Virus record (IMG/VR): IMGVR_UViG_3300006080_000002
Coordinates: 1-55,207 of that record
Length of the DNA stretch: 55,207 nucleotides
From: a virus
Direction: 5' to 3' (one strand)
Made by a program: the position numbers and the translations under genes. The notes under the pieces are model-generated. The model saw only the letters and a program-made list of their open reading frames with translations, was not told where the DNA came from and made no database searches. The stretch's first letter is position 1. The number at the start of each line of letters is the position of its first letter. This document shows, piece by piece, positions 1 through 55,207 of the stretch.

Positions 1-99
1 TATGCCCATGAATGGGTGCCAGCACGCAATCTTAACCTTCTGGCGCGGGCTGTTGCTATTGCAGAAGCTGAAAACTTTAGTGTTATCGCGCTCGGCAAT
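1..99. repeat. Terminal direct repeat, copy 1 (circular-assembly overlap)
   Basis: Bases 1-99 are identical to 55109-55207. The repeat lies inside one open reading frame that stays in frame when the copies are merged. It therefore looks like the overlap left by assembling a circular or circularly permuted genome, not a physical terminal repeat of the virion DNA. Confidence 0.9.
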
Positions 100-420
100 A
101 ACCTCGAAGAATCGGGGGCTTACCCGGACAACGAACCGGAGTTCATTAACCGCTTTAACAAGATGTTAAATTTTGCTGTCGGTGATGGCAAAAACATCCG
201 AATCGAAATGCCGGTCGGCAACCTTATGAAGCATGAGATTGTCGCAGAAGGGCATAAACTGGGGGCACCGATGCACCTTACCTGGAGCTGCTACCGCAAC
301 GGCGATAAACACTGTGGTCACTGCGGCCCGTGCTTTATGCGCAAAACAGCTTTCGAAATTAACAGAATCAAGGATCCAATTTCCTATGAAAACAATTCAG
401 TTGACACTCAAGAAAGTTAA
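1..420 (+). CDS. gat-queC: Gat-QueC, C-terminal part (continues from 54170-55108)
   Basis: This is the 3' part of the fused amidotransferase/preQ0 synthase gene that starts at 54170. Base 1 is the first base of codon 314, and the joined protein is 452 aa. This part holds the end of the QueC domain, with four cysteines spaced as in the QueC zinc site (full-length C410, C418, C421, C424, in [16 protein letters not shown]). The 5' truncation comes only from where the circular sequence was opened. The last 35 bases overlap the next small gene, so the two are probably translationally coupled. The role of the whole protein is given at 54170. Confidence 0.93.
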
Positions 421-559
421 GGACACCAAAGGGACGTTCGTGTTTGGGGATGATAACCCTGACGCACCGATACCATCAGTGTACATCAAGAAATCAGCAT
501 TCCCTGAAGGCTGCCCGCAAACCCTTAAAGTAACTCTGGAAGCTGGAGAAAACGAATGA
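386..559 (+). CDS. Small protein of unknown function in the deazaguanine operon
   Basis: This 57-aa protein starts with ATG inside the end of gat-queC (35-base overlap, different frame) and ends with an ATGA overlap onto queD. It is therefore embedded in the modification operon. It begins [17 protein letters not shown] and contains [15 protein letters not shown] see no cysteine pair, membrane segment or enzyme motif. Short proteins of this style occur in many tailed phages near replication genes, but I cannot assign a function. Placement between gat-queC and queD suggests, without proving, a link to DNA modification or replication. Confidence 0.75.
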
Positions 560-1080
560 CAGTTATTACAGCAACTCGCTACCATGATTTCAGCGCCGGG
601 CACCGTGTTGTCGGCCATGAAAGCAAATGCCGCCATCTGCACGGGCACAACTACCGGGTTCACTTTTTCTGCAAAGCAACGGTACCGGATTTTTCACAGG
701 ACGTCGTTGAAATAACGCATTCCTTTGTTGGCCTGGATAATATTGGCCGCGTTATTGACTTTTCCGTAATCAAGGAACGGTTGTGCATGTGGCTCGAAAA
801 CAACTGGGATCACAAGTTTCTGCATTGGCAAAACGACCCAGTGATCGGACACTTGGAAAATCTTATTACCGATCGCCCGGATAAAGACTCCGGTGAGTGC
901 GAAGAAGAGATTTTCTTTATGCAATCCGTTGTACCATTGTCATTCAACCCAACCGCTGAAAATATGGCAGTTTACCTAGGAACTGTCATTGGCCCTAAAC
1001 AGCTCGAAGGTACTGGTGTGACGCTGTGTAAAGTTATTGTTGAAGAAACTGCTAAATGTTCTGCAAGCTGGGAGCTGTAA
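556..1080 (+). CDS. queD: QueD, 6-carboxytetrahydropterin synthase
   Basis: This 174-aa member of the 6-pyruvoyl-tetrahydropterin synthase family should convert 7,8-dihydroneopterin triphosphate to 6-carboxytetrahydropterin, the second step of preQ0 synthesis. The zinc ligands H16, H29 and H31 (in SAGHR and HLHGHNY) and the catalytic cysteine C25 are all present. At 174 aa it is longer than the typical bacterial enzyme of about 120 aa; the extra segment lies around residues 45-120. The start overlaps the upstream stop (ATGA) and folE follows directly after the stop codon. The full set of catalytic residues argues for an active enzyme that raises preQ0 supply during infection. Confidence 0.93.
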   Translation: MTVITATRYHDFSAGHRVVGHESKCRHLHGHNYRVHFFCKATVPDFSQDVVEITHSFVGLDNIGRVIDFSVIKERLCMWLENNWDHKFLHWQNDPVIGHLENLITDRPDKDSGECEEEIFFMQSVVPLSFNPTAENMAVYLGTVIGPKQLEGTGVTLCKVIVEETAKCSASWEL

Positions 1081-1668
1081 ATGAACGAGAAACTGATCGA
1101 ATTAGCGATGACGCAAATTCTGCACAACATTGAACCAAACCCAAACCCGAACGGCTTATTGCGTGAAGGTTTGCGTAAGACACCTCAGCGCGTTGCTAAA
1201 GCCATGACTGAATGGTTTGGCGGTGTTGGCGCGGACATTCCAAAGCTGTTAACCACATTTGAGGACGGAGCTGAAAATGCCGATGAAATGGTTGCTGTCT
1301 GCAACATCCCATTCTACAGCAAATGCGAACACCACCTCGCGGATATTATTGGCGTTGCCACTGTTGCCTATATTCCTAACGGTCGCATTGTTGGTCTGTC
1401 GAAGTTAAACCGCGTTGTGGACGCATTTGCCCGCCGCCCACAGGTGCAGGAGCGTATGACAAACGACATCGCAAACGCACTTATGGAACACCTGCGGCCT
1501 CTTGGCGTTGGCGTGCGTATTGCGGCCCGGCATATGTGCATGGAAAGCCGTGGTGTTAAGCAGCGCGGCCAGTTCACTATTACAACGGCAATCCGTGGGG
1601 CTATGAAAGACGAACCGGAAACCCGTGCCGAGTTCATGGCGTTGCCATTGGATACCGTAAACCTTTAA
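1081..1668 (+). CDS. folE: FolE, GTP cyclohydrolase I
   Basis: This 195-aa type I GTP cyclohydrolase should turn GTP into dihydroneopterin triphosphate and formate, the entry step to preQ0. The zinc ligands are visible as C82 and H85 (KCEHH) and C153 (RHMCMESRGV), and the QRGQF segment near residue 165 fits the family. The length is usual for the family. It abuts queD and is followed by a GC-rich hairpin (1675-1693), so the queE-to-folE unit may partly end here before dpdA. Confidence 0.95.
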   Translation: MNEKLIELAMTQILHNIEPNPNPNGLLREGLRKTPQRVAKAMTEWFGGVGADIPKLLTTFEDGAENADEMVAVCNIPFYSKCEHHLADIIGVATVAYIPNGRIVGLSKLNRVVDAFARRPQVQERMTNDIANALMEHLRPLGVGVRIAARHMCMESRGVKQRGQFTITTAIRGAMKDEPETRAEFMALPLDTVNL

Positions 1669-1674
1669 TCCTGC

Positions 1675-1693
1675 CGGGGGCATTGCGCCCCCG
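1675..1693 (+). terminator. Hairpin after folE, possible partial terminator
   Basis: A perfect 7-bp GC stem (CGGGGGC / GCCCCCG) with a 5-base loop is followed by TTTGTGT. The T tract is poor, so it may only attenuate transcription or stabilise the folE 3' end ahead of dpdA. Confidence 0.45.
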
Positions 1694-1708
1694 TTTGTGT
1701 GAGGACTT

Positions 1709-2626
1709 ATGCAGATTTATATTGCGGCTTTGCATACTAACGGATACAAGCATACCCAGCGTTACCAAAACCTCAACGAATTCGAACGCTCAATTGTACA
1801 CCGAGTTCCAAATATTCTCGAATCGTACCACTATATCCACAAGCAGAGTTTTGTCGACGCCATCCGTGAAAGTGGGGATAAAATATTCCTTGACTCCGGG
1901 GCGTTCTCGTCGTACACGCTCGGCAAAGAAATTGATCTTACCCAGTATTGCGACTACATTAAACGCAATATGGATATTATTCGATTTGAAGATGGGGTTA
2001 TGATGGCGTCTGTTTTGGACGGTATCGGCGACGTGGAATTAACCTACAAGAACCAATTGGCAATGGAAGCTCAGGGCGTTCGACCGTTGCCGTGTTTCCA
2101 CGCAGGTGAGGACGAGCGTTACCTGGATTGGTATGTGGCCAACTACGATTATATCACCCTTGGTGGTATGGTGGGGGCGTCAACCGAACAGCTTATGCGC
2201 TGGCTCGATCGTATGTGGGACAGGCATTTGACTGATGGTGCCGGGCGGCCAAAGATTAAGGTTCACGGCTTCGGTATTACATCCATTCCCTTGATGGTTC
2301 GTTATCCTTGGTATAGCTGTGACTCCTCGTCCTGGATCCAGGCCACTTCGTTCGGCTCTGTTGTAACTCCGGACTATGGCCCAATTGACGTATCGTGCAA
2401 ATCCCCGAACCGGCACGTTGCTGGGCAACACGCAACAACAATGAGCGAAGCCGAAAATATAAAGATTCGCCAGATGTTTGCCAGCCAAGGCTTTGACCTT
2501 GACCGGCTTGCTGAAGTTTACGAATCTCGGGCTGCGTACAACCTGTTCGGATACATGGAAATGAATAACTATGTTAATTCCAAAAATCCGGGTTTCTTTA
2601 AAGCTATCGATCAGGAGTTGTTTTAA
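1709..2626 (+). CDS. dpdA: DpdA-type DNA 7-deazaguanine transglycosylase
   Basis: This 305-aa protein resembles phage DpdA, the tRNA-guanine transglycosylase paralogue that exchanges guanine in DNA for a 7-deazaguanine base. The IFLDSGAFSSY segment has the candidate nucleophile D62, in the place of the DSGGF-type segment of TGT. Later segments KVHGFGITS and YSCDSSSW fit the barrel's substrate pocket and second acidic residue. The gene has a good ribosome site (TGAGGACTT) and overlaps the next gene by one base (TAATG). With Gat-QueC upstream, the likely inserted base is the formamidine form, giving dG+. Family assignment is by recognition; sequence specificity cannot be read here. Confidence 0.88.
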   Translation: MQIYIAALHTNGYKHTQRYQNLNEFERSIVHRVPNILESYHYIHKQSFVDAIRESGDKIFLDSGAFSSYTLGKEIDLTQYCDYIKRNMDIIRFEDGVMMASVLDGIGDVELTYKNQLAMEAQGVRPLPCFHAGEDERYLDWYVANYDYITLGGMVGASTEQLMRWLDRMWDRHLTDGAGRPKIKVHGFGITSIPLMVRYPWYSCDSSSWIQATSFGSVVTPDYGPIDVSCKSPNRHVAGQHATTMSEAENIKIRQMFASQGFDLDRLAEVYESRAAYNLFGYMEMNNYVNSKNPGFFKAIDQELF

Positions 2627-3588
2627 TGCTTGACGAACTGAAATTCGTGCAAGGGGCTGTTGCCAAGAAAGAATTCATCCCGGAGCTCACGCACTTTTGT
2701 ATTGAGAACAATACTGTCCGCAGCTTCAACGGTACGCTGGCCCTCTGTAGCCCGATTGACCTTGACATTTCGTGCAAACCAAAAGCGGCCCCGTTTGTTA
2801 AGGCTATCCAGAACTGCAAAGAAACTGTTTCGCTCTCAATGACCCCTGCCGGGCGGTTAAGTATTAAGTCCGGCGGCTTTAAGGCGTTTATCGAATGCGT
2901 AACTGAGGAAACCCCGCACGTTGTCCCTGAAGGTGAGATTCTTGACCTTAACGGGGACGCCTTTATCGAAGCCGTGGCAGCCCTGGAAACCTTTATTGGC
3001 GACGATGCTTCCCGTCCTTGGTCTACAGGCATACTGTTTGAAGGTAACAGTGCCTTTGCGACAAACAACGTCATTGCCGCCGAGTATTGGACGGGGCTGG
3101 GTATTGCCGGGCGGTATAACGTGCCTCGCTCTGCTGTCAAAGAGCTTCTACGCATCAAGCAAGCTCCAACACACATGCAAGTATCTGACAAGTCTATGAC
3201 CTTCCACTTTGAGGACGGACGCTGGATTCGAACTGCGTTGTTCTCGTTCGATGGTTGGCCGGATCTTCGCGGGTTGTTCGACTCCAACAGTGGGCAGAAG
3301 GCAACACCAATCCCGGAAGGTTTTTTCGATGCACTTACGGCAATTAAGCCGTTCCTGGATTCATTTAACCGTGTGTATTTCATTGATGGTTCTTTGTGTA
3401 CCAGCATTGTGGAAGGCGACGGTGCGTCTTACGAGGTCGAAGGGTTGGTGAGTGAAGGTGTGTTTAACCACACCATGCTCGAGCGAATCCGCCCAGTTGT
3501 TAAGTCCATTGATTTTAACGCCGAGGGCCGGGCTTGTATGTTTTATGGGGATAAGTTGCGCGGCGCGATTACAAGGGTGCGGAGTTAA
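2626..3588 (+). CDS. Sliding-clamp-like protein (DNA polymerase III beta-type)
   Basis: This 320-aa protein is best read as a phage beta-clamp homologue. It sits directly before and overlaps the polymerase gene. Its short alternating strand/helix pattern and segments such as VVPEGEILDLNGDAFIEAV and SVRSAVKELL-like stretches fit clamp domains. I see no enzyme motif. The start overlaps the dpdA stop (TAATG) and the end overlaps the polymerase start, so DpdA, clamp and polymerase are coupled. As inference, the clamp could tether the polymerase, and possibly DpdA, to new DNA. A structural comparison would settle the fold. Confidence 0.6.
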   Translation: MLDELKFVQGAVAKKEFIPELTHFCIENNTVRSFNGTLALCSPIDLDISCKPKAAPFVKAIQNCKETVSLSMTPAGRLSIKSGGFKAFIECVTEETPHVVPEGEILDLNGDAFIEAVAALETFIGDDASRPWSTGILFEGNSAFATNNVIAAEYWTGLGIAGRYNVPRSAVKELLRIKQAPTHMQVSDKSMTFHFEDGRWIRTALFSFDGWPDLRGLFDSNSGQKATPIPEGFFDALTAIKPFLDSFNRVYFIDGSLCTSIVEGDGASYEVEGLVSEGVFNHTMLERIRPVVKSIDFNAEGRACMFYGDKLRGAITRVRS

Positions 3589-5723
3589 TGCGGAACGATA
3601 GTGATGGGCTGTTTTGGACAGACACAAACGACAAAATTGAAACAAGAAAAACCAAGCTTCTCGACAAAGGTTACGTTGAAGTTATGCCGGGCTTTTGGGC
3701 AGAGGCTTACCGGGTAGCCAAAGGCGACTACCGGCAGCACGTTTTGACGTTCGACAAGGCTTATGACCTTGTTAAGAACCAAGCCGAAAAGCGGACGCCG
3801 CCGGAGCCAGTGTGGTTAGAACCAACATACCTTCCAGGGCTGCAAGAGGCTCTGGAATTTAACGTTGACTTATTTACAGACGACGAGCTGGTTGAAGCAA
3901 GCTTCGACTGGATGTATGGTAAGAAGCACGAGCTGTCATTCGATATTGAGTGTTATGCCAACTATTTTCTGGTTGCATTTAAGTCGGTTACACTGGGTAA
4001 GGTTGTCTACTTTGAAATGGGGCAAGGACAATCATTAAACCTGCCGAAGCTGCGTTGGGTGCTTGACAACTTCCTTATCATTGGGTTCAACAGCAACGGG
4101 TACGACGTGCCAATGCTGCGCATTGCCTTTGCCGGGGCCAACACTGTGCAACTGAAAGTTGCAACAGCGTCCATAATCGAAGAGAGCATCAGACCCGGTG
4201 ATGTCGTGCGCCAATTTAAGGGCGTGAAGTTAGAGCTTGACCATGTTGACCTAATGGAAGTTGCCCCTCTGCGGGCAAGCCTGAAGATTTATGGCGGGCG
4301 GCTTAATTCTCGAAAGATGCAGGATTTGCCGTTTGCGCCAAACACAATCTTAAGCCCTGAGCAGATTGCTATTGTGCGCCTGTACTGTATCAACGACTTA
4401 GATACAACAATTGATCTCCGCAACGAGTTACGCAAGGAACTGGACTTGCGGGTAACCATGAGTAACGAATATGGGCTGGACTTGCGCTCCAAATCTGATG
4501 CACAAATTGCCGAAGCCGTTATTCGCAGTGAAATTGAAGCAATTAACCACACAAGACTTCATAGCCAGCACATTGAAGAAGGTACACGCTTCCGTTACCG
4601 GCCACCTGAGTATTTTAAGTATTTCCAGTCGCCTGAAATGCAAGGTGTTGTTGCGAGCATTACTAACCATGAATTCACTGTAGGCGAAAAAGGTAAGATT
4701 GGACTGCCTGAATTCATTAAGGCTATGCGAATAAACATTGGCAACAGCACGTATAAGATGGGTATCGGTGGTCTGCATAGTAGTGAAAAGAAAGCGGCCC
4801 ACTACAGCAGTGCAACTCACTTTTTAGTTGACCGCGATGTTACATCCTATTACCCGTTTATTATCTTAACCCTTGGCCTGTACCCGGAAAACCTTGGCCC
4901 GGTGTTCCTCACTATTTATCGCAGCATTGTTGAGCGCCGTATTGGGGCGAAAGTTGCTAAAATTAAATCTGTCGCGGAGACCCTGAAGATTGTTATTAAC
5001 GGTTCCTTCGGTAAGCTTGGGCAAGCCGGTTCAGTGTTGTACTCACCAAGCCTTTTAATCCAGGTAACAATCACCGGGCAGTTAGCCCTGCTGCTGCTTA
5101 TCGAGCAGCTTGAGCTTGCTGGGATACCTGTGGTCAGTGCTAATACCGACGGTGTTGTAATTAAGTGCCCGCGCGATAAAGAACACATTATGGATCAGAT
5201 TGTTGCTTGGTGGGAACAGGTCACACAATTTGAAACCGAGGCAACCTATTACAAGGCATTGTTCAGCCGCGACGTAAACAACTATTTGGCGGTGGTTGAA
5301 CCTAGCACATTGTCCGAAGGTGACGACCGGGTTAAAACCAAAGGCATTTTCAGCGACCCCGGCTTGAAGAAAAACCCGCAGAACTTTATTTGTGTTGAGG
5401 CTGTGATAAACCTTATTTGTGATAACATACCAATTGAGAAAACAATTCGTGAGTGCCGTGATATTAGCAAGTTCTTAAACGTGCGAACTGTTAAAGGCGG
5501 TGCGGTACGTGATGGCGTGTTCCTGGGTAAGGCGATTCGCTGGTACTACGCTGAAAACTATGGCGGTGAGATTGTGTATGCACTGACCGGGAATAAAGTG
5601 CCGAAGTCCGAAGGCGCCAAGCCAATTATGGAACTCAGCCCGGAGTTTCCAAACGATATTGATTATGCTTGGTATATTCGGGAAGCTGAAAAGCTTATGG
5701 TGAAGATTGGGGCTTACGGTTAA
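3588..5723 (+). CDS. DNA polymerase, family B, with 3'-5' exonuclease domain
   Basis: This is a 711-aa replicative polymerase. The exonuclease motifs are Exo I D119/E121 (SFDIEC), Exo II FNSNGYD ending at D173, and Exo III YCINDLD from Y266. The palm has motif A at D417 (RDVTSYYP), motif B at K467 with N471-GSFG (KIVINGSFG) and motif C at NTDG with D521. Motif C departs from the usual YGDTDS. At 711 aa it is compact. It is the last gene of the rightward arm, downstream of the clamp-like gene, and its stop lies within a hairpin (5709-5728). Confidence 0.93.
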   Translation: MRNDSDGLFWTDTNDKIETRKTKLLDKGYVEVMPGFWAEAYRVAKGDYRQHVLTFDKAYDLVKNQAEKRTPPEPVWLEPTYLPGLQEALEFNVDLFTDDELVEASFDWMYGKKHELSFDIECYANYFLVAFKSVTLGKVVYFEMGQGQSLNLPKLRWVLDNFLIIGFNSNGYDVPMLRIAFAGANTVQLKVATASIIEESIRPGDVVRQFKGVKLELDHVDLMEVAPLRASLKIYGGRLNSRKMQDLPFAPNTILSPEQIAIVRLYCINDLDTTIDLRNELRKELDLRVTMSNEYGLDLRSKSDAQIAEAVIRSEIEAINHTRLHSQHIEEGTRFRYRPPEYFKYFQSPEMQGVVASITNHEFTVGEKGKIGLPEFIKAMRINIGNSTYKMGIGGLHSSEKKAAHYSSATHFLVDRDVTSYYPFIILTLGLYPENLGPVFLTIYRSIVERRIGAKVAKIKSVAETLKIVINGSFGKLGQAGSVLYSPSLLIQVTITGQLALLLLIEQLELAGIPVVSANTDGVVIKCPRDKEHIMDQIVAWWEQVTQFETEATYYKALFSRDVNNYLAVVEPSTLSEGDDRVKTKGIFSDPGLKKNPQNFICVEAVINLICDNIPIEKTIRECRDISKFLNVRTVKGGAVRDGVFLGKAIRWYYAENYGGEIVYALTGNKVPKSEGAKPIMELSPEFPNDIDYAWYIREAEKLMVKIGAYG

Positions 5724-5728
5724 GCCCC
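5709..5728 (+). terminator. Hairpin at polymerase stop codon
   Basis: An inverted repeat GGGGCTT / AAGCCCC spans the polymerase stop codon. There is no T tract after it on the + strand, so it is at best a weak terminator or an mRNA-end stabiliser at the convergent junction. Confidence 0.4.
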
Positions 5729-5784
5729 TGTAACGCCCGGCACGCGGTGCAGCCGGTTAGGCGCGGTAAAGCTATTGCCGGGCA

Positions 5785-5806
5785 TAAAAAAGCCCCAGTA
5801 CGGGGC
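5785..5806 (-). terminator. Terminator of the leftward structural arm
   Basis: Read on the - strand, the GCCCC / GGGGC stem with a short loop (GCCCCGTACTGGGGC) is followed by six T. It lies just after the stop of the last leftward gene (5828) and faces the convergent polymerase gene. Confidence 0.8.
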
Positions 5807-5827
5807 AAAGAATTGGTATGCGCAGGC

Positions 5828-6886
5828 TTACGGCTGCCGCAACCCGCGTATTTTTACAAAACTCACTTGGTTGACAGTAGTTGCGGGGTCTTTATGCGAA
5901 AATATCTGCGCTGTGCTCCCTGCCGTGTTTACCGTCATAAAGTACCCACCGGGCTGATTGGTTTCTACCAACGCCCTGCGCCCCGGCTTATGCTGGTTAG
6001 TAAACTCGATGCCTTCGAAAGTTAAAACCGCGTCAGGGTCGGTGGCAGGATTGCTCGGTTTACAAGTGACTTCTAATTTTTGAATTACACCTGCGGCAAA
6101 TTGCTGTATGCTGAACTCGTTTGCCCAGTAAAAATTCGCTACTAAACCGCTGACGTATGTTGTCCACTGGCTAACAGTATCCAACGGGCGATTCTCAAAT
6201 GGCTTCGTCAATGCCTGTGCAAAGGTTGGCAACCCCAGATCCGGAATGGCTGGGTATCCCGCAGGAGGAACCGCATCGAATTTTAAATTGAACGCGGTGT
6301 TGTTATTTCCTTTCACATGAACAGCAACAGACTTCATATCCAAGCATTGGTCATTAAGCGGGTATTGTGAACCACCTTGGTCAATATACAGAACCCCATT
6401 AACTCGGCGAAGCAACAACGCCGGGTCGGTAACGTAGAGGTTTATCGGCCAATTAGGGGCACCGTTTTTCCGGGACATAACTGGTACAACGCGCCATTTA
6501 CTGTTCTGCCAAATAATTCGGAAAGCACCAAAACCTGCATCCGTTTGGCTGGATGGGTTAACGATGCGGTTTTGGCTGAACGCAACTGTAAAGTCAACAA
6601 CAGTTGAATAAGTAATGTCCCAAGTAATTAACGTGCTGAAATCGCCGTCCAGGGAGCCGTCCAGCTCGTAGCGGGCACCAGTTGCCCCGCTACTTTGCGC
6701 AGCTATGTTGATTTCAAGCGGTGTTGGCTGCTCTACTTGCAGGGTTGCTGAAGTATCTGCTATCTCGTTTGTAAACGTTTTAGCAATCTTAAACAACCCA
6801 AGATCGGCTGAAGGAGCACCGCCGCCGGAGTTAAGTTTTGTCCGTACAGCAGAGCTCAGCGCAGTCTCTTCAATAAGGTTAGCCAT
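5828..6886 (-). CDS. Putative virion protein, last gene of the tail cluster
   Basis: This 352-aa protein shows no named domain I can recognise. It is rich in S, T, N and G, as beta-rich virion proteins are, and the N-terminal MANLIEETALSSAVRTKLN is typical of the start of fibre-associated proteins. It has a strong ribosome site (CCGGAGGAACC) and overlaps the end of the tail-fibre chaperone gene by 8 bases. Position at the end of the fibre cluster suggests a tail tip, receptor-binding or decoration role. That is inference from position only. Confidence 0.7.
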   Translation of the reverse strand: MANLIEETALSSAVRTKLNSGGGAPSADLGLFKIAKTFTNEIADTSATLQVEQPTPLEINIAAQSSGATGARYELDGSLDGDFSTLITWDITYSTVVDFTVAFSQNRIVNPSSQTDAGFGAFRIIWQNSKWRVVPVMSRKNGAPNWPINLYVTDPALLLRRVNGVLYIDQGGSQYPLNDQCLDMKSVAVHVKGNNNTAFNLKFDAVPPAGYPAIPDLGLPTFAQALTKPFENRPLDTVSQWTTYVSGLVANFYWANEFSIQQFAAGVIQKLEVTCKPSNPATDPDAVLTFEGIEFTNQHKPGRRALVETNQPGGYFMTVNTAGSTAQIFSHKDPATTVNQVSFVKIRGLRQP

Positions 6887-7313
6887 TTGGTTCCTCCGGC
6901 CACTGGATGCTCAGCGGATACCCTGCCTGTGTGGTAATATCTGCAAGCGCGTGAAAATAAGTGTCAAGGCTTTCCGTTGTTTCAGTTGGTGTTAAACCGA
7001 GGCGGATTTCACGCTGGTTGCGTGTGATGCGCCACTCGTGCTTCCGGAATAAGCTGTCCCGTGTATTATGGGCAAGCTCGTCAGCCTTGGCTTCCTCAGC
7101 TGCGGCAATCTGCGCCGTTAAATCGGCTGGCACGGAAGCTACACCGTGCTCGTCGATAACCACAGTGCCAACACCAATCACTGCCGCAATTTCATCTTTA
7201 CGGGCAGCGTCCGTAAACACCGCGTTTTCAGGCAAGGTTTCAGGAATTGGGAATTCCTGATAACCCTGAATCACTTTAGTGTCTTTATCGAACCATACAA
7301 GAACGTTTTGCAT
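6879..7313 (-). CDS. Tail fibre assembly chaperone-like protein
   Basis: This 144-aa protein ends with a pattern known from phage tail/fibre assembly chaperones: RDSLFRKHEWRITRNQ, then LDTYFHALADITTQAG and a final YPLSIQWPEEP. The N-terminal half is acidic and variable, with a DLTAQIAAAEEAKADEL helix. It lies just downstream of the large repeat-bearing fibre gene, as such chaperones usually do, and probably helps that fibre fold and trimerise. Confidence 0.75.
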   Translation of the reverse strand: MQNVLVWFDKDTKVIQGYQEFPIPETLPENAVFTDAARKDEIAAVIGVGTVVIDEHGVASVPADLTAQIAAAEEAKADELAHNTRDSLFRKHEWRITRNQREIRLGLTPTETTESLDTYFHALADITTQAGYPLSIQWPEEPNG

Positions 7314-7314
7314 T

Positions 7315-9126
7315 TTATCCTACCTTATAGATTGTTGCGATTTGTGTAGCACTTGGTGTTGAACCGGCGTACCCCCAAGCTTGGCCGTTGTAAATGCGAA
7401 CGCCTACTTTCGAGACGGGTTCGTAAGTCGAACCACCATATGGGTTATCCGGGTTGCACCAACAACTAAGAAAAACAAAATTGTTGCTTCCGCTGGAAAG
7501 GGCAACGCGAAACACGTAGAAGCCCGATGTGGCGCCAACAGGGAATGGGGCACTTACCGCCAAACCGCCCCAAACCTGTGTTAGCTTCTCCGGGTCGAAA
7601 GCGGCAGCACCCGCACCACGAGCATCCGAAATCTTTGTCCAAGGCCCGAAGCTGTTAACCCAAGTGCGAGCCCAGCGCTCGCCTGTTGGTGGCGCGAGTT
7701 CCATTGGGTAGGTTAATACCTCCGCAATTTGCACAAGAGAAGTATCTGCCGACTCCGGTGCTAAATACCATTCTGACGTGTAACGAACAGGTTTTCCGTC
7801 AAGATCCGTGCCCGGAGCGGAGATGGCGTCAACTACCCCTTTCACATCGGTGTTTATTTGCGAGGTGATATCGCTGATCGAGCTGACCGAGTCGTATTTT
7901 TCGACACGTTTGTAAATACTTGCCGGGTTAACATCACGGAACCATTGGACGGCCAGAACGTCGCCGTCGTTGGCACCGGGCATATCAACTGACGTAATTT
8001 TCCCATTACCGTCGAGAAGTGTTGTGTATTCGGTTTGCACAACCCAATTGAGGTAGACTGTTACAATGTCTGCCGGGTCGTCTAAGCGAACACCCGTGGA
8101 ACCGCCGACAAGCGTTATGGTTTTCCAACCGCTTTCCGTAATGCCCTGCGGGCTAAGATCGAACGAAACCCAACCGCCATTCTTGCTTGCGTACAGCTTG
8201 TTATCCGAAGGGGCGTGCGTGAATGGGACAATCTCTTGTAAAGCACCGTTCAGAATGCCATAAAGCTTGTTATCACCTAAAGAGGGTGGAAACGGTGCAA
8301 ATTCTGTCCATTGGCCGTCTCTACTCGCGTAGAACTTACCGTCAGCGCTTGCATGACTAAATGGCGTGAATTCAACTAAAACACCGTCTCGGATCACATA
8401 AAGCTTCCCGTCCCCTTTGGACGGCGGGAACGGTTCAAATTCAGCCCACTGGCCATTCTTGCTGGCGTAAAACTTATCGGTGGTTCCTTGAGCATGGGCG
8501 AACGGCGTGAATAATTCCAGACCGCCGTTCTTAACCACGTAAAGCTTATTGTCTGAAGGGGAATCTGGGAATGGTTTAAATTCAGTCCATTGGCCATCTT
8601 TGCTTGCGTAGAACTTACCATCGGACGCCGCGTGTGTGAATGGGTTAAATTCCAGCAGTTTACCATTCTTGATAATGTACAGCTTATCATCGTTTGGCAT
8701 GTTACCCAAGCCACCACTGTCTTCCCATTCACCCCAAGTGCCTTGAGAGTGAATGCGGTGGCGCTTTAATGGCGCATCCAACAACGAAACTTCAATTCGA
8801 ACAAACCCGTTTGCATTACGAACGTCACAATGCACTTTTTCATCCAAGGCACCAAACGGGTTAACATCAAAGTCCGTGCAATTTGCGATGTAATAACCGC
8901 TTGGGGTTGTGGTAAGGTTTGGGTTCGCTAAGGTGACATCCGCATCCGTTTTACCAGCACCAAATGCACCAACTTCCATAACGTTCCCGGCCTGTACGCC
9001 AACATACCGGGAAGCCGCGTGCGAAGGTGTGGTGAAGTTATCGTTAATAGTTTTTGCAGCACTGCGCAGCGGATCGCCTGTGTTATCGTCTGGCTGTGCC
9101 CCACGGTTAATTTGTTGAATTGCCAT
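7315..9126 (-). CDS. Tail fibre protein with eight short internal repeats
   Basis: This 603-aa virion fibre has an N-terminal attachment region with GDPLRSAAKTINDNF, a phrase common at the start of phage fibres. Residues about 145-328 then form eight half-units of about 22 aa that alternate between LYVVKNGGLELFTPFAHA-like and KFYASKDGQWTEFAPFP-like forms. A beta-rich C-terminal domain follows. The end, ATQIATIYKVG, matches the end of the neighbouring fibre. The start overlaps that gene's stop (TAATG). Most likely it is the host-contact fibre; the receptor cannot be inferred. Confidence 0.82.
   Translation of the reverse strand: MAIQQINRGAQPDDNTGDPLRSAAKTINDNFTTPSHAASRYVGVQAGNVMEVGAFGAGKTDADVTLANPNLTTTPSGYYIANCTDFDVNPFGALDEKVHCDVRNANGFVRIEVSLLDAPLKRHRIHSQGTWGEWEDSGGLGNMPNDDKLYIIKNGKLLEFNPFTHAASDGKFYASKDGQWTEFKPFPDSPSDNKLYVVKNGGLELFTPFAHAQGTTDKFYASKNGQWAEFEPFPPSKGDGKLYVIRDGVLVEFTPFSHASADGKFYASRDGQWTEFAPFPPSLGDNKLYGILNGALQEIVPFTHAPSDNKLYASKNGGWVSFDLSPQGITESGWKTITLVGGSTGVRLDDPADIVTVYLNWVVQTEYTTLLDGNGKITSVDMPGANDGDVLAVQWFRDVNPASIYKRVEKYDSVSSISDITSQINTDVKGVVDAISAPGTDLDGKPVRYTSEWYLAPESADTSLVQIAEVLTYPMELAPPTGERWARTWVNSFGPWTKISDARGAGAAAFDPEKLTQVWGGLAVSAPFPVGATSGFYVFRVALSSGSNNFVFLSCWCNPDNPYGGSTYEPVSKVGVRIYNGQAWGYAGSTPSATQIATIYKVG
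8143..8694 (-). repeat. Coding repeats within tail fibre gene
   Basis: Eight tandem half-units of about 66 bases encode alternating D(N/G)KLY...NG...F.PF.HA and DGKFYAS.DGQW.EF.PFP segments, making four long units of about 45 aa. The DNA copies have diverged, so this is an old protein repeat and not a simple tandem array. Confidence 0.85.
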
Positions 9127-10085
9127 TAGTTCACCTTATAGATTTCTGCAATTGTGGAAGAGCCTTGCGTCACATCGGCAGCCGTTTCTGTAACCTTAAA
9201 CCAAGTCATTCGGACTGTGTTGCTTGTATCGTGGTTGATAGACGTTACCGTAATAGCGTCGATACCACCGGAAGCCATTACCGCGTTATTGCAATTGCTT
9301 CCCGGGATAATGTCGACTGTGAAAAACCCGGAACCGCTTGATTTAATAAAATAAGTTCCAGCTCCGGGGTGTCCACCCGGCAAAGTGTCAAGGTCTACGC
9401 TCGTTGCGCTTCCTGACCAAACTAGCGTCTTAGTGCTTGGCGAACCAAGTGGCTTGAACATTGTTGCCAATGCAGGAAGGTTGAGTGGTATTAAATAATA
9501 CTGTTCAACGATTGGTGAAGTGCCTGCAAGAACTTTTGCAAAACCCCACAGCGTTCCCGGTTCGAGTGGTACAGAGGTGACAAACGAACCGTCCACAGTG
9601 CCGTCACTTTTTTGAATGCTGATTGTGTAACCTGCCGGGATCGTGGCTTGTGTGCTCGGAACCCCGTAGGTCATAACTTCGTTCCGTGGAATTGTGTTAT
9701 TCCATGTGGCACGAAGCGAGAATGTTGTTCCGGAGACGCCAATTGTCGAAAGAACACGGTTAAGGAACCGTGTATCATTTTGTTCGTTGGTTCTGGTTTG
9801 AGTTGAGCCTGTGCCTTTTTCTGCGGCATTTAATGCTGCCCGCGCCCCAGCTGCGTCGGTTGCACCAGTACCACCACCCTCGAGACTGATTGGAATTGTT
9901 GTCCAAATATTAGATAACAATGCTTGGAATTGTTGGCTTGTGAAACGGATTGAGCCTTCGGGAAGGTTGGTGTGAGTACCTGCGGCAAACATTACCGCAA
10001 GGGCTTCCATATTGTTCCGGATCTCCTGCATAATTTGCAGGTAATCGCTGTCAACCGTTGGTTTTGAAAAGTTACCGTTAGCCAT
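9126..10085 (-). CDS. Tail fibre / tail tip protein
   Basis: This 319-aa protein starts with ATG at 10085 (MANGNFSKPTVDSDYLQIM), overlapping the upstream stop as TAATG; an earlier in-frame start would lie inside the tail tip gene. An N-terminal helical part (MQEIRNNMEALAVMFAAG) leads to ISLEGGGTGATDAAGARAALNA, a signature of phage fibre shafts next to their attachment domain. The C-terminal half is beta-rich and ends STIAEIYKVN, as in the next fibre gene. Likely a second fibre or adaptor. Confidence 0.8.
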   Translation of the reverse strand: MANGNFSKPTVDSDYLQIMQEIRNNMEALAVMFAAGTHTNLPEGSIRFTSQQFQALLSNIWTTIPISLEGGGTGATDAAGARAALNAAEKGTGSTQTRTNEQNDTRFLNRVLSTIGVSGTTFSLRATWNNTIPRNEVMTYGVPSTQATIPAGYTISIQKSDGTVDGSFVTSVPLEPGTLWGFAKVLAGTSPIVEQYYLIPLNLPALATMFKPLGSPSTKTLVWSGSATSVDLDTLPGGHPGAGTYFIKSSGSGFFTVDIIPGSNCNNAVMASGGIDAITVTSINHDTSNTVRMTWFKVTETAADVTQGSSTIAEIYKVN

Positions 10086-13000
10086 TATACTCCCCTTGCA
10101 CGCCATGAGAACGGTACGCTTTGGCGCACAAAGCCAGAACCGTCAATATACTTGAAAAATTGAACCTTAAAGAACGTCGGATTAGGGACGTCTTGGAAAT
10201 CTGTTGCGACAATGATTGGCTCATTGGAAATAGCGTTAACTGAGATATCAATAACGTCCACAAACGCGGTGTTGAAGTTAACCACAGTGCCATCCACATC
10301 GCTTGCCAAACCCTGTCCCCGGCCTTGGTCGTCCCGCAGTTTAACTTCCAGTGCCAAGCGCACAGCCCGGATGCGAATTAAATCTTGGTCACTGGTGCTG
10401 GTTACAGTTATTCCGACCTTAACGTATCGGAAATTCACACCGATCATTGTTGTTGCGGTTTCCGTAGTAAACGTGACGCCGTCGTCGCTATAGCCCACAG
10501 TGTACGCGATAACCGGGTTCCCTGCCACAATCTCAACCTCGGGCAAGTAGCGAATACGGCTCAGCGTAAACTGCCCTTGGAAGTCTGTAACGTGTTCGAA
10601 TGTTGCCGTTACGTTTGGTGACGGTTGCAAGTAATGATTGTAGCCGTTGTCTAGCTGTTTTTGGCGTACCGTGGTGCCACTGCCCGGCAATGCTGCGTAA
10701 TGCTGCGCCCACGTTGTTGAGTTCTGCACAGGGGCTAAAACCTTAAACGGGCCAGTCCCGGGAATATCGTTTTCAACGACCAGCATATTGCTCACAGTGG
10801 CCTGTGAAAAGTCCAGGTACTGGTCTGCTTGCAATACAAAGTCCGGCGGCTGGTCAACAAGGGCAACGGTTGAAGCATAAGGCCCAATGTTGCCTTGAAC
10901 ATCCACACCGGCAATCCAATAAGTGTACTCGCCCGCTTTAGTTTCGAACAGTGTGGAATACGTTGCGGTGACTTGCCCAACGGTTTCGGCTGTGGCTAAA
11001 TCCGCACCTTTCTTGATTAGGTAATGCGAAATGGCAAAGCTTGTTTCAGCACTAGCCCAATAAATCAAAACGTTGTTATCGATCACCGTTGTGCGAATTG
11101 GGCTAACCGATTTAGGTGCGTCAACATCCAAGTTCGCTACGGTTGCATTCAGAGAATAGTTGCCGCTTGTATCTTTGGCTTTAATCCAAAGCTTTTCCTG
11201 TCCGCTTGGCCGCGTTTCCCAAGTCCAGCGGGTAGCCTGTAACGTCTGGAGAGTGACCCCAGTATCCCAGTCTACGCCGAGACGGATTTCGTAATAATCC
11301 AAATCCAAGTCCGGCACAGGATCCCAACGCATTTCAACTGTAAAAGGGTTTAGGTTTGCGAAGAACCCTGTTACGTCTGCAGGTGGAGCTGTTTTACCAT
11401 AGTTCCGGAAAGTTAGGGTGGCCCAAGGGGAAGCAATCCCAAGCCCGTTGAACGCGCGCACACGGAAATCCCACAGGCCGACTTCAGCATCGTTATATTC
11501 AAAGATAGGCGAGCTAAGGTAATCACTCAGCGGAACAAACGCTGCACCGTCATAGCTGCCTTCTAACGCCCAACGCTGAATGGTTGGCGAGCCATCCCAA
11601 ACCAAACGGATACGGCTGCGAATTGTTTTCTTGTCGTTGGCGATGTACAAGTATTCCGAGCCGGTTAACCCGGTTGGGGCTGTGACCACACTGGGGTCAG
11701 GCAGGTTCAGCGCGGGTGGAACATCAACTTCCAGCGCGTCGCCTTCTTCCCAAGCCCAGACGTCCGGGTGGTCTTCTTCCAAAATAACGTCCGCGCCGCC
11801 TTTAACAAAACTGATTTCCATTTTGGCAATGCGGAAAACACGCTTGTCCCAACCAAGCTGGGGCATGGTAAGCGTTATACGGGAACCTACGCCATAACGC
11901 AGCACACGCCACCCCAGCACGGTTTCTACCTGTATGCCATAGCGCGAGCGCTCCAGGTGCAGTTTCGCCAGCCTGCGGGCCGCTGTGCCGGTTGTGGTAA
12001 AGGGCAACTGTGTATCCGCGTACATGATTGCTTTGTCTTTCTGCACATACGCATCGATCACAATTGGCACGAAATCTACGCTCTGGTAGTTCTGGTTCTT
12101 GTCAAGGTACTGGCCGCGAGCTGCGTTAACAATCGAAGACGTGTCACCCTTTTTGCGAATCTGCAAACCGCCAAGCAAGTCGTCGACAGTAAAGTGCGGA
12201 TTATCGTAAACCACTGAAGCACCGCTGGAATCCATTGTGAACAGGGTGCTGTCCATTGTGATTTGCGTGCTGTCGAATGTTGGTGCTGGTGTTGGGGCAG
12301 GCTCAAACGGTGCGGTGTAAACCCCTGGAACGTAAACCCAGCGCCCTTGGATATATTGCGTATCCGCTGCCCCGGCAATAAGCAGGTTCTTATGAGCTTT
12401 TCGCGGGTCGTCAACGATGGTGATAGTTCCGTTAACGGTGTAACGCTTTTCCGTTTTACCGGGGCCAGCAGACACCAGCTGATCGCAGATATTGGCACCA
12501 GCTTTGAAGCTTTCATCGTCAAAATGCGTTTCACCGAAGCCATACGTGCTGGCCATATAATCCCGGGTCACTAAAGCGTGATTATCAGTCCAACCTGTTA
12601 ACCCGGTACGTGGGTCATAAATGTCCTTTTTGCCGCGAACAATTGCGCGGATGGTGGGCAACCCTTTGAAGAGGTCGGTATCGTATTTCAGCCGCGCATA
12701 AATATACGTCTTACCAAGCAATTTATGATTCGTTGTCCACTTCGGGGCACAGTTGGCAACAGCCACCGGGTCGGCTGCCGTTTGGTTGCCAAGTTGAATT
12801 GAAAACACAACGTTGTTTTTATACTTGTCAATGGTGGTTCCGTTTTCGTAAACCTTTTCATCGTTAAAGTAAATCTGGGGAATTGCTAGGCACGGGTGCG
12901 CGGCCATAACAATAATGAGATGCAGGTATTCGCTATCTGTACCGCTGGCATGAATAAATCGCACGGCACCGCTAGTAAAGCATTCGCCATATATGATACG

Positions 13001-13324
13001 TTGCGGGGCAGCAGCATCGCGGCTCATTACCAAGCGATCTTGGTAATCGTACGGCGGAATATCCGGTAACACCCAATCGCGGAAATGGTCGTAGCCAATG
13101 TTCCACATACCGCCGGTCATAAGGTTGGTAATTTGGTCGCCAATCGACAGGATGTCACTAACAGCTCCACCAACATCGCCCCGGCCAACAGCACGCAGAA
13201 AATCTCCGCTAGAGTCGAAAATATTGTCTACACTATTGCCAATGCTGTCAGCTATTCCGCCAACAACACCACCAAGGGCTCCACCCTTATTCGTAGGGTC
13301 TAAATCACTTAAACCAAAGCCCAT
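10085..13324 (-). CDS. Tail tip (central fibre, J-like) protein with fibronectin-like domains
   Basis: This 1079-aa protein is the largest in the genome. Residues about 1-70 are glycine-rich and hydrophobic (GGALGGVVGGIADSIGN). Residues about 90-540 look like the phage tail hub domain (RLVMSRDAAAPQRIIYGE, YLHLIIVMAAHPC), and residues about 550-800 form tandem fibronectin-III-like repeats (ALEGSYDGAAFVPL, YYEIRLGVDWDTG). A beta-rich tail follows. This is the layout of lambda J-type host specificity proteins. It follows the two tail-assembly genes and precedes the fibres, and probably forms the tail tip and contacts the host. Confidence 0.88.
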   Translation of the reverse strand: MGFGLSDLDPTNKGGALGGVVGGIADSIGNSVDNIFDSSGDFLRAVGRGDVGGAVSDILSIGDQITNLMTGGMWNIGYDHFRDWVLPDIPPYDYQDRLVMSRDAAAPQRIIYGECFTSGAVRFIHASGTDSEYLHLIIVMAAHPCLAIPQIYFNDEKVYENGTTIDKYKNNVVFSIQLGNQTAADPVAVANCAPKWTTNHKLLGKTYIYARLKYDTDLFKGLPTIRAIVRGKKDIYDPRTGLTGWTDNHALVTRDYMASTYGFGETHFDDESFKAGANICDQLVSAGPGKTEKRYTVNGTITIVDDPRKAHKNLLIAGAADTQYIQGRWVYVPGVYTAPFEPAPTPAPTFDSTQITMDSTLFTMDSSGASVVYDNPHFTVDDLLGGLQIRKKGDTSSIVNAARGQYLDKNQNYQSVDFVPIVIDAYVQKDKAIMYADTQLPFTTTGTAARRLAKLHLERSRYGIQVETVLGWRVLRYGVGSRITLTMPQLGWDKRVFRIAKMEISFVKGGADVILEEDHPDVWAWEEGDALEVDVPPALNLPDPSVVTAPTGLTGSEYLYIANDKKTIRSRIRLVWDGSPTIQRWALEGSYDGAAFVPLSDYLSSPIFEYNDAEVGLWDFRVRAFNGLGIASPWATLTFRNYGKTAPPADVTGFFANLNPFTVEMRWDPVPDLDLDYYEIRLGVDWDTGVTLQTLQATRWTWETRPSGQEKLWIKAKDTSGNYSLNATVANLDVDAPKSVSPIRTTVIDNNVLIYWASAETSFAISHYLIKKGADLATAETVGQVTATYSTLFETKAGEYTYWIAGVDVQGNIGPYASTVALVDQPPDFVLQADQYLDFSQATVSNMLVVENDIPGTGPFKVLAPVQNSTTWAQHYAALPGSGTTVRQKQLDNGYNHYLQPSPNVTATFEHVTDFQGQFTLSRIRYLPEVEIVAGNPVIAYTVGYSDDGVTFTTETATTMIGVNFRYVKVGITVTSTSDQDLIRIRAVRLALEVKLRDDQGRGQGLASDVDGTVVNFNTAFVDVIDISVNAISNEPIIVATDFQDVPNPTFFKVQFFKYIDGSGFVRQSVPFSWRARGV

Positions 13325-13327
13325 TTA

Positions 13328-13897
13328 TTAATCCTCGTAGAAAGAAGCGGCTGGCCAGATTACTTGTGCAAAGCCAACCTCAGCCGCGTATTGCATTCCA
13401 AGATCGCCGGGATATTTTGCTTGCTGCTCAGCGTCGGAATAACGCTCTGAACGCACACGAAAAGCCGAATCGGCAGAGCTACCACAGCGAAGCCGCACTT
13501 CGGGCTTTCGGCCATAAGATAAGCTGCTGTCAACCAGTACCCCATCAAAGAACAAGATTCCGCCGCCAATAATATTCCAGTCTTCGTCGTGTGGTAAAAG
13601 GTACACACGCGCCGGGCTGTTAATGTAGTCGGCATTGGCAAACGCAGTCATAACCGCAGGGTCAACTGCAACGACACCAACCTCCAGGCTAAGCCCCTTT
13701 GAACGGGCTTCCTCACCTATAGCACCAAGCGAAGATAAGGAGCCATAGGTGTATGTTTCGCCGTTAAATTCAAAGTTGCTTTGGCCGCTGCTTAGGCGCA
13801 AAGATAAGCCCGGAAGGTCTATGGCAACCGCGATAATCCATCGCTTATAGGCTCGCTGCAATGCGGCAATGGTTGCGTTATCCAATGGGCGCAGCAT
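13328..13897 (-). CDS. Tail assembly / tail tip protein (DUF2163-like)
   Basis: The 189-aa product starts with ATG at 13897, with GAGGT at good spacing. The start overlaps the upstream stop as TGATG, and a GTG codon lies just before. Segments LSLRLSSGQSNFEFNGETYTYGSL and a C-terminal KYPGDLGMQYA resemble proteins found between tape measure and J-like genes in siphophages (DUF2163/BR0599 group). Likely part of the tail tip complex. The family is by resemblance. Confidence 0.65.
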   Translation of the reverse strand: MLRPLDNATIAALQRAYKRWIIAVAIDLPGLSLRLSSGQSNFEFNGETYTYGSLSSLGAIGEEARSKGLSLEVGVVAVDPAVMTAFANADYINSPARVYLLPHDEDWNIIGGGILFFDGVLVDSSLSYGRKPEVRLRCGSSADSAFRVRSERYSDAEQQAKYPGDLGMQYAAEVGFAQVIWPAASFYED

Positions 13898-14496
13898 CAC
13901 AACACCTCGCGCGCTTTAAGCGTCAACGAAACAACAACCGGAGCGGAAACACCAAACTCCGGGCTTGTGACCTCAACCGAACGCATATAACAACATGGTT
14001 TAACCACAATCACGCTCTGGCCGTCGACCGGGGATTTGCGAATCGGTGGTTCGAATTTCAACAATGCTGCCCCGCCGCTGTCTGAACTAATTACCTCAGT
14101 AATCGTTTTTAGTTCTTGGTTGACTTCGATATAGTCGCCGGGGTAGAAAAGTGTTGGTTGGTTGGCGTTCCATCCTCGGGTGTGTAACTGATTCCCCTTT
14201 TGCCCGGCACCGTCCACAACCCCGTTACCGCTCATTGTACCCATAGGATCCCAATCTGGCGGGGTGATTTTGAAAGTGTTTTTAGGCCCGTGAAGGGATA
14301 ACGCTTTGGCTTTCAGGATGCGTGCCGGTAAGCCGTCGCGGTCTGTCCAACGGAACGAAGCTGCCCAGTATGAACCGGGCAGCTCGTCAAACGACTGCAC
14401 ATTACTCAGCGAACTTTCGTGGCCAATGATATTAAACACCAGTTTGAAAGCGTAAGCATCCGGTTTCTCGTTGTCGAAATCGAACTCAATTGTCAT
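13897..14496 (-). CDS. Tail tip-associated protein (distal tail position)
   Basis: This 199-aa protein is located directly after the tape measure gene (4-base ATGA-type overlap), the place of the distal tail protein in siphophages. It contains SYWAASFRWTDRDGL and FYPGDYIEVNQELKTITEV, a beta-barrel-like pattern. I cannot name a family from sequence alone. It probably joins tail tube and tip. Confidence 0.65.
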   Translation of the reverse strand: MTIEFDFDNEKPDAYAFKLVFNIIGHESSLSNVQSFDELPGSYWAASFRWTDRDGLPARILKAKALSLHGPKNTFKITPPDWDPMGTMSGNGVVDGAGQKGNQLHTRGWNANQPTLFYPGDYIEVNQELKTITEVISSDSGGAALLKFEPPIRKSPVDGQSVIVVKPCCYMRSVEVTSPEFGVSAPVVVSLTLKAREVL

Positions 14497-16514
14497 ATGG
14501 CTGGCCTGCGCTGCCCATTACGGGCACTTTGTAACATCATTTGTTGTAACATTGGCATCATACTCATTAGCTCTTGGCGAACAGCCCCTTGCACACCCAG
14601 ACCGATACTAAAGTAGTTTGTCATTGCTGGTTCTTTTGCAGCGGCTTGTTCCAGGAGCTTTGCGGTGTCCTTACGACTGGTAACGTTGGCCGGGCCACTT
14701 ACCAGCTCTGGGCCAACTTCGCCCACCATACCATATTTACCAGCAGGGATAAAGCCGCCATTATCGTATGCACCTGCGTATTCCTGTTCATTAATTTGCG
14801 CAATCTGCACAGCCGCTAAAGCGCTAGTTGTGCCGATGGCGATAGGTTTCAGCGCGGTTGGGATCTGTGGATCTGCTAACACGTTGAGAACCGCCATAGC
14901 GGCACTGATACCGGCTTGCGCGCTTGCAAGAATTTTGTAATTCTCGAATTGCTCTTTGCCGCCAGCTTGCGCAATGCTGGCCAGTTGCCCAGCAATGTCT
15001 GCGGCATAGCCAAGCTGTTGTGATTGCAACTGGCGTTTCTTGGCTGCCGCCTTTTCTTCTGCGGCCAGAACTCGAGCAATCTTGGCTTCCTCATCCTCAG
15101 CCTCTGCAGCAATGATTGCGAGTACGTCTTCTTTGTTCGTTAAGCGGGCCTGACGTTTGGCTTCGAATGCTTCGCGTGCTTTATCGGCGGCTGCAAATTG
15201 TGCATCGGCTTCGGAAATGGTAGCTTCGCGCTCATCAAGGATTGCTATAATGCTCTGGCGGCGGGCGTCGGTTATACTTGCGATATTACGCTCGGCTTCC
15301 GAAAAGATATCGCCAGTCATTGCGCTGGATAATTTTTCCAGTGCTGCGATTTCTTTGTCTACGTTGATCTCGCCATCTTCAAACGGGTTGATGGCAATGC
15401 GCAACGCTTTCCCGTAAACCTTGGCTTTCTCGACAAGCTCAGCTAAGCGGACACCCAGGACTTTACCGAAGGCCGTTCCGTACTCATCACCGTAGTCGAC
15501 AAGAGAAGCAACTTCAACAGCCATGAGCTGAATAATTGCACGAATGTTCTCTGGCATATTGCGGAATGCTTCACCAATGTGGTCAACTGCTTTTTCCGCA
15601 GCAGGCCCGTATTCGCCAAAATTATCAAAGAAGAATTGGCTAAGGTCGTTGAGCATTTCCACAACGTCTGACGTAAAGCCGTCGAACTTGACTGTTACTC
15701 CGTCAATGTAACCTTCAAGCTGGCCAGAGGCCACCAAACCGTTTAATTCTTCAAGGACACTGATAACTTCGCGAACGCCACCAGTAATGGCATCGCCTGC
15801 ACCGCGCTTGCTAATGTTTAACCACAGTTTGTTCCACTCGTCGCCAAGGTTGGACATTGCACCGTCTAAGGTTTCCATCCTGCGGGTCATTGCGCCGTCG
15901 AAGTTAACCTCACCAAGCCTTGTGAGGTATTCTTCAATCGCACCAGCTTCAAAGGCGACCTTTTCTTTAACGCCCTTGAATGTAAACTCAACTTCTTCAC
16001 CCTGCTTGCTGGCTCGAATACCGAATTCTTTTAAGCGCTCAAATTCACCAGTCGCAGCATCCGCAACCGCTTCAATTAACTGGTCGAGGCTTTTACCCAT
16101 AGCGGAAGCCGTGTCGCCGTAGGATTCAAGCGCACGCTGGGAAGGTGTTAAACCAAGGTTTTGCAGTTTGGTGAAGGCTGTGGTAACTTGTCCAAGATCG
16201 TACGGTGTGCGGGTAGCGAAATCTTGGATTGCTTCAAAAGCATCCGTTGCCCGTGTCGCGTTACCTGTTGCGGTGATTAGCTGCGCGTTAAGGATATCGA
16301 ATTCACGGGTAACATTGGTGAGCTTTGTAAGTGAGCTAACAACCAGCGCGGCAGCAGCCGCAGGCCCGGCAAAGCGTTTAAACGCAGCGGTAAGGCCGTC
16401 CGTTGCCCGTTCTGTCTTGCGGCCCTGCTTTTCCAAACCGTCGAGGCGCTTATCAGCTGTAAGCGCCTCTAACGAGTCAATGCGAATCTGGAGTTTAGCT
16501 AAATCTTCAGCCAT
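14493..16514 (-). CDS. Tape measure protein
   Basis: This 673-aa tail-length ruler is largely helical. The region of about residues 70-175 matches the tape measure N-terminal domain style (FDILNAQLITATGNATRATDAF, FATRTPYDLGQVTTAFTKL). A long coiled coil spans roughly 400-500 (AAEEKAAAKKRQLQSQQ). Near the C-terminus a glycine-rich segment, GGFIPAGKYGMVGEVGPELV, is typical of tape measure ends. At this length it predicts a tail of about 100 nm (rule of thumb 1.5 Å per residue). It follows the frameshifted chaperones. Confidence 0.92.
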   Translation of the reverse strand: MAEDLAKLQIRIDSLEALTADKRLDGLEKQGRKTERATDGLTAAFKRFAGPAAAAALVVSSLTKLTNVTREFDILNAQLITATGNATRATDAFEAIQDFATRTPYDLGQVTTAFTKLQNLGLTPSQRALESYGDTASAMGKSLDQLIEAVADAATGEFERLKEFGIRASKQGEEVEFTFKGVKEKVAFEAGAIEEYLTRLGEVNFDGAMTRRMETLDGAMSNLGDEWNKLWLNISKRGAGDAITGGVREVISVLEELNGLVASGQLEGYIDGVTVKFDGFTSDVVEMLNDLSQFFFDNFGEYGPAAEKAVDHIGEAFRNMPENIRAIIQLMAVEVASLVDYGDEYGTAFGKVLGVRLAELVEKAKVYGKALRIAINPFEDGEINVDKEIAALEKLSSAMTGDIFSEAERNIASITDARRQSIIAILDEREATISEADAQFAAADKAREAFEAKRQARLTNKEDVLAIIAAEAEDEEAKIARVLAAEEKAAAKKRQLQSQQLGYAADIAGQLASIAQAGGKEQFENYKILASAQAGISAAMAVLNVLADPQIPTALKPIAIGTTSALAAVQIAQINEQEYAGAYDNGGFIPAGKYGMVGEVGPELVSGPANVTSRKDTAKLLEQAAAKEPAMTNYFSIGLGVQGAVRQELMSMMPMLQQMMLQSARNGQRRPAI

Positions 16515-17192
16515 TGGTCACCGCCCGTGTGATACGTTCCATTTGCATAAGCGCAGCCGCTTCAAATGGTTCCAGCTCAATCTTCATAAGCTCAGACCAA
16601 TTACGGAGCTCAGTGAATGTGAGCGGTACACCGCTCGCAGATAGGACGGAGTACCATTTTAAAAAGTGTTCAAACTCTTCTGGGCAAGAGCCATGCTGTG
16701 CAAGCTCCGCAGGCTTCCGGCCTAACTGCTTTTCAACCTGTAGCAGGTGTTCACGCCTTGTTAGTTCGGAGCCCTTGGGGCAGGTGTCGAGCTCTACTTC
16801 TCTGCGGAACCATCCGTAGAACTCGTTGACTTTTTTGCGTAGAAGTAAGTTTTACTCGCCGCAAGTTGGTTCACCATATCCTCAATTTGCGGTGCCTTAG
16901 TAAGGAACTCCACAACATTTTCCAGCGTGCATTCTTTATCGAATGACCAATCTGCAATCAGTGAAGCAATAAGCTCGCTCTGAAGACGGGTTGCAGTCGC
17001 AGCACGCTCAGCCGGGTCTTCGATTTGGCTAATCTGAAGGATAGCCCGCTTTGCCCGGTTATCGGCAATACGAAATGCGTCGCTCTGCATACTGCGCACA
17101 TGAAGCCAATGCTCTGTTGGCGAACCATCGGCTGCAAACAACGGAACCCGCTTGCCTTCGTTAGCTGTGTCTCGTGTGAAAAACTCTTCCAT
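16507..17192 (-). CDS. Tail assembly chaperone, long form made by -1 frameshift (GT-like)
   Basis: The zero-frame product stops at 16794. At 16836-16830 the mRNA has the slippery heptamer A AAA AAG in the correct phase (GCA AAA AAG). Slipping back one base opens a frame to a TGA at 16509-16507, adding 107 residues after residue 121 for about 228 aa. The added part begins VNEFYGWFRREVELD and is well formed and stop-free. The stop overlaps the tape measure start (16514). This matches lambda G/GT logic, where the long form recruits the tape measure protein for tail tube assembly. The frameshift itself is inferred. Confidence 0.85.
16794..17192 (-). CDS. Tail assembly chaperone, short form (G-like)
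   Basis: This is the 132-aa zero-frame product, ending in KKSTSSTDGSAEK. It is acidic and helical, lies between the tail tube gene and the tape measure gene, and shares its first 121 residues with the frameshifted form. Its role by position is to keep the tape measure protein soluble and spread tube subunits during assembly; it is normally absent from mature virions. Confidence 0.85.
   Translation of the reverse strand: MEEFFTRDTANEGKRVPLFAADGSPTEHWLHVRSMQSDAFRIADNRAKRAILQISQIEDPAERAATATRLQSELIASLIADWSFDKECTLENVVEFLTKAPQIEDMVNQLAASKTYFYAKKSTSSTDGSAEK
16830..16836 (-). other. -1 frameshift slippery heptamer AAAAAAG
   Basis: A AAA AAG lies in the zero frame 36 bases before the short-form stop. 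It is among the most efficient known bacterial -1 slip sites because both tRNAs can re-pair in the -1 frame. No clear stimulatory hairpin is obvious by eye downstream. Confidence 0.85.
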
Positions 17193-17194
17193 TT

Positions 17195-18145
17195 TTACAT
17201 TCCGTAATCGATTGCAATGTTTGTTTCCAGCGTTGCGTCCAGGAGTGCCTGGATTGGCATTGCCAGCGTAATTGAACCTTCACCGCTAACGTCAGGCGGA
17301 GCGGCTGTGTAAACCAGACGCGGAACAACAACGTTATATTGGTTGCCATCCGGGTCGTTGAGCCCAATTTCCAGCGCGCTTTCGTCTTCGTCCAGGAACT
17401 TCTGCAGAAGCTTGGTATCTTCGAAATATGCTGTAACCTGTCCAGTGAGCAGTGAACGGCCAACTTCAGGATCAATACTGTTCTTGCTGCCAATAACAAA
17501 GCGAGGGCCAATGCCGTTCTGCAGGTTGAGGTTAATTTCAGTAACCACACCAATCGCCGTGGCCGCACCGCCGATACCTTCTTTCAATACACTGGTGAAG
17601 GAATCCATTGGGCGGGTCGTTGTTGGTGCCGCGTAGGTTGGCGTGCCAAGGCCAGTGAGGTCTGCCGCCAATTCCATGCTCTGCCCTACAACGCTGAAAA
17701 CACAAGTAGTGATTGCGTTTGCGGCAATGCGAAGCTGCATACTGTTGATTTCAACACCACGGAAAATCTGGTAAGGCTTGTCCGTGATGTCGGCAAAGTG
17801 ACGGATAACTGTGAACGAGTGGCGTGTTGAGCCTGCCTTAATTTGTGCGCGCCCGGTTACTGGTGCGTTAGCAACAGGGGCAGCAGCAAACAAGGCTCCC
17901 GCAATCAGCTTGTCGAATGTGCCGTAGCTAAGTTCACCGCTGATATCGCCGCCAACTTGGTTCGCACCCATACGAAAATCACTGACCATACGGTCGCTTC
18001 GGATTTCGGCAGGCTGGAGGCTGTCTTTGTTAAGCGCAAGGGTTGTCCCGGTATTGCGCAGCAAGTGCAGTTCCGGGTTATTTGGGGTTGTTCCGCGCAC
18101 TGTCTCTTCGACAATGTACAGACTGTGACGGCTACCGTTTGCCAT
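17195..18145 (-). CDS. Major tail tube protein
   Basis: This 316-aa tube subunit begins SRHSLYIVEETVRGTTPNNPEL and continues RSDRMVSDFRMGANQVGGDISGELSYGTFDKLI, a pattern of the phage tail tube family found in long-tailed phages (Phage_tube_2 type). The size includes an extra C-terminal domain. It has a strong ribosome site (AAGGAGCG) and lies between the tail terminator-like gene and the chaperones. It should be one of the two most abundant virion proteins. Confidence 0.87.
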   Translation of the reverse strand: MANGSRHSLYIVEETVRGTTPNNPELHLLRNTGTTLALNKDSLQPAEIRSDRMVSDFRMGANQVGGDISGELSYGTFDKLIAGALFAAAPVANAPVTGRAQIKAGSTRHSFTVIRHFADITDKPYQIFRGVEINSMQLRIAANAITTCVFSVVGQSMELAADLTGLGTPTYAAPTTTRPMDSFTSVLKEGIGGAATAIGVVTEINLNLQNGIGPRFVIGSKNSIDPEVGRSLLTGQVTAYFEDTKLLQKFLDEDESALEIGLNDPDGNQYNVVVPRLVYTAAPPDVSGEGSITLAMPIQALLDATLETNIAIDYGM

Positions 18146-18157
18146 GATAAACGCTCC

Positions 18158-18574
18158 TTAATTGCGTGTCGTTCTTGAGTAGTAATAAAGCGAAACCGTG
18201 GCCCGGTTATATGAATCAACTGGCTTTGTTGGGCCGAGCGATGTGCGCGAAATGCTTACCGTTTGGGCATTATAGGTTAGGGCGTGCCCTGCGGTAAAGT
18301 GCGACAAAATTGTGTCTGCAAGGTCTAAAACCGGGCCTTCCATTTCGGATAACGGGTTGTTAATATTTATCTGGATAATGCCCGGATGGTTGTCTTCGCC
18401 CTTGTCACCTAACGTGACCGGGTTGCTTTCACCTCGCAGGTTATACAGGCTGCACCATACCCCGGTTTTATCGGCATCAGTCAACGGGTTTCCGCTGTAT
18501 TCAAGAGGCACCGAACCCAGAAACGCCAACATGGTGTTGATAATATTTAATTCGATATCTTTATATGCGCTCAT
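18158..18574 (-). CDS. Tail terminator-like protein
   Basis: The 138-aa product starts MSAYKDIELNIINTMLAFLG and is located immediately before the tail tube gene. Size, position and the HPGIIQININNPL / RTSLGPTKPVDSYNRATVSLYYYSR pattern fit proteins that cap the tail tube and join it to the neck (DUF4128-like). It overlaps the preceding gene by ATGA. Confidence 0.68.
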   Translation of the reverse strand: MSAYKDIELNIINTMLAFLGSVPLEYSGNPLTDADKTGVWCSLYNLRGESNPVTLGDKGEDNHPGIIQININNPLSEMEGPVLDLADTILSHFTAGHALTYNAQTVSISRTSLGPTKPVDSYNRATVSLYYYSRTTRN

Positions 18575-18975
18575 TTCAACTTCTTCGCGTTTTCAGCAAC
18601 CAACCGTTCCCAACTTAAAGCGTTAATACGAACCATACCTTCTGGCGCTTGGCGAGAATGGCCGTATTCAATTGGTTCGGCATACGGGAGATTGTTTGTT
18701 AGATAAATTGATTGGTAAGCCGCCAAACCTTCAACGTTCTTTAATACGTCTTTAATTCGGTTAATTGTTGCAGTACCAACCGGCGCACCTGCAGACGTTG
18801 TTTCATCGCTTGGCACACCGATAGCGCAGAACCAATTATTCCGAAGCACGCCACGGTGAACCGGAGTGCCAATAACCACATTGGTGAACAGGTCTAAGGC
18901 TGCTCCGCGCTTTATCTTTGCATGGCGGTCTTCTACCTTCTTACGGAACGCTGCTAACTGATCACCAAATGCCAT
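18571..18975 (-). CDS. HK97 gp10-like neck protein
   Basis: This 134-aa protein has TPVHRGVLRNNW and later IYLTNNLPYAEPIEYGHSRQAPEGMVR. Both are hallmarks of the HK97 gp10 group, which takes part in head-tail joining. A helical N-terminus (QLAAFRKKVEDRHAKIKRG) is also usual. It sits between the head-closure candidate and the tail terminator candidate. Confidence 0.8.
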   Translation of the reverse strand: MAFGDQLAAFRKKVEDRHAKIKRGAALDLFTNVVIGTPVHRGVLRNNWFCAIGVPSDETTSAGAPVGTATINRIKDVLKNVEGLAAYQSIYLTNNLPYAEPIEYGHSRQAPEGMVRINALSWERLVAENAKKLK

Positions 18976-19331
18976 TACGTCACATCCAGCATATAAACAA
19001 CTACAATATCCGCAGGCTTAATGGCGACAAGCTTGTCCATCTCAAACCAACGTCCGTCAACCTCAATGGTTTCACCCGGTTGCGGGTTAGCATCGTGGCT
19101 AAGGATCAGTGTTTTGGTTGCTTCCCAGCTAACTACACCGAGGGCCATACTGCGGGCGGTTTGCTGGTCGGCAACTATGCCAGTTACGCTGCGCCCTTGG
19201 CCCGGTGTTGTGGTTAGCGTTGCCGGGCTTGGGGTAGCCTTACCCCGCACCGTAAAAGCCCGGCCAAGGGCCGTAAAAACGGGCGCAATGTCGGCAATGA
19301 CGCCTTGGTAAAACGCATCTGAAGCTGCCAT
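18975..19331 (-). CDS. Head closure-like neck protein
   Basis: This 118-aa protein has a beta-rich second half (GETIEVDGRWFEMDKLVAIKP, DIVVVYMLDVT) like head-closure/stopper proteins, and it lies in the expected place between the head-tail adaptor and the gp10-like protein. It shares one base with each neighbour. Assignment rests on position and fold impression. Confidence 0.6.
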   Translation of the reverse strand: MAASDAFYQGVIADIAPVFTALGRAFTVRGKATPSPATLTTTPGQGRSVTGIVADQQTARSMALGVVSWEATKTLILSHDANPQPGETIEVDGRWFEMDKLVAIKPADIVVVYMLDVT

Positions 19332-19858
19332 TATCTGTAAGTCCTTCCAACACCACTGATCCCGGCGTTGGTATATGGGTAAACCAAGGCGTCAGCCTTT
19401 GGAAAGTCAATGAATTGCACGCGCGAAACGTTGCCTTCGCGGTAACTTGTTTCGGTTGTAATAGGGCCAACGACGGTCTTCTTGCTTTTGATGTTGTATG
19501 CTTCTTGTGTGGCTACAGTGGCGTGAAGTGCATTGGTAGCAGACAGGAAAGCATATTCACAAACGCTCTTTTTCCAGTTATCGGGAATACCAAGAACAGG
19601 TCGATAGTAACGGTCATACAACCCTGAGCGCGGGTATTCTAAAGCCTGTTCATTATTCAGCGGTCGGCCACCAAGCTTCGCTCCCCATTTCTGGTCAGCG
19701 TAGCTTGAGCCATCGTTGAGAGCGTTTTCTTTAGCAGCTTGGGTAAGTTGTGCCCAGTCCGAATATCCTTGAGCTGCGCAGTAAGCATCAGCATACACGA
19801 TATCAACATAGCTGGTTGAATTGGGAATTCCTGTGCAGTCTTCTACAATAAAAGTCAT
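19331..19858 (-). CDS. Head-tail adaptor (DnaT-like phage family)
   Basis: This 175-aa protein shows STSYVDIVYADAYCAAQGYSDWAQL and LQ-rich helices with RPLNNEQALEYPRSGLYDR. The pattern is often labelled 'DnaT-like ssDNA binding protein' in phages, but it behaves as a head-tail adaptor by gene position. It is the first gene of the neck set and has a strong ribosome site (AAGGAG). I favour the structural role over ssDNA binding. Confidence 0.7.
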   Translation of the reverse strand: MTFIVEDCTGIPNSTSYVDIVYADAYCAAQGYSDWAQLTQAAKENALNDGSSYADQKWGAKLGGRPLNNEQALEYPRSGLYDRYYRPVLGIPDNWKKSVCEYAFLSATNALHATVATQEAYNIKSKKTVVGPITTETSYREGNVSRVQFIDFPKADALVYPYTNAGISGVGRTYR

Positions 19859-19946
19859 TTTTAACTCCTTGCGTTTTAATGCGTTTTATTGTAACAGGCA
19901 ATACCCTCGAGGTACAGTGTGGGAAAGCAGATATAGGGAGTTTGAT

Positions 19947-19975
19947 AAAGTTGCGGGCATTGCGCCCGCAACTTT
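19947..19975 (-). terminator. Hairpin at end of the VAP-repeat gene
   Basis: A 12-bp perfect stem AAAGTTGCGGGC / GCCCGCAACTTT with a 5-base loop overlaps the stop of the 200-aa gene on the - strand and is followed by TTTATC. It is a likely partial terminator separating capsid from neck genes. Confidence 0.6.
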
Positions 19976-20576
19976 AGTTCAGAATGCCGAGGGCACGCTG
20001 TTCTTTATCGCTTAAAACCGCACGGAGAGCTTCGTTACGTTCAGCCAGTGCTTCACGTTCTTTGCGGCCCTGTTCCTGATAGCGCTTAATCTGCTCAGCA
20101 AAGGTTTCTTCTTTGCCTTTGGCTTCTTCCAAAGCCTTGGTGTGGGCTTCCTGTGCATCACGGAAAGCACGGTCTGCTTTCGCACGGGCCTGATCTGCTT
20201 CTTCCAGGGCTTTAGCTGCCGCAGCAACTGGATCTTCTGTAGCCACAGAATCACCTTCGCCAGCGTCGCCAGCGTCTTCGTCCGCGCCAGTTACAGGGTC
20301 AGCGGGTGCAACAGGTGCAACAGGTGCAACAGGTGCAACAGGTGCAACAGGTGCAACAGGTGCAACAGGTGCAACAGGTGCTTCAGCTTTGACCTTTGCG
20401 GCTTGTGCTGCCACACGGCTAAAGCCCGGCCCAGCTGCCGTAATCTGATCACGGGTAACAGGCTTACCAACCAGATCTTTCACAACGTCCAAACGCGGCA
20501 GGCCATCTGCTGTCCAATGGTCGTTATTGTCCGGATCGAGTTTAGCGAGCGCTGCAATAATTACTTCATTGCTCAT
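19974..20576 (-). CDS. Protein with VAP tripeptide repeats and C-terminal coiled coil, next to capsid
   Basis: This 200-aa protein has three visible parts. Residues 1-65 form a compact segment (DNNDHWTADGLPRLDVVKDLVG) with the look of a small helical binding domain. A run of eight VAP tripeptides follows, then a long charged coiled coil (EEADQARAKADRAFRDAQEAHTKALEEAKG). It lies right after the major capsid gene between two hairpins. It could be a capsid decoration or assembly protein with a flexible stalk; no family is certain. Confidence 0.75.
   Translation of the reverse strand: MSNEVIIAALAKLDPDNNDHWTADGLPRLDVVKDLVGKPVTRDQITAAGPGFSRVAAQAAKVKAEAPVAPVAPVAPVAPVAPVAPVAPVAPADPVTGADEDAGDAGEGDSVATEDPVAAAAKALEEADQARAKADRAFRDAQEAHTKALEEAKGKEETFAEQIKRYQEQGRKEREALAERNEALRAVLSDKEQRALGILN
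20304..20378 (-). repeat. Nine-base tandem repeat encoding (VAP)n
   Basis: The unit GCAACAGGT (+ strand) is repeated eight times in perfect register, giving VAP repeats in the protein. Identical copies imply recent expansion or ongoing slippage, so copy number may vary between isolates or between sequencing assemblies. Confidence 0.9.
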
Positions 20577-20594
20577 TGTCTTTTCCTCTTAATA

Positions 20595-20622
20595 AACAGG
20601 TGAGGCTGAAGCCCCACCTGTT
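20595..20622 (-). terminator. Hairpin after major capsid gene
   Basis: The stem AACAGGTG.GGC / GCC.CACCTGTT with loop TTCA is followed by TATTA on the - strand, directly after the capsid stop. Probably a partial terminator that reduces downstream expression relative to capsid. Confidence 0.55.
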
Positions 20623-20627
20623 CCGGA

Positions 20628-21665
20628 TTACATTTCGCGGGTTACGAGACGCGCAATCTTGATCTGCTTGCGTTCAGTGTACGCACGCTGCCAAGAAGTT
20701 GCTGCTTCCAGAACCGTATTGGATGGGCCACCTTTTGAAGCCGCGCCAACATACTTGTGACCGGCTGGGTGCAGACACCACTGAACGCGGTTGTACAGTA
20801 CGCTGGAACCGCCACCGTTACCGGAGTCAGGCTTACGCGAAGTTTCAGTTGGTGTAGCTGGGGCAGCACGGCCGAAGCGAACAGCGCCAGCACCAAAGAT
20901 CCAAGTGTCAAAGACACCGCCAGCGTTTGGCATACTGTCGTCACGGATAACAGTACGGCCCAGGAACGTCGGGATCATAATTTTACCATCGGACGCCGGG
21001 ATAAATTCAATCAGGTTGTTTTTGCGCATCTGGTTGTAAACAACCGAATGAACCATTACCATGCCCAGATCGTCATCGCTGTCACCCATAGTCGCCAGAG
21101 CGTCGATAAATGCTGGAGCGCTGAACTTGGTGGCCGCACCGACTGCAGTGCCTTTAATGTCGTTGGTCAGGTCGCCTTGGGTGTGCTCGGTGCCGGTAGG
21201 CGCGGCATCGTTATCGGCAAACACACCTTTAACAGTGGAAATGAACGCACGCTGCAGACGTCGCTGCCAGTAATCCGCAACACGGCTGGCAATGCTGTTC
21301 ATTGGGTCTGCACCAATGAGGTCTGCCGCCAAGTCTGAGCTTGACCATGATTGGTTACGGTTCAACCGAACGGCAATTTCTTCAACGGTGCCGGTTTTCT
21401 TCGGCGCGGAGTTTGTAGTACCGCCAGTGAACGAGTCGTCGGCGTCGTCGCTTGAAACGTTATCTTCGTCGTTATCCAGGTCTTTGAAACTTGGAACGTG
21501 GAAGGTTAAACCGCCGCCAGCCAGTTCGGTGTCCAGCAGTGGGTCACGCGACATAGCGCCAGATTGAATCAGACGCGACTTCTCTTCGGTGAGCAACTGC
21601 GCGTAAGGTGTGAAAACTTCTGGGACAATAACGTCCGCAAGATTGGTGATCGGTCCAGTAGCCAT
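20628..21665 (-). CDS. Major capsid protein
   Basis: This 345-aa product begins TNLADVIVPEVFTPYAQLLTEEKSRLIQSGAM, the start of a common phage major capsid group (HK97-fold, P22 coat-like). It contains GTVEEIAVRLNRNQSWSSSDLAADLIGADPM and a late segment, RVQWCLHPAGHKYVG. It follows the scaffold gene, has a strong ribosome site (GGAGGAT) and is flanked by hairpins on both sides, which fits a need for high and separately tuned expression. Confidence 0.9.
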   Translation of the reverse strand: MATGPITNLADVIVPEVFTPYAQLLTEEKSRLIQSGAMSRDPLLDTELAGGGLTFHVPSFKDLDNDEDNVSSDDADDSFTGGTTNSAPKKTGTVEEIAVRLNRNQSWSSSDLAADLIGADPMNSIASRVADYWQRRLQRAFISTVKGVFADNDAAPTGTEHTQGDLTNDIKGTAVGAATKFSAPAFIDALATMGDSDDDLGMVMVHSVVYNQMRKNNLIEFIPASDGKIMIPTFLGRTVIRDDSMPNAGGVFDTWIFGAGAVRFGRAAPATPTETSRKPDSGNGGGSSVLYNRVQWCLHPAGHKYVGAASKGGPSNTVLEAATSWQRAYTERKQIKIARLVTREM

Positions 21666-21737
21666 GTGATCCTCCAGGATATGTGGCTTAGGTTAACAAC
21701 TCCTGAGCCGCTGCCCCATGACCGCGTCCCAAACATA

Positions 21738-21767
21738 AAAAGGGCGTCCACCATTGGACGCCCTTTT
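21738..21767. terminator. Strong hairpin between scaffold and capsid genes
   Basis: A perfect 13-bp stem AAAAGGGCGTCCA / TGGACGCCCTTTT with a 4-base loop is followed by T runs in either direction. In the leftward transcript it lies after the scaffold stop (21806) and before the capsid start (21665). It looks like a full terminator but sits inside the structural operon. Confidence 0.75.
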
Positions 21768-21805
21768 ACTATAGCAACTTGCAAAAAATTCAAGCAAGCA
21801 TTATT

Positions 21806-22606
21806 TTATTCGGCTGGCTTAGGGCCGCCAATGGTTGTACCCGCAGCGGCAGCCATCTGCTCCGCTTTTGCATGGTCAGCCGTAACAAGCTTACCTTGCT
21901 CAGTGAGGTTCCAGTGCTTGGCGCTGAATGGATTAACCACAGCCGAGCCGCCACCGGGGCGCGCATTGGCACCTTGTGACACCGGCCACCAGTGCGGGCG
22001 AGTCTGCTGCATATCAGTGAGCCATACGTCTGCGCCAATGCCGGGGGTGACACCAACATTATCGCGCGTCACTACCCGGCCATCTTCGCTAACTTCGAAC
22101 ACGCGCTCAGCCTGCAACAAAATATCGTCCAGCGCTGTTTGGTGAACTTTCGAAGCCAAACCAGCTTCGCGCACGTGATCGTGAATCTTGCGGGTCACTT
22201 CACGCTTTTCGTATTCGGCAACCTGAGCTTCAGTATCCGCCAGCTTTTTCTTGGCATCGTTCAGCTCGCGCTGTACAGGGCCAAGCTTACTCTGCAAACG
22301 GGCTTCAACCATTTCGCTCAGCTTGTCTTCGTCCAGCTTGCCACCGGCAGCCAGTTCCAGTTCTTTAATTCGGTCGAGACGAGCCAACACAACTTCTGGT
22401 TCTTCATCACCAAACTGGCGCAGTTTGTCTTTTGTTTCACTGTGGTCTTTGCGTTCTTTGCGCAGACTTTCCTGAAGCTTTTCGACGTCGGATTTCGAGC
22501 GAATATCTGCGGCAGCGACTAACACATATTTGTCACCGGACTTAACGAACAGATGGCGGTAAGCCGCTGGGATTTCTTCGAGGGTTGCGTATTCTTCATC
22601 AAGCAT
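21806..22606 (-). CDS. Scaffolding protein (putative)
   Basis: This 266-aa protein starts with the ATG of MLDEEYATLEEIPAAY, which has GGAG at good spacing; an upstream in-frame ATG has a poorer context. Residues about 30-130 form a highly charged coiled coil (KLQESLRKERKDHSETKDKLRQ, ELNDAKKKLADTEAQVAEYEKR). It lies just before the capsid gene. This build and position are typical of capsid scaffolds. A protease domain is not visible. Confidence 0.78.
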   Translation of the reverse strand: MLDEEYATLEEIPAAYRHLFVKSGDKYVLVAAADIRSKSDVEKLQESLRKERKDHSETKDKLRQFGDEEPEVVLARLDRIKELELAAGGKLDEDKLSEMVEARLQSKLGPVQRELNDAKKKLADTEAQVAEYEKREVTRKIHDHVREAGLASKVHQTALDDILLQAERVFEVSEDGRVVTRDNVGVTPGIGADVWLTDMQQTRPHWWPVSQGANARPGGGSAVVNPFSAKHWNLTEQGKLVTADHAKAEQMAAAAGTTIGGPKPAE

Positions 22607-22671
22607 TGGAATCACTCCGTTGGTTTGGCGAACCATTTCGCCGGAAAAGCACTATAGCACAGGCGCACGGT

Positions 22672-23838
22672 TTACTGCAACGTCCGCTTGGTAATTTCGT
22701 CTAAAGTAAACTCACGCCCATCCGGGGCAACAAACCCACTGAGCGGGACTTCGCCTTTCTTGTAAAGCTCATAACGGGCCGGGCCGAGGTAGTCCCGCTG
22801 AAACTCCGCGCTCTGCCGGGCAAAGAATTCACTGAAGGTTGTTGCCCCGGCAACCTGCCCAATTAATTCGGCCTTTTTGGTTTCGGCGAATTTGTCGAAC
22901 TTGCCCTTTAAACCTCGTGGCAATTGCGAACGCTTGGTGACACCTTTAAGGCCGTTCTGCTTGGCGAACTCTTGCACGGCAAGCTTTTCTTGATAGGCTT
23001 TGAACGGGCGCTTGCCAAGCAAATCTGGGTCAAGATACGGTACACGCAACGAACGGCAGCGGAAGTGAAGTGGTGGCATTGGCCCCTCACCCCGCTTCAA
23101 GCGCTTGTGGTCATTAGTGGCGCATTCCAATGTTGTATGGCCGTCTAGTGTGGCAAGAAAAATCTCCTCCTTAATAATATCGGAGTTTTCTTCATACAAG
23201 GCTTGTTTAACTTCCTGCTGGATGCCATTTGTTACCGTCAGCAAAACGGATTCAATATCCCGCTTTGCTTTTGCGCTAACGGCGCGTCCGGTAATAATAC
23301 CCTGCTCCCCGGCAATTTCTGCAGCCATTTGCGTCGGAGTTATACCTTGAACAATAGCAGTCTTTGCCCTGCGCAATATGGCGTCAACGTCCGCTGCGGC
23401 TGTACGTTCCATCCATTGTTTAAGGGTGGCACCTTCAAACGGCTGGGAGTTTACAATAGCGTTGAGTTGCGACACCGGGGGCACAGCCAAGCCCATAACC
23501 ACAGGCACCGCACCGTCAATTGTCGCGGCGGCCAGTGTGGCTTCGTTTGCGGCATAGGATTTAAGCTGTTCCGTGTAAGTGTCCAGGACCTCCTGCCAAG
23601 CGCCAAGGCGCACGGCCAGAACTTCCTGTTCCATTTGTGCCAGCAACTTTTTCCCGCGTTCGTTTATGAGAGATTTGCCTTCCAGCTTGGCCCCGTAGCG
23701 AAGCAGTATGTTATACACATCCTCATCCGTTTTGCTAATTACGCTGGAACCTTGATTTCGCAAGCTTCCAGCGTATCGAAGCATATAGGTCTGATGACGC
23801 ACATACGCATCCAACAGTTCCTCATTACTCGTCGCCAT
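22672..23838 (-). CDS. Phage head morphogenesis protein, Mu gpF-like
   Basis: This 388-aa minor head protein has a helical N-terminus and the MuF signature: DGHTTLECATNDHKRLKRGEGPMPPLHFRCRSLRVPYL, with two cysteines and a histidine. It overlaps the portal gene end by 14 bases, as MuF genes commonly follow portal genes. It probably helps portal-capsid assembly or is ejected with DNA. Confidence 0.85.
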   Translation of the reverse strand: MATSNEELLDAYVRHQTYMLRYAGSLRNQGSSVISKTDEDVYNILLRYGAKLEGKSLINERGKKLLAQMEQEVLAVRLGAWQEVLDTYTEQLKSYAANEATLAAATIDGAVPVVMGLAVPPVSQLNAIVNSQPFEGATLKQWMERTAAADVDAILRRAKTAIVQGITPTQMAAEIAGEQGIITGRAVSAKAKRDIESVLLTVTNGIQQEVKQALYEENSDIIKEEIFLATLDGHTTLECATNDHKRLKRGEGPMPPLHFRCRSLRVPYLDPDLLGKRPFKAYQEKLAVQEFAKQNGLKGVTKRSQLPRGLKGKFDKFAETKKAELIGQVAGATTFSEFFARQSAEFQRDYLGPARYELYKKGEVPLSGFVAPDGREFTLDEITKRTLQ

Positions 23839-25294
23839 TCACATCGCCCTCATCTGTTTTACCATTCAACGTCACAGGCTGTATTAAGGGGGCTTCGCTG
23901 TTCAGAAGCTTCATTTCGTCTTCGTATGAAAGCGAACTAATGCCTTTTTCTTGCAGCCAAGCGTGAATGGATTGCAGGCTAAGTGGAGCGCCCATATTCT
24001 TCGCAGCCATGATTTCGTTAAGAATGCCGCTAACAATTTCAACGTTTGTAAATTCTAAATTCGGTTTAACGCGCACTTGGTCCGGGTCTGCACCAAGCCA
24101 AGTCGCCAGCGCTTTCAGTACCTTTTCCAGCCCAGCAGCGCCCGCCTTTGCTATTTGGGGCAACGTTGCTGTTTGTGAGGCCATACGCAGTCGCAGGGCG
24201 TCTCCGCTTTCCTTAGCCCGGCTTGTGGCGTCTGTAACCTGCCCGCTTTTTGCCTTGGCCCGTGCGTAATCGTTTTCAAGGGCTTTGCGCAGTTCGGGCA
24301 AGCCTTGTGAAGAAACACCGATAAATTTAGCGTCACCGTTTACAGGTACGTCAATCCGAGCACCGGCGCCAACGCGGACTTCATCTTCTGTATCCGTAGC
24401 ACCAATGCGAACAAGGGTGTCTTGGCTTTGCATAAACAAGCTCTGGCGGTAATCGGCTTCTGTACGATAAATTGTCATACAAGCGTTCGCTAACCCGAGG
24501 AGCGGTGGAAGCTCCGGTTCCGGTGACAGGTCACGGCTATTAACAAAGCTAAAGGGGATCATGCCTTCCAACGGAGTACCACGAACACCCGGTAACGTGT
24601 AAGTAAGGCTCGGAATCTCGTCGTCGTTTTCAATGACGGCAGTTCCGTACACAGTCTTAACGCTCTCCGGATCAACCTGTTGCGTCACCGGGTCTACAAG
24701 TGAGCAAATGCGGTAACGCTCTTTGAATTTCCATTTGTTGGTTGCAGGGTCACGAACTTGCGCACTTTCGTTAAGCTTCAGAAAAGTTATATCCAAATCT
24801 TCGCGCCCTTCGACACCGTCGTCCCAGTCCATAATGGCTTGGCCGGTGTACAGAACAACCACAGGACGCGGAGAACCATCGGCCTCAACAGCGATATCGC
24901 CTAAGATACCGAGACGACCGGTGATAAGCTGCATGGTGTTAATTCGAGCCAGAACCATCTCCAAGCTTTCACCAATCAGCGTTGAATTAAGTTCCATCTC
25001 TTTCATAACCGGCGGCAATGAAATCGTCGGTGGCTTTGCGTGCATAATACCAATCGCAGCTTGCACAGCTTCCGAATAGATATCCGGGTACACCGCACGC
25101 AGTTTATAAGCATCGTAATCTTGCTGCCCCGGTTGGTCTTTGCCTTGGCCATAACCGTCCTTTCGGTGGCCGGTTGTTGGCGGAAGGTACTTATCGCCAG
25201 CCTTTTTAACGGCGTGTTCACCGTCATAACTGTCTTCGCCAAGCTGCCAGTATTCGACAAACTGGATATAGGATGGATGTGTATCTACGCTCAT
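23825..25294 (-). CDS. Portal protein
   Basis: This 489-aa protein begins MSVDTHPSYIQFVEYWQLGEDSYDGEHAVKKAGDKYLPPT and continues YKLRAVYPDIYSEAVQAAIGIMHAKPPTI. The pattern matches the DUF4055 portal group. The late helical wing/crown region includes KALENDYARAKAKSGQ. It sits between terminase large subunit and the MuF-like gene with a GAGGAG ribosome site. It should form the 12-fold channel used for packaging and ejection. Confidence 0.88.
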   Translation of the reverse strand: MSVDTHPSYIQFVEYWQLGEDSYDGEHAVKKAGDKYLPPTTGHRKDGYGQGKDQPGQQDYDAYKLRAVYPDIYSEAVQAAIGIMHAKPPTISLPPVMKEMELNSTLIGESLEMVLARINTMQLITGRLGILGDIAVEADGSPRPVVVLYTGQAIMDWDDGVEGREDLDITFLKLNESAQVRDPATNKWKFKERYRICSLVDPVTQQVDPESVKTVYGTAVIENDDEIPSLTYTLPGVRGTPLEGMIPFSFVNSRDLSPEPELPPLLGLANACMTIYRTEADYRQSLFMQSQDTLVRIGATDTEDEVRVGAGARIDVPVNGDAKFIGVSSQGLPELRKALENDYARAKAKSGQVTDATSRAKESGDALRLRMASQTATLPQIAKAGAAGLEKVLKALATWLGADPDQVRVKPNLEFTNVEIVSGILNEIMAAKNMGAPLSLQSIHAWLQEKGISSLSYEDEMKLLNSEAPLIQPVTLNGKTDEGDVNGDE

Positions 25295-25303
25295 GTTAAC
25301 TCC

Positions 25304-26890
25304 TCACGTTAAACCAGTGGTTCGGCCACTTCGGAACATATCACCAACGCTTAATATAACGTAGCGGCTTTCGTCACAAACGTGGTCTTCAGCTTCGGTA
25401 TCAACGTCGTCTTGGTCTACTTCGTCTCGTGGTATTGTTGGGACAGTACGAATAAATCCGTCCTGACAACTTCTAAAAGTAAATAGTCCGGGGCTTTCCC
25501 GGGGGCCACCGTGCTCCGGTGGTTGGGCATTATACATTGCGATTCGCATAAGCTCCCAGCCATTTTTTCGGCTACCGGGGCTTTTGTCTGCACGGGTAAA
25601 GCTTAGCCCCCGGTAGGTATGGCCGTCAATTACAACTTTTTTCTGCATATCGGTTGCAATGCACACACCGTTGACAGTGTCATAAATCGATCCGTCAGCC
25701 GGGCCAGCTTTAACCCGGTCAAAGATACCCATCTTTAATTCGCGCTGAACCGCACCTTGGGCCACCTTTGTTGCCAGCAAACGGAGGCCGGTGTTAGCCA
25801 CACCATTCCACCCGTACCACTCGCCAATCCGGAACAGGTCACCGCGCACAGTTGAGCGCCATTGCCCTTTCGCATCTTTGTAATCGCTGCCGTCGCTTTG
25901 TGCCCACCAGCCAATAGAGAACGGGCGGGAGCTACCCCAGTCGAACGAACGGAATATGCGCCAGCTTTGCGGAATTTGGAAATCCTCAACAATGTTGTGT
26001 TGGCTCGACCAAACATCGTCGAACATACCACCAGAAGTGATATCCCAATCGCCCCACAACCAAGCGGCCCGTTTGTTTGGGTCTGTAATGCTTTCCAGCT
26101 CCAAAACATATTCCGGGCTCAAGAAACGGTTTTCTTTGTATGAACCGAAAATGCGAACTTGGGTTTTTGTGATGTCCTCGCGTTTACCTGTCCGTGGGTT
26201 AAACACGTTCCGGGTAATGCGTACAAGCTGCCCCGGCCCGGCAGGGTCAATGAAGCGCTGCTTAACCCAGTTATGGCCAACACCGAAAGGGTTGGTTGTG
26301 CTGAAAACCACCAGCGGGATTTCAGGCAGCGGGTTGTCAATTTCCCCGGTTTCTTCGTTGCGTGGGCTGTGCTCTAACGGCAGGAATGACGAACGATTAC
26401 AAGACATCATTGCGTCATATAAATTCGAATTTGGGTGCTTTGTTAATTCGTTCCACCCGATGAAAGGGAATTCCTGCCCGTGATATTTCCAGTAATCTTG
26501 CTCGGTTTTAACAACGCGGAACCAAAGCTCTTCACCTGTAGGCCAGACCCATTTCAGTTGGCTTGTGGAACTGATGAATTTCGCACCATCTTTAAACAGT
26601 GGGAACCAGCGGCGGGACTTTGCAATTAAGTCGTCGAGGTTTTTATATTCACGGTCGTAAATTACACCGCGCCAAAATTGCCCGTAACCCTTGCCAACAA
26701 ATCGGCGAAAATACATAATCTGCGAATCTGTTTTGCCGGGGCCGCGTGTGCCCTCGTAAAGAATGTGGTTAGCCGGACAGCATATTGCGAGGGCTTGGGA
26801 TCCTTCCAAAGGCTTCCATATTTTAACCGGCGTCGCTTGTTTCGCTTCCGGTGCTGGAAGCGCTAGAGGTGCTGCGCTCAACCCATTCAT
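25304..26890 (-). CDS. terL: Terminase large subunit
   Basis: This 528-aa packaging motor has a Walker A-like segment EGTRGPGKT (residues 46-54) in the ATPase domain, FPFIGWNELTK in the place of a Walker B, and LVVFSTTNP in the coupling-motif position. The C-terminal half should hold the nuclease. Its first 68 bases overlap the outer spanin gene in another frame. No better in-frame start follows soon, so the overlap appears genuine. Confidence 0.9.
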   Translation of the reverse strand: MNGLSAAPLALPAPEAKQATPVKIWKPLEGSQALAICCPANHILYEGTRGPGKTDSQIMYFRRFVGKGYGQFWRGVIYDREYKNLDDLIAKSRRWFPLFKDGAKFISSTSQLKWVWPTGEELWFRVVKTEQDYWKYHGQEFPFIGWNELTKHPNSNLYDAMMSCNRSSFLPLEHSPRNEETGEIDNPLPEIPLVVFSTTNPFGVGHNWVKQRFIDPAGPGQLVRITRNVFNPRTGKREDITKTQVRIFGSYKENRFLSPEYVLELESITDPNKRAAWLWGDWDITSGGMFDDVWSSQHNIVEDFQIPQSWRIFRSFDWGSSRPFSIGWWAQSDGSDYKDAKGQWRSTVRGDLFRIGEWYGWNGVANTGLRLLATKVAQGAVQRELKMGIFDRVKAGPADGSIYDTVNGVCIATDMQKKVVIDGHTYRGLSFTRADKSPGSRKNGWELMRIAMYNAQPPEHGGPRESPGLFTFRSCQDGFIRTVPTIPRDEVDQDDVDTEAEDHVCDESRYVILSVGDMFRSGRTTGLT

Positions 26891-27125
26891 TTAATAGTTC
26901 CAACCTTTTGTTGCAGACTTTTAGTTCACCTAAGATAACCACAGTGTAATTCAAGGCGTCGCCAACAGTTAGCCCGGTAAATTCGGGTATATGACAGCGC
27001 TGCAACAATTCAGCAGGTGGCCGTATAACCTCAGTCTTCGTTAGGGTTATCGGTTTGTTCCCTGAGCAAGCGTACAGCATCGGGAGGCAGGCGCATACTA
27101 AACAAATCGTGGATAGCTTTGTCAT
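26823..27125 (-). CDS. Outer-membrane spanin lipoprotein (Rz1-like)
   Basis: This 100-aa protein has a signal peptide ending in a lipobox, LYAC with C20, so the mature lipoprotein has about 81 residues. It contains IRPPAELLQRCHIPEF and VCNKRLELLNEW, a pattern of o-spanin proteins that partner an inner-membrane spanin. It overlaps the i-spanin gene in another frame, as is usual for Rz/Rz1 pairs, and at its other end overlaps terL. Its job is outer membrane disruption at lysis. Confidence 0.82.
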   Translation of the reverse strand: MTKLSTICLVCACLPMLYACSGNKPITLTKTEVIRPPAELLQRCHIPEFTGLTVGDALNYTVVILGELKVCNKRLELLNEWVERSTSSASSTGSETSDAG

Positions 27126-27411
27126 TGTTTGCCAGTTCCTTGAATCGCTTGGTTATGTCGTCGGTTTGGGTTTTCATGCTTACCTGCTGCTCTGCAAGTA
27201 AGCGAAGAATTTTATCGTCAATAAGACGTTGCTTCGTAAGCGTTTCAATCGTTTTAGCCTGCTCACGTATGCTATCCGTAAGCAGGCTGTTCCTGTGTTC
27301 TTCAACTTTAAGACGTTCTACAGCTATATCGTAGTGGAGTTGGGTGATAACTGCGTAACCTGCCATTACAGCGCTTAGAACGGCTAACGCGACTGAAAGG
27401 TTATTTCGCAT
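27031..27411 (-). CDS. Inner-membrane spanin (Rz-like)
   Basis: This 126-aa type II membrane protein starts at MRNNLSVALAVLSAVMAGYAV, a single N-terminal membrane segment (about residues 4-22) followed by a long periplasmic coiled coil (ERLKVEEHRNSLLTDSIREQAKTIETL). I chose ATG 27411 because it puts the membrane segment at the N-terminus; earlier in-frame starts lie deep inside the holin gene. It should pair with the overlapping lipoprotein. Confidence 0.78.
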   Translation of the reverse strand: MRNNLSVALAVLSAVMAGYAVITQLHYDIAVERLKVEEHRNSLLTDSIREQAKTIETLTKQRLIDDKILRLLAEQQVSMKTQTDDITKRFKELANNDKAIHDLFSMRLPPDAVRLLREQTDNPNED

Positions 27412-27739
27412 TGTCTTCAATATCATGTTGTTCAATCCCAAGTCTACGGCGCACAACTTTAGCAAGCATTGCAATACTTGCCTCTGCCCCAATCCAACCA
27501 AAGACGCCGACAATTACACCAGACCAGCGCCAGTCAAGGCCCATAGCCTTGCAGGCAAGCATAGCGATCAAACCCACAAATGCAGATGAAAGCGCTTCAA
27601 TTAGGCTTCGAAACCATGTTGGTGTTTTCTCGTTATTCAAAGTCCGCAAAACATAACCAAGCAACCCGCCAACAGCAGCGAACAGCGAAAACAGCAATGT
27701 TTCTACCAACCCAATGTTCTGCGGATCCCGGAATGGCAT
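27401..27739 (-). CDS. Holin
   Basis: This 112-aa protein has three predicted membrane segments, about residues 12-31, 47-67 and 72-94, and a charged C-terminus (VVRRRLGIEQHDIEDNAK). It lies between amidase and spanins. Its ribosome site (AAAGGA) is inside the last codons of the amidase gene. Three segments fit a class I-type holin that times lysis and releases the amidase. Confidence 0.8.
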   Translation of the reverse strand: MPFRDPQNIGLVETLLFSLFAAVGGLLGYVLRTLNNEKTPTWFRSLIEALSSAFVGLIAMLACKAMGLDWRWSGVIVGVFGWIGAEASIAMLAKVVRRRLGIEQHDIEDNAK

Positions 27740-27740
27740 T

Positions 27741-28208
27741 TTAAGTTCCTTTCATTAACACATTCTTAGCCCATTGTTTAACATCAAAGCATGGGCATTC
27801 TTTAAGCCAATCGCGCCGGTCAATTTTGCCGTCGCCGTTAAGATCTGGGAACCAATCCCGATGTCCATACACTTCGGCGTATGGGATACTGTACTCATTG
27901 CACAGTTTCTTTACCAGAAGCTCCAGCGAAGCCATCTGGCGAGGATGGAAATTGTCGCTTGGCTCGCCGTTTTCATCCAGCCCACCAATTAAGCAAATTC
28001 CAATATTATCCTTGTTGTGGCCCTTGACGTGCGCTCCGGCTTGAAGTAAACTGCGTCCAGGTTCCATAACACCACTAAGCGGGATAACAAAGTGATAACC
28101 GATCGTGCGCCAACCCTGTGACACATGCTGGATCATAATATCCCGTGCGGTTTTCAAACTTCCGTGTTTATCTGCGCTGCAATGAATTGTGATTCGTTTT
28201 GGTAGCAT
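27741..28208 (-). CDS. Endolysin, N-acetylmuramoyl-L-alanine amidase
   Basis: This 155-aa T7-lysozyme-like amidase should cut the bond between muramic acid and L-alanine in peptidoglycan. Zinc-site histidines fit the ITIHCSA and EVYGHRDW segments, with a final cysteine (ECPCF). An Asp-rich DLNGDGKIDRRDW loop is usual in this group. The start MLPKRITIH at 28208 has a strong AGGAGG site. No signal peptide is visible, so release depends on the holin. Confidence 0.9.
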   Translation of the reverse strand: MLPKRITIHCSADKHGSLKTARDIMIQHVSQGWRTIGYHFVIPLSGVMEPGRSLLQAGAHVKGHNKDNIGICLIGGLDENGEPSDNFHPRQMASLELLVKKLCNEYSIPYAEVYGHRDWFPDLNGDGKIDRRDWLKECPCFDVKQWAKNVLMKGT

Positions 28209-28276
28209 TGGCTGCCCTCCTGTGCGTGCCTGCCGCAAGGGTACACCAGCCCACCAGCAGCAAGCAACGGCTATAA

Positions 28277-28795
28277 TTATTCACGCACGGTTTGCTTTAG
28301 TTTAGCCTGTGCGGTTGAAGCGGCCTGCTCCCAAGCGTCAATCCCAGGAATATGCGGAACTTCCATCACGCCACCTTGTGCCGCTACACCGTTCACTTTA
28401 GGATCGGACATTTGGTCTAGGCCAACAATTGACGCAAGCTTTGCAAATGCGCTCACCCGTGCCGAGTGTGATGCGCCCGGCCCGTTATAATGGGCCTCGC
28501 GAAGCAAACCCTGAATAATTCGGTTTTGATATGTTTGGCGAAGGCTTTTATCGTCTGCGCTAAGCCGATCCATCTGCTCACGAATGCGTTTGCGAACATA
28601 CGGCTCGGACATAAATGCTTTGGAATATTGCTGGGCAATTTGCCCGCCATTGAAGCCGACTCGAATGGCAGCCCCATAGCTGTCGAAATCGATTAAATAT
28701 TCGGCAACAAAAAGCTCGCGTAATGCGAGCTCATTTTCACTGTAGTTCTGCTCGATAAGCGTTTCGATGCAGTCGTCAATAAAATCTGGTTCCAT
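28277..28795 (-). CDS. terS: Terminase small subunit (putative)
   Basis: This 172-aa protein starts at ATG 28795 (MEPDFIDDCIETL); an upstream TTG is less likely. Residues about 25-90 form a helix-turn-helix type DNA-binding region (LFVAEYLIDFDSYGAAIRVGFN, AFMSEPYVRKRIREQMDRL), followed by an oligomerisation-like segment. This matches small terminase architecture (Terminase_2-like). It is separated from terL by the lysis genes, which is unusual but seen in relatives. A promoter lies just upstream (28840-28868). Confidence 0.75.
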   Translation of the reverse strand: MEPDFIDDCIETLIEQNYSENELALRELFVAEYLIDFDSYGAAIRVGFNGGQIAQQYSKAFMSEPYVRKRIREQMDRLSADDKSLRQTYQNRIIQGLLREAHYNGPGASHSARVSAFAKLASIVGLDQMSDPKVNGVAAQGGVMEVPHIPGIDAWEQAASTAQAKLKQTVRE

Positions 28796-28839
28796 AACCA
28801 GTGCTCCGGCACACAAGACACCATTGTCCTATGTGCTGG

Positions 28840-28868
28840 AGTATAACCACACTCTCAGGCTAGGGCAA
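28840..28868 (-). promoter_or_regulatory. Promoter for terminase small subunit
   Basis: On the - strand TTGCCC and TATACT are separated by 17 bases, 45 bases before the start codon. It matches the TTGC-type promoter family seen across this genome. Confidence 0.6.
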
Positions 28869-28873
28869 CTTGC

Positions 28874-29359
28874 CTATCGTGGCGTCGTGTATGCGTGCGC
28901 CGCTTCAGTATCAAGCCAGCGGTTTGCATAATCCAAAAACCAATGTTTAAACATGCTGAATTCAATTTCAGCGTCCACACCGTGAAGCATAGTTGGGTTT
29001 CCTGCTGTTGGTGTATCCAGGCTCAGACAGCACAACATCCGGCAGCGCCAGGACTTGCGGTTCTGGCGGAACAACAGGATTGGAATGTTGTTCTGGCGGC
29101 GGGCACTGGCCTCACACTGGCGCCACCAGCTAGGCACGGACAGATTTTCCTGCCGTTTAACTTCAATGCTGAGGCGCATAGGGTTTGTGAGGTCGTCCCC
29201 GCCAACCGCGCTTTGGTTCTGGTTGCGTTGAAACGGGCGGTCTTCAACTGCAGGAATCTTGTAACCTTTGCGGATACAGGCTTCGTCAAACCAGTTGTTC
29301 AACAGGGTAGCAATTTCACGCTCCCCGGTTTGGCCTTTTGTACGGGCGTTGATTGTCAT
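28874..29359 (-). CDS. PD-(D/E)XK nuclease-like protein
   Basis: This 161-aa small protein has a nuclease core arrangement: E13/E15 in an N-terminal helix, D55-D56 (GGDDLTNP), then E66-V67-K68 (SIEVKRQ) and a helix with Q81 (RQCEASARRQ). This suits VRR-NUC/Hjc-like phage nucleases that resolve branched DNA before packaging. It lies immediately before terminase small subunit, a common place for such enzymes. The branch-resolving role is inferred. Confidence 0.68.
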   Translation of the reverse strand: MTINARTKGQTGEREIATLLNNWFDEACIRKGYKIPAVEDRPFQRNQNQSAVGGDDLTNPMRLSIEVKRQENLSVPSWWRQCEASARRQNNIPILLFRQNRKSWRCRMLCCLSLDTPTAGNPTMLHGVDAEIEFSMFKHWFLDYANRWLDTEAAHAYTTPR

Positions 29360-29402
29360 ACTGTTCCCTTAATGGGTTAGCCCGGCGAACCGGGCGTTGT
29401 GG

Positions 29403-29609
29403 TTAGAGGTAGCCCATGTAAGCAGCTACCGCGAAAAAGGTGCGAGGGATTGGGACTTCAACTTTCCCGGCGCGCCACAGGTAAAGATCCTGAAAGCTAA
29501 CATCCGTCGCTTCTGCAATTTCAACTATTTCGTTGTATTGCAGATCTTCGAGCTCTTCACAGATTTCCTGGAAAACGCTAATGAACTCTTGAACTTGTTT
29601 TGAATGCAC
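29403..29609 (-). CDS. Small helix-turn-helix-like protein
   Basis: This 68-aa acidic protein has YNEIVEIAEATDVSFQDLYLWRAGKV, which reads as a helix-turn-helix of the Cro/phage regulator style, although the overall charge is negative. It has a good ribosome site (AAGGAGAAAAC) and its own TTGCAT promoter (29642-29670). It may regulate the early-to-late switch next to the packaging genes. That is inference. Confidence 0.6.
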   Translation of the reverse strand: MHSKQVQEFISVFQEICEELEDLQYNEIVEIAEATDVSFQDLYLWRAGKVEVPIPRTFFAVAAYMGYL

Positions 29610-29641
29610 TGTTTTCTCCTTTAGTTGCTAAGTGCAGGTGC

Positions 29642-29670
29642 AGCATATGAACTAATATCAAGTGATGCAA
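29642..29670 (-). promoter_or_regulatory. Promoter of the TTGCA family
   Basis: TTGCAT - 17 bases - TATGCT on the - strand, upstream of the 68-aa gene. It shares the TATGCTG -10 region with the promoter at 30169-30197. Confidence 0.6.
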
Positions 29671-29673
29671 CAC

Positions 29674-29907
29674 TTATTCGCAACCAAATGGAATTTTATT
29701 ACCGGAAGCCTTTGCCCAAGCCGCTTGGCCGTGGCTGTCGTAATGGCCAGCCAACCAAGCGCAGCGCAGCCCTACGGCGTTTACAGCATAAGGGCAAGGG
29801 CTACCCGCCGGGGCAGCCCAACCGGCCCGGTATTGGGCGTTATAGTTGTTGGGTACACCGGAAATCGGGTATTTTAACGGGTGCTCAGTGTCAACTCGCC
29901 TTTTCAT
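29674..29907 (-). CDS. RMF/CrpP-like small protein
   Basis: This 77-aa protein has AQYRAGWAAPAGSPCPY followed by GLRCAWLAGHYDSHGQAAW. It resembles ribosome modulation factor and the CrpP group, which share the layout G..AG..G....CPY......R..WL.GW. It starts by an ATGA overlap with the gene before it. RMF dimerises 70S ribosomes in stationary cells; a phage copy could alter translation, but many phage and plasmid homologues have no proven role. Confidence 0.6.
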   Translation of the reverse strand: MKRRVDTEHPLKYPISGVPNNYNAQYRAGWAAPAGSPCPYAVNAVGLRCAWLAGHYDSHGQAAWAKASGNKIPFGCE

Positions 29908-30137
29908 GCTGTCAAACCGAGCTTGTCTTCTTCAATGTAGTTGTAGACGATGGCAGCAATCAGACGACCGCTACCGCGTGCGGTTTCAACGCCGTCACGC
30001 AGCACGCTGTATTCTCCGTCGGAATAGCAGACTTCAGCACTGTTGATAAGAATACGGCCTTTGTGGATTGGCAGACCGTAGATGGTGGCAAACATTTCCA
30101 AGCGCACACGCGCTTCGCGTTTGAAAAAGCGTTTCAT
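29904..30137 (-). CDS. Hypothetical early protein
   Basis: This 77-aa protein starts MKRFFKREARVRLEMFATIYGLPIHKGRILINS. The start at 30137 is chosen because it has GAGGGAT at good spacing. Basic N-terminus, no recognisable motif. It is translationally coupled to the RMF-like gene after it and has its own TTGCAC promoter. Confidence 0.65.
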   Translation of the reverse strand: MKRFFKREARVRLEMFATIYGLPIHKGRILINSAEVCYSDGEYSVLRDGVETARGSGRLIAAIVYNYIEEDKLGLTA

Positions 30138-30168
30138 GGATATCCCTCGGACTTTTGGTAGTTGGTAC

Positions 30169-30197
30169 AGCATATAACAGTTGTTTAACTTGTGCAA
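30169..30197 (-). promoter_or_regulatory. Promoter of the TTGCA family
   Basis: TTGCAC - 17 bases - TATGCT on the - strand, about 30 bases before the start at 30137. It should drive the 77-aa gene and the RMF-like gene. Confidence 0.6.
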
Positions 30198-30200
30198 CAG

Positions 30201-30596
30201 TTAAAACTGAAACTTGTATGACAAGTTAACGGCATTTCCAAAGAACATCAAATTAACGTTTGATAGCTCCATGTAGACACCAATAACCGGAAGCGGGTAG
30301 TTATCCGGCTCCGGCGGCTTTTCTTCTGCATCCCAACGGCAGTATCCGTAGATGCACGAACCCTTATACCCGGTCACAAGTGCGGTTAATACACCAGCCG
30401 AATAATTCCATTCATAGTTTCGTGTTTGCTCGAATTTCTTTCCGATAAGGTACGACCGGCTGAAGTAAGAATTTACCATTGTTGCTGCAAAATAATCCTT
30501 GTATTCAACAGCGACAACTTGGTTATCCTCGTTCAGGTAAGTTGAATCTCCAATGTGGGCCGTCATTAGCCCAACGTACAAAGCGACTTCAAACAT
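30201..30596 (-). CDS. Hypothetical early protein
   Basis: This 131-aa protein starts MFEVALYVGLMTAHIGDSTYL, chosen for the strong AAGGAGGT site just ahead. It is tyrosine-rich (YFAATMVNSYFSRSYLIGKKFEQTRNYEWNYSAG) and shows YKGSCIYGYCRWDAEE. No family recognised. It overlaps the end of the gene before it by 8 bases. Confidence 0.65.
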   Translation of the reverse strand: MFEVALYVGLMTAHIGDSTYLNEDNQVVAVEYKDYFAATMVNSYFSRSYLIGKKFEQTRNYEWNYSAGVLTALVTGYKGSCIYGYCRWDAEEKPPEPDNYPLPVIGVYMELSNVNLMFFGNAVNLSYKFQF

Positions 30597-30810
30597 GGGC
30601 CACCTCCTTGACCACATAATCCCAACCATGCTCCCGCGCCCGTGCGTGTGGGTTTTGTAACCCCAAGGATGTGAACATTTCCGCGTCTACCATACTGTGG
30701 CGGCGCAGTGCGGCGAACGGGTGGGCTGCTTCAACGGTTTCCGTTACGTGTAACGGTTCATCGTCCAACAGTGTTACAGTGACTTCGTACTTTAGCTTTT
30801 TCTGTTCCAT
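30589..30810 (-). CDS. Hypothetical early protein
   Basis: This 73-aa protein begins with MEQKKLKYEVTVTLLDDEPLHVTETVEA, which reads as beta strands, then a helical AHPFAALRRHSMVD. No family recognised. It is the first gene after the terminator and promoter at 30836-30911. Confidence 0.65.
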   Translation of the reverse strand: MEQKKLKYEVTVTLLDDEPLHVTETVEAAHPFAALRRHSMVDAEMFTSLGLQNPHARAREHGWDYVVKEVAHV

Positions 30811-30835
30811 GGTTTAACCCTTTTCACTTTTGGTT

Positions 30836-30863
30836 AATATACCAGCCCAGGATACAGATGCAA
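30836..30863 (-). promoter_or_regulatory. Promoter of the TTGCA family
   Basis: TTGCAT - 16 bases - TATATT on the - strand, 26 bases before the start at 30810 and directly after a strong terminator. Confidence 0.65.
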
Positions 30864-30872
30864 GCTTTAATC

Positions 30873-30911
30873 CAAAAAAAAACCCCCTTGCGAATGAACG
30901 CAAGGGGGTTT
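30873..30911 (-). terminator. Strong terminator in the early leftward region
   Basis: A 13-bp stem AAACCCCCTTGCG / CGCAAGGGGGTTT with a 6-base loop is followed on the - strand by a run of nine T. It closes the early block whose last genes lie at 30916-31441. Confidence 0.88.
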
Positions 30912-30915
30912 CCCG

Positions 30916-31110
30916 TCAAGCACCAACGAAACACAACCGAACAAGGAATGTTAGTGAAATTGGTGCAACAGAGGCAAGGCCAAATCCCAGTGACCTTTCT
31001 ACCACGACAACAGTCCGAGGTAAGAACAACGCGGCAGCCCCTGCCAGCGCTGTTACTATGGCAAAAGTACTAGGGCTTTGCAAGCCTTTGTTAACAGGAT
31101 TTTTTAACAA
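30916..31110 (-). CDS. Possible small membrane protein
   Basis: This 64-aa frame has two hydrophobic stretches (STFAIVTALAGAAALFLP and GFGLASVAPISLTFLVRLCFVG) and a stop just before the terminator, which supports a real gene. The weak points are a TTG start and no clear ribosome site; it overlaps the end of the gene before it by 20 bases. Confidence 0.4.
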   Translation of the reverse strand: MLKNPVNKGLQSPSTFAIVTALAGAAALFLPRTVVVVERSLGFGLASVAPISLTFLVRLCFVGA

Positions 31111-31441
31111 TGTGTAAATTATCCCTGTCCCATGCCACCTTCAGGTTCTTGAACCCCTTTTTGTGCAGGTACTTTTCAACCTTGATGCGAATGGTACAGC
31201 GTTCGGCTTCCGTGTACGGGTTCTGCCCGTCTTCACGGTAGTAGACATCCAAGTACTTAATACAGCGCCCATAAATGTTTGTCGCAGTGTGTTCTTTTGC
31301 CTTTTTGGTCCGGTACAGTTTGACATATTCCAAACCGTTATCCCACAGTACAGTTTTAACAGCATCGGCCACCTTTTGGTTTCGTTGGTCAATGTCGACG
31401 CCCTTTTGCAAAGAACGCAAAACTAAATGTTTATAAGCCAT
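31091..31441 (-). CDS. Hypothetical early protein
   Basis: The 116-aa product starts MAYKHLVLRSLQKG with GGAGGT six bases ahead; a longer frame upstream is not used. It is basic and rich in lysine and tyrosine (KLYRTKKAKEHTATNIYGRCIKYLDVYYRED). No family recognised. It could bind nucleic acid. Confidence 0.65.
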   Translation of the reverse strand: MAYKHLVLRSLQKGVDIDQRNQKVADAVKTVLWDNGLEYVKLYRTKKAKEHTATNIYGRCIKYLDVYYREDGQNPYTEAERCTIRIKVEKYLHKKGFKNLKVAWDRDNLHIVKKSC

Positions 31442-31685
31442 CAGTGACCTCCACATCGGAAATGGCGTTAGTAATGATAATGCGCAGCCCCAGGATCTCT
31501 CGCGGCGAACCGGGGCTGCATTTGGCAAGCTCATCCATATAAGCGCGAACAGCCGGATAAAACTCGCTGGCCTCACCAACCCGAACGAACTTCGGCCGGT
31601 AGCCGTGGTTGAGTTTGAATGAATTGGCCAGATCATTAATCCGGTAAAGGTAATGCCGCGCAACCTGTTTGAGCTCGTTATCCAT
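31431..31685 (-). CDS. Hypothetical early protein
   Basis: This 84-aa protein, with KQVARHYLYRINDLANSFKL and FYPAVRAYMDELAKCSPGS, appears mostly helical. Its ribosome site (GGGGTAA) covers the stop of the gene before it. No motif recognised. Confidence 0.65.
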   Translation of the reverse strand: MDNELKQVARHYLYRINDLANSFKLNHGYRPKFVRVGEASEFYPAVRAYMDELAKCSPGSPREILGLRIIITNAISDVEVTDGL

Positions 31686-31687
31686 AG

Positions 31688-32029
31688 TTACCCCGTTACA
31701 AGTGGTGATTCAACCACGTCAGCAATTGTGCGAACTGCACAAGCAACTCGCTGATAGTTGGCTTCCATGTCTGCAATACGCAGGCGCAGTTCTTCGTTTT
31801 CATCGTTCAGCTTTTGGCGTTCTTCATTGCTGGCGGACAGCTCGCCGCTCAGACGGTCGCACGCGCCGGATGCCCGAGCAATTTCGATCTTCATTGCAGT
31901 CATTGCAAGTTCTGCAACAAACAAGCATTCCCGAGCCTCACGAAGTTCTTTCTGTTGCTTTCGCATTGCTGCCAGTAACGCCTTGTTTTTAACTAACCGT
32001 TTTTCCGATTTTTGTTTTTCGTTTTTCAT
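31688..32029 (-). CDS. Coiled-coil early protein
   Basis: This 113-aa protein begins MKNEKQKSEKRLVKNK (ATG 32029, site CGAGGTAA) and is helical and charged throughout (KQQKELREARECLFVAELAMTAMKIEIARA, ASNEERQKLNDENEELRLRIADMEANY). A leucine-zipper-like dimeric coil is likely. Function unknown. Confidence 0.68.
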   Translation of the reverse strand: MKNEKQKSEKRLVKNKALLAAMRKQQKELREARECLFVAELAMTAMKIEIARASGACDRLSGELSASNEERQKLNDENEELRLRIADMEANYQRVACAVRTIADVVESPLVTG

Positions 32030-32076
32030 TGGTATTACCTCGTTCAATTGTGGGCGCGGGTGCGCCCCCGGTGTGG

Positions 32077-32634
32077 TTAATATTTCTTACCGTCAGCTTC
32101 TGCGCGGGCTTCGCGTGTGTGGTCTGGTCGAACTTTATTGAATGCCAGCTTTTCTTCAACAGCTCCGCGCAGATCCAACCCGCGAACGTTGCAATGGTGC
32201 ATAATTGCATAAATCACGCCACACCACACAACGTCCTCACCTGAGGAATTTTCTAATATCGTAAGTGCGATGGCTGCCGTAAGAGCTTTCAGCACAGCCA
32301 GCTGAGCCACAGGATTTTTGCGAGGAGTGTAACATCGCAGAATGTAAGCTTGCGATTCAGCGGTAGCTTCGTCGTATTTGAAGCCATAACGCCCGGCGAA
32401 ATCGCACAGACGAATAAAGGCGTCGGCCATTTCAACTTCTTCCATTTTGCGGTGAGGCAGTTTATCGTCCATCAAATTTTTGCGGACGCCTTCTGTCGCT
32501 TCGGAAAGTTCGCTAATAGCTAACCCCAGCTTTTCCAAAGGGTCGACATCTTCGTGATCCCACCAGCCCGCTTCTACATTGGCTTTGTGGATGGAAGAAA
32601 TCAGTTCGTTAATTTCGGGAATAGTATAAATCAT
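32077..32634 (-). CDS. MazG-like nucleotide pyrophosphohydrolase
   Basis: This 185-aa protein has the MazG/all-alpha NTPase pattern: LGLAISELSEATEGVRK, with acidic residues in one helix, then HRKMEEVEMADAFIRLCDFAGRYGF, with an ExxD-type second helix. Such enzymes hydrolyse nucleoside triphosphates or (p)ppGpp. Phage copies may adjust nucleotide or alarmone pools. The start MIYTIPEI at 32634 has a GAGGTAA site. Confidence 0.72.
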   Translation of the reverse strand: MIYTIPEINELISSIHKANVEAGWWDHEDVDPLEKLGLAISELSEATEGVRKNLMDDKLPHRKMEEVEMADAFIRLCDFAGRYGFKYDEATAESQAYILRCYTPRKNPVAQLAVLKALTAAIALTILENSSGEDVVWCGVIYAIMHHCNVRGLDLRGAVEEKLAFNKVRPDHTREARAEADGKKY

Positions 32635-32644
32635 ATTTACCTCG

Positions 32645-32917
32645 TTATTTAAAGTTATCAATACAAGCCTGACGGCGTGCATCGTCTTGCCAGTGGTGGC
32701 TTAAACCGCGTGAGCCGTGGTATGCCCCACAACCGCAGCGCTTACCGCCACCTTTAAGTGACCACAGGTAGGCCCGCACTTCGTGTCCGCAGAACGGGCA
32801 GTTAAAGTAGATCACTATGCTGGAAGGTGCTTCCAGTTCCTTGTTATGTACTGCATAAGGGCGGCGCGTTATGGCGTCGCGGTCACGGTCAATCTTCGGA
32901 AAGTCTTTCTTAGCCAT
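32645..32917 (-). CDS. Small zinc-ribbon protein
   Basis: This 90-aa protein has NCPFCGHEVRAY and KRCGCGAYHG, two Cys pairs consistent with a zinc ribbon. The start MAKKDFPKIDRDRD follows an AAGGGG site. It could bind nucleic acid or protein; no family name is justified. It is preceded by a TTGCAC promoter. Confidence 0.68.
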   Translation of the reverse strand: MAKKDFPKIDRDRDAITRRPYAVHNKELEAPSSIVIYFNCPFCGHEVRAYLWSLKGGGKRCGCGAYHGSRGLSHHWQDDARRQACIDNFK

Positions 32918-32945
32918 ACCGGCCCCTTTTTTAATGTGCCTGCGT

Positions 32946-32973
32946 ATTATAACAATCTGTTGCGAATGTGCAA
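32946..32973 (-). promoter_or_regulatory. Promoter of the TTGCA family
   Basis: TTGCAC - 16 bases - TATAAT on the - strand, about 30 bases upstream of the zinc-ribbon gene. The -10 box is a perfect consensus. Confidence 0.75.
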
Positions 32974-32976
32974 CAG

Positions 32977-33309
32977 CTAAATGGCGCCATCCAATTGTTC
33001 CCAAATACAGCTCTGGCTGCGTTCAGGGTAAAACTTCACCCTGCGGCCTTTTCCACCGGGGCCGCTTTTCTTGGCCTCGCGCGCAATAATGACAACAGCA
33101 ATCGAATCGAATGTCGAAAGGTCAACGTTAACATCCACCACTTCCCAAACGTAACTACAGCTAAGACCAATCGCCGTAAACTTCTTGCCAATGTAGCGTT
33201 CACGAGCAGCTTCGAGCTCAGTTTCAAGTGCCCGGCGAAGCTGCTGCTTCATAAACAGGATATTGTTGTGCATATCCAAAACCGTTTTATTTTCTTTAAA
33301 CGTGAGCAT
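32977..33309 (-). CDS. Hypothetical early protein
   Basis: This 110-aa protein begins MLTFKENKTVLDMHNNILFMKQQLRRALETELEAARERYIG, a helical start, then beta-type VVDVNVDLSTFDSIAVVIIAREAKK. Start at 33309 chosen for its GAGGT site. No motif recognised. Confidence 0.65.
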   Translation of the reverse strand: MLTFKENKTVLDMHNNILFMKQQLRRALETELEAARERYIGKKFTAIGLSCSYVWEVVDVNVDLSTFDSIAVVIIAREAKKSGPGGKGRRVKFYPERSQSCIWEQLDGAI

Positions 33310-33356
33310 GTAATACCTCAGCAATGTTGGCCCGGCGCAGTGCCGGGCGGTTGTGG

Positions 33357-33629
33357 TTAGTTGGCGGCCTTGTAAGCTTCATAATCATCCAGGATAGCTT
33401 GGCAGGCGTTACGGTAGGACAGCAGGATTGAGCTGTGGAAATCCGAAAACAGCACTTTACCATTTCCCAGAACTTCAACGCCACGGGCTTCAAAGGTAAT
33501 GCTGTAGACACCGTTGCAGAATGTTTTACCACAGCGAAACCCTTCCTTGTGGTACGCTGATAAACCAAAACGGTTGAGCATATCGGCGGCGAGTTTGGCG
33601 GCCTTCATCTGGTTGGTTGGCTGGGTCAT
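33357..33629 (-). CDS. Hypothetical early protein
   Basis: This 90-aa protein begins MTQPTNQMKAAKLAADML (site GGAGA) and continues YHKEGFRCGKTFCNGVYSITFEA and HSSILLSYRNACQAILDDYEAYK. Small alpha/beta protein, no named family. A TTGCGT promoter precedes it. Confidence 0.65.
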   Translation of the reverse strand: MTQPTNQMKAAKLAADMLNRFGLSAYHKEGFRCGKTFCNGVYSITFEARGVEVLGNGKVLFSDFHSSILLSYRNACQAILDDYEAYKAAN

Positions 33630-33660
33630 TGTCGTTCTCCGTTGCGTTGTTGATATGTAC

Positions 33661-33688
33661 ATATTACCTGAACTATTCAACAACGCAA
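33661..33688 (-). promoter_or_regulatory. Promoter of the TTGCA family (variant)
   Basis: TTGCGT - 16 bases - TAATAT on the - strand, upstream of the start at 33629. A weaker match to the family. Confidence 0.45.
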
Positions 33689-33701
33689 CTTATTTTTGCA
33701 A

Positions 33702-34475
33702 TTACATTTCACCTTTAGCTATATCGAGCAGAATCTCCTGCTTCGCTTCAGCTTGCCAGCGGGCTTTCATTGTGTCCAATGCTTCCGGTGTGTACAGAAT
33801 ACCAGACGCCAGAAGATTTTGGGCTTCACTCAATTCTTTTTCCAGTTGCGCGATGCGGTCTTTATGTTTCTTTTTAGCAACGTCTGCTTTCGCTTCGTCA
33901 CGGTAGTACACAAAATCGGCAAGCATCCGTTTCGTGTCGCCTGTAAACTTTTTCGCGGTATCCGGGTCGTGGAGAGTTGACCATCCTGTGAACTGCGATA
34001 CAATCTTTTCTTTTTCATTAATAGCGGGGTCTTCCGTTTCAACGAAAATCCACTCTGCAGGGTCTACGGCCATTTCGTTTTTCAGCGCGTTATCGAACAG
34101 AACAGTAAGCCTCGGTGAAGAGTAACAACAACGCTTCGGTGACTGCTGTGGCGCGCCTTTTGCTTTAGCTGGGGTTTTCTTGCGTATGACATACCAGCGA
34201 CCAGGAATTGGGCCTTCGTATTCTGGTTCTGCCGCCGGTTTGTTCAATTCGTCCGAGCTGTACCCCTTTTGGACGCAAAGATTGTACCACTCGGCTCGCT
34301 CAATTGTTCCAAGTGATGGTGTCTCCAGCGATACGAGATAGGGGTATTTATTCACCCGAGTCACCCATTTCCAACCGCTAATGGTTGGGGTTTCACTGTT
34401 TATCAACCTTGGCCATGTTACAAAAAGGTGAACGAGGGCTTCCAAGGCTTGCGGTTTGGTTTTGGTAGGTATCAT
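33702..34475 (-). CDS. Hypothetical early protein with C-terminal coiled coil
   Basis: This 257-aa protein starts at MIPTKTKPQALEALVHLF. I chose ATG 34475 because AGGA lies eight bases ahead of it, against two bases for the ATG at 34481. The middle has GRWYVIRKKTPAKAKGAPQQSPKRCC, a basic stretch. The last third is a coiled coil (KKKHKDRIAQLEKELSEAQNLL). Function unknown. Its promoter contains a perfect palindrome, so it may be specifically regulated. Confidence 0.68.
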   Translation of the reverse strand: MIPTKTKPQALEALVHLFVTWPRLINSETPTISGWKWVTRVNKYPYLVSLETPSLGTIERAEWYNLCVQKGYSSDELNKPAAEPEYEGPIPGRWYVIRKKTPAKAKGAPQQSPKRCCYSSPRLTVLFDNALKNEMAVDPAEWIFVETEDPAINEKEKIVSQFTGWSTLHDPDTAKKFTGDTKRMLADFVYYRDEAKADVAKKKHKDRIAQLEKELSEAQNLLASGILYTPEALDTMKARWQAEAKQEILLDIAKGEM

Positions 34476-34506
34476 AATCATATTCCTGTGTTGGTTGGTA
34501 TAGACC

Positions 34507-34535
34507 AATATTAACAGAACTGTTCTGGTGTGCAA
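34507..34535 (-). promoter_or_regulatory. TTGCAC promoter with palindromic operator candidate
   Basis: TTGCAC - 17 bases - AATATT on the - strand. The spacer holds a perfect 13-base palindrome, CAGAACTGTTCTG (34515-34527). A regulator bound there would block RNA polymerase. Confidence 0.5.
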
Positions 34536-34544
34536 GCTTTAGTC

Positions 34545-34571
34545 AAAAAAAAAAACCCCGGCAATTCGGGG
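34545..34571 (-). terminator. Terminator before the palindromic promoter
   Basis: On the - strand a short CCCCG / CGGGG stem with a six-base loop is followed by eleven T. It closes the membrane-protein gene block (34579-38239). Confidence 0.75.
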
Positions 34572-34578
34572 CTGTGTG

Positions 34579-34821
34579 TTAAAGCATGAGGCCGGTTATA
34601 AAGCCGGACAGAAAGTCTGGCGAGCTGTCTTCCGGTTCGCTTACCTTTGGCTCGGCCCGGCTTGGCGTAACAGGCACGCCGGTATCAACCAAACCACTTT
34701 TCAGAAGCTTATGGTAAAACTCTGGCGTGACTTCGATAACGTCAGCTTGGCTGAAAACCAGTTCGCCAACTGTGTTAATACCGCCATTCGAAACAACGAC
34801 GGTACGCCCAAAAACTTTCAT
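34579..34821 (-). CDS. Hypothetical small protein
   Basis: This 80-aa protein has an N-terminal FGRTVVVSNGGINTVGELVFSQADVIEVTPEFYHKLLKSGLV, which resembles small phage proteins of head or neck type, but this one sits in the early block. The acidic tail ends in a hydrophobic DFLSGFITGLML. ATGA overlap with the membrane protein gene before it. Confidence 0.6.
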   Translation of the reverse strand: MKVFGRTVVVSNGGINTVGELVFSQADVIEVTPEFYHKLLKSGLVDTGVPVTPSRAEPKVSEPEDSSPDFLSGFITGLML

Positions 34822-35273
34822 TTTGTAAACACCAAGTGAAGCACGAAACCAAAAATGGCAAGCGTTTCAATTCCAATAACGCCGAGTCCAATTGGAATGG
34901 CATACTCGAAAAAGTCACGTTTCGGCTTAGCCTTCATTTGCTGCGCAGTATCCGGTTTTTCATCCAAAAAGCGGCGGTATTCCCGGCAATGCCGTCTGTA
35001 CCGCTCGTGTACCCGTGACAGGTCAATTATAAGCGCGTTTGTCACCGCAATAACCACAGCGAACACCAATGCGCAGCGGGCGGCAGCTATAATCGCCATA
35101 TGCCGTGGCATCGTGGCATACAGTTCATACAGGCTCAAGTCCAAATACATGGCCGACGGCGCTATTGCCAACACAGCCAGCATACACAGCGCAATAAGCG
35201 ATGTCCCAAAATCAGGGAACCAGCTTTGTTTCAGCAGTTTCCAGAATGACGGTTTTTCAAAATTCGCAATCAT
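34818..35273 (-). CDS. Membrane protein, unknown function
   Basis: This 151-aa protein has three hydrophobic spans: LIALCMLAVLAIAPSAMYL (about 25-43), MAIIAAARCALVFAVVIAVTNALII (about 59-83) and IPIGLGVIGIETLAIFGFVLHLVF (about 126-149). A basic loop (RVHERYRRHCREYRRFLDEK) lies between the last two. Its site AAGGATG is strong. It could act in superinfection exclusion or membrane takeover; no family recognised. Confidence 0.68.
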   Translation of the reverse strand: MIANFEKPSFWKLLKQSWFPDFGTSLIALCMLAVLAIAPSAMYLDLSLYELYATMPRHMAIIAAARCALVFAVVIAVTNALIIDLSRVHERYRRHCREYRRFLDEKPDTAQQMKAKPKRDFFEYAIPIGLGVIGIETLAIFGFVLHLVFTK

Positions 35274-35282
35274 GGTTCATCC

Positions 35283-35444
35283 TTAGCCTATGGCTTTTGC
35301 TTCACAAATAAGTTTATCGAGCTGGCCGAATACATCGAACAGCTCGATGATTCCGTAAATGGGGCAAGCGAGAAGGGTGACGGCCAGAGCAATCATACCC
35401 CAGTGCAACAGCTTCCAGCGCGTAGCGCTACTCGGTTTCATCAT
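35283..35444 (-). CDS. Small single-span membrane protein
   Basis: This 53-aa protein begins MMKPSSATRWKLLHWGMIALAVTLLACPIYGIIELF, with one membrane segment. The start is placed by GAGGAAAC eight bases ahead. It overlaps the end of the membrane protein gene before it by 17 bases. Confidence 0.55.
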   Translation of the reverse strand: MMKPSSATRWKLLHWGMIALAVTLLACPIYGIIELFDVFGQLDKLICEAKAIG

Positions 35445-35724
35445 TTTTCGTTTCCTCATGGTAGTTGCTAAGTTCCCAATAAATATACGCCCAAACAAGA
35501 ACGGATACAAGGAATAACATTGCCAGATGTTCAAGCCAGTTGCGACGGCATTGCACATCACTGAACAGGTGTTGGCACAGGTGGTTCATTATATCGAAGC
35601 TGTACAGGATTGCGAACATGAGAACTACAGCGAACAGCACTTCCCGTATTGCATCGATGGCACGGACGAACCGTGCCTTCATGCTCGCAAACCACCAGCC
35701 AAGGAACGCCCTTACCCGACGCAT
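35428..35724 (-). CDS. Membrane protein, unknown function
   Basis: This 98-aa protein starts MRRVRAFLGWWFASMKARF (ATG 35724 with GGAGG ahead, overlapping the previous stop as TGATG). Two membrane spans are visible: VLFAVVLMFAILYSFDIM and LAMLFLVSVLVWAYIYWEL. The C-terminus is acidic. Part of a three-gene membrane block. Confidence 0.65.
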   Translation of the reverse strand: MRRVRAFLGWWFASMKARFVRAIDAIREVLFAVVLMFAILYSFDIMNHLCQHLFSDVQCRRNWLEHLAMLFLVSVLVWAYIYWELSNYHEETKNDETE

Positions 35725-36434
35725 CACTCAGCCTCCGGGTAAGGGGCCACACCTTCATCGAATTCGGCCTGTTGGCGGATAAGGTCGACAACTTTGCGGT
35801 AGATGTGCCAATCGGATTCAACCACGGCGCAGTTTTCAATAACAGCGTTCATTTCTTGCGCGTCGCCAATGGTGTCCTGCACAAGCTCAAGGGTGTTCGA
35901 GGAAAGCTTTGACAGCTTCAAAACAAGGTAACGTGTATCAAGCACGAACCCGGTGTCAGGTGTCTGGTCTGCAACACCATAACGGTTTACGGTTAACAGC
36001 TCTTGAGCAAGCCGGAACCCGAATTCCTCAAATGAGAAAAGCATTGGCAGCATGAAATGAATGAAATGCTGAACATGCTGCGCTATCGCCCGGCCAACAT
36101 TCGCGCGAGTTGCCCGGATGTTGTAGTAGTTGCTTGGATGGCGGAAACCGTGGTAGTCAAGCTGCATCACAATGGTGTGTGAATTATTGTTAAGTGGAAC
36201 GTACTGGGTACAACGCCACTTCCCATGCTTCAGAACTTTTGCAGCCACAGCTTGTTCCGCTTTACCCAGAGCCCGGCGCAAAGCGATTGCAGTGTAGCCA
36301 GCACCATTGACAGAAATACTGTGGTTGATAATCTCGGCAACCTTGCGGCAATCCCGGAAGTGGTTGATACGCTCGCGCATATTCCACAGGTCTTTTGCAA
36401 TTTCGTCAGCAAAGCTGAAGTTATTGTTGGTCAT
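35724..36434 (-). CDS. Hypothetical early protein
   Basis: This 236-aa protein begins MTNNNFSFADEIAKDLWNMRERINHFRDC; the middle is HGFRHPSNYYNIRATRANVGRAIAQHVQHFIHF. Predominantly helical and rich in histidine, no catalytic motif recognised. GGAG ribosome site nine bases ahead. Function unknown. Confidence 0.68.
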   Translation of the reverse strand: MTNNNFSFADEIAKDLWNMRERINHFRDCRKVAEIINHSISVNGAGYTAIALRRALGKAEQAVAAKVLKHGKWRCTQYVPLNNNSHTIVMQLDYHGFRHPSNYYNIRATRANVGRAIAQHVQHFIHFMLPMLFSFEEFGFRLAQELLTVNRYGVADQTPDTGFVLDTRYLVLKLSKLSSNTLELVQDTIGDAQEMNAVIENCAVVESDWHIYRKVVDLIRQQAEFDEGVAPYPEAE

Positions 36435-36436
36435 GG

Positions 36437-36733
36437 TTAGTTGCTCCAGTTACGCAGGAAAATTGACTGCTGTTTGTTTTGAGCCCCAGGATGCGGCCCA
36501 TCGAAAGTGGCTAACCAGCCGTGCGGCAGATCGCACATATTAAGCTTGTCAACAATGCGGCCAATACGACCGGCGATATCGGCTGGCGTTCCATGGCCGT
36601 AAACAGCGTAGAACTTGATGGTTTTGCCAGACTTGTTCACGTTGTAGTAGGTTTTGACGCATTGCAGGTTATGCTGAGCCAACAGTGCGCGGGTGGCGGC
36701 GATGGCTTTCTTTTGGTTGCGAGGTGTTGTCAT
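36437..36733 (-). CDS. Hypothetical early protein
   Basis: This 98-aa protein begins MTTPRNQKKAIAATRALLAQHNL (site AAGGGT). It has VKTYYNVNKSGKTIKFYAVYGHG and IAGRIGRIVDKLNMCDLPHGW. Basic, mixed alpha/beta, no family. A TTGCAA promoter precedes it. Confidence 0.65.
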   Translation of the reverse strand: MTTPRNQKKAIAATRALLAQHNLQCVKTYYNVNKSGKTIKFYAVYGHGTPADIAGRIGRIVDKLNMCDLPHGWLATFDGPHPGAQNKQQSIFLRNWSN

Positions 36734-36764
36734 TTGATTACCCTTGTTTGGTTTCGGTAAGGGT

Positions 36765-36792
36765 ACTATACAGGAATGCGCGGGCGTTGCAA
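36765..36792 (-). promoter_or_regulatory. Promoter of the TTGCA family
   Basis: TTGCAA - 16 bases - TATAGT on the - strand, 32 bases before the start at 36733. Confidence 0.68.
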
Positions 36793-36812
36793 CAACTAAA
36801 CGCCCGCTTTTG

Positions 36813-37394
36813 TTATTCGCCGATTTTGTAAACCAGCTGAACCAGATAAGAATCAAGGCGCTTCGATACGCCGTCTTCAATTCCCCAGCACGGGGCATCG
36901 AATGCGGTGTAGTTAGCTTCGGTCGGATATGCCGGGTCATGTATGACCACACCATTTCGGCAAACCACGGCATGGTTCACTTCCGTGCCATCGTAGCCGC
37001 CGTTGACAATGCAGACCACATTGCCCAACAGCTCCGCGGTGAATTCCAAAGCTTCCTGAGCTGTCATCGGGTTGTGTTTGTTGCCATATATTGAGAAGTC
37101 GAAAAGCCCCCAGCCAATTTCGGCAAGTGCCGCTTTGAACTTTTCGTCGGCTGCTTCCAGAACCGCAATCGCTTCTTTGCTTGGGTTGCGGTGCGCCCAT
37201 TCCGGGACAAGGTCGTACAGGTTGGGCAACCCTACCACCCCGGTGATACTTTCAACACAGGCACGGAAGCAATCGGTTTCGGTGCGCTGTGGCACCGGGT
37301 TGGCCATATGCTGCGGAACCCAGAAATTGGCTTCCGGGTCGAAGTAGTCAAGATCGTGCAGGGCAAAGCGCCCAATATGTGTAAAGTTATTCAT
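36813..37394 (-). CDS. C39-like papain-fold protein (putative cysteine peptidase)
   Basis: This 193-aa protein carries a papain-like arrangement: Q36 and C42 (QRTETDCFRAC), H141 (VNHAVVC) and D153 (VIHDPAYP), in the order and spacing expected for a Cys-His-Asp triad of the C39-like kind. There is no transporter, signal peptide or lipobox, so it should act in the cytoplasm. Such proteins recur in phages of many kinds as uncharacterised early proteins. Whether it cuts a host or phage protein is unknown. Confidence 0.62.
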   Translation of the reverse strand: MNNFTHIGRFALHDLDYFDPEANFWVPQHMANPVPQRTETDCFRACVESITGVVGLPNLYDLVPEWAHRNPSKEAIAVLEAADEKFKAALAEIGWGLFDFSIYGNKHNPMTAQEALEFTAELLGNVVCIVNGGYDGTEVNHAVVCRNGVVIHDPAYPTEANYTAFDAPCWGIEDGVSKRLDSYLVQLVYKIGE

Positions 37395-37651
37395 GAGCCC
37401 TCACCCTCCATGCTTACAATACTGAAGAACTTTTCAATGTCTTCGTTATCAATCAAATGTGACTCGCAGATGTCGCTTTTAAATTCGTATACAGCGAAAT
37501 TTTCCTCACGGCTGATAACTGCGTGAATCGTATAAAAGCGGCCTGTTGTAAGCCACTTGTCAGCAATAACTGAACCTTCCATATAGAAGTCGGCGTTGGC
37601 TAACAGCACCTGCCCGGCGCTAAGTTCAAGAGGGTTAATTGAATCAGTCAT
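37391..37651 (-). CDS. Hypothetical early protein
   Basis: This 86-aa protein has a beta-rich core: ADKWLTTGRFYTIHAVISREENFAVYEFKSD, then an acidic helix, NEDIEKFFSIV. It overlaps both neighbours by four bases, so it is translationally coupled. Unknown function. Confidence 0.65.
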   Translation of the reverse strand: MTDSINPLELSAGQVLLANADFYMEGSVIADKWLTTGRFYTIHAVISREENFAVYEFKSDICESHLIDNEDIEKFFSIVSMEGEGS

Positions 37652-38133
37652 AGTTCGGTTGCCCAGTTTGATGGTAGTTTAGCTGCGGTTATGGCCGCAG
37701 CTCGTTGTTCATGTGTTAAGCCCGGCATAATATGCCTGAAGAAGAACGGGTTAGCAAGTTGCGCAATATGGCCAGCCATAGTCCGGAAGTTGTCAGTAGT
37801 CATTGCACCCCGTGCCATCTGGAACGTTACGTTGTACTGTACACCGGGGCAAACGTCCACACTTACTTGAACATGAATACACTTTTGGTATGTGCAACCG
37901 GGCTCATTAATCGATGGCTCGTCCTGTGTGCAGTAATAGTCAACAAATATGGCATTTGCCAGCACTACATTACCGCACCAGAATGAACCACGGGACAGGG
38001 CGTGCTTTTGGCTGTACCTGCGCCCATCATGAATGGTTAGCCCATAGCCTTCCATATAATGTTCAACCGCTGCAACAACATCCGCAGCGGTTGGAACAAC
38101 CTGTTGAACAGTACCTGCATTATTAAAGGCCAT
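37648..38133 (-). CDS. Hypothetical early protein
   Basis: This 161-aa protein begins MAFNNAGTVQQVVPTAADVVAAVEHYMEGY (site GGGATG). It contains FVDYYCTQDEPSINEPGCTYQKCIHVQVSVDVCPGVQYNV, with four cysteines, and a helical end. No family recognised. It overlaps the tiny membrane gene before it. Confidence 0.66.
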   Translation of the reverse strand: MAFNNAGTVQQVVPTAADVVAAVEHYMEGYGLTIHDGRRYSQKHALSRGSFWCGNVVLANAIFVDYYCTQDEPSINEPGCTYQKCIHVQVSVDVCPGVQYNVTFQMARGAMTTDNFRTMAGHIAQLANPFFFRHIMPGLTHEQRAAAITAAKLPSNWATEL

Positions 38134-38239
38134 TACACATCCCCCACAAGCATTCAACTGGGAGGGTTTGACTAACCACAAGCGAGGCCAAAGCAACCAG
38201 CGCTCCGATCACGTAATGTTTTTGTTTTACCTTGCGCAT
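38123..38239 (-). CDS. Tiny membrane protein, first gene of leftward arm
   Basis: This 38-aa frame begins MRKVKQKHYVIGALVALASLVV. It has AAAGGA eight bases before the ATG and lies directly downstream of a near-consensus promoter. One membrane segment (about residues 9-23) follows a basic start. Strong start signals make it likely to be translated. It might also serve as a leader that couples translation into the 161-aa gene. Confidence 0.6.
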   Translation of the reverse strand: MRKVKQKHYVIGALVALASLVVSQTLPVECLWGMCNGL

Positions 38240-38272
38240 TTGTGAATTCCTTTGTTGTTTGTTGATATTCAG

Positions 38273-38300
38273 ATTATAGCAGCTTTTGCAGGCGTTGCAA
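38273..38300 (-). promoter_or_regulatory. Main leftward early promoter
   Basis: TTGCAA - 16 bases - TATAAT (perfect -10) on the - strand, 34 bases before the 38-aa gene. It should start the leftward early transcript. Confidence 0.78.
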
Positions 38301-38362
38301 TACCCCTAGTGCAAGTTGCAAGAAAGTCGCTTGATTACTGTACGTTTTTTAACCAAAAGTTA

Positions 38363-38866
38363 TTAACATTCAAGGTTAATAAATGTTAATAAAATGTTAA
38401 TTTTGTACAAAAAATGCACAGCTTTTAAATTGGCAAAAGTGAGGGGGTTGGTTGAATAAATTTTATTTGTCGGTGACGATTTTGGCAAAGCTAAAAACGG
38501 GGCTTTTTTATTAACCAAAAAACCAACTTATAACATTAAAATAACCAGTATGGTTAATCGCTGTAAGCCCCGTAAATACTGGGTTAAATAATAATATATA
38601 TATAAAAATTAACATTATTAACCTAGTAAGGGGGGTAAAACGTATATTTATAGGAACCCATCAAAATTCAAAATGCACACCTTTTAGAACCACCCCCTAA
38701 AAATACCCCCTAACACCCCGACGGCCCAAAAATGTTAAAAATGTTAAAAACTGGTTATTTCATACACCAGCGTTTTACAAATGTTAATTTTTGGGTTAAT
38801 TTTTGCCAGCGGTTAATAGTAACCCTAACTTTTAACATTTTTAAAAACACACCCCCTTATTAACAT
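38363..38866. repeat. Iteron-like ATGTTAA / TTAACAT array
   Basis: Nine seven-base copies occur in both orientations and in two groups: three at 38363-38400, one at 38609, and five at 38732-38866. The AT-rich context raises the chance count, but two perfectly spaced direct pairs (38383/38394 and 38732/38741) and a boundary at the first gene argue for design. Confidence 0.6.
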
Positions 38867-38884
38867 TTGCAAAAGGTAAAACCC

Positions 38885-40024
38885 ATGCAAACACCAGCAA
38901 ACCCAACCAATAACGAACTGCCCGGCCAAGGGCAACCAATGGAACAAGCGGCACAGCCAACTGTGCAGCCCGCCAGCCCGGCCCCAGCGGCTAACCCTGT
39001 GCAACCCCCTGCCCAACCCGTACAAACGGCCCCAGCGCACGCACAGGCCGTACAACCACACATCGCAGCGGCCACGGTGCATGACTTAGTGGAGGAGGTT
39101 GGCGGCATTATGCACCTGTGCCTAAAAGCGGCTGCACCGGGCCAACAGGAAACGCGATACGCTTGGCTGCCCTCTATGGTGTCCAATGTGGTTAAAAGCT
39201 ATTCATTCAGTAACCCTTGGCCACATTGCCATCCACAGGTTCCGGACGACGTAAACAACCCGTTCAACTTCGCGCTTAGTAACGAGCCGGGGTTGCCTCT
39301 GTGCCTGGAGCTGTCCCCGCAGTTCAAAGGCATTGTTGGCGAAGCCCGTTACCGTGATGACAGCTTTATCATGGAACCACTGGAAGGCGATTCAATGCGT
39401 CTGCCCCATGTGCCGCTGCCGCACGAATACCACGAGCTGCTTTTCGGGCCGGGCAAACCTGATTACACTGACAGGGAAAAGACCGCACTGATTAATCATT
39501 TTATCCCTTTAATCGGTATGGCATCATGCCCGTACAATATGCTTGGCGGCATGGTGTTGGTGGATACGGAAGCTGTGCTTTTAAACTGCTATCGCTTTTA
39601 CCTCAAAATGCACGCTGAGCGGCAAGCACGGGCAGACGCTGTTTACACTCCGGAAGTGCTGGCCAGCGACGCACCAGTTAAGGCCGCCATTGAACGGCGC
39701 CGTGAACTGCAACGCCAGCGCCGGGAAGCTCGTGAAGCGCGTGCGGCGGAACGTAAAGCTGAGCGTGAGGCCAAGCGGGCGGAACGTGAGGCGAAAGCGG
39801 CTAACCGGAAAGTCAGTGCCGAGGCGTATCAGGAATGGCTTGCCAAATGCACGGCTAAGCGTGAGCGTATTGAAGACATCCGCGCACAAATTGAGCAGGC
39901 CCGTATCACACGCGATGAGGAAATTGAAGCTCTGCAGGATGAATGGCGTAAAGCCATTGGTTTGTTGGAGCAGGAGTTGCGTGATGTTAAGGGTGAGCCG
40001 GTTGGTACAGTGCCCGGCAACTAA
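38885..40024 (+). CDS. Origin-proximal protein of unknown function with P/Q/A-rich N-terminus and coiled coil
   Basis: This 379-aa protein has residues 1-60 low in complexity and rich in P, Q and A (AQPTVQPASPAPAANPVQPP). Residues about 60-250 look globular (VHDLVEEVGGIMHLCLKAAA, YNMLGGMVLVDTEAVLLNCYRFYLKMHAE). Residues about 265-370 form a very basic and charged helix (RRELQRQRREAREARAAERKAE). The start at 38885 has AAAGGT ahead. It is the first rightward gene, next to the repeats, so an origin-binding role is possible. No family recognised. Confidence 0.7.
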   Translation: MQTPANPTNNELPGQGQPMEQAAQPTVQPASPAPAANPVQPPAQPVQTAPAHAQAVQPHIAAATVHDLVEEVGGIMHLCLKAAAPGQQETRYAWLPSMVSNVVKSYSFSNPWPHCHPQVPDDVNNPFNFALSNEPGLPLCLELSPQFKGIVGEARYRDDSFIMEPLEGDSMRLPHVPLPHEYHELLFGPGKPDYTDREKTALINHFIPLIGMASCPYNMLGGMVLVDTEAVLLNCYRFYLKMHAERQARADAVYTPEVLASDAPVKAAIERRRELQRQRREAREARAAERKAEREAKRAEREAKAANRKVSAEAYQEWLAKCTAKRERIEDIRAQIEQARITRDEEIEALQDEWRKAIGLLEQELRDVKGEPVGTVPGN

Positions 40025-40089
40025 CCGTTGCGATTTTACAACAGGGCGGGTATAGTTACCGGCCCTGCTAATATTTACGGAGTCAACAA

Positions 40090-40332
40090 ATGTCTGAACA
40101 CGAAACAACCCCGCAAGAACGCTTTGACGCGCTGTATATCACCAGTAACGAAATCCAGGAACGTATGGGCGTTGTACGCTCAAGCATCCTGCACGCTCGC
40201 CAGCGGGGTATGCTTCCTGACCCTATTATGGTTCGCGGTGTCAACACTTTTATTTGGGAACGTGACGGTATCGAAGAGTACCTCAAAAGCTGGGAACTTT
40301 CGCTAAAGTCTCGTCGCGGTGAACTGAACTAA
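40090..40332 (+). CDS. Small helix-turn-helix protein (AlpA/excisionase-like)
   Basis: This 80-aa protein has YITSNEIQERMGVVRSSILHARQRGMLPDPIMVRGVNTFIWERDGIEEYL. This is a winged-helix arrangement of the MerR/AlpA/HTH_17 kind, in which a helix-turn-helix is followed by a tryptophan-bearing wing. It lies between the origin-proximal gene and the primase and could bind the origin or control the replication operon. No integrase is present, so an excisionase role is unlikely. Confidence 0.75.
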   Translation: MSEHETTPQERFDALYITSNEIQERMGVVRSSILHARQRGMLPDPIMVRGVNTFIWERDGIEEYLKSWELSLKSRRGELN

Positions 40333-40343
40333 GGGGAAGCGCA

Positions 40344-42758
40344 GTGAGAGACGTTTTATGGGAACGTCTGCCGCTGGAAATGAGGGAACGTAACCAATGG
40401 TGCGTTGCAGGCCCGGACAAAGCCCCTCAGATTTTAGGTAACTCAGGTTTACACAATGCCAGCCCGGTTAAAGGCCCGTGGATGAGCTTTGAGAAAGCCT
40501 GCCAAGTTGCGCGGCAGTACGACGCTGAAATCGGATATGTTTTAACAACAGAAGACGGCATTACGTGCATTGACTTGGATGTTAAGGATTCGACGTCTAA
40601 GAAGCCCAACGGCGAACCTGTGCCGCCAAAAGATTGGACAACAGTAGAAGAGTTGGCGCAGTACCGTGAATGGATACAGTTTTTTGGTAGTTATGCTGAG
40701 CGCAGCGTTTCCGGACGCGGGGTTCACATTTTAGTTAAAGGCGACATTGGGGCTGGTGTTCGACGCGGTGGCGTTGAGCTGTACAGCACAGAGCGCTTTA
40801 TCGTTTGTACTGGCGACACGGTTTCGGACGTGCTTTATAGCGTGCGTGACAATGTGGTTAGGTGCGAACCATTGCACACTGACCCATTCCACCTCGCTGA
40901 TTGCAATGACCAAATCAATATCATGGCTTTTGCATACCGCAGCAGCCAAGGTGTGCAAGGCTCCCGAAGCGACTATGAACTGGTGGAACTTGAGCCGGTT
41001 GAAAGTGATGAAACCATCATGCAGCGTGCCCGGGAAGCGGCCAACAACAGCAAGTTCAGCCAACTGTATGACGGCGACTGGAGCGGCTATAAAAGCCAAT
41101 CCGAAGCGGATTTGTCGCTTATGTCAATGTTCACGTTTTACAGTAAAAGTAACGAGCAATGCCGCAGGCTGTTCCGTTCGTCTGGTCTGGGCAAGCGTGA
41201 AAAGGCTGTTTGTGATAACCGCTATATCGATTTAACGCTGAAGCTTGTGCGCCAGCGCCAGGATCGTGAAGCAGAACGGGCAAAGCAATCCGCTGAGCAG
41301 GCAAAAGAACTTGTCAGCCAGTTGGTTTCCAAAATGAACAGCGAAGCAAGTGCTGCCATTTCTGGCGAAGTGCTGAGCACTGACCGGTCATTACCACAAA
41401 GTGCGTCAGACCTTGGCGACGGCCTGGACTGGCCGCCCGGCGTAGCTGGTGCTATTGCTAAGTTCATTTATCGCAGCGCACCGCGCCCTGCCAAGGAAGT
41501 TGGTATCGTTGCTGCACTGGGTTTGCTGGCCGGTATATGCGGCCGGTCATTCCACATTCCACAGTCGGGCTTAAACCTGTATATCATTCTTGTTGCGCGT
41601 TCCGGCGTAGGCAAGGAAGCGATGCACACAGGTATCAGCTTAATCGTGAATAAGGTAATGGACGGCTGCCCTGTATTTAACAGCTTTATTGACTTTGACG
41701 ATTTTGCATCCGGTCAGTCCTTAACGCGGGTAATTTCCGAAAAGCCTTCCTTTGTAAACGTTGGTAGTGAGTGGGGGCGCAAACTGAAGCGCTTAGCACA
41801 TGACGACGGTAAAGGCGAAGGCCCAATGCAAAGCCTGCGCACAACAATGACAGCGCTATATCAAAAGTCAGGCCCATCATCCATCGTTGGTGGTATTAGC
41901 TATTCGAAAGCGGATAAAAACGTTGCCTCCATTAGTAGTGCCGCTTATAGCATGATTGGCGAAACAACGCCGAGCACGTTTTTTGAGTCCTTAACCGACA
42001 GTATGATGGAAGACGGGTTTTTAAGCCGCTTCTTGATTATTGAATATAACGGTAACAGGCCACCATTAAACGAAACGCCGGTATTGGAGCCGGAACCTGC
42101 CCTTGTAAAAGCGTTGCAGAATATGGCGTTTGTTTCTTCAAAATTAAACGCAATGAATAACAGTAAGCTCGTAGCGTTTGACCCGGACGCTATGGCCCAG
42201 CTAAAGGCATTCGACAAGCGCTGTGATGATGAGATTAACAGCAGCGACGATGAAAGCTGGCGGCAAATGTGGAACCGGGCACACCTGAAGGCGTACCGGA
42301 TAGCTGCGTTGCTTGCGGCTGCGGACAACCCGGAAAAGCCCTGTGCTACTACAGCCCATACGGAATGGGCCTTGATGGTTGTGCAGCGCGATATCAAGCT
42401 TATGACGGCCAGGATGCAAAGCGGGGAAATTGGGCAAGGGACGGACGATAAGCGGGTTCTTAAAATTCTGGAAATTGCAAGCGAAGTATTTAAAAACGGG
42501 TATTCAAAAGGATATAACTTACCCGCGGAATTTGCGCCGAACGGTATATTGGCCAGGAGCTTTTTACAAGTGCGGATATCCCGGATTAAAATGTTTAAGG
42601 AACACCGGGTTGGCACCGGGGCTGCTTTGGATAGCACATTACGATTAATGATTGAAAACGGTTATATTGAAGAAATAAACCGGGATACATTAATCGCGGA
42701 ATATGGCCGGAACTATGGTAAATGTTATCGGGTTATCAACTGGCCGAGCACGTATTAA
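40344..42758 (+). CDS. Primase-helicase (AEP primase domain plus DUF3987-like ATPase)
   Basis: This 804-aa replication enzyme shows the N-terminal archaeo-eukaryotic primase pattern: D77 and D79 (CIDLDV) and SGRGVHI with H128. After a linker, a C-terminal ATPase/helicase of the DUF3987 type begins near residue 355 (YRSAPRPAKEVGIVAALGLLAGI), with a Walker A-like ARSGVGKEAM and a later Walker B-type region. It should make primers and unwind DNA for the phage family B polymerase. It has a ribosome site (AAGGGGAAG) and follows the HTH gene. Confidence 0.82.
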   Translation: MRDVLWERLPLEMRERNQWCVAGPDKAPQILGNSGLHNASPVKGPWMSFEKACQVARQYDAEIGYVLTTEDGITCIDLDVKDSTSKKPNGEPVPPKDWTTVEELAQYREWIQFFGSYAERSVSGRGVHILVKGDIGAGVRRGGVELYSTERFIVCTGDTVSDVLYSVRDNVVRCEPLHTDPFHLADCNDQINIMAFAYRSSQGVQGSRSDYELVELEPVESDETIMQRAREAANNSKFSQLYDGDWSGYKSQSEADLSLMSMFTFYSKSNEQCRRLFRSSGLGKREKAVCDNRYIDLTLKLVRQRQDREAERAKQSAEQAKELVSQLVSKMNSEASAAISGEVLSTDRSLPQSASDLGDGLDWPPGVAGAIAKFIYRSAPRPAKEVGIVAALGLLAGICGRSFHIPQSGLNLYIILVARSGVGKEAMHTGISLIVNKVMDGCPVFNSFIDFDDFASGQSLTRVISEKPSFVNVGSEWGRKLKRLAHDDGKGEGPMQSLRTTMTALYQKSGPSSIVGGISYSKADKNVASISSAAYSMIGETTPSTFFESLTDSMMEDGFLSRFLIIEYNGNRPPLNETPVLEPEPALVKALQNMAFVSSKLNAMNNSKLVAFDPDAMAQLKAFDKRCDDEINSSDDESWRQMWNRAHLKAYRIAALLAAADNPEKPCATTAHTEWALMVVQRDIKLMTARMQSGEIGQGTDDKRVLKILEIASEVFKNGYSKGYNLPAEFAPNGILARSFLQVRISRIKMFKEHRVGTGAALDSTLRLMIENGYIEEINRDTLIAEYGRNYGKCYRVINWPSTY

Positions 42759-42773
42759 ATAAGCGTTTTTATA

Positions 42774-42802
42774 TTGCAACAACCAATTGGGCGTTGTAAT
42801 AT
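42774..42802 (+). promoter_or_regulatory. Promoter of the TTGCA family
   Basis: TTGCAA - 17 bases - TAATAT on the + strand between primase-helicase and the 150-aa gene. Confidence 0.55.
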
Positions 42803-42837
42803 AACCACACCTACCACAACCAACAGGAGGGCCACTT

Positions 42838-43290
42838 ATGGCCGAGTTAAACCATAACGCTGATGTAATCACTGTAGAAGAATTGTCCTACTGGGAGAAG
42901 TTGGCGCGTCAGCTTTCGCAAATTAAAACGGAAGAGATTACGCTCCGCAAGCGTATCTTTGAAGTTATGTTCCCGGATGCTGGCGAAGGAACCAACACCC
43001 ACCCTCTGGCCAATGATTACGTGCTGAAAGCAAGCTACCCTTTCACACGTGATATTGACGAAGGTGCATTGGCTGCTATGCAGGATGAACTGAAAGCTGC
43101 CAACGTGCCAATGGACACCCTTGTCAAGTACAAGCCAACCCTGTCGAAAAGCACTTATAACAAACTGACCGAAGAACAGCGCAAGCTTGTTGACCAGTTT
43201 ATTATTTGCCGCCCCGGCAGCCCGGCGCTGGAAATTTCGCTGCCAAAGCGTAAGCCGAACTTTACTTCAACCGGGCATCTGGCCCTGTAA
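42838..43290 (+). CDS. Hypothetical replication-region protein
   Basis: This 150-aa protein has a helical start (ELSYWEKLARQLSQIKTEEITLRKRIFEVMFP) and a KYKPTLSKSTYNKLTEEQRKLVDQFI region. Proteins with this outline occur next to ligase and ATPase genes in other phages, but I cannot name a function. Strong AGGAGGG ribosome site. Its stop overlaps the next start (TAATG). Confidence 0.7.
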   Translation: MAELNHNADVITVEELSYWEKLARQLSQIKTEEITLRKRIFEVMFPDAGEGTNTHPLANDYVLKASYPFTRDIDEGALAAMQDELKAANVPMDTLVKYKPTLSKSTYNKLTEEQRKLVDQFIICRPGSPALEISLPKRKPNFTSTGHLAL

Positions 43291-44867
43291 TGCTGGTCAC
43301 GGTAATGGCCGACGCTTCGTTCTGCGACCGCCTACAGGTGGCAGGATATGGTTATTATGTGGTCAGCGACCGCAAGAAAACCAAGGGCGGCGGCTTTATA
43401 AAAGAACCTGTGTTGACGTCGGTTACCGCTGAATTTATGGCTGTTGCTATGGCAGTGACCAAGGGTATTAACTGCGGTGTAATTGACTACGGTGACGCCT
43501 TAATAATCCAGACGGATTGTACAAGCGTTATTCAAGCATTTAACGGCAAACGAAAGTACCTTAATACACAGGAACGCGAGGCGCTGGAATATCTGGTTGC
43601 CTTGCGTGTTCAACACTGTTTAACTTACACGCTTCGGCATGTAAAAGGTCACACAAACAGACCGGAGCCTAGATATGCCGCTAATAGGTTCTGCGATGAT
43701 AAAGCAAGTAAATATCTGGCAGTAGCCAGAAAGAAAGCGCGGATTAACAAGATTAAAAAGCAACTGGACAAACCCGAGGTAAAAACTATGAGCACCGGAA
43801 CACAAACCACCGAACAACAGTACGTTGCGCAACCTTGGGCGCCCCAAGGCCCACAGGCAGGCCAAGCGCCCGGCTATACGCAGCAACCGCTCCCGCAATC
43901 TGTGCAACCGCAGGCAATGCCGTACGAACAGGCGCCTATGCAACAGGCGCCTATGCAACAGGCGCCTATGCAGCAAACACCAGCTCAACAGGCACCAGCC
44001 GAACAGCCATCAGCACAGCGACGTCACCTTGTACCTGAACAGCAAAAGGTGCGTGATGAAATGTCGCAGGTTGTTCGTATCTTTGCAGCAAGCAACGGCC
44101 AAATCCGCCCGCACTGCATTGTAACCGGCCCATCCGGCAGCGGTAAGTCTCACTTGATTAAAACGCTGGCTGAAGACCACAACCTGCACTTTATCGAAGT
44201 TAACGCAGCCCAGCTGACCAAAGAAGGCACCAGCGGCAACAGCCTGAGCAAATCTCTGGCCCGGTTAACGAACACTGCCGGTCAGCCAACAATTTGTTTT
44301 GTTGACGAATTCGACAAGCTGTTTATTTCTGGTAACAGCAACAGCAGCTTGGCTCACGAAGTTACAAACGGCGTGCAAAACGAATTTCTGAAAGTTCTGG
44401 AAAGTGAAACCACAGAGGTTTTTGGTGATTATGGTAAATATCACAGCATCCCGATTTCCAATGTGCTGTTTATTTTTGCTGGGGCATTCAACGGTGAAGA
44501 AAACTTAACACTGGATCGCCTGCGTGAATTTGGTATTAAAACGGAATTCCTTGGCCGGGCCGGGTTAATTTACAACCTGGAAAAACTGTCCATTAATTCG
44601 ATGGCTGTTGTTCTGCAAAACAGCTCACTGTTGAAGAAATATATGGCGCTGTATGATAACGTCAGCCTGGAAACGGTTATCAACGATATCATGACGGTCG
44701 TTGCCAGCGTACACGATAAGAATACGCTTGGCATTCGTTTACTGGATAATCTTATTAACCAGTATTTCATCAAAGGCGGCCGTTTAAGTGTGGACACTGT
44801 ACGCCAAACAAGCTTCCAAACGAAGCTGTCATTCACTGTTAACGGTTCGGAGGTGGCACATGGTTGA
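43290..44867 (+). CDS. RNase H domain fused to AAA+ ATPase
   Basis: This 525-aa two-domain protein has residues 1-145 as an RNase H fold with D8 (MADAS), E48 (TAEF), D76 (IQTDCTS), H121 (VKGHTN) and D136/D137 (RFCDDKAS), the full catalytic set. Residues 167-250 are a Q/P-rich linker with PMQQA repeats. Residues about 250-525 are an AAA+ ATPase with Walker A GPSGSGKS and Walker B CFVDEFDKLF, resembling ClpX-like or FtsH-like cores. RNase H could remove primers, and the ATPase may act as a remodeller. An internal ATG at 43788 with a good ribosome site could give the ATPase alone. Confidence 0.85.
   Translation: MLVTVMADASFCDRLQVAGYGYYVVSDRKKTKGGGFIKEPVLTSVTAEFMAVAMAVTKGINCGVIDYGDALIIQTDCTSVIQAFNGKRKYLNTQEREALEYLVALRVQHCLTYTLRHVKGHTNRPEPRYAANRFCDDKASKYLAVARKKARINKIKKQLDKPEVKTMSTGTQTTEQQYVAQPWAPQGPQAGQAPGYTQQPLPQSVQPQAMPYEQAPMQQAPMQQAPMQQTPAQQAPAEQPSAQRRHLVPEQQKVRDEMSQVVRIFAASNGQIRPHCIVTGPSGSGKSHLIKTLAEDHNLHFIEVNAAQLTKEGTSGNSLSKSLARLTNTAGQPTICFVDEFDKLFISGNSNSSLAHEVTNGVQNEFLKVLESETTEVFGDYGKYHSIPISNVLFIFAGAFNGEENLTLDRLREFGIKTEFLGRAGLIYNLEKLSINSMAVVLQNSSLLKKYMALYDNVSLETVINDIMTVVASVHDKNTLGIRLLDNLINQYFIKGGRLSVDTVRQTSFQTKLSFTVNGSEVAHG
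43788..44867 (+). CDS. Possible internal product: AAA+ ATPase alone
   Basis: ATG 43788 (MSTGTQTTEQQYV) is in frame with the fused gene and has CGAGGT at ideal spacing (8 bases). It would give a 359-aa protein that lacks the RNase H part. It starts exactly at the border of the two parts, so either two ancestral genes have lost a stop codon or both forms are made by design. Confidence 0.6.
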   Translation: MSTGTQTTEQQYVAQPWAPQGPQAGQAPGYTQQPLPQSVQPQAMPYEQAPMQQAPMQQAPMQQTPAQQAPAEQPSAQRRHLVPEQQKVRDEMSQVVRIFAASNGQIRPHCIVTGPSGSGKSHLIKTLAEDHNLHFIEVNAAQLTKEGTSGNSLSKSLARLTNTAGQPTICFVDEFDKLFISGNSNSSLAHEVTNGVQNEFLKVLESETTEVFGDYGKYHSIPISNVLFIFAGAFNGEENLTLDRLREFGIKTEFLGRAGLIYNLEKLSINSMAVVLQNSSLLKKYMALYDNVSLETVINDIMTVVASVHDKNTLGIRLLDNLINQYFIKGGRLSVDTVRQTSFQTKLSFTVNGSEVAHG

Positions 44868-45807
44868 GTTAAAGCGCCCGATGTTGGCTGAAGCTGCCGA
44901 AGACGATAAGCTGAAATTCCCGCTGTTGGCTTCACCAAAGATTGATGGCGTGCGTGCAACTGTACAGACTGGACGCTTTATTTCGCGCAGTAACAAGCCA
45001 ATCCCGAATGACCACATACAGCGAACTTTGGCCGCTTATGGTGTCGGAGAAAACAACGTCTTTGACGGCTACGACGGTGAATTGGTTTTAGGCGACCCAA
45101 CCGATCCGGATGTGTATAACCGCAGCCAGTCGAACATTATGAGCCATAAGCGTGAATTTGATTTCACCTTTTACGTGTTCGATTTAATTCCGGTTCGCCC
45201 CGGTGTAGATGGCGGCAAAACTTGGCAGCGACAAGAAACGCTGAATATGCACTCAACGTCGCTTACCTTTGCCGGGCGTTTCCCGGACTGGATTAAGGTT
45301 GTCAAGCAAACGCTTATCCACAATAAAGCTGAGCTGGACGCCTATGAAGAAGAGATGCTGAATGAGGGGTTCGAGGGTGTTATTGTTCGCCGTCTGGACG
45401 CCCCGTATAAGCACGGGCGCAGCACTGTGAATCAGGGTTATATGCTCAAAATTAAACGCTTTGTTGACAGTGAAATTAAAATCACCGGCTTTGAGGAGCT
45501 GGAACACAATGTTAACGAAGCGTTTAAAAACGAGCTCGGGCAAACATCCCGGAGTAGCGCAAAGGCTGGTAAAGTTGGCGGCGACACGCTTGGGGCACTG
45601 GTTGGCGTAGATATCAGTAACCTGCCGGGTACAACGGTTCGCCTTGGTACTGGGTTCACTGCTGAAATGCGGCAGTATATCTGGGATAACCGCCAAGCGC
45701 TTCTTGGTGCTGTGGTCACATACAAATACTTCCCGAAAGGTATGGTTGACGGCCCACGGCACCCGGTGTTCAAAGGTTTTCGAGATCCGGCCGATATGGG
45801 GGAATAG
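44860..45807 (+). CDS. ATP-dependent DNA ligase
   Basis: This 315-aa ligase has the adenylation lysine K27 in KIDG, FDGYDGELVLG (motif III), then EGVIVR (motif IV) and LKIKRF (motif V). The C-terminal OB domain ends ITYKYF-like with GPRHPVFKGFRD. A T7-style minimal ligase. Start at 44860 has GGAGGT seven bases ahead, overlapping the previous gene by 8 bases; an earlier ATG at 44788 is poorer. Confidence 0.92.
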   Translation: MVELKRPMLAEAAEDDKLKFPLLASPKIDGVRATVQTGRFISRSNKPIPNDHIQRTLAAYGVGENNVFDGYDGELVLGDPTDPDVYNRSQSNIMSHKREFDFTFYVFDLIPVRPGVDGGKTWQRQETLNMHSTSLTFAGRFPDWIKVVKQTLIHNKAELDAYEEEMLNEGFEGVIVRRLDAPYKHGRSTVNQGYMLKIKRFVDSEIKITGFEELEHNVNEAFKNELGQTSRSSAKAGKVGGDTLGALVGVDISNLPGTTVRLGTGFTAEMRQYIWDNRQALLGAVVTYKYFPKGMVDGPRHPVFKGFRDPADMGE

Positions 45808-45809
45808 TT

Positions 45810-46034
45810 ATGGAACAAAAGCATGTAAACCGTGTTTATCTTGGTGGCCCGTTCAGCGGATTTCCTGCGGCCACCAGCACACCCGGAACATTGACGTTCA
45901 CAGTTGAATCAAAAGTTGTTAACCCGCGCTGGAATCACAAGAACCACCAGCCAAAATTTATCCGTAAAAAGTTTCACGGATATTACGATAACCAGAACTA
46001 TTGGGTGGATGGCCCAAAAACAGCCGTCACTTAA
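45810..46034 (+). CDS. Hypothetical small protein
   Basis: This 74-aa protein begins MEQKHVNRVYLGGPFSGFPAATST and has a basic, aromatic middle (RWNHKNHQPKFIRKKFHGYYDNQNYW). It follows ligase at two bases' distance. Unknown function, possibly nucleic-acid binding by charge. Confidence 0.6.
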   Translation: MEQKHVNRVYLGGPFSGFPAATSTPGTLTFTVESKVVNPRWNHKNHQPKFIRKKFHGYYDNQNYWVDGPKTAVT

Positions 46035-46044
46035 CTGTTTTAAA

Positions 46045-46072
46045 TGCGCAACGGCCCCGGCTGTGTTATAAT
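46045..46072 (+). promoter_or_regulatory. Candidate promoter with inverted repeat across -10
   Basis: A perfect TATAAT (46067-46072) with a weak -35 (TGCGCA, 16 bases away) lies 26 bases before the Sak4-like gene. CCCCGGC (46055) and GCCGGGT (46074) flank the -10 as an inverted repeat. Confidence 0.5.
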
Positions 46073-46098
46073 GGCCGGGTTAACTAAAAGGGGGTAGT

Positions 46099-46824
46099 AT
46101 GGCATTAAATTGGTCGACAACAGAACTAGCCACCGAGAACAACGGTGTCAAAGCTCTAATTTACGGCCCGGCGGGTATGGGTAAAACCATGTTATCAGCA
46201 ACCGCGCCTTCGCCATTGTTGATAAGTGCCGAAGCTGGTACGCTTTCGCTGAAGCGCAAAAACATTGAACGGGTATATGGCCCAACAGGTTTACCCTATA
46301 CGGTAGATTATCCTGTTCTGGTTGTTAAAACACTTCAGGATCTTGCTGACATCTACTATTGGTGCGCAGGGAGCCACGAAGCAAAAAATTTCCAGACTAT
46401 TTGTCTGGACTCGTTGAGCGAAATTGCCGAGCAAATTCTGGCAAACGCTAAACCGCAAGTAAAAGACCCGCGCCAAGCATACGCGGCAATGATGGATCAA
46501 ATGGGAACTTTTGTCCGTTCTTACCGTGATTTACCGGGTTTTAACGTGTATATGAGTGCCAAGATGGAACCACACAAGGATGAGATGAGCGGGATTACTA
46601 AATACCTGCCGTCCATGCCGGGTCAAAAGTTAGGGCCGCAATTACCCTATTTCTTTGACGAAGTGTTCCGTCTTGGTGTTGGCAAAACTCCAGACGGGCA
46701 GGATTACCGCTTTTTGCAGACCCAGCCCTGTATGCAGTACGAAGCCAAAGATCGTTCAGGTTCTTTGGCCGAAATTGAATACCCACACCTGACATCAATC
46801 TTTAACAAAATCAACGGAGCATAA
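46099..46824 (+). CDS. Sak4-like RecA-fold recombinase ATPase
   Basis: This 241-aa AAA_24-type ATPase has Walker A GPAGMGKT (residues 23-30) and a Walker B-type ICLDSLSEI. Size and layout fit phage single-strand annealing/RecA-like Sak4 proteins. Next to it is a DUF669-like ssDNA-binding protein and then a nuclease, the usual partners. It should promote strand annealing or pairing during phage recombination and replication. Confidence 0.8.
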   Translation: MALNWSTTELATENNGVKALIYGPAGMGKTMLSATAPSPLLISAEAGTLSLKRKNIERVYGPTGLPYTVDYPVLVVKTLQDLADIYYWCAGSHEAKNFQTICLDSLSEIAEQILANAKPQVKDPRQAYAAMMDQMGTFVRSYRDLPGFNVYMSAKMEPHKDEMSGITKYLPSMPGQKLGPQLPYFFDEVFRLGVGKTPDGQDYRFLQTQPCMQYEAKDRSGSLAEIEYPHLTSIFNKINGA

Positions 46825-46825
46825 C

Positions 46826-47662
46826 ATGCAACTGAACTTCAACGCAGCTAACCACGAACCAAACAAGCCACTCGACCCAATCCCTTCGGATTGGTACGAT
46901 GCAATGATTGACGAAAGCGAAATGAAGCCAACCTCTGCGGGTAACGGCCAATATTTGCAACTTCGTTTCAACATCCTGTCCGGCCAGTTTTCGGGCCGCA
47001 AAGTGTTTACACGCCTGAACCTGATTAACCCGAATCAGACTGCTGTGAACATTGCTTACGGTGACCTGTCTGCGATCTGCCGTGCAATCGGCCGTATGCA
47101 AATCCAGGACTCTGCTGAGCTGCATGGCCAGCCGATGAAAATTAAAGTTAAGCTCGTTCCCGCTCGCGGCGATTACGATGCCTCTAACGAAATCAAAGGT
47201 TACGAAAATATCAACGCTCAGGTTGGTACAGGCACGCCTGCCGGTGGTATGGGCGCCAGTGGTATGGCTGCCCCTCAAGGCGGTATGGCTGCCCCTATGG
47301 CTGCCCCTATGGGTCAGCCTGCCGGTATGCAGGCCAATACGCAGCAGGCACCTACGCAGCAGGCACCTATGCAGCAGACTGCACCGCAGGGCGGTATGCA
47401 GGGCGGTATGCCGGGCGGTATGCAGGGCGGTATGCCGGGCGGTATGCCGGGCGGTATGCAGGCCAATACACAGGCGCCTATGCAGCAAACTGCGCCACAG
47501 GGTCAACCGACTGGTATGCAGCAAACTGCGCCTCAGCAGACTGCACCAGCACAGCAGCAGGCACCTCTGCAGCCTTGGCAGCAAGCCACAGCACAGCAGC
47601 AGGCACCAGCACAGCAAGACCCGGCTGCAAACACCGGAACCCCGTCTTGGGTTCAGCAATAA
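46826..47662 (+). CDS. DUF669-like single-stranded DNA-binding protein with low-complexity tail
   Basis: This 278-aa protein has residues 1-130 that fit the OB-like DUF669 fold (WYDAMIDESEMKPTSAGNGQYLQLRFNILSGQFSGRKVFTRLNL). Residues about 135-278 are G, M, Q, P and A rich (GGMQGGMPGGM, QQAPTQQAPMQQ). The end PSWVQQ lacks the acidic DDDIPF tip of bacterial SSB. It pairs with the Sak4-like protein. A terminator follows. Confidence 0.76.
   Translation: MQLNFNAANHEPNKPLDPIPSDWYDAMIDESEMKPTSAGNGQYLQLRFNILSGQFSGRKVFTRLNLINPNQTAVNIAYGDLSAICRAIGRMQIQDSAELHGQPMKIKVKLVPARGDYDASNEIKGYENINAQVGTGTPAGGMGASGMAAPQGGMAAPMAAPMGQPAGMQANTQQAPTQQAPMQQTAPQGGMQGGMPGGMQGGMPGGMPGGMQANTQAPMQQTAPQGQPTGMQQTAPQQTAPAQQQAPLQPWQQATAQQQAPAQQDPAANTGTPSWVQQ
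47342..47640 (+). repeat. Low-complexity coding repeats in SSB-like gene
   Basis: Short units GGCGGTATG(C/CC) and CAGCAGGCACCT are repeated many times, encoding GGM and QQAP runs. Similar QQAP runs occur at 43929-43980 in the RNase H/AAA+ gene, so these genes share a linker style. Confidence 0.75.
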
Positions 47663-47683
47663 CACGGGTTCCCAGCCCGTCCC

Positions 47684-47710
47684 AAAAAGCCCGGTTCGCC
47701 GGGCTTTTTT
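47684..47710 (+). terminator. Terminator after SSB-like gene
   Basis: An 11-bp stem AAAAAGCCCGG / CCGGGCTTTTT with a TTCG tetraloop and a T run. A strong rho-independent terminator on the + strand. Confidence 0.88.
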
Positions 47711-47725
47711 AACAAGGAATTCACT

Positions 47726-48628
47726 ATGCACTTAGCAACTAAAACGCTTGCTGCTATTGAGCAAGCAATCTATGCCGATCAAGGTGCCACTTACCGTCAG
47801 TGGCTTGGCCGGGTAATCCCGCATATCGGTGACGCCTACAGCGGTGACACATTCCCGTTCCGTTCCCACATGGGAGCAAGTCTTATCGGTGGATCATGCC
47901 AGCGAAAGGTTTGGTATGGTTTTCACTGGTCGGCAGTTCCAAAGCACAGCGGTCGCTTGTTGCGCTTGTTTAACCGTGGACACCTGGAAGAAGCGCGCTT
48001 CATTGCTATGCTTCTGACAATTGGCTGCGAAGTTTACCAGCAAGACGAACACGGAAAACAGTTCCGGATAAGCCATTGCGGCGGCCACTTTGGTGGAAGC
48101 GGTGACGGGATTGTGGTTAATATCCCGGATATGCCCGGCCAGCGTTTGCTTTGCGAGTTTAAAACCAGTGCCGAAAAGCCGTTCCTGAAGTTACAAAAAG
48201 AAGGTGTTAAACGCGCTAAGTTCGAGCACTACGTTCAAATGAACATTTATATGAAAAAGATGGGTTTTGCGGCAGCCCTATATATGTGCGTGAATAAAAA
48301 CAATGACGAATTGCACGCCGAAATTGTTCTTTTCGATGAACAGGTTGCCAATGCGCATCTGGATTTAGCGACGTATTTAGTTGGAAGCCGCATACCTGTG
48401 AAGCGCGTTAGTGAAAGCTCGTCCTGGTATGAATGCAAGAACTGTGAGAATGCTGCAACTTGCCACAGGGACGCTCCGCCAGCAGTTAACTGTCGAACCT
48501 GTAAATATGCCACACCTGCAGACGATGGAACTTGGTGTTGTGAAAATATGCTGTCCGAGTTAAAGGGTGTCGCCTTATCCAAAGAGCAACAGTTGGCGGC
48601 CTGTCCATCTTACACGCGGGGATTTTAA
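47726..48628 (+). CDS. Cas4/RecB-like PD-(D/E)XK nuclease
   Basis: This 300-aa nuclease has D127 (GSGDGIV), E144-F-K146 (CEFKTS) and QMNIYM in the position of motif QxxxY. One cysteine (C58, SCQRKVWYGFH) and several C-terminal cysteines (YECKNCENAATC, NCRTCKYA, WCCEN) could hold an iron-sulfur cluster as in Cas4. Next to Sak4 and SSB, it likely makes single-stranded ends for recombination. Confidence 0.78.
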   Translation: MHLATKTLAAIEQAIYADQGATYRQWLGRVIPHIGDAYSGDTFPFRSHMGASLIGGSCQRKVWYGFHWSAVPKHSGRLLRLFNRGHLEEARFIAMLLTIGCEVYQQDEHGKQFRISHCGGHFGGSGDGIVVNIPDMPGQRLLCEFKTSAEKPFLKLQKEGVKRAKFEHYVQMNIYMKKMGFAAALYMCVNKNNDELHAEIVLFDEQVANAHLDLATYLVGSRIPVKRVSESSSWYECKNCENAATCHRDAPPAVNCRTCKYATPADDGTWCCENMLSELKGVALSKEQQLAACPSYTRGF

Positions 48629-48629
48629 A

Positions 48630-49226
48630 ATGAACCCATATGATATTCTTGGTGTTTCACCAGAAGCTACCGAAGAAGAAATTCGAAAAGCTTACAAGCG
48701 CAAAGCGCAGCAGTTGCATCCTGACAAAAATGATGCAGTTGATGCTCAGGAAATGTTCAACGAGCTGCAAAAAGCGTATGAAATGCTCGAAAGTGGCAGT
48801 TATGGTAAATACCAACCATTTTTGGATGACGGCATTGATGAAGAAATGATTAATGACGCGGTCACGACGGTCATGACGGAGCTGAGCGTTGCTATACGCG
48901 GAGGCCCAGAGCCATTGCGCCGGGTTGCAGCAAGCCTCCGCGAATCTATCCACGACTGTATGCAAGAAATTGAAAACGCAAAACGGGAAAAAGGTTTAAT
49001 AAAACTTCACATCTCCCGAATGCGCAATTGCGACTTAATTATTGAGCGGCTTGAATTGGTTATGCGGAGTTGTGATAGCACAGTCGAAAGCATGAAACGA
49101 AAGATTTTGCATCTCAAGCTTGCTATAAAAATTGCGGAACATGGTGAATATTTGCGGGAAGACTGGATCAACGGAAATCCCGCCAAGAAACGCGCAATTG
49201 TAAACATTGATTATCAGGGCGGATAA
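48630..49226 (+). CDS. J-domain (DnaJ-like) protein
   Basis: This 198-aa protein has an N-terminal J domain, residues 1-65, with HPD at 30-32 (QLHPDKND) and YDILGVSPEATEEEIRKAYKRKA. The rest is helical (QEIENAKREKGLIKLHISRM, MKRKILHLKLAIKIAEHG) with no zinc finger. It could recruit host DnaK. The start at 48630 is at the domain border, with GGGG ahead. Its stop overlaps the helicase start (TAATG). Confidence 0.88.
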   Translation: MNPYDILGVSPEATEEEIRKAYKRKAQQLHPDKNDAVDAQEMFNELQKAYEMLESGSYGKYQPFLDDGIDEEMINDAVTTVMTELSVAIRGGPEPLRRVAASLRESIHDCMQEIENAKREKGLIKLHISRMRNCDLIIERLELVMRSCDSTVESMKRKILHLKLAIKIAEHGEYLREDWINGNPAKKRAIVNIDYQGG

Positions 49227-51082
49227 TGAAGCTTCGCGATTACCAGTGGGCAGCCGTAAAAGCTATCTGGGATTATTTTTTAACCAACTCCGGAAACCCG
49301 TTGGTGGCATTGCCAACGGGTACGGGTAAATCCTTGGTGATTGCCGGGTTTGTGCGACTTGTCCAGGAGCAGTACCCGGCCACTAGAATTATGTGTTTAA
49401 CGCACGTCAAAGAGCTTGTTGAGCAAAACTGCAATAAGCTCATGGAATTTTGGCCAGAATCCGATCCGGGCATATACAGTGCCGCACTCAACAGAAGAGA
49501 TGTTTATAACCGAACAATATTTGCAGGCATTGCTTCCGTCGGTAAAAAGCCGGAAGCCTTTGGCCACATTGACCTCATCATTATTGACGAGGCGCACTTG
49601 CTTAGCCCGAACGAAAATACACTATATCAAAAATTTATTGCGGAGCTGAAGAAGTACAACCCACGTCTAAAAGTTATCGGGTTAACCGCAACGCCTTGGC
49701 GTATGGGTTTCGGTATGCTGACCGAAGAAGGCAGCTTGTTTACCGACGTCTGTTTCGATATGACGGGTGTTGAGTCATTCAACTGGTTTGTTTGCGAGGG
49801 TTACTTAATTCCGCTAACACCTCGACCAACAAATATCCAACTTGATGTTGAAGGCGTACATACACGGGGCGGTGAGTTTATACCCAAGGAATTGCAGCTT
49901 GCTGTTGACCGTGACGATATTACCGAGGCGGCCTTACACGAAGCCCTGGAAGTTGCCTCCGAACGCCATTGCTGGATGATTTTTTGTGCTGGTGTAGAGC
50001 ACGCGGAAAACACTGCCGCAATCGCCAATATGCTCGGAATACCGTGTGGCTGTGTCCACGGCAAAATGAGCCCAGCCGAGCGCGATAGCGAAATTGCCAA
50101 GTTTAAGGCCGGGCAATACCGGGCAATCACAAACAATAATATTCTTACAACAGGCTTCGACCACCCAGCAATCGACCTCATTGTTATGCTTCGCCCTACG
50201 CAAAGCGCTGGTTTGTGGGTGCAGATGCTTGGCCGTGGAACTCGCCCTGTGTATATTGCCGGGTTTGACCTCGGAACAACGGAAGGCCGCTTGGCGGCAA
50301 TTTCCGCAAGCCATAAGCAGGACTGCATGGTTCTGGATTACGCCGGTAATACCATGAGACTTGGCCCAATTAACGACCCAAGGGTTCCACGCAAGAAAGG
50401 TAAGAAAACCGGGCCACCACCTGTGAAGCTTTGTGAGCGGTGCGATACCTACAATCACGCGAGCGCAAGGTTCTGCATTAACCCGGCCTGCCAAGCGGAA
50501 TTCGTTTTTGAAACAAAGATCACCGCAATTGCAAGCGATGAAAACCTTGTGAAGCAGGATCTGCCAATTGTTGAAGTGTTCAAGGTTGACCACATTACAT
50601 ACTACGAACACACCAAGAAAGGCGCCCCAAACATGATACGGGTGACGTACTATTCTGGTATTCGCAAGTTCGACGAATACGTGTGCCTGGAACACACGGG
50701 TTACGCACTCAAACGGGCTAGGGATTGGTGGCGGGCGCGTTCTGATTTACCTGTGCCAGAGCAGACAGCTGACGCCTTGGCTGTGGTTACAAAGCTCAAG
50801 ACGGCCACCCATTTAAGGGTTTGGACTAACAAGAAGCACCCGCAAATTCTTGCTTATGACTTTGAGAATAGCGCCTTTGGTACTTTGGAGGCTGACCCGT
50901 TCGAGCGCCCAACGGTTGAGAACGCCAGCCCTTATGATATGAAGATTGCGCCAAAGCCTGAACCGCACAAAAGCCTTACAACTGAAAAGTTCGTTTGGAA
51001 AGCGGCCGAAGGTGTGCAACACGCGCAAGTTCAATGGAATGCACCGCAGTTCCCTGACGTTGAGGACGATATACCGTTCTAA
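49226..51082 (+). CDS. SF2 helicase with SSB-like C-terminal tip
   Basis: This 618-aa DEAH-family helicase has Walker A PTGTGKS (residues 30-36), DEAH at 121-124, motif III-type GLTATPWR and motif VI-like QMLGRGTRP. A four-cysteine zinc segment (CERCDTYNHASARFCINPAC) follows the core at about 406-427. The protein ends in VEDDIPF, matching the acidic tip of bacterial SSB. It overlaps the J-domain gene. A role in branch migration or recombination-dependent replication (UvsW-like) is inferred. Confidence 0.9.
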   Translation: MKLRDYQWAAVKAIWDYFLTNSGNPLVALPTGTGKSLVIAGFVRLVQEQYPATRIMCLTHVKELVEQNCNKLMEFWPESDPGIYSAALNRRDVYNRTIFAGIASVGKKPEAFGHIDLIIIDEAHLLSPNENTLYQKFIAELKKYNPRLKVIGLTATPWRMGFGMLTEEGSLFTDVCFDMTGVESFNWFVCEGYLIPLTPRPTNIQLDVEGVHTRGGEFIPKELQLAVDRDDITEAALHEALEVASERHCWMIFCAGVEHAENTAAIANMLGIPCGCVHGKMSPAERDSEIAKFKAGQYRAITNNNILTTGFDHPAIDLIVMLRPTQSAGLWVQMLGRGTRPVYIAGFDLGTTEGRLAAISASHKQDCMVLDYAGNTMRLGPINDPRVPRKKGKKTGPPPVKLCERCDTYNHASARFCINPACQAEFVFETKITAIASDENLVKQDLPIVEVFKVDHITYYEHTKKGAPNMIRVTYYSGIRKFDEYVCLEHTGYALKRARDWWRARSDLPVPEQTADALAVVTKLKTATHLRVWTNKKHPQILAYDFENSAFGTLEADPFERPTVENASPYDMKIAPKPEPHKSLTTEKFVWKAAEGVQHAQVQWNAPQFPDVEDDIPF

Positions 51083-51125
51083 TCCTTTCGAACAAAAACT
51101 TTGGATAATATTTGCTCGAAAGGTG

Positions 51126-51153
51126 TTGCACTTTGAAAACGTCTGCGTATAAT
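51126..51153 (+). promoter_or_regulatory. Promoter of the TTGCA family
   Basis: TTGCAC - 16 bases - TATAAT (perfect -10) on the + strand, ahead of the 217-aa zinc-bearing gene. Confidence 0.75.
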
Positions 51154-51209
51154 TGTTTTCATGGTTAGGCAATACCGCCAACAAACAAATAACGAACGGG
51201 GTAACAAAC

Positions 51210-51863
51210 ATGAAAACTTACACTCAGAAGTCTAATGCACGTCGCGCAGCAATCACCGCTCTGGTACGCGATCGCGGTTTAACCAAGGCTGAAGCCCAGG
51301 AAAAAGCAAACGAACTGTTCACCATCCGCACTGCGGACAACGGAGAGTTCTACCCGCACTTCCACAACGTGCGCGACGAAGCCGAAGCCAAAGCCGCAGC
51401 GGAAGCTAAAGCGGAAGCTAAAGCGGCAGCTGAAGCCCCGGTTGTAGGTGAGTTCACCTATTGCCCGCACTGCGAAATCCACCTGAGCAACGGCTATCAA
51501 ACCGACAGTGATCTGCGGAATGGTATGAATGGCCTGAAAGGTTGTGAAAAATATGAATACCTGTGCCTTGCGTGCGCCGAAGAATTTGGCCCGGAAATTA
51601 TCCGCACGCAAAAGGCTGTTAGCTCGGCTCCAACTGGCACAGGTGTTAAAATTGAAAAAGACCGCCCTGAGCAAAATGGTATCAAGCGCCCATCCCGTGG
51701 CGGCAAGTGTGCCCAAGTGTGGGATATTTGTGACGCCTTCTTTGCGGAACACCTTGCTTCGCCAAAGCCAAAGTACATGAAGGAAGCCGCCAAAGCGCGG
51801 GGCTTGAACGAAAATAACGCGGTTATCGAAATGTACCAATGGCGCAAGTTCATGGGCTTATAA
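51210..51863 (+). CDS. Protein with zinc-binding pairs and shared C-terminal domain
   Basis: This 217-aa protein starts MKTYTQKSNARRAAITALVRDRGLTKAEAQ (site GGGGTAA). An alanine/lysine/glutamate-rich stretch is followed by CPHCEIHLSN and LCLACAEEF, two Cys pairs (zinc). The last 66 residues (RPEQNGIKRPSRGGKCAQVWDICDAFF to WRKFMGL) match the domain in the gene at 52629. The N-terminus could bind DNA. Function unknown. Confidence 0.72.
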   Translation: MKTYTQKSNARRAAITALVRDRGLTKAEAQEKANELFTIRTADNGEFYPHFHNVRDEAEAKAAAEAKAEAKAAAEAPVVGEFTYCPHCEIHLSNGYQTDSDLRNGMNGLKGCEKYEYLCLACAEEFGPEIIRTQKAVSSAPTGTGVKIEKDRPEQNGIKRPSRGGKCAQVWDICDAFFAEHLASPKPKYMKEAAKARGLNENNAVIEMYQWRKFMGL

Positions 51864-51871
51864 GCCAAGCC

Positions 51872-51887
51872 GGGGCAGAAATGCCCC
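51872..51887 (+). terminator. Weak hairpin after the zinc-bearing gene
   Basis: GGGGCA / TGCCCC with a four-base loop, followed by TACTTTC. Probably weak. Confidence 0.35.
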
Positions 51888-51923
51888 TACTTTCAAACAC
51901 TTAGCAGTTATCGGAGTCACCCC

Positions 51924-52538
51924 ATGTATGTTTTAATCAGTTTAGATGACCACACAGTTATCTATCGACATAGCGACCTTAATACAGTTCTGTCCCTTGC
52001 CCATATTGAATGTCCGGACATTGGCTTCAGCTGTTTTAGCGACGATGATGTTAGACATTATCTCGGCTTCGGCATCCTGGCACTCCGCCAGTTATACAAA
52101 AACATCTCCGGCCAGGAACCCGCGTCAAATCTGCCTTCGCGCTTACTGGCCCCGCAGATCCGCGATATGATACAGTGGATTCCTGAAAGCGATGTACGTG
52201 TTTGGGAGGTTGAACAGCAGGCCCGCAAGGCCGACGGCGTTATTCGTCACCGTTACGTTAAAGGCGCTTACACGCCAACAGTAATCACCGAAATGTTTGA
52301 CAGCGGTGAACACCCGTTGCCATCGCTTAGCCTTACCCCGGAACAAGCCAAACAGGCCATTGCCGGTGTGCCTGTACCGCAGCCTGTGCAGCGCCAAGCG
52401 CCGCAGGCCGGGCAGTATGTGCAAGTGGTTGGCCGCGCCCAGCAGCAACCACAGCCGCAACCACAGGCGGCACAGGCACCGCAACCGGCGCAACAACAGG
52501 GCACAGTGCCAAGCTGGCTCGCAGGGTGGAAAAAATAA
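51924..52538 (+). CDS. Hypothetical protein with Q/P-rich tail
   Basis: This 204-aa protein has a globular part, residues 1-150 (YVLISLDDHTVIYRHSDLNTVL, LGFGILALRQLYKNISG), and a Q/P/A-rich tail (QQQPQPQPQAAQAPQPAQQQ) ending PSWLAGWKK. No motif recognised. The tail style matches the SSB-like and RNase H/AAA+ proteins, hinting at a shared complex. Confidence 0.7.
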   Translation: MYVLISLDDHTVIYRHSDLNTVLSLAHIECPDIGFSCFSDDDVRHYLGFGILALRQLYKNISGQEPASNLPSRLLAPQIRDMIQWIPESDVRVWEVEQQARKADGVIRHRYVKGAYTPTVITEMFDSGEHPLPSLSLTPEQAKQAIAGVPVPQPVQRQAPQAGQYVQVVGRAQQQPQPQPQAAQAPQPAQQQGTVPSWLAGWKK

Positions 52539-52551
52539 TTGCGAAAGGGTG

Positions 52552-52580
52552 TTGCAAAGTCTTGGGACACCCCCTACTAT
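52552..52580 (+). promoter_or_regulatory. Promoter of the TTGCA family
   Basis: TTGCAA - 17 bases - TACTAT on the + strand, 49 bases before the start at 52629. Confidence 0.6.
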
Positions 52581-52628
52581 ACAACTCACGGCACCAACGC
52601 CTTTAAATTAGCAAAACAGGATAAGACC

Positions 52629-53372
52629 ATGACAAACACTATCGAACAACTGGATCACAATGTTGCGAACGCTGAAATCGCACTGGAAACTGCAAAAGAA
52701 AATCTGGCAGCCCACGAAAAGGCTGACCCGCAGGACGTTGCGGCTGTTGAGCACTTCAAAGCTGAAGTTAAAGCCAACGAAGTGGCATTAAAAACTGCCC
52801 GTGCCGAACTGACCAAGGCAACCAAAGCCGCACAGCGCGAAGCTGAAAAGGTTGCCAAGGCTGAAGCACGCGAAGCTGCTAAAGCTGCTAAAAAAGCCGA
52901 AGCTGAAGCTAAGAAAGCCGCCAAGGAAGCCGAAAAGGCTGAAAAGGCAGCCGCTAAGGCCGCAGCCAAAGAAGCAAACAAAATGCCTGAACAAAACGGT
53001 GTACGCCGTCCGAAGCCTGGAACCAAATGTGGTCAGGTTTGGGAACTGGCTGACGCTATGTCCGCTGAACAGGGTAGCCCGGTAGCAATCACCGATCTGC
53101 TGGAACACCCACAAGCCCTGGAAATGAACGCAAATAACGTTCGTTGTGAATATGCAGCATGGAAAAAGTTCTACGGTATTACAGGCCGCATTGAGTCCCC
53201 AAAAGCTGCTGAAGCCCGCGCTGCAAAGGAAGCTGAAAAAGCTGCTGCTGCACAAGCAAAAGCTGAAGCCAAAGCGGCTGAAAAGGCTGCCAAGGCTGCT
53301 GAAAAAGAAGCCGCCAAAGAAGCCAAGGCTGCTGAAAAGGCTGCTAAAGAAGCTGAAGCCGCTGCTCAATAA
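52629..53372 (+). CDS. Alanine/lysine/glutamate-rich helical protein with shared domain
   Basis: This 247-aa protein is a long helix of A, K and E (KAAKKAEAEAKKAAKEAEKAEK and a similar C-terminal run) on both sides of the shared domain at about 119-186 (MPEQNGVRRPKPGTKCGQVWELADA to WKKFYGI). The start MTNTIEQLDHNVANAE at 52629 follows an AGGA site. It could be a chromatin-like or scaffold protein for phage DNA. Function unknown. Confidence 0.72.
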   Translation: MTNTIEQLDHNVANAEIALETAKENLAAHEKADPQDVAAVEHFKAEVKANEVALKTARAELTKATKAAQREAEKVAKAEAREAAKAAKKAEAEAKKAAKEAEKAEKAAAKAAAKEANKMPEQNGVRRPKPGTKCGQVWELADAMSAEQGSPVAITDLLEHPQALEMNANNVRCEYAAWKKFYGITGRIESPKAAEARAAKEAEKAAAAQAKAEAKAAEKAAKAAEKEAAKEAKAAEKAAKEAEAAAQ

Positions 53373-53391
53373 GTAACACCCCCGCGTTATC

Positions 53392-53420
53392 TTGCAACGC
53401 CTGCGCCCCTAGTGCATACT
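53392..53420 (+). promoter_or_regulatory. queE: Promoter for the deazaguanine operon
   Basis: TTGCAA - 17 bases - CATACT on the + strand, about 54 bases ahead of queE. A GC hairpin (GGGGCG / CGCCCC, 53425-53444) lies at the 5' end of the expected transcript. Confidence 0.55.
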
Positions 53421-53473
53421 GCCGGGGGCGTGCCAAAACGCCCCGCAACTACCTATGAAACCCCGGAGCTATC

Positions 53474-54169
53474 ATGTCCAATACTCAACCACCCGAAAAG
53501 TTCGTCCCTAGCGACGGCACCAAACTCGACGTCCATTCCACTTTTAATACAATCCAAGGCGAAGGCCCGTTTTCAGGCTACCGCGCATTCTTTATCCGGC
53601 TGGCTGGTTGTAACCTGCAATGCCCCGGCTGCGATACCGAGTACACCCAAGGGCGTGCTAAGGTTGAAATTTCAAGCATTGTTGAGCGGGCGCGCATGAG
53701 CCCGGCTGGCCTTGTGGTTATTACTGGCGGCGAACCTTTCCGCCAAAATATCGCGCCGCTTGTTAAAGCACTGATCGCTGCCGGCAAATTGGTACAGATT
53801 GAAACCAACGGCACGCTCCCGCAATCCCCAGAACTGCCAAATGTTGGTTGTTATGTTGTCTGTAGTCCGAAAACGCCAAGCATTAACCAGCGACTGGCAA
53901 GCCGGGCAAATGCTTTCAAGTATGTTGTTGACGCTGATAATTACGATGAGCGTGACGGTTTACCTACAATCGTTCTGGGCAACCAATGCCGGGATGGTGC
54001 GGTAGTTGCCCGGCCACCAGTTGGCGCAAAAATCCCAGTCTTTATTCAGCCAGCTGATGTAAAAGACGCTGAACAGAACCTGCGGAATAACGCAACTGCG
54101 GTTCGCTCCTGTTTGGAAACGAACCGAATTCTGCAACTTCAAATTCACAAGCTTATTGGAGTAGAATAA
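53474..54169 (+). CDS. queE: QueE, 7-carboxy-7-deazaguanine synthase
   Basis: This 231-aa radical SAM enzyme should turn 6-carboxytetrahydropterin into 7-carboxy-7-deazaguanine. The iron-sulfur ligands C46, C50, C53 (CNLQCPGC, C-x3-C-x2-C) and TIQGEG at residues 26-31, a QueE signature, are present, followed by ITGGEPF. GGAG precedes the start and the stop abuts gat-queC. This is the third step toward preQ0. Confidence 0.95.
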   Translation: MSNTQPPEKFVPSDGTKLDVHSTFNTIQGEGPFSGYRAFFIRLAGCNLQCPGCDTEYTQGRAKVEISSIVERARMSPAGLVVITGGEPFRQNIAPLVKALIAAGKLVQIETNGTLPQSPELPNVGCYVVCSPKTPSINQRLASRANAFKYVVDADNYDERDGLPTIVLGNQCRDGAVVARPPVGAKIPVFIQPADVKDAEQNLRNNATAVRSCLETNRILQLQIHKLIGVE

Positions 54170-55207
54170 ATGTGTGCAATCTTTGGATTTCTAAGCGCTG
54201 GGGCTGACCCAGCTTTATCGCGGTTAGCAAACGCCTCAATATCGCTAATTAACCGTGCATCCTGTGAGCGCGGCAGGGACGGTACTGGCTATATTGTCAA
54301 CGGCCATGCCGAGCGCCGTGGACTTTATTTACCATTGTCCGAAGCGAACAATATTATTGGCAATTCCCGTGCGATGCCAACGACAGAATATTACCACACC
54401 AAGCCAAGCGATTTGGATCAGCAACCATACCGGGTTGGCCCGTGGGCTATTGTTCACAATGGAACGATAGCAAACGACGCTGAACTTCGTACTAACTCTC
54501 ATGCCAGCAAAATCGACAGCGCGGCAATTGCCGAAGTATTAGCCAAGGTTTCACACGAAAACCAGTCGAGAACGTTAGCTGAGCAGTTCGAAATGGCAAT
54601 CCGACAGCTTCGTGGTAGCTTCGCTATCCTGGCTGTGCATCGTGACCACCCGAACTTTATTTTTTATGCTTGCAATTATAAACCTATCTGGTACGCCAAA
54701 GACAGTGAGGGCAATGTTCACATTGCAAGCACCAGAAAAATGCTTCGTCACCTTCAGTACGCGGATATGATTGAGCCATACACGTTAGGCTATTTTATCT
54801 CCGGCGTTGGTGGGCCGGTTTTCATTGGCCCACTCCGTGCTGAGCCGAATCGCCGGGCGTTGGTTGTTGCCAGCGGTGGCCTGGACAGCACCGTGGCTGC
54901 AAAAATGTTGCAGTCGCAAGGTTATGAGGTTGAACTTGTCCATTTTGCCTATAACTGCCATGCAGAGCAAAAGGAGCTTAAAGCTGTTGCGGATATTGCA
55001 AAAAGCCTTAACGTGAAAGTCCGCGTATTGGATATGAGCATCTACGGCAATACGGATTCAGCATTGCTCGACGATCGTGGTATCGCTGACGGTGTTGCCG
55101 GTGCAGAATATGCCCATGAATGGGTGCCAGCACGCAATCTTAACCTTCTGGCGCGGGCTGTTGCTATTGCAGAAGCTGAAAACTTTAGTGTTATCGCGCT
55201 CGGCAAT
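54170..55207 (+). CDS. gat-queC: Gat-QueC, amidotransferase-QueC fusion (continues at 1-420)
   Basis: The joined 452-aa protein has two parts. Residues 1-225 form a class II glutamine amidotransferase with the nucleophile C2 (MCAIFG) and HNG at 96-98 (IVHNGTI). Residues 228-439 form QueC with the ATP-pyrophosphatase loop SGGLDST at 235-241 and the four-cysteine zinc site C410/C418/C421/C424. QueC makes preQ0 from 7-carboxy-7-deazaguanine. In Gat-QueC the amidotransferase is believed to supply ammonia that turns preQ0 into the formamidine (G+ base). It lies between queE and queD. Confidence 0.93.
   Translation, partial: MCAIFGFLSAGADPALSRLANASISLINRASCERGRDGTGYIVNGHAERRGLYLPLSEANNIIGNSRAMPTTEYYHTKPSDLDQQPYRVGPWAIVHNGTIANDAELRTNSHASKIDSAAIAEVLAKVSHENQSRTLAEQFEMAIRQLRGSFAILAVHRDHPNFIFYACNYKPIWYAKDSEGNVHIASTRKMLRHLQYADMIEPYTLGYFISGVGGPVFIGPLRAEPNRRALVVASGGLDSTVAAKMLQSQGYEVELVHFAYNCHAEQKELKAVADIAKSLNVKVRVLDMSIYGNTDSALLDDRGIADGVAGAEYAHEWVPARNLNLLARAVAIAEAENFSVIALGN
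55109..55207. repeat. Terminal direct repeat, copy 2
   Basis: Identical to bases 1-99 (see that entry). Removing one copy leaves a 55,108-base circle in which gat-queC is intact. Confidence 0.9.

Follow-up and report, generated by a model that had tools for sequence, protein, structure and literature searches.

A single open reading frame of 525 amino acids, running from 43290 to 44867 (+) without an internal stop, joins an RNase H to an AAA+ ATPase in the 55,207-base IMG/VR record analyzed here (the window). This frame is best explained, with a probability of roughly 0.7, as a lineage-specific stop-loss fusion of two translationally coupled genes, which would give rise to the ATPase alone as well as to an RNase H-ATPase fusion. 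This probability concerns what the sequence is, and the functional alternatives weighed below lie within it, so that their probabilities overlap with it. The features that matter for this reading are the following:

40344-42758: primase-polymerase-like protein, upstream of the DUF7173 gene
42838..43290 (+): DUF7173 gene, with a one-base overlap with the RNase H start (TAATG)
43290..43787 (+): RNase H (type 1) part, residues 1-166, with catalytic D8, E48, D76, H121 and D136
43775..43781 (+): Shine-Dalgarno-like sequence CGAGGTA, which lies within the RNase H frame 6 nt before ATG 43788, -7.2 kcal/mol
43788..44867 (+): AAA+ ATPase gene, 359 amino acids if read from its own ATG, ClpX/HslU clade, without zinc domain
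43788..44030 (+): Q/P-rich N-terminal tail of the ATPase, predicted to be disordered, with a QPWAPQG motif
44860..45807 (+): ATP-dependent DNA ligase, with an 8-nt overlap between its ATG and the AAA+ stop (ATGGTTGA)

The genes of the window match those of Queuovirinae-type siphophages, and alignments to Alteromonas phage R7M and Acinetobacter phage HD01 cover its queuosine-type, DNA polymerase, terminase, portal and tail genes. The surroundings of the fused frame are a replication-recombination cassette of the Queuovirinae type, with a downstream set of ligase, Sak4-like protein, SSB (DUF669), Cas4-type exonuclease, J-domain protein and helicase. Here, the A of the RNase H start codon is also part of the TAA stop of the DUF7173 gene, and the 8-nt overlap of ligase and AAA+ gene has the same length as the RNase H/AAA+ overlap in three relative lineages. 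The cassette is probably read as a run of tightly packed, coupled genes.

That one frame joins an RNase H and an AAA+ ATPase had been claimed in a preliminary description of this DNA, and this is borne out by the profile matches of both parts. The RNase H domain comprises residues 1-160 (PF00075, 27.1 bits against a Pfam cut-off of 25.8; phrog_531, E 5e-23) and the AAA+ domain residues 248-516 (PF00004, E 3e-14; phrog_5534, E 3e-117). Of the catalytic residues listed earlier, D8, E48, D76, H121 and D136 are invariant across 19 aligned phage RNase H sequences, whereas D137 varies and has to be removed from the list. The two parts were modeled separately, and in one alignment of the whole fusion the RNase H rows aligned poorly. 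The AlphaFold model of the RNase H part has a mean pLDDT of 94 and its top fold matches in the PDB are RNase HI proteins (E 1e-9); a query of solved structures by sequence with the RNase H profile gave no match, while the fold search was clear. By catalytic set, profile and predicted fold, the protein belongs to RNase HI. It shares the fold and the D-E-D-H-D set with the type 1 enzymes of E. coli and archaea, but represents a low-identity phage branch (about 20%) and is the only one of these with a C-terminal ATPase fused to it. From family and gene context, its role is presumably the removal of RNA primers.

The ATPase displays a Walker A motif (GPSGSGKS), a Walker B motif (FVDEFDK), an arginine finger (FLGR) and a sensor-2 motif (NTLGIR). 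In the structure model most of the core has a pLDDT above 90, and the closest solved structures are those of ClpX and HslU. The protein thus has the AAA+ module of ClpX, with Walker A and B, arginine finger and sensor 2, and is of the same clade and fold. An identity as ClpX itself was nevertheless rejected, based on three differences. It reaches 82 bits against the cut-off of 359 of the curated ClpX family, it lacks the N-terminal zinc-binding domain, its N-terminal part being Q/P-rich and free of cysteines, and it has GTSG where ClpX has the aromatic pore-1 loop GYVG. Furthermore, the profile match leaves unpaired some 24 residues of ClpX that precede the arginine-finger segment, the stretch of the ClpP-contact loop. 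The label 'Clp protease' found in database records reflects resemblance within the clade and is misleading; the protein is better called a predicted remodeling or motor ATPase. From family and gene context, its role would be to remodel replication complexes.

The ATPase belongs to the family phrog_5534. On two contigs that were placed in Gracilibacteria and Shapirobacteria bins (L157 and L160), the ATPase reading frame carries an unrelated N-terminal extension of about 130 amino acids with a cysteine-rich beginning. This extension is either a further case of a domain added to the N-terminus in this family or the product of a frame that runs on.

The preliminary description had also pointed to the ATG at 43788 as a start that would yield the ATPase alone, and this start is a credible one. 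The predicted pairing of this ATG with the tail of the 16S rRNA is -7.2 kcal/mol, a value attained by six of the 240 ATGs between 40 and 54 kb, ATG 43788 included. It outscores all other in-frame start codons of the reading frame, the nearest being GTG 44790 with -7.1, and other genes of the window have Shine-Dalgarno pairings of similar strength. For the start of the RNase H at 43290, a pairing of merely -2.5 kcal/mol is predicted, and this start is probably reached by coupling from the upstream gene. In relatives, the AAA+ starts show pairings of -5.6 to -9.2 kcal/mol, a range that includes the value of the window, and CGAGGTA is placed, relative to the start, just as the ribosome-binding sites of their AAA+ genes are. 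ATG 43788 stands well beyond chance because it is homologous to the start of the AAA+ gene in these relatives. Its position and homology mark it as the ancestral start of the AAA+ gene. The reading of this codon as a start built into a fused gene has to be given up: in all five relatives with an adjacent pair, the AAA+ gene overlaps the RNase H gene, and the codon is simply the normal start of this AAA+ gene.

These relatives differ from the window in the layout of the two genes. RNase H and AAA+ gene are adjacent in five other lineages (HD01, R7M, L009, L053/L055 and L051) and are separate genes in each of them, so that the fused layout was found in 0/5 of the other adjacent pairs. The overlaps amount to 17 nt in HD01, 11 nt in R7M and 8 nt each in L009, L053/L055 and L051. 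The AAA+ ATG follows a good ribosome-binding site and lies in the +1 frame relative to the RNase H in all five, whereas the offset in the window is 0 and no stop is left. In R7M and HD01, where the ATPase bears the 'Clp protease' label, the same two genes occur in the same order and among similar neighbors, with primase and DNA-binding protein upstream and ligase, Sak4 and SSB downstream; ThyX directly follows the ATPase there, in place of the ligase of the window. In both phages the AAA+ gene, preceded by a ribosome-binding site, starts within the last stretch of the RNase H gene, and the RNase H stops in another frame 11 or 17 nt past the first base of this start, while no such stop is present in the window.

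Among all loci fetched, the fused frame is that of the window only, one of 101 distinct ATPases and one of 62 distinct RNases H. Protein, alignment and DNA-pattern queries of viral contigs as well as of genome contigs, phages and plasmids revealed no close relative that carries such a fusion. The majority of the relatives carry just one gene of the pair. In NP1, 9g and L061 the RNase H stands without the ATPase and is followed by ThyX or ligase, and the ATPase without an adjoining RNase H is found in VpKK5-like, N4-like and T5-like phages. Since each gene occurs alone, the ATPase gene is a separable insert in the cassette and the fusion a local event at the left border of this insert. The fusion is a one-off variant in one genome or sample and not a new system.

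The Q/P-rich stretch, previously described as a linker between the domains, lies after the start at 43788 and is the ATPase's own N-terminus. The first approximately 80 residues of the ATPase are disordered in the structure model. VpKK5-like phages possess an N-tailed ATPase without any RNase H attached, and a comparable tail is present in the ATPases of VpKK5 and 033B (VpKK5: MQPNDAPWLKQG...). The tail is probably older than the fusion.

Mechanistically, a net frame change at the RNase H/AAA+ overlap would have removed the RNase H stop and thereby fused the genes, while the ATPase gene would have kept its own start codon and ribosome-binding site. Ribosomes entering at the RNase H, probably coupled from the DUF7173 stop (TAATG), would synthesize the 525-aa fusion, and other ribosomes would start at 43788 and synthesize the 359-aa ATPase. 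By analogy with known ring ATPases, we infer that both products are made and assemble into mixed rings. The RNase H would then be present only as a domain tethered via the flexible Q/P tail to some subunits of such a ring.

Dual products from one frame are known for the gene 4 of phage T7, which encodes proteins of 63 and 56 kDa. In all the precedents considered, an internal start is used, as predicted for the window, and the short form keeps the ring ATPase. The long and short forms of McrB (PMC12707154) and the full-length and short forms of ClpB (PMC6168691) are further cases of two products of one frame. The short forms of McrB and ClpB lack the N-terminal domain, and that of T7 gene 4 lacks part of it. 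The window shares the feature that is typical for these genes, an in-frame start with a ribosome-binding site at a domain border. Dual products have been demonstrated for McrB, ClpB and T7 gene 4, whereas for the window they are predicted, and none of the three has an RNase H as its N-terminal domain. As for the novelty claimed earlier, dual products of an AAA+ or ring ATPase are known in kind. A search of the open literature found no RNase H-AAA+ fusion, and the main text of the R7M paper mentions neither the RNase H nor the ATPase.

A single spurious base near the junction, introduced by sequencing or assembly, would mimic the fusion, and the true genome would then contain two overlapping or abutting genes. 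This follows from the observation that each of the 47 single-base deletions from 43742 to 43788 ends the RNase H gene at a stop codon that lies shortly before the ATG or shares bases with it (ATGA), which is the normal layout of a phage gene pair. Runs of five A are located close to the junction, and every relative is split. Nevertheless, such an error is considered unlikely. The other conserved genes that were compared with those of R7M and HD01, which span most of the genome, show no frame break, the sole split gene being QueC at the ends of the record. Furthermore, the RNase H tails of the window (RINKIKKQLD) and of L051 (RINKIKEFLND) remain aligned across the junction; due to this homology the frame is right until about 10 codons before ATG 43788, which limits the site at which an error could lie (KIKKQLD/KIKEFLND).

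If the stop-loss fusion is accepted, it might still be functionally trivial, with a stop lost by drift, an ATPase still translated from the old start codon, and an RNase H that works as such and carries a harmless C-terminal passenger. The chances of this are a little short of even. It is in line with the RNase H of NP1, 9g and most other relatives, which has no ATPase with it, with the ATPase being found without RNase H in N4-like, T5-like and VpKK5-like phages, and with the retained ribosome-binding site of the free ATPase. Nothing specific argues against it, and it differs from the stop-loss fusion as outlined above only in whether the tethering matters; the default view is that the tethering leaves the work of the RNase H unchanged. 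The preliminary description had instead proposed a dedicated dual-product machine, which couples primer removal to an ATP-driven remodeler at the fork. The replication cassette, the intact catalytic residues in both parts and the precedents of dual-product ring ATPases would fit to this proposal. However, the fusion is conserved in no relative, the relatives mostly carry one gene only, the internal start and probably also the tail are older than the fusion, and the ATPase family is widespread without RNase H, which makes such a machine quite improbable. Should the fusion be used at all, which is doubtful, the RNase H would be a flexible arm on part of the ring subunits; the ring would deliver primer removal to SSB-coated or fork DNA, and the free ATPase subunits would set the dose. 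Delivery to such DNA is proposed because a QPW motif is common to the tail of the ATPase and the phage SSB.

If the stop-loss fusion is confirmed by reads, it would represent a snapshot of overlapping, coupled phage genes becoming a multidomain protein, in which the old start is kept and two products result. It also points to phrog_5534, a widespread family of phage ATPases that is often labeled 'Clp protease' and whose member described here adjoins primase, RNase H, SSB and Sak4 and has neither zinc domain nor aromatic pore loop. The fusion weakly suggests that the ATPase of this family acts at RNA:DNA or primer sites.

Short tryptophan motifs recur within the cassette. The QPWAPQG in the N-terminal tail of the ATPase resembles motifs of phage SSB tails, APWLKQG is found in the ATPase N-tails of VpKK5 and 033B (the tails of L004 and L006), and a similar motif, SSIPPWAEQE, is carried by the C-terminal tail of the RNase H of L074. 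The SSB (DUF669) of the window, at 46826-47662 beside Sak4, has a Q/P-rich C-terminal tail. All 32 complete distinct SSB homologs contain P-[PSA]-W within their last 16 residues, often with internal QPWxQ repeats, compared with a mean of 0.9 of 32 and a maximum of 5 in 500 shuffles of the tails. The SSB of HK620 ends with NDYPPF, which is required for Sak4 (PMC5928155). By analogy, the PPW in the SSBs of the present phages may be the counterpart of this ending, and a short motif of this kind is perhaps common to proteins of the replication cassette.

The J-domain (DnaJ) protein (PF00226, E 3.5e-20) is encoded at 48630-49223, flanked by the genes of the Cas4-type exonuclease and the helicase, and R7M has a J-domain protein at the matching place. 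The QueC-type gene is split over the ends of the record (54170-55207 and 1-390), so the record probably represents a circularly permuted genome that is complete or nearly so. A small open reading frame at 30201-30629 matches a phrog whose members are PagP-like proteins of lipid A acylation.
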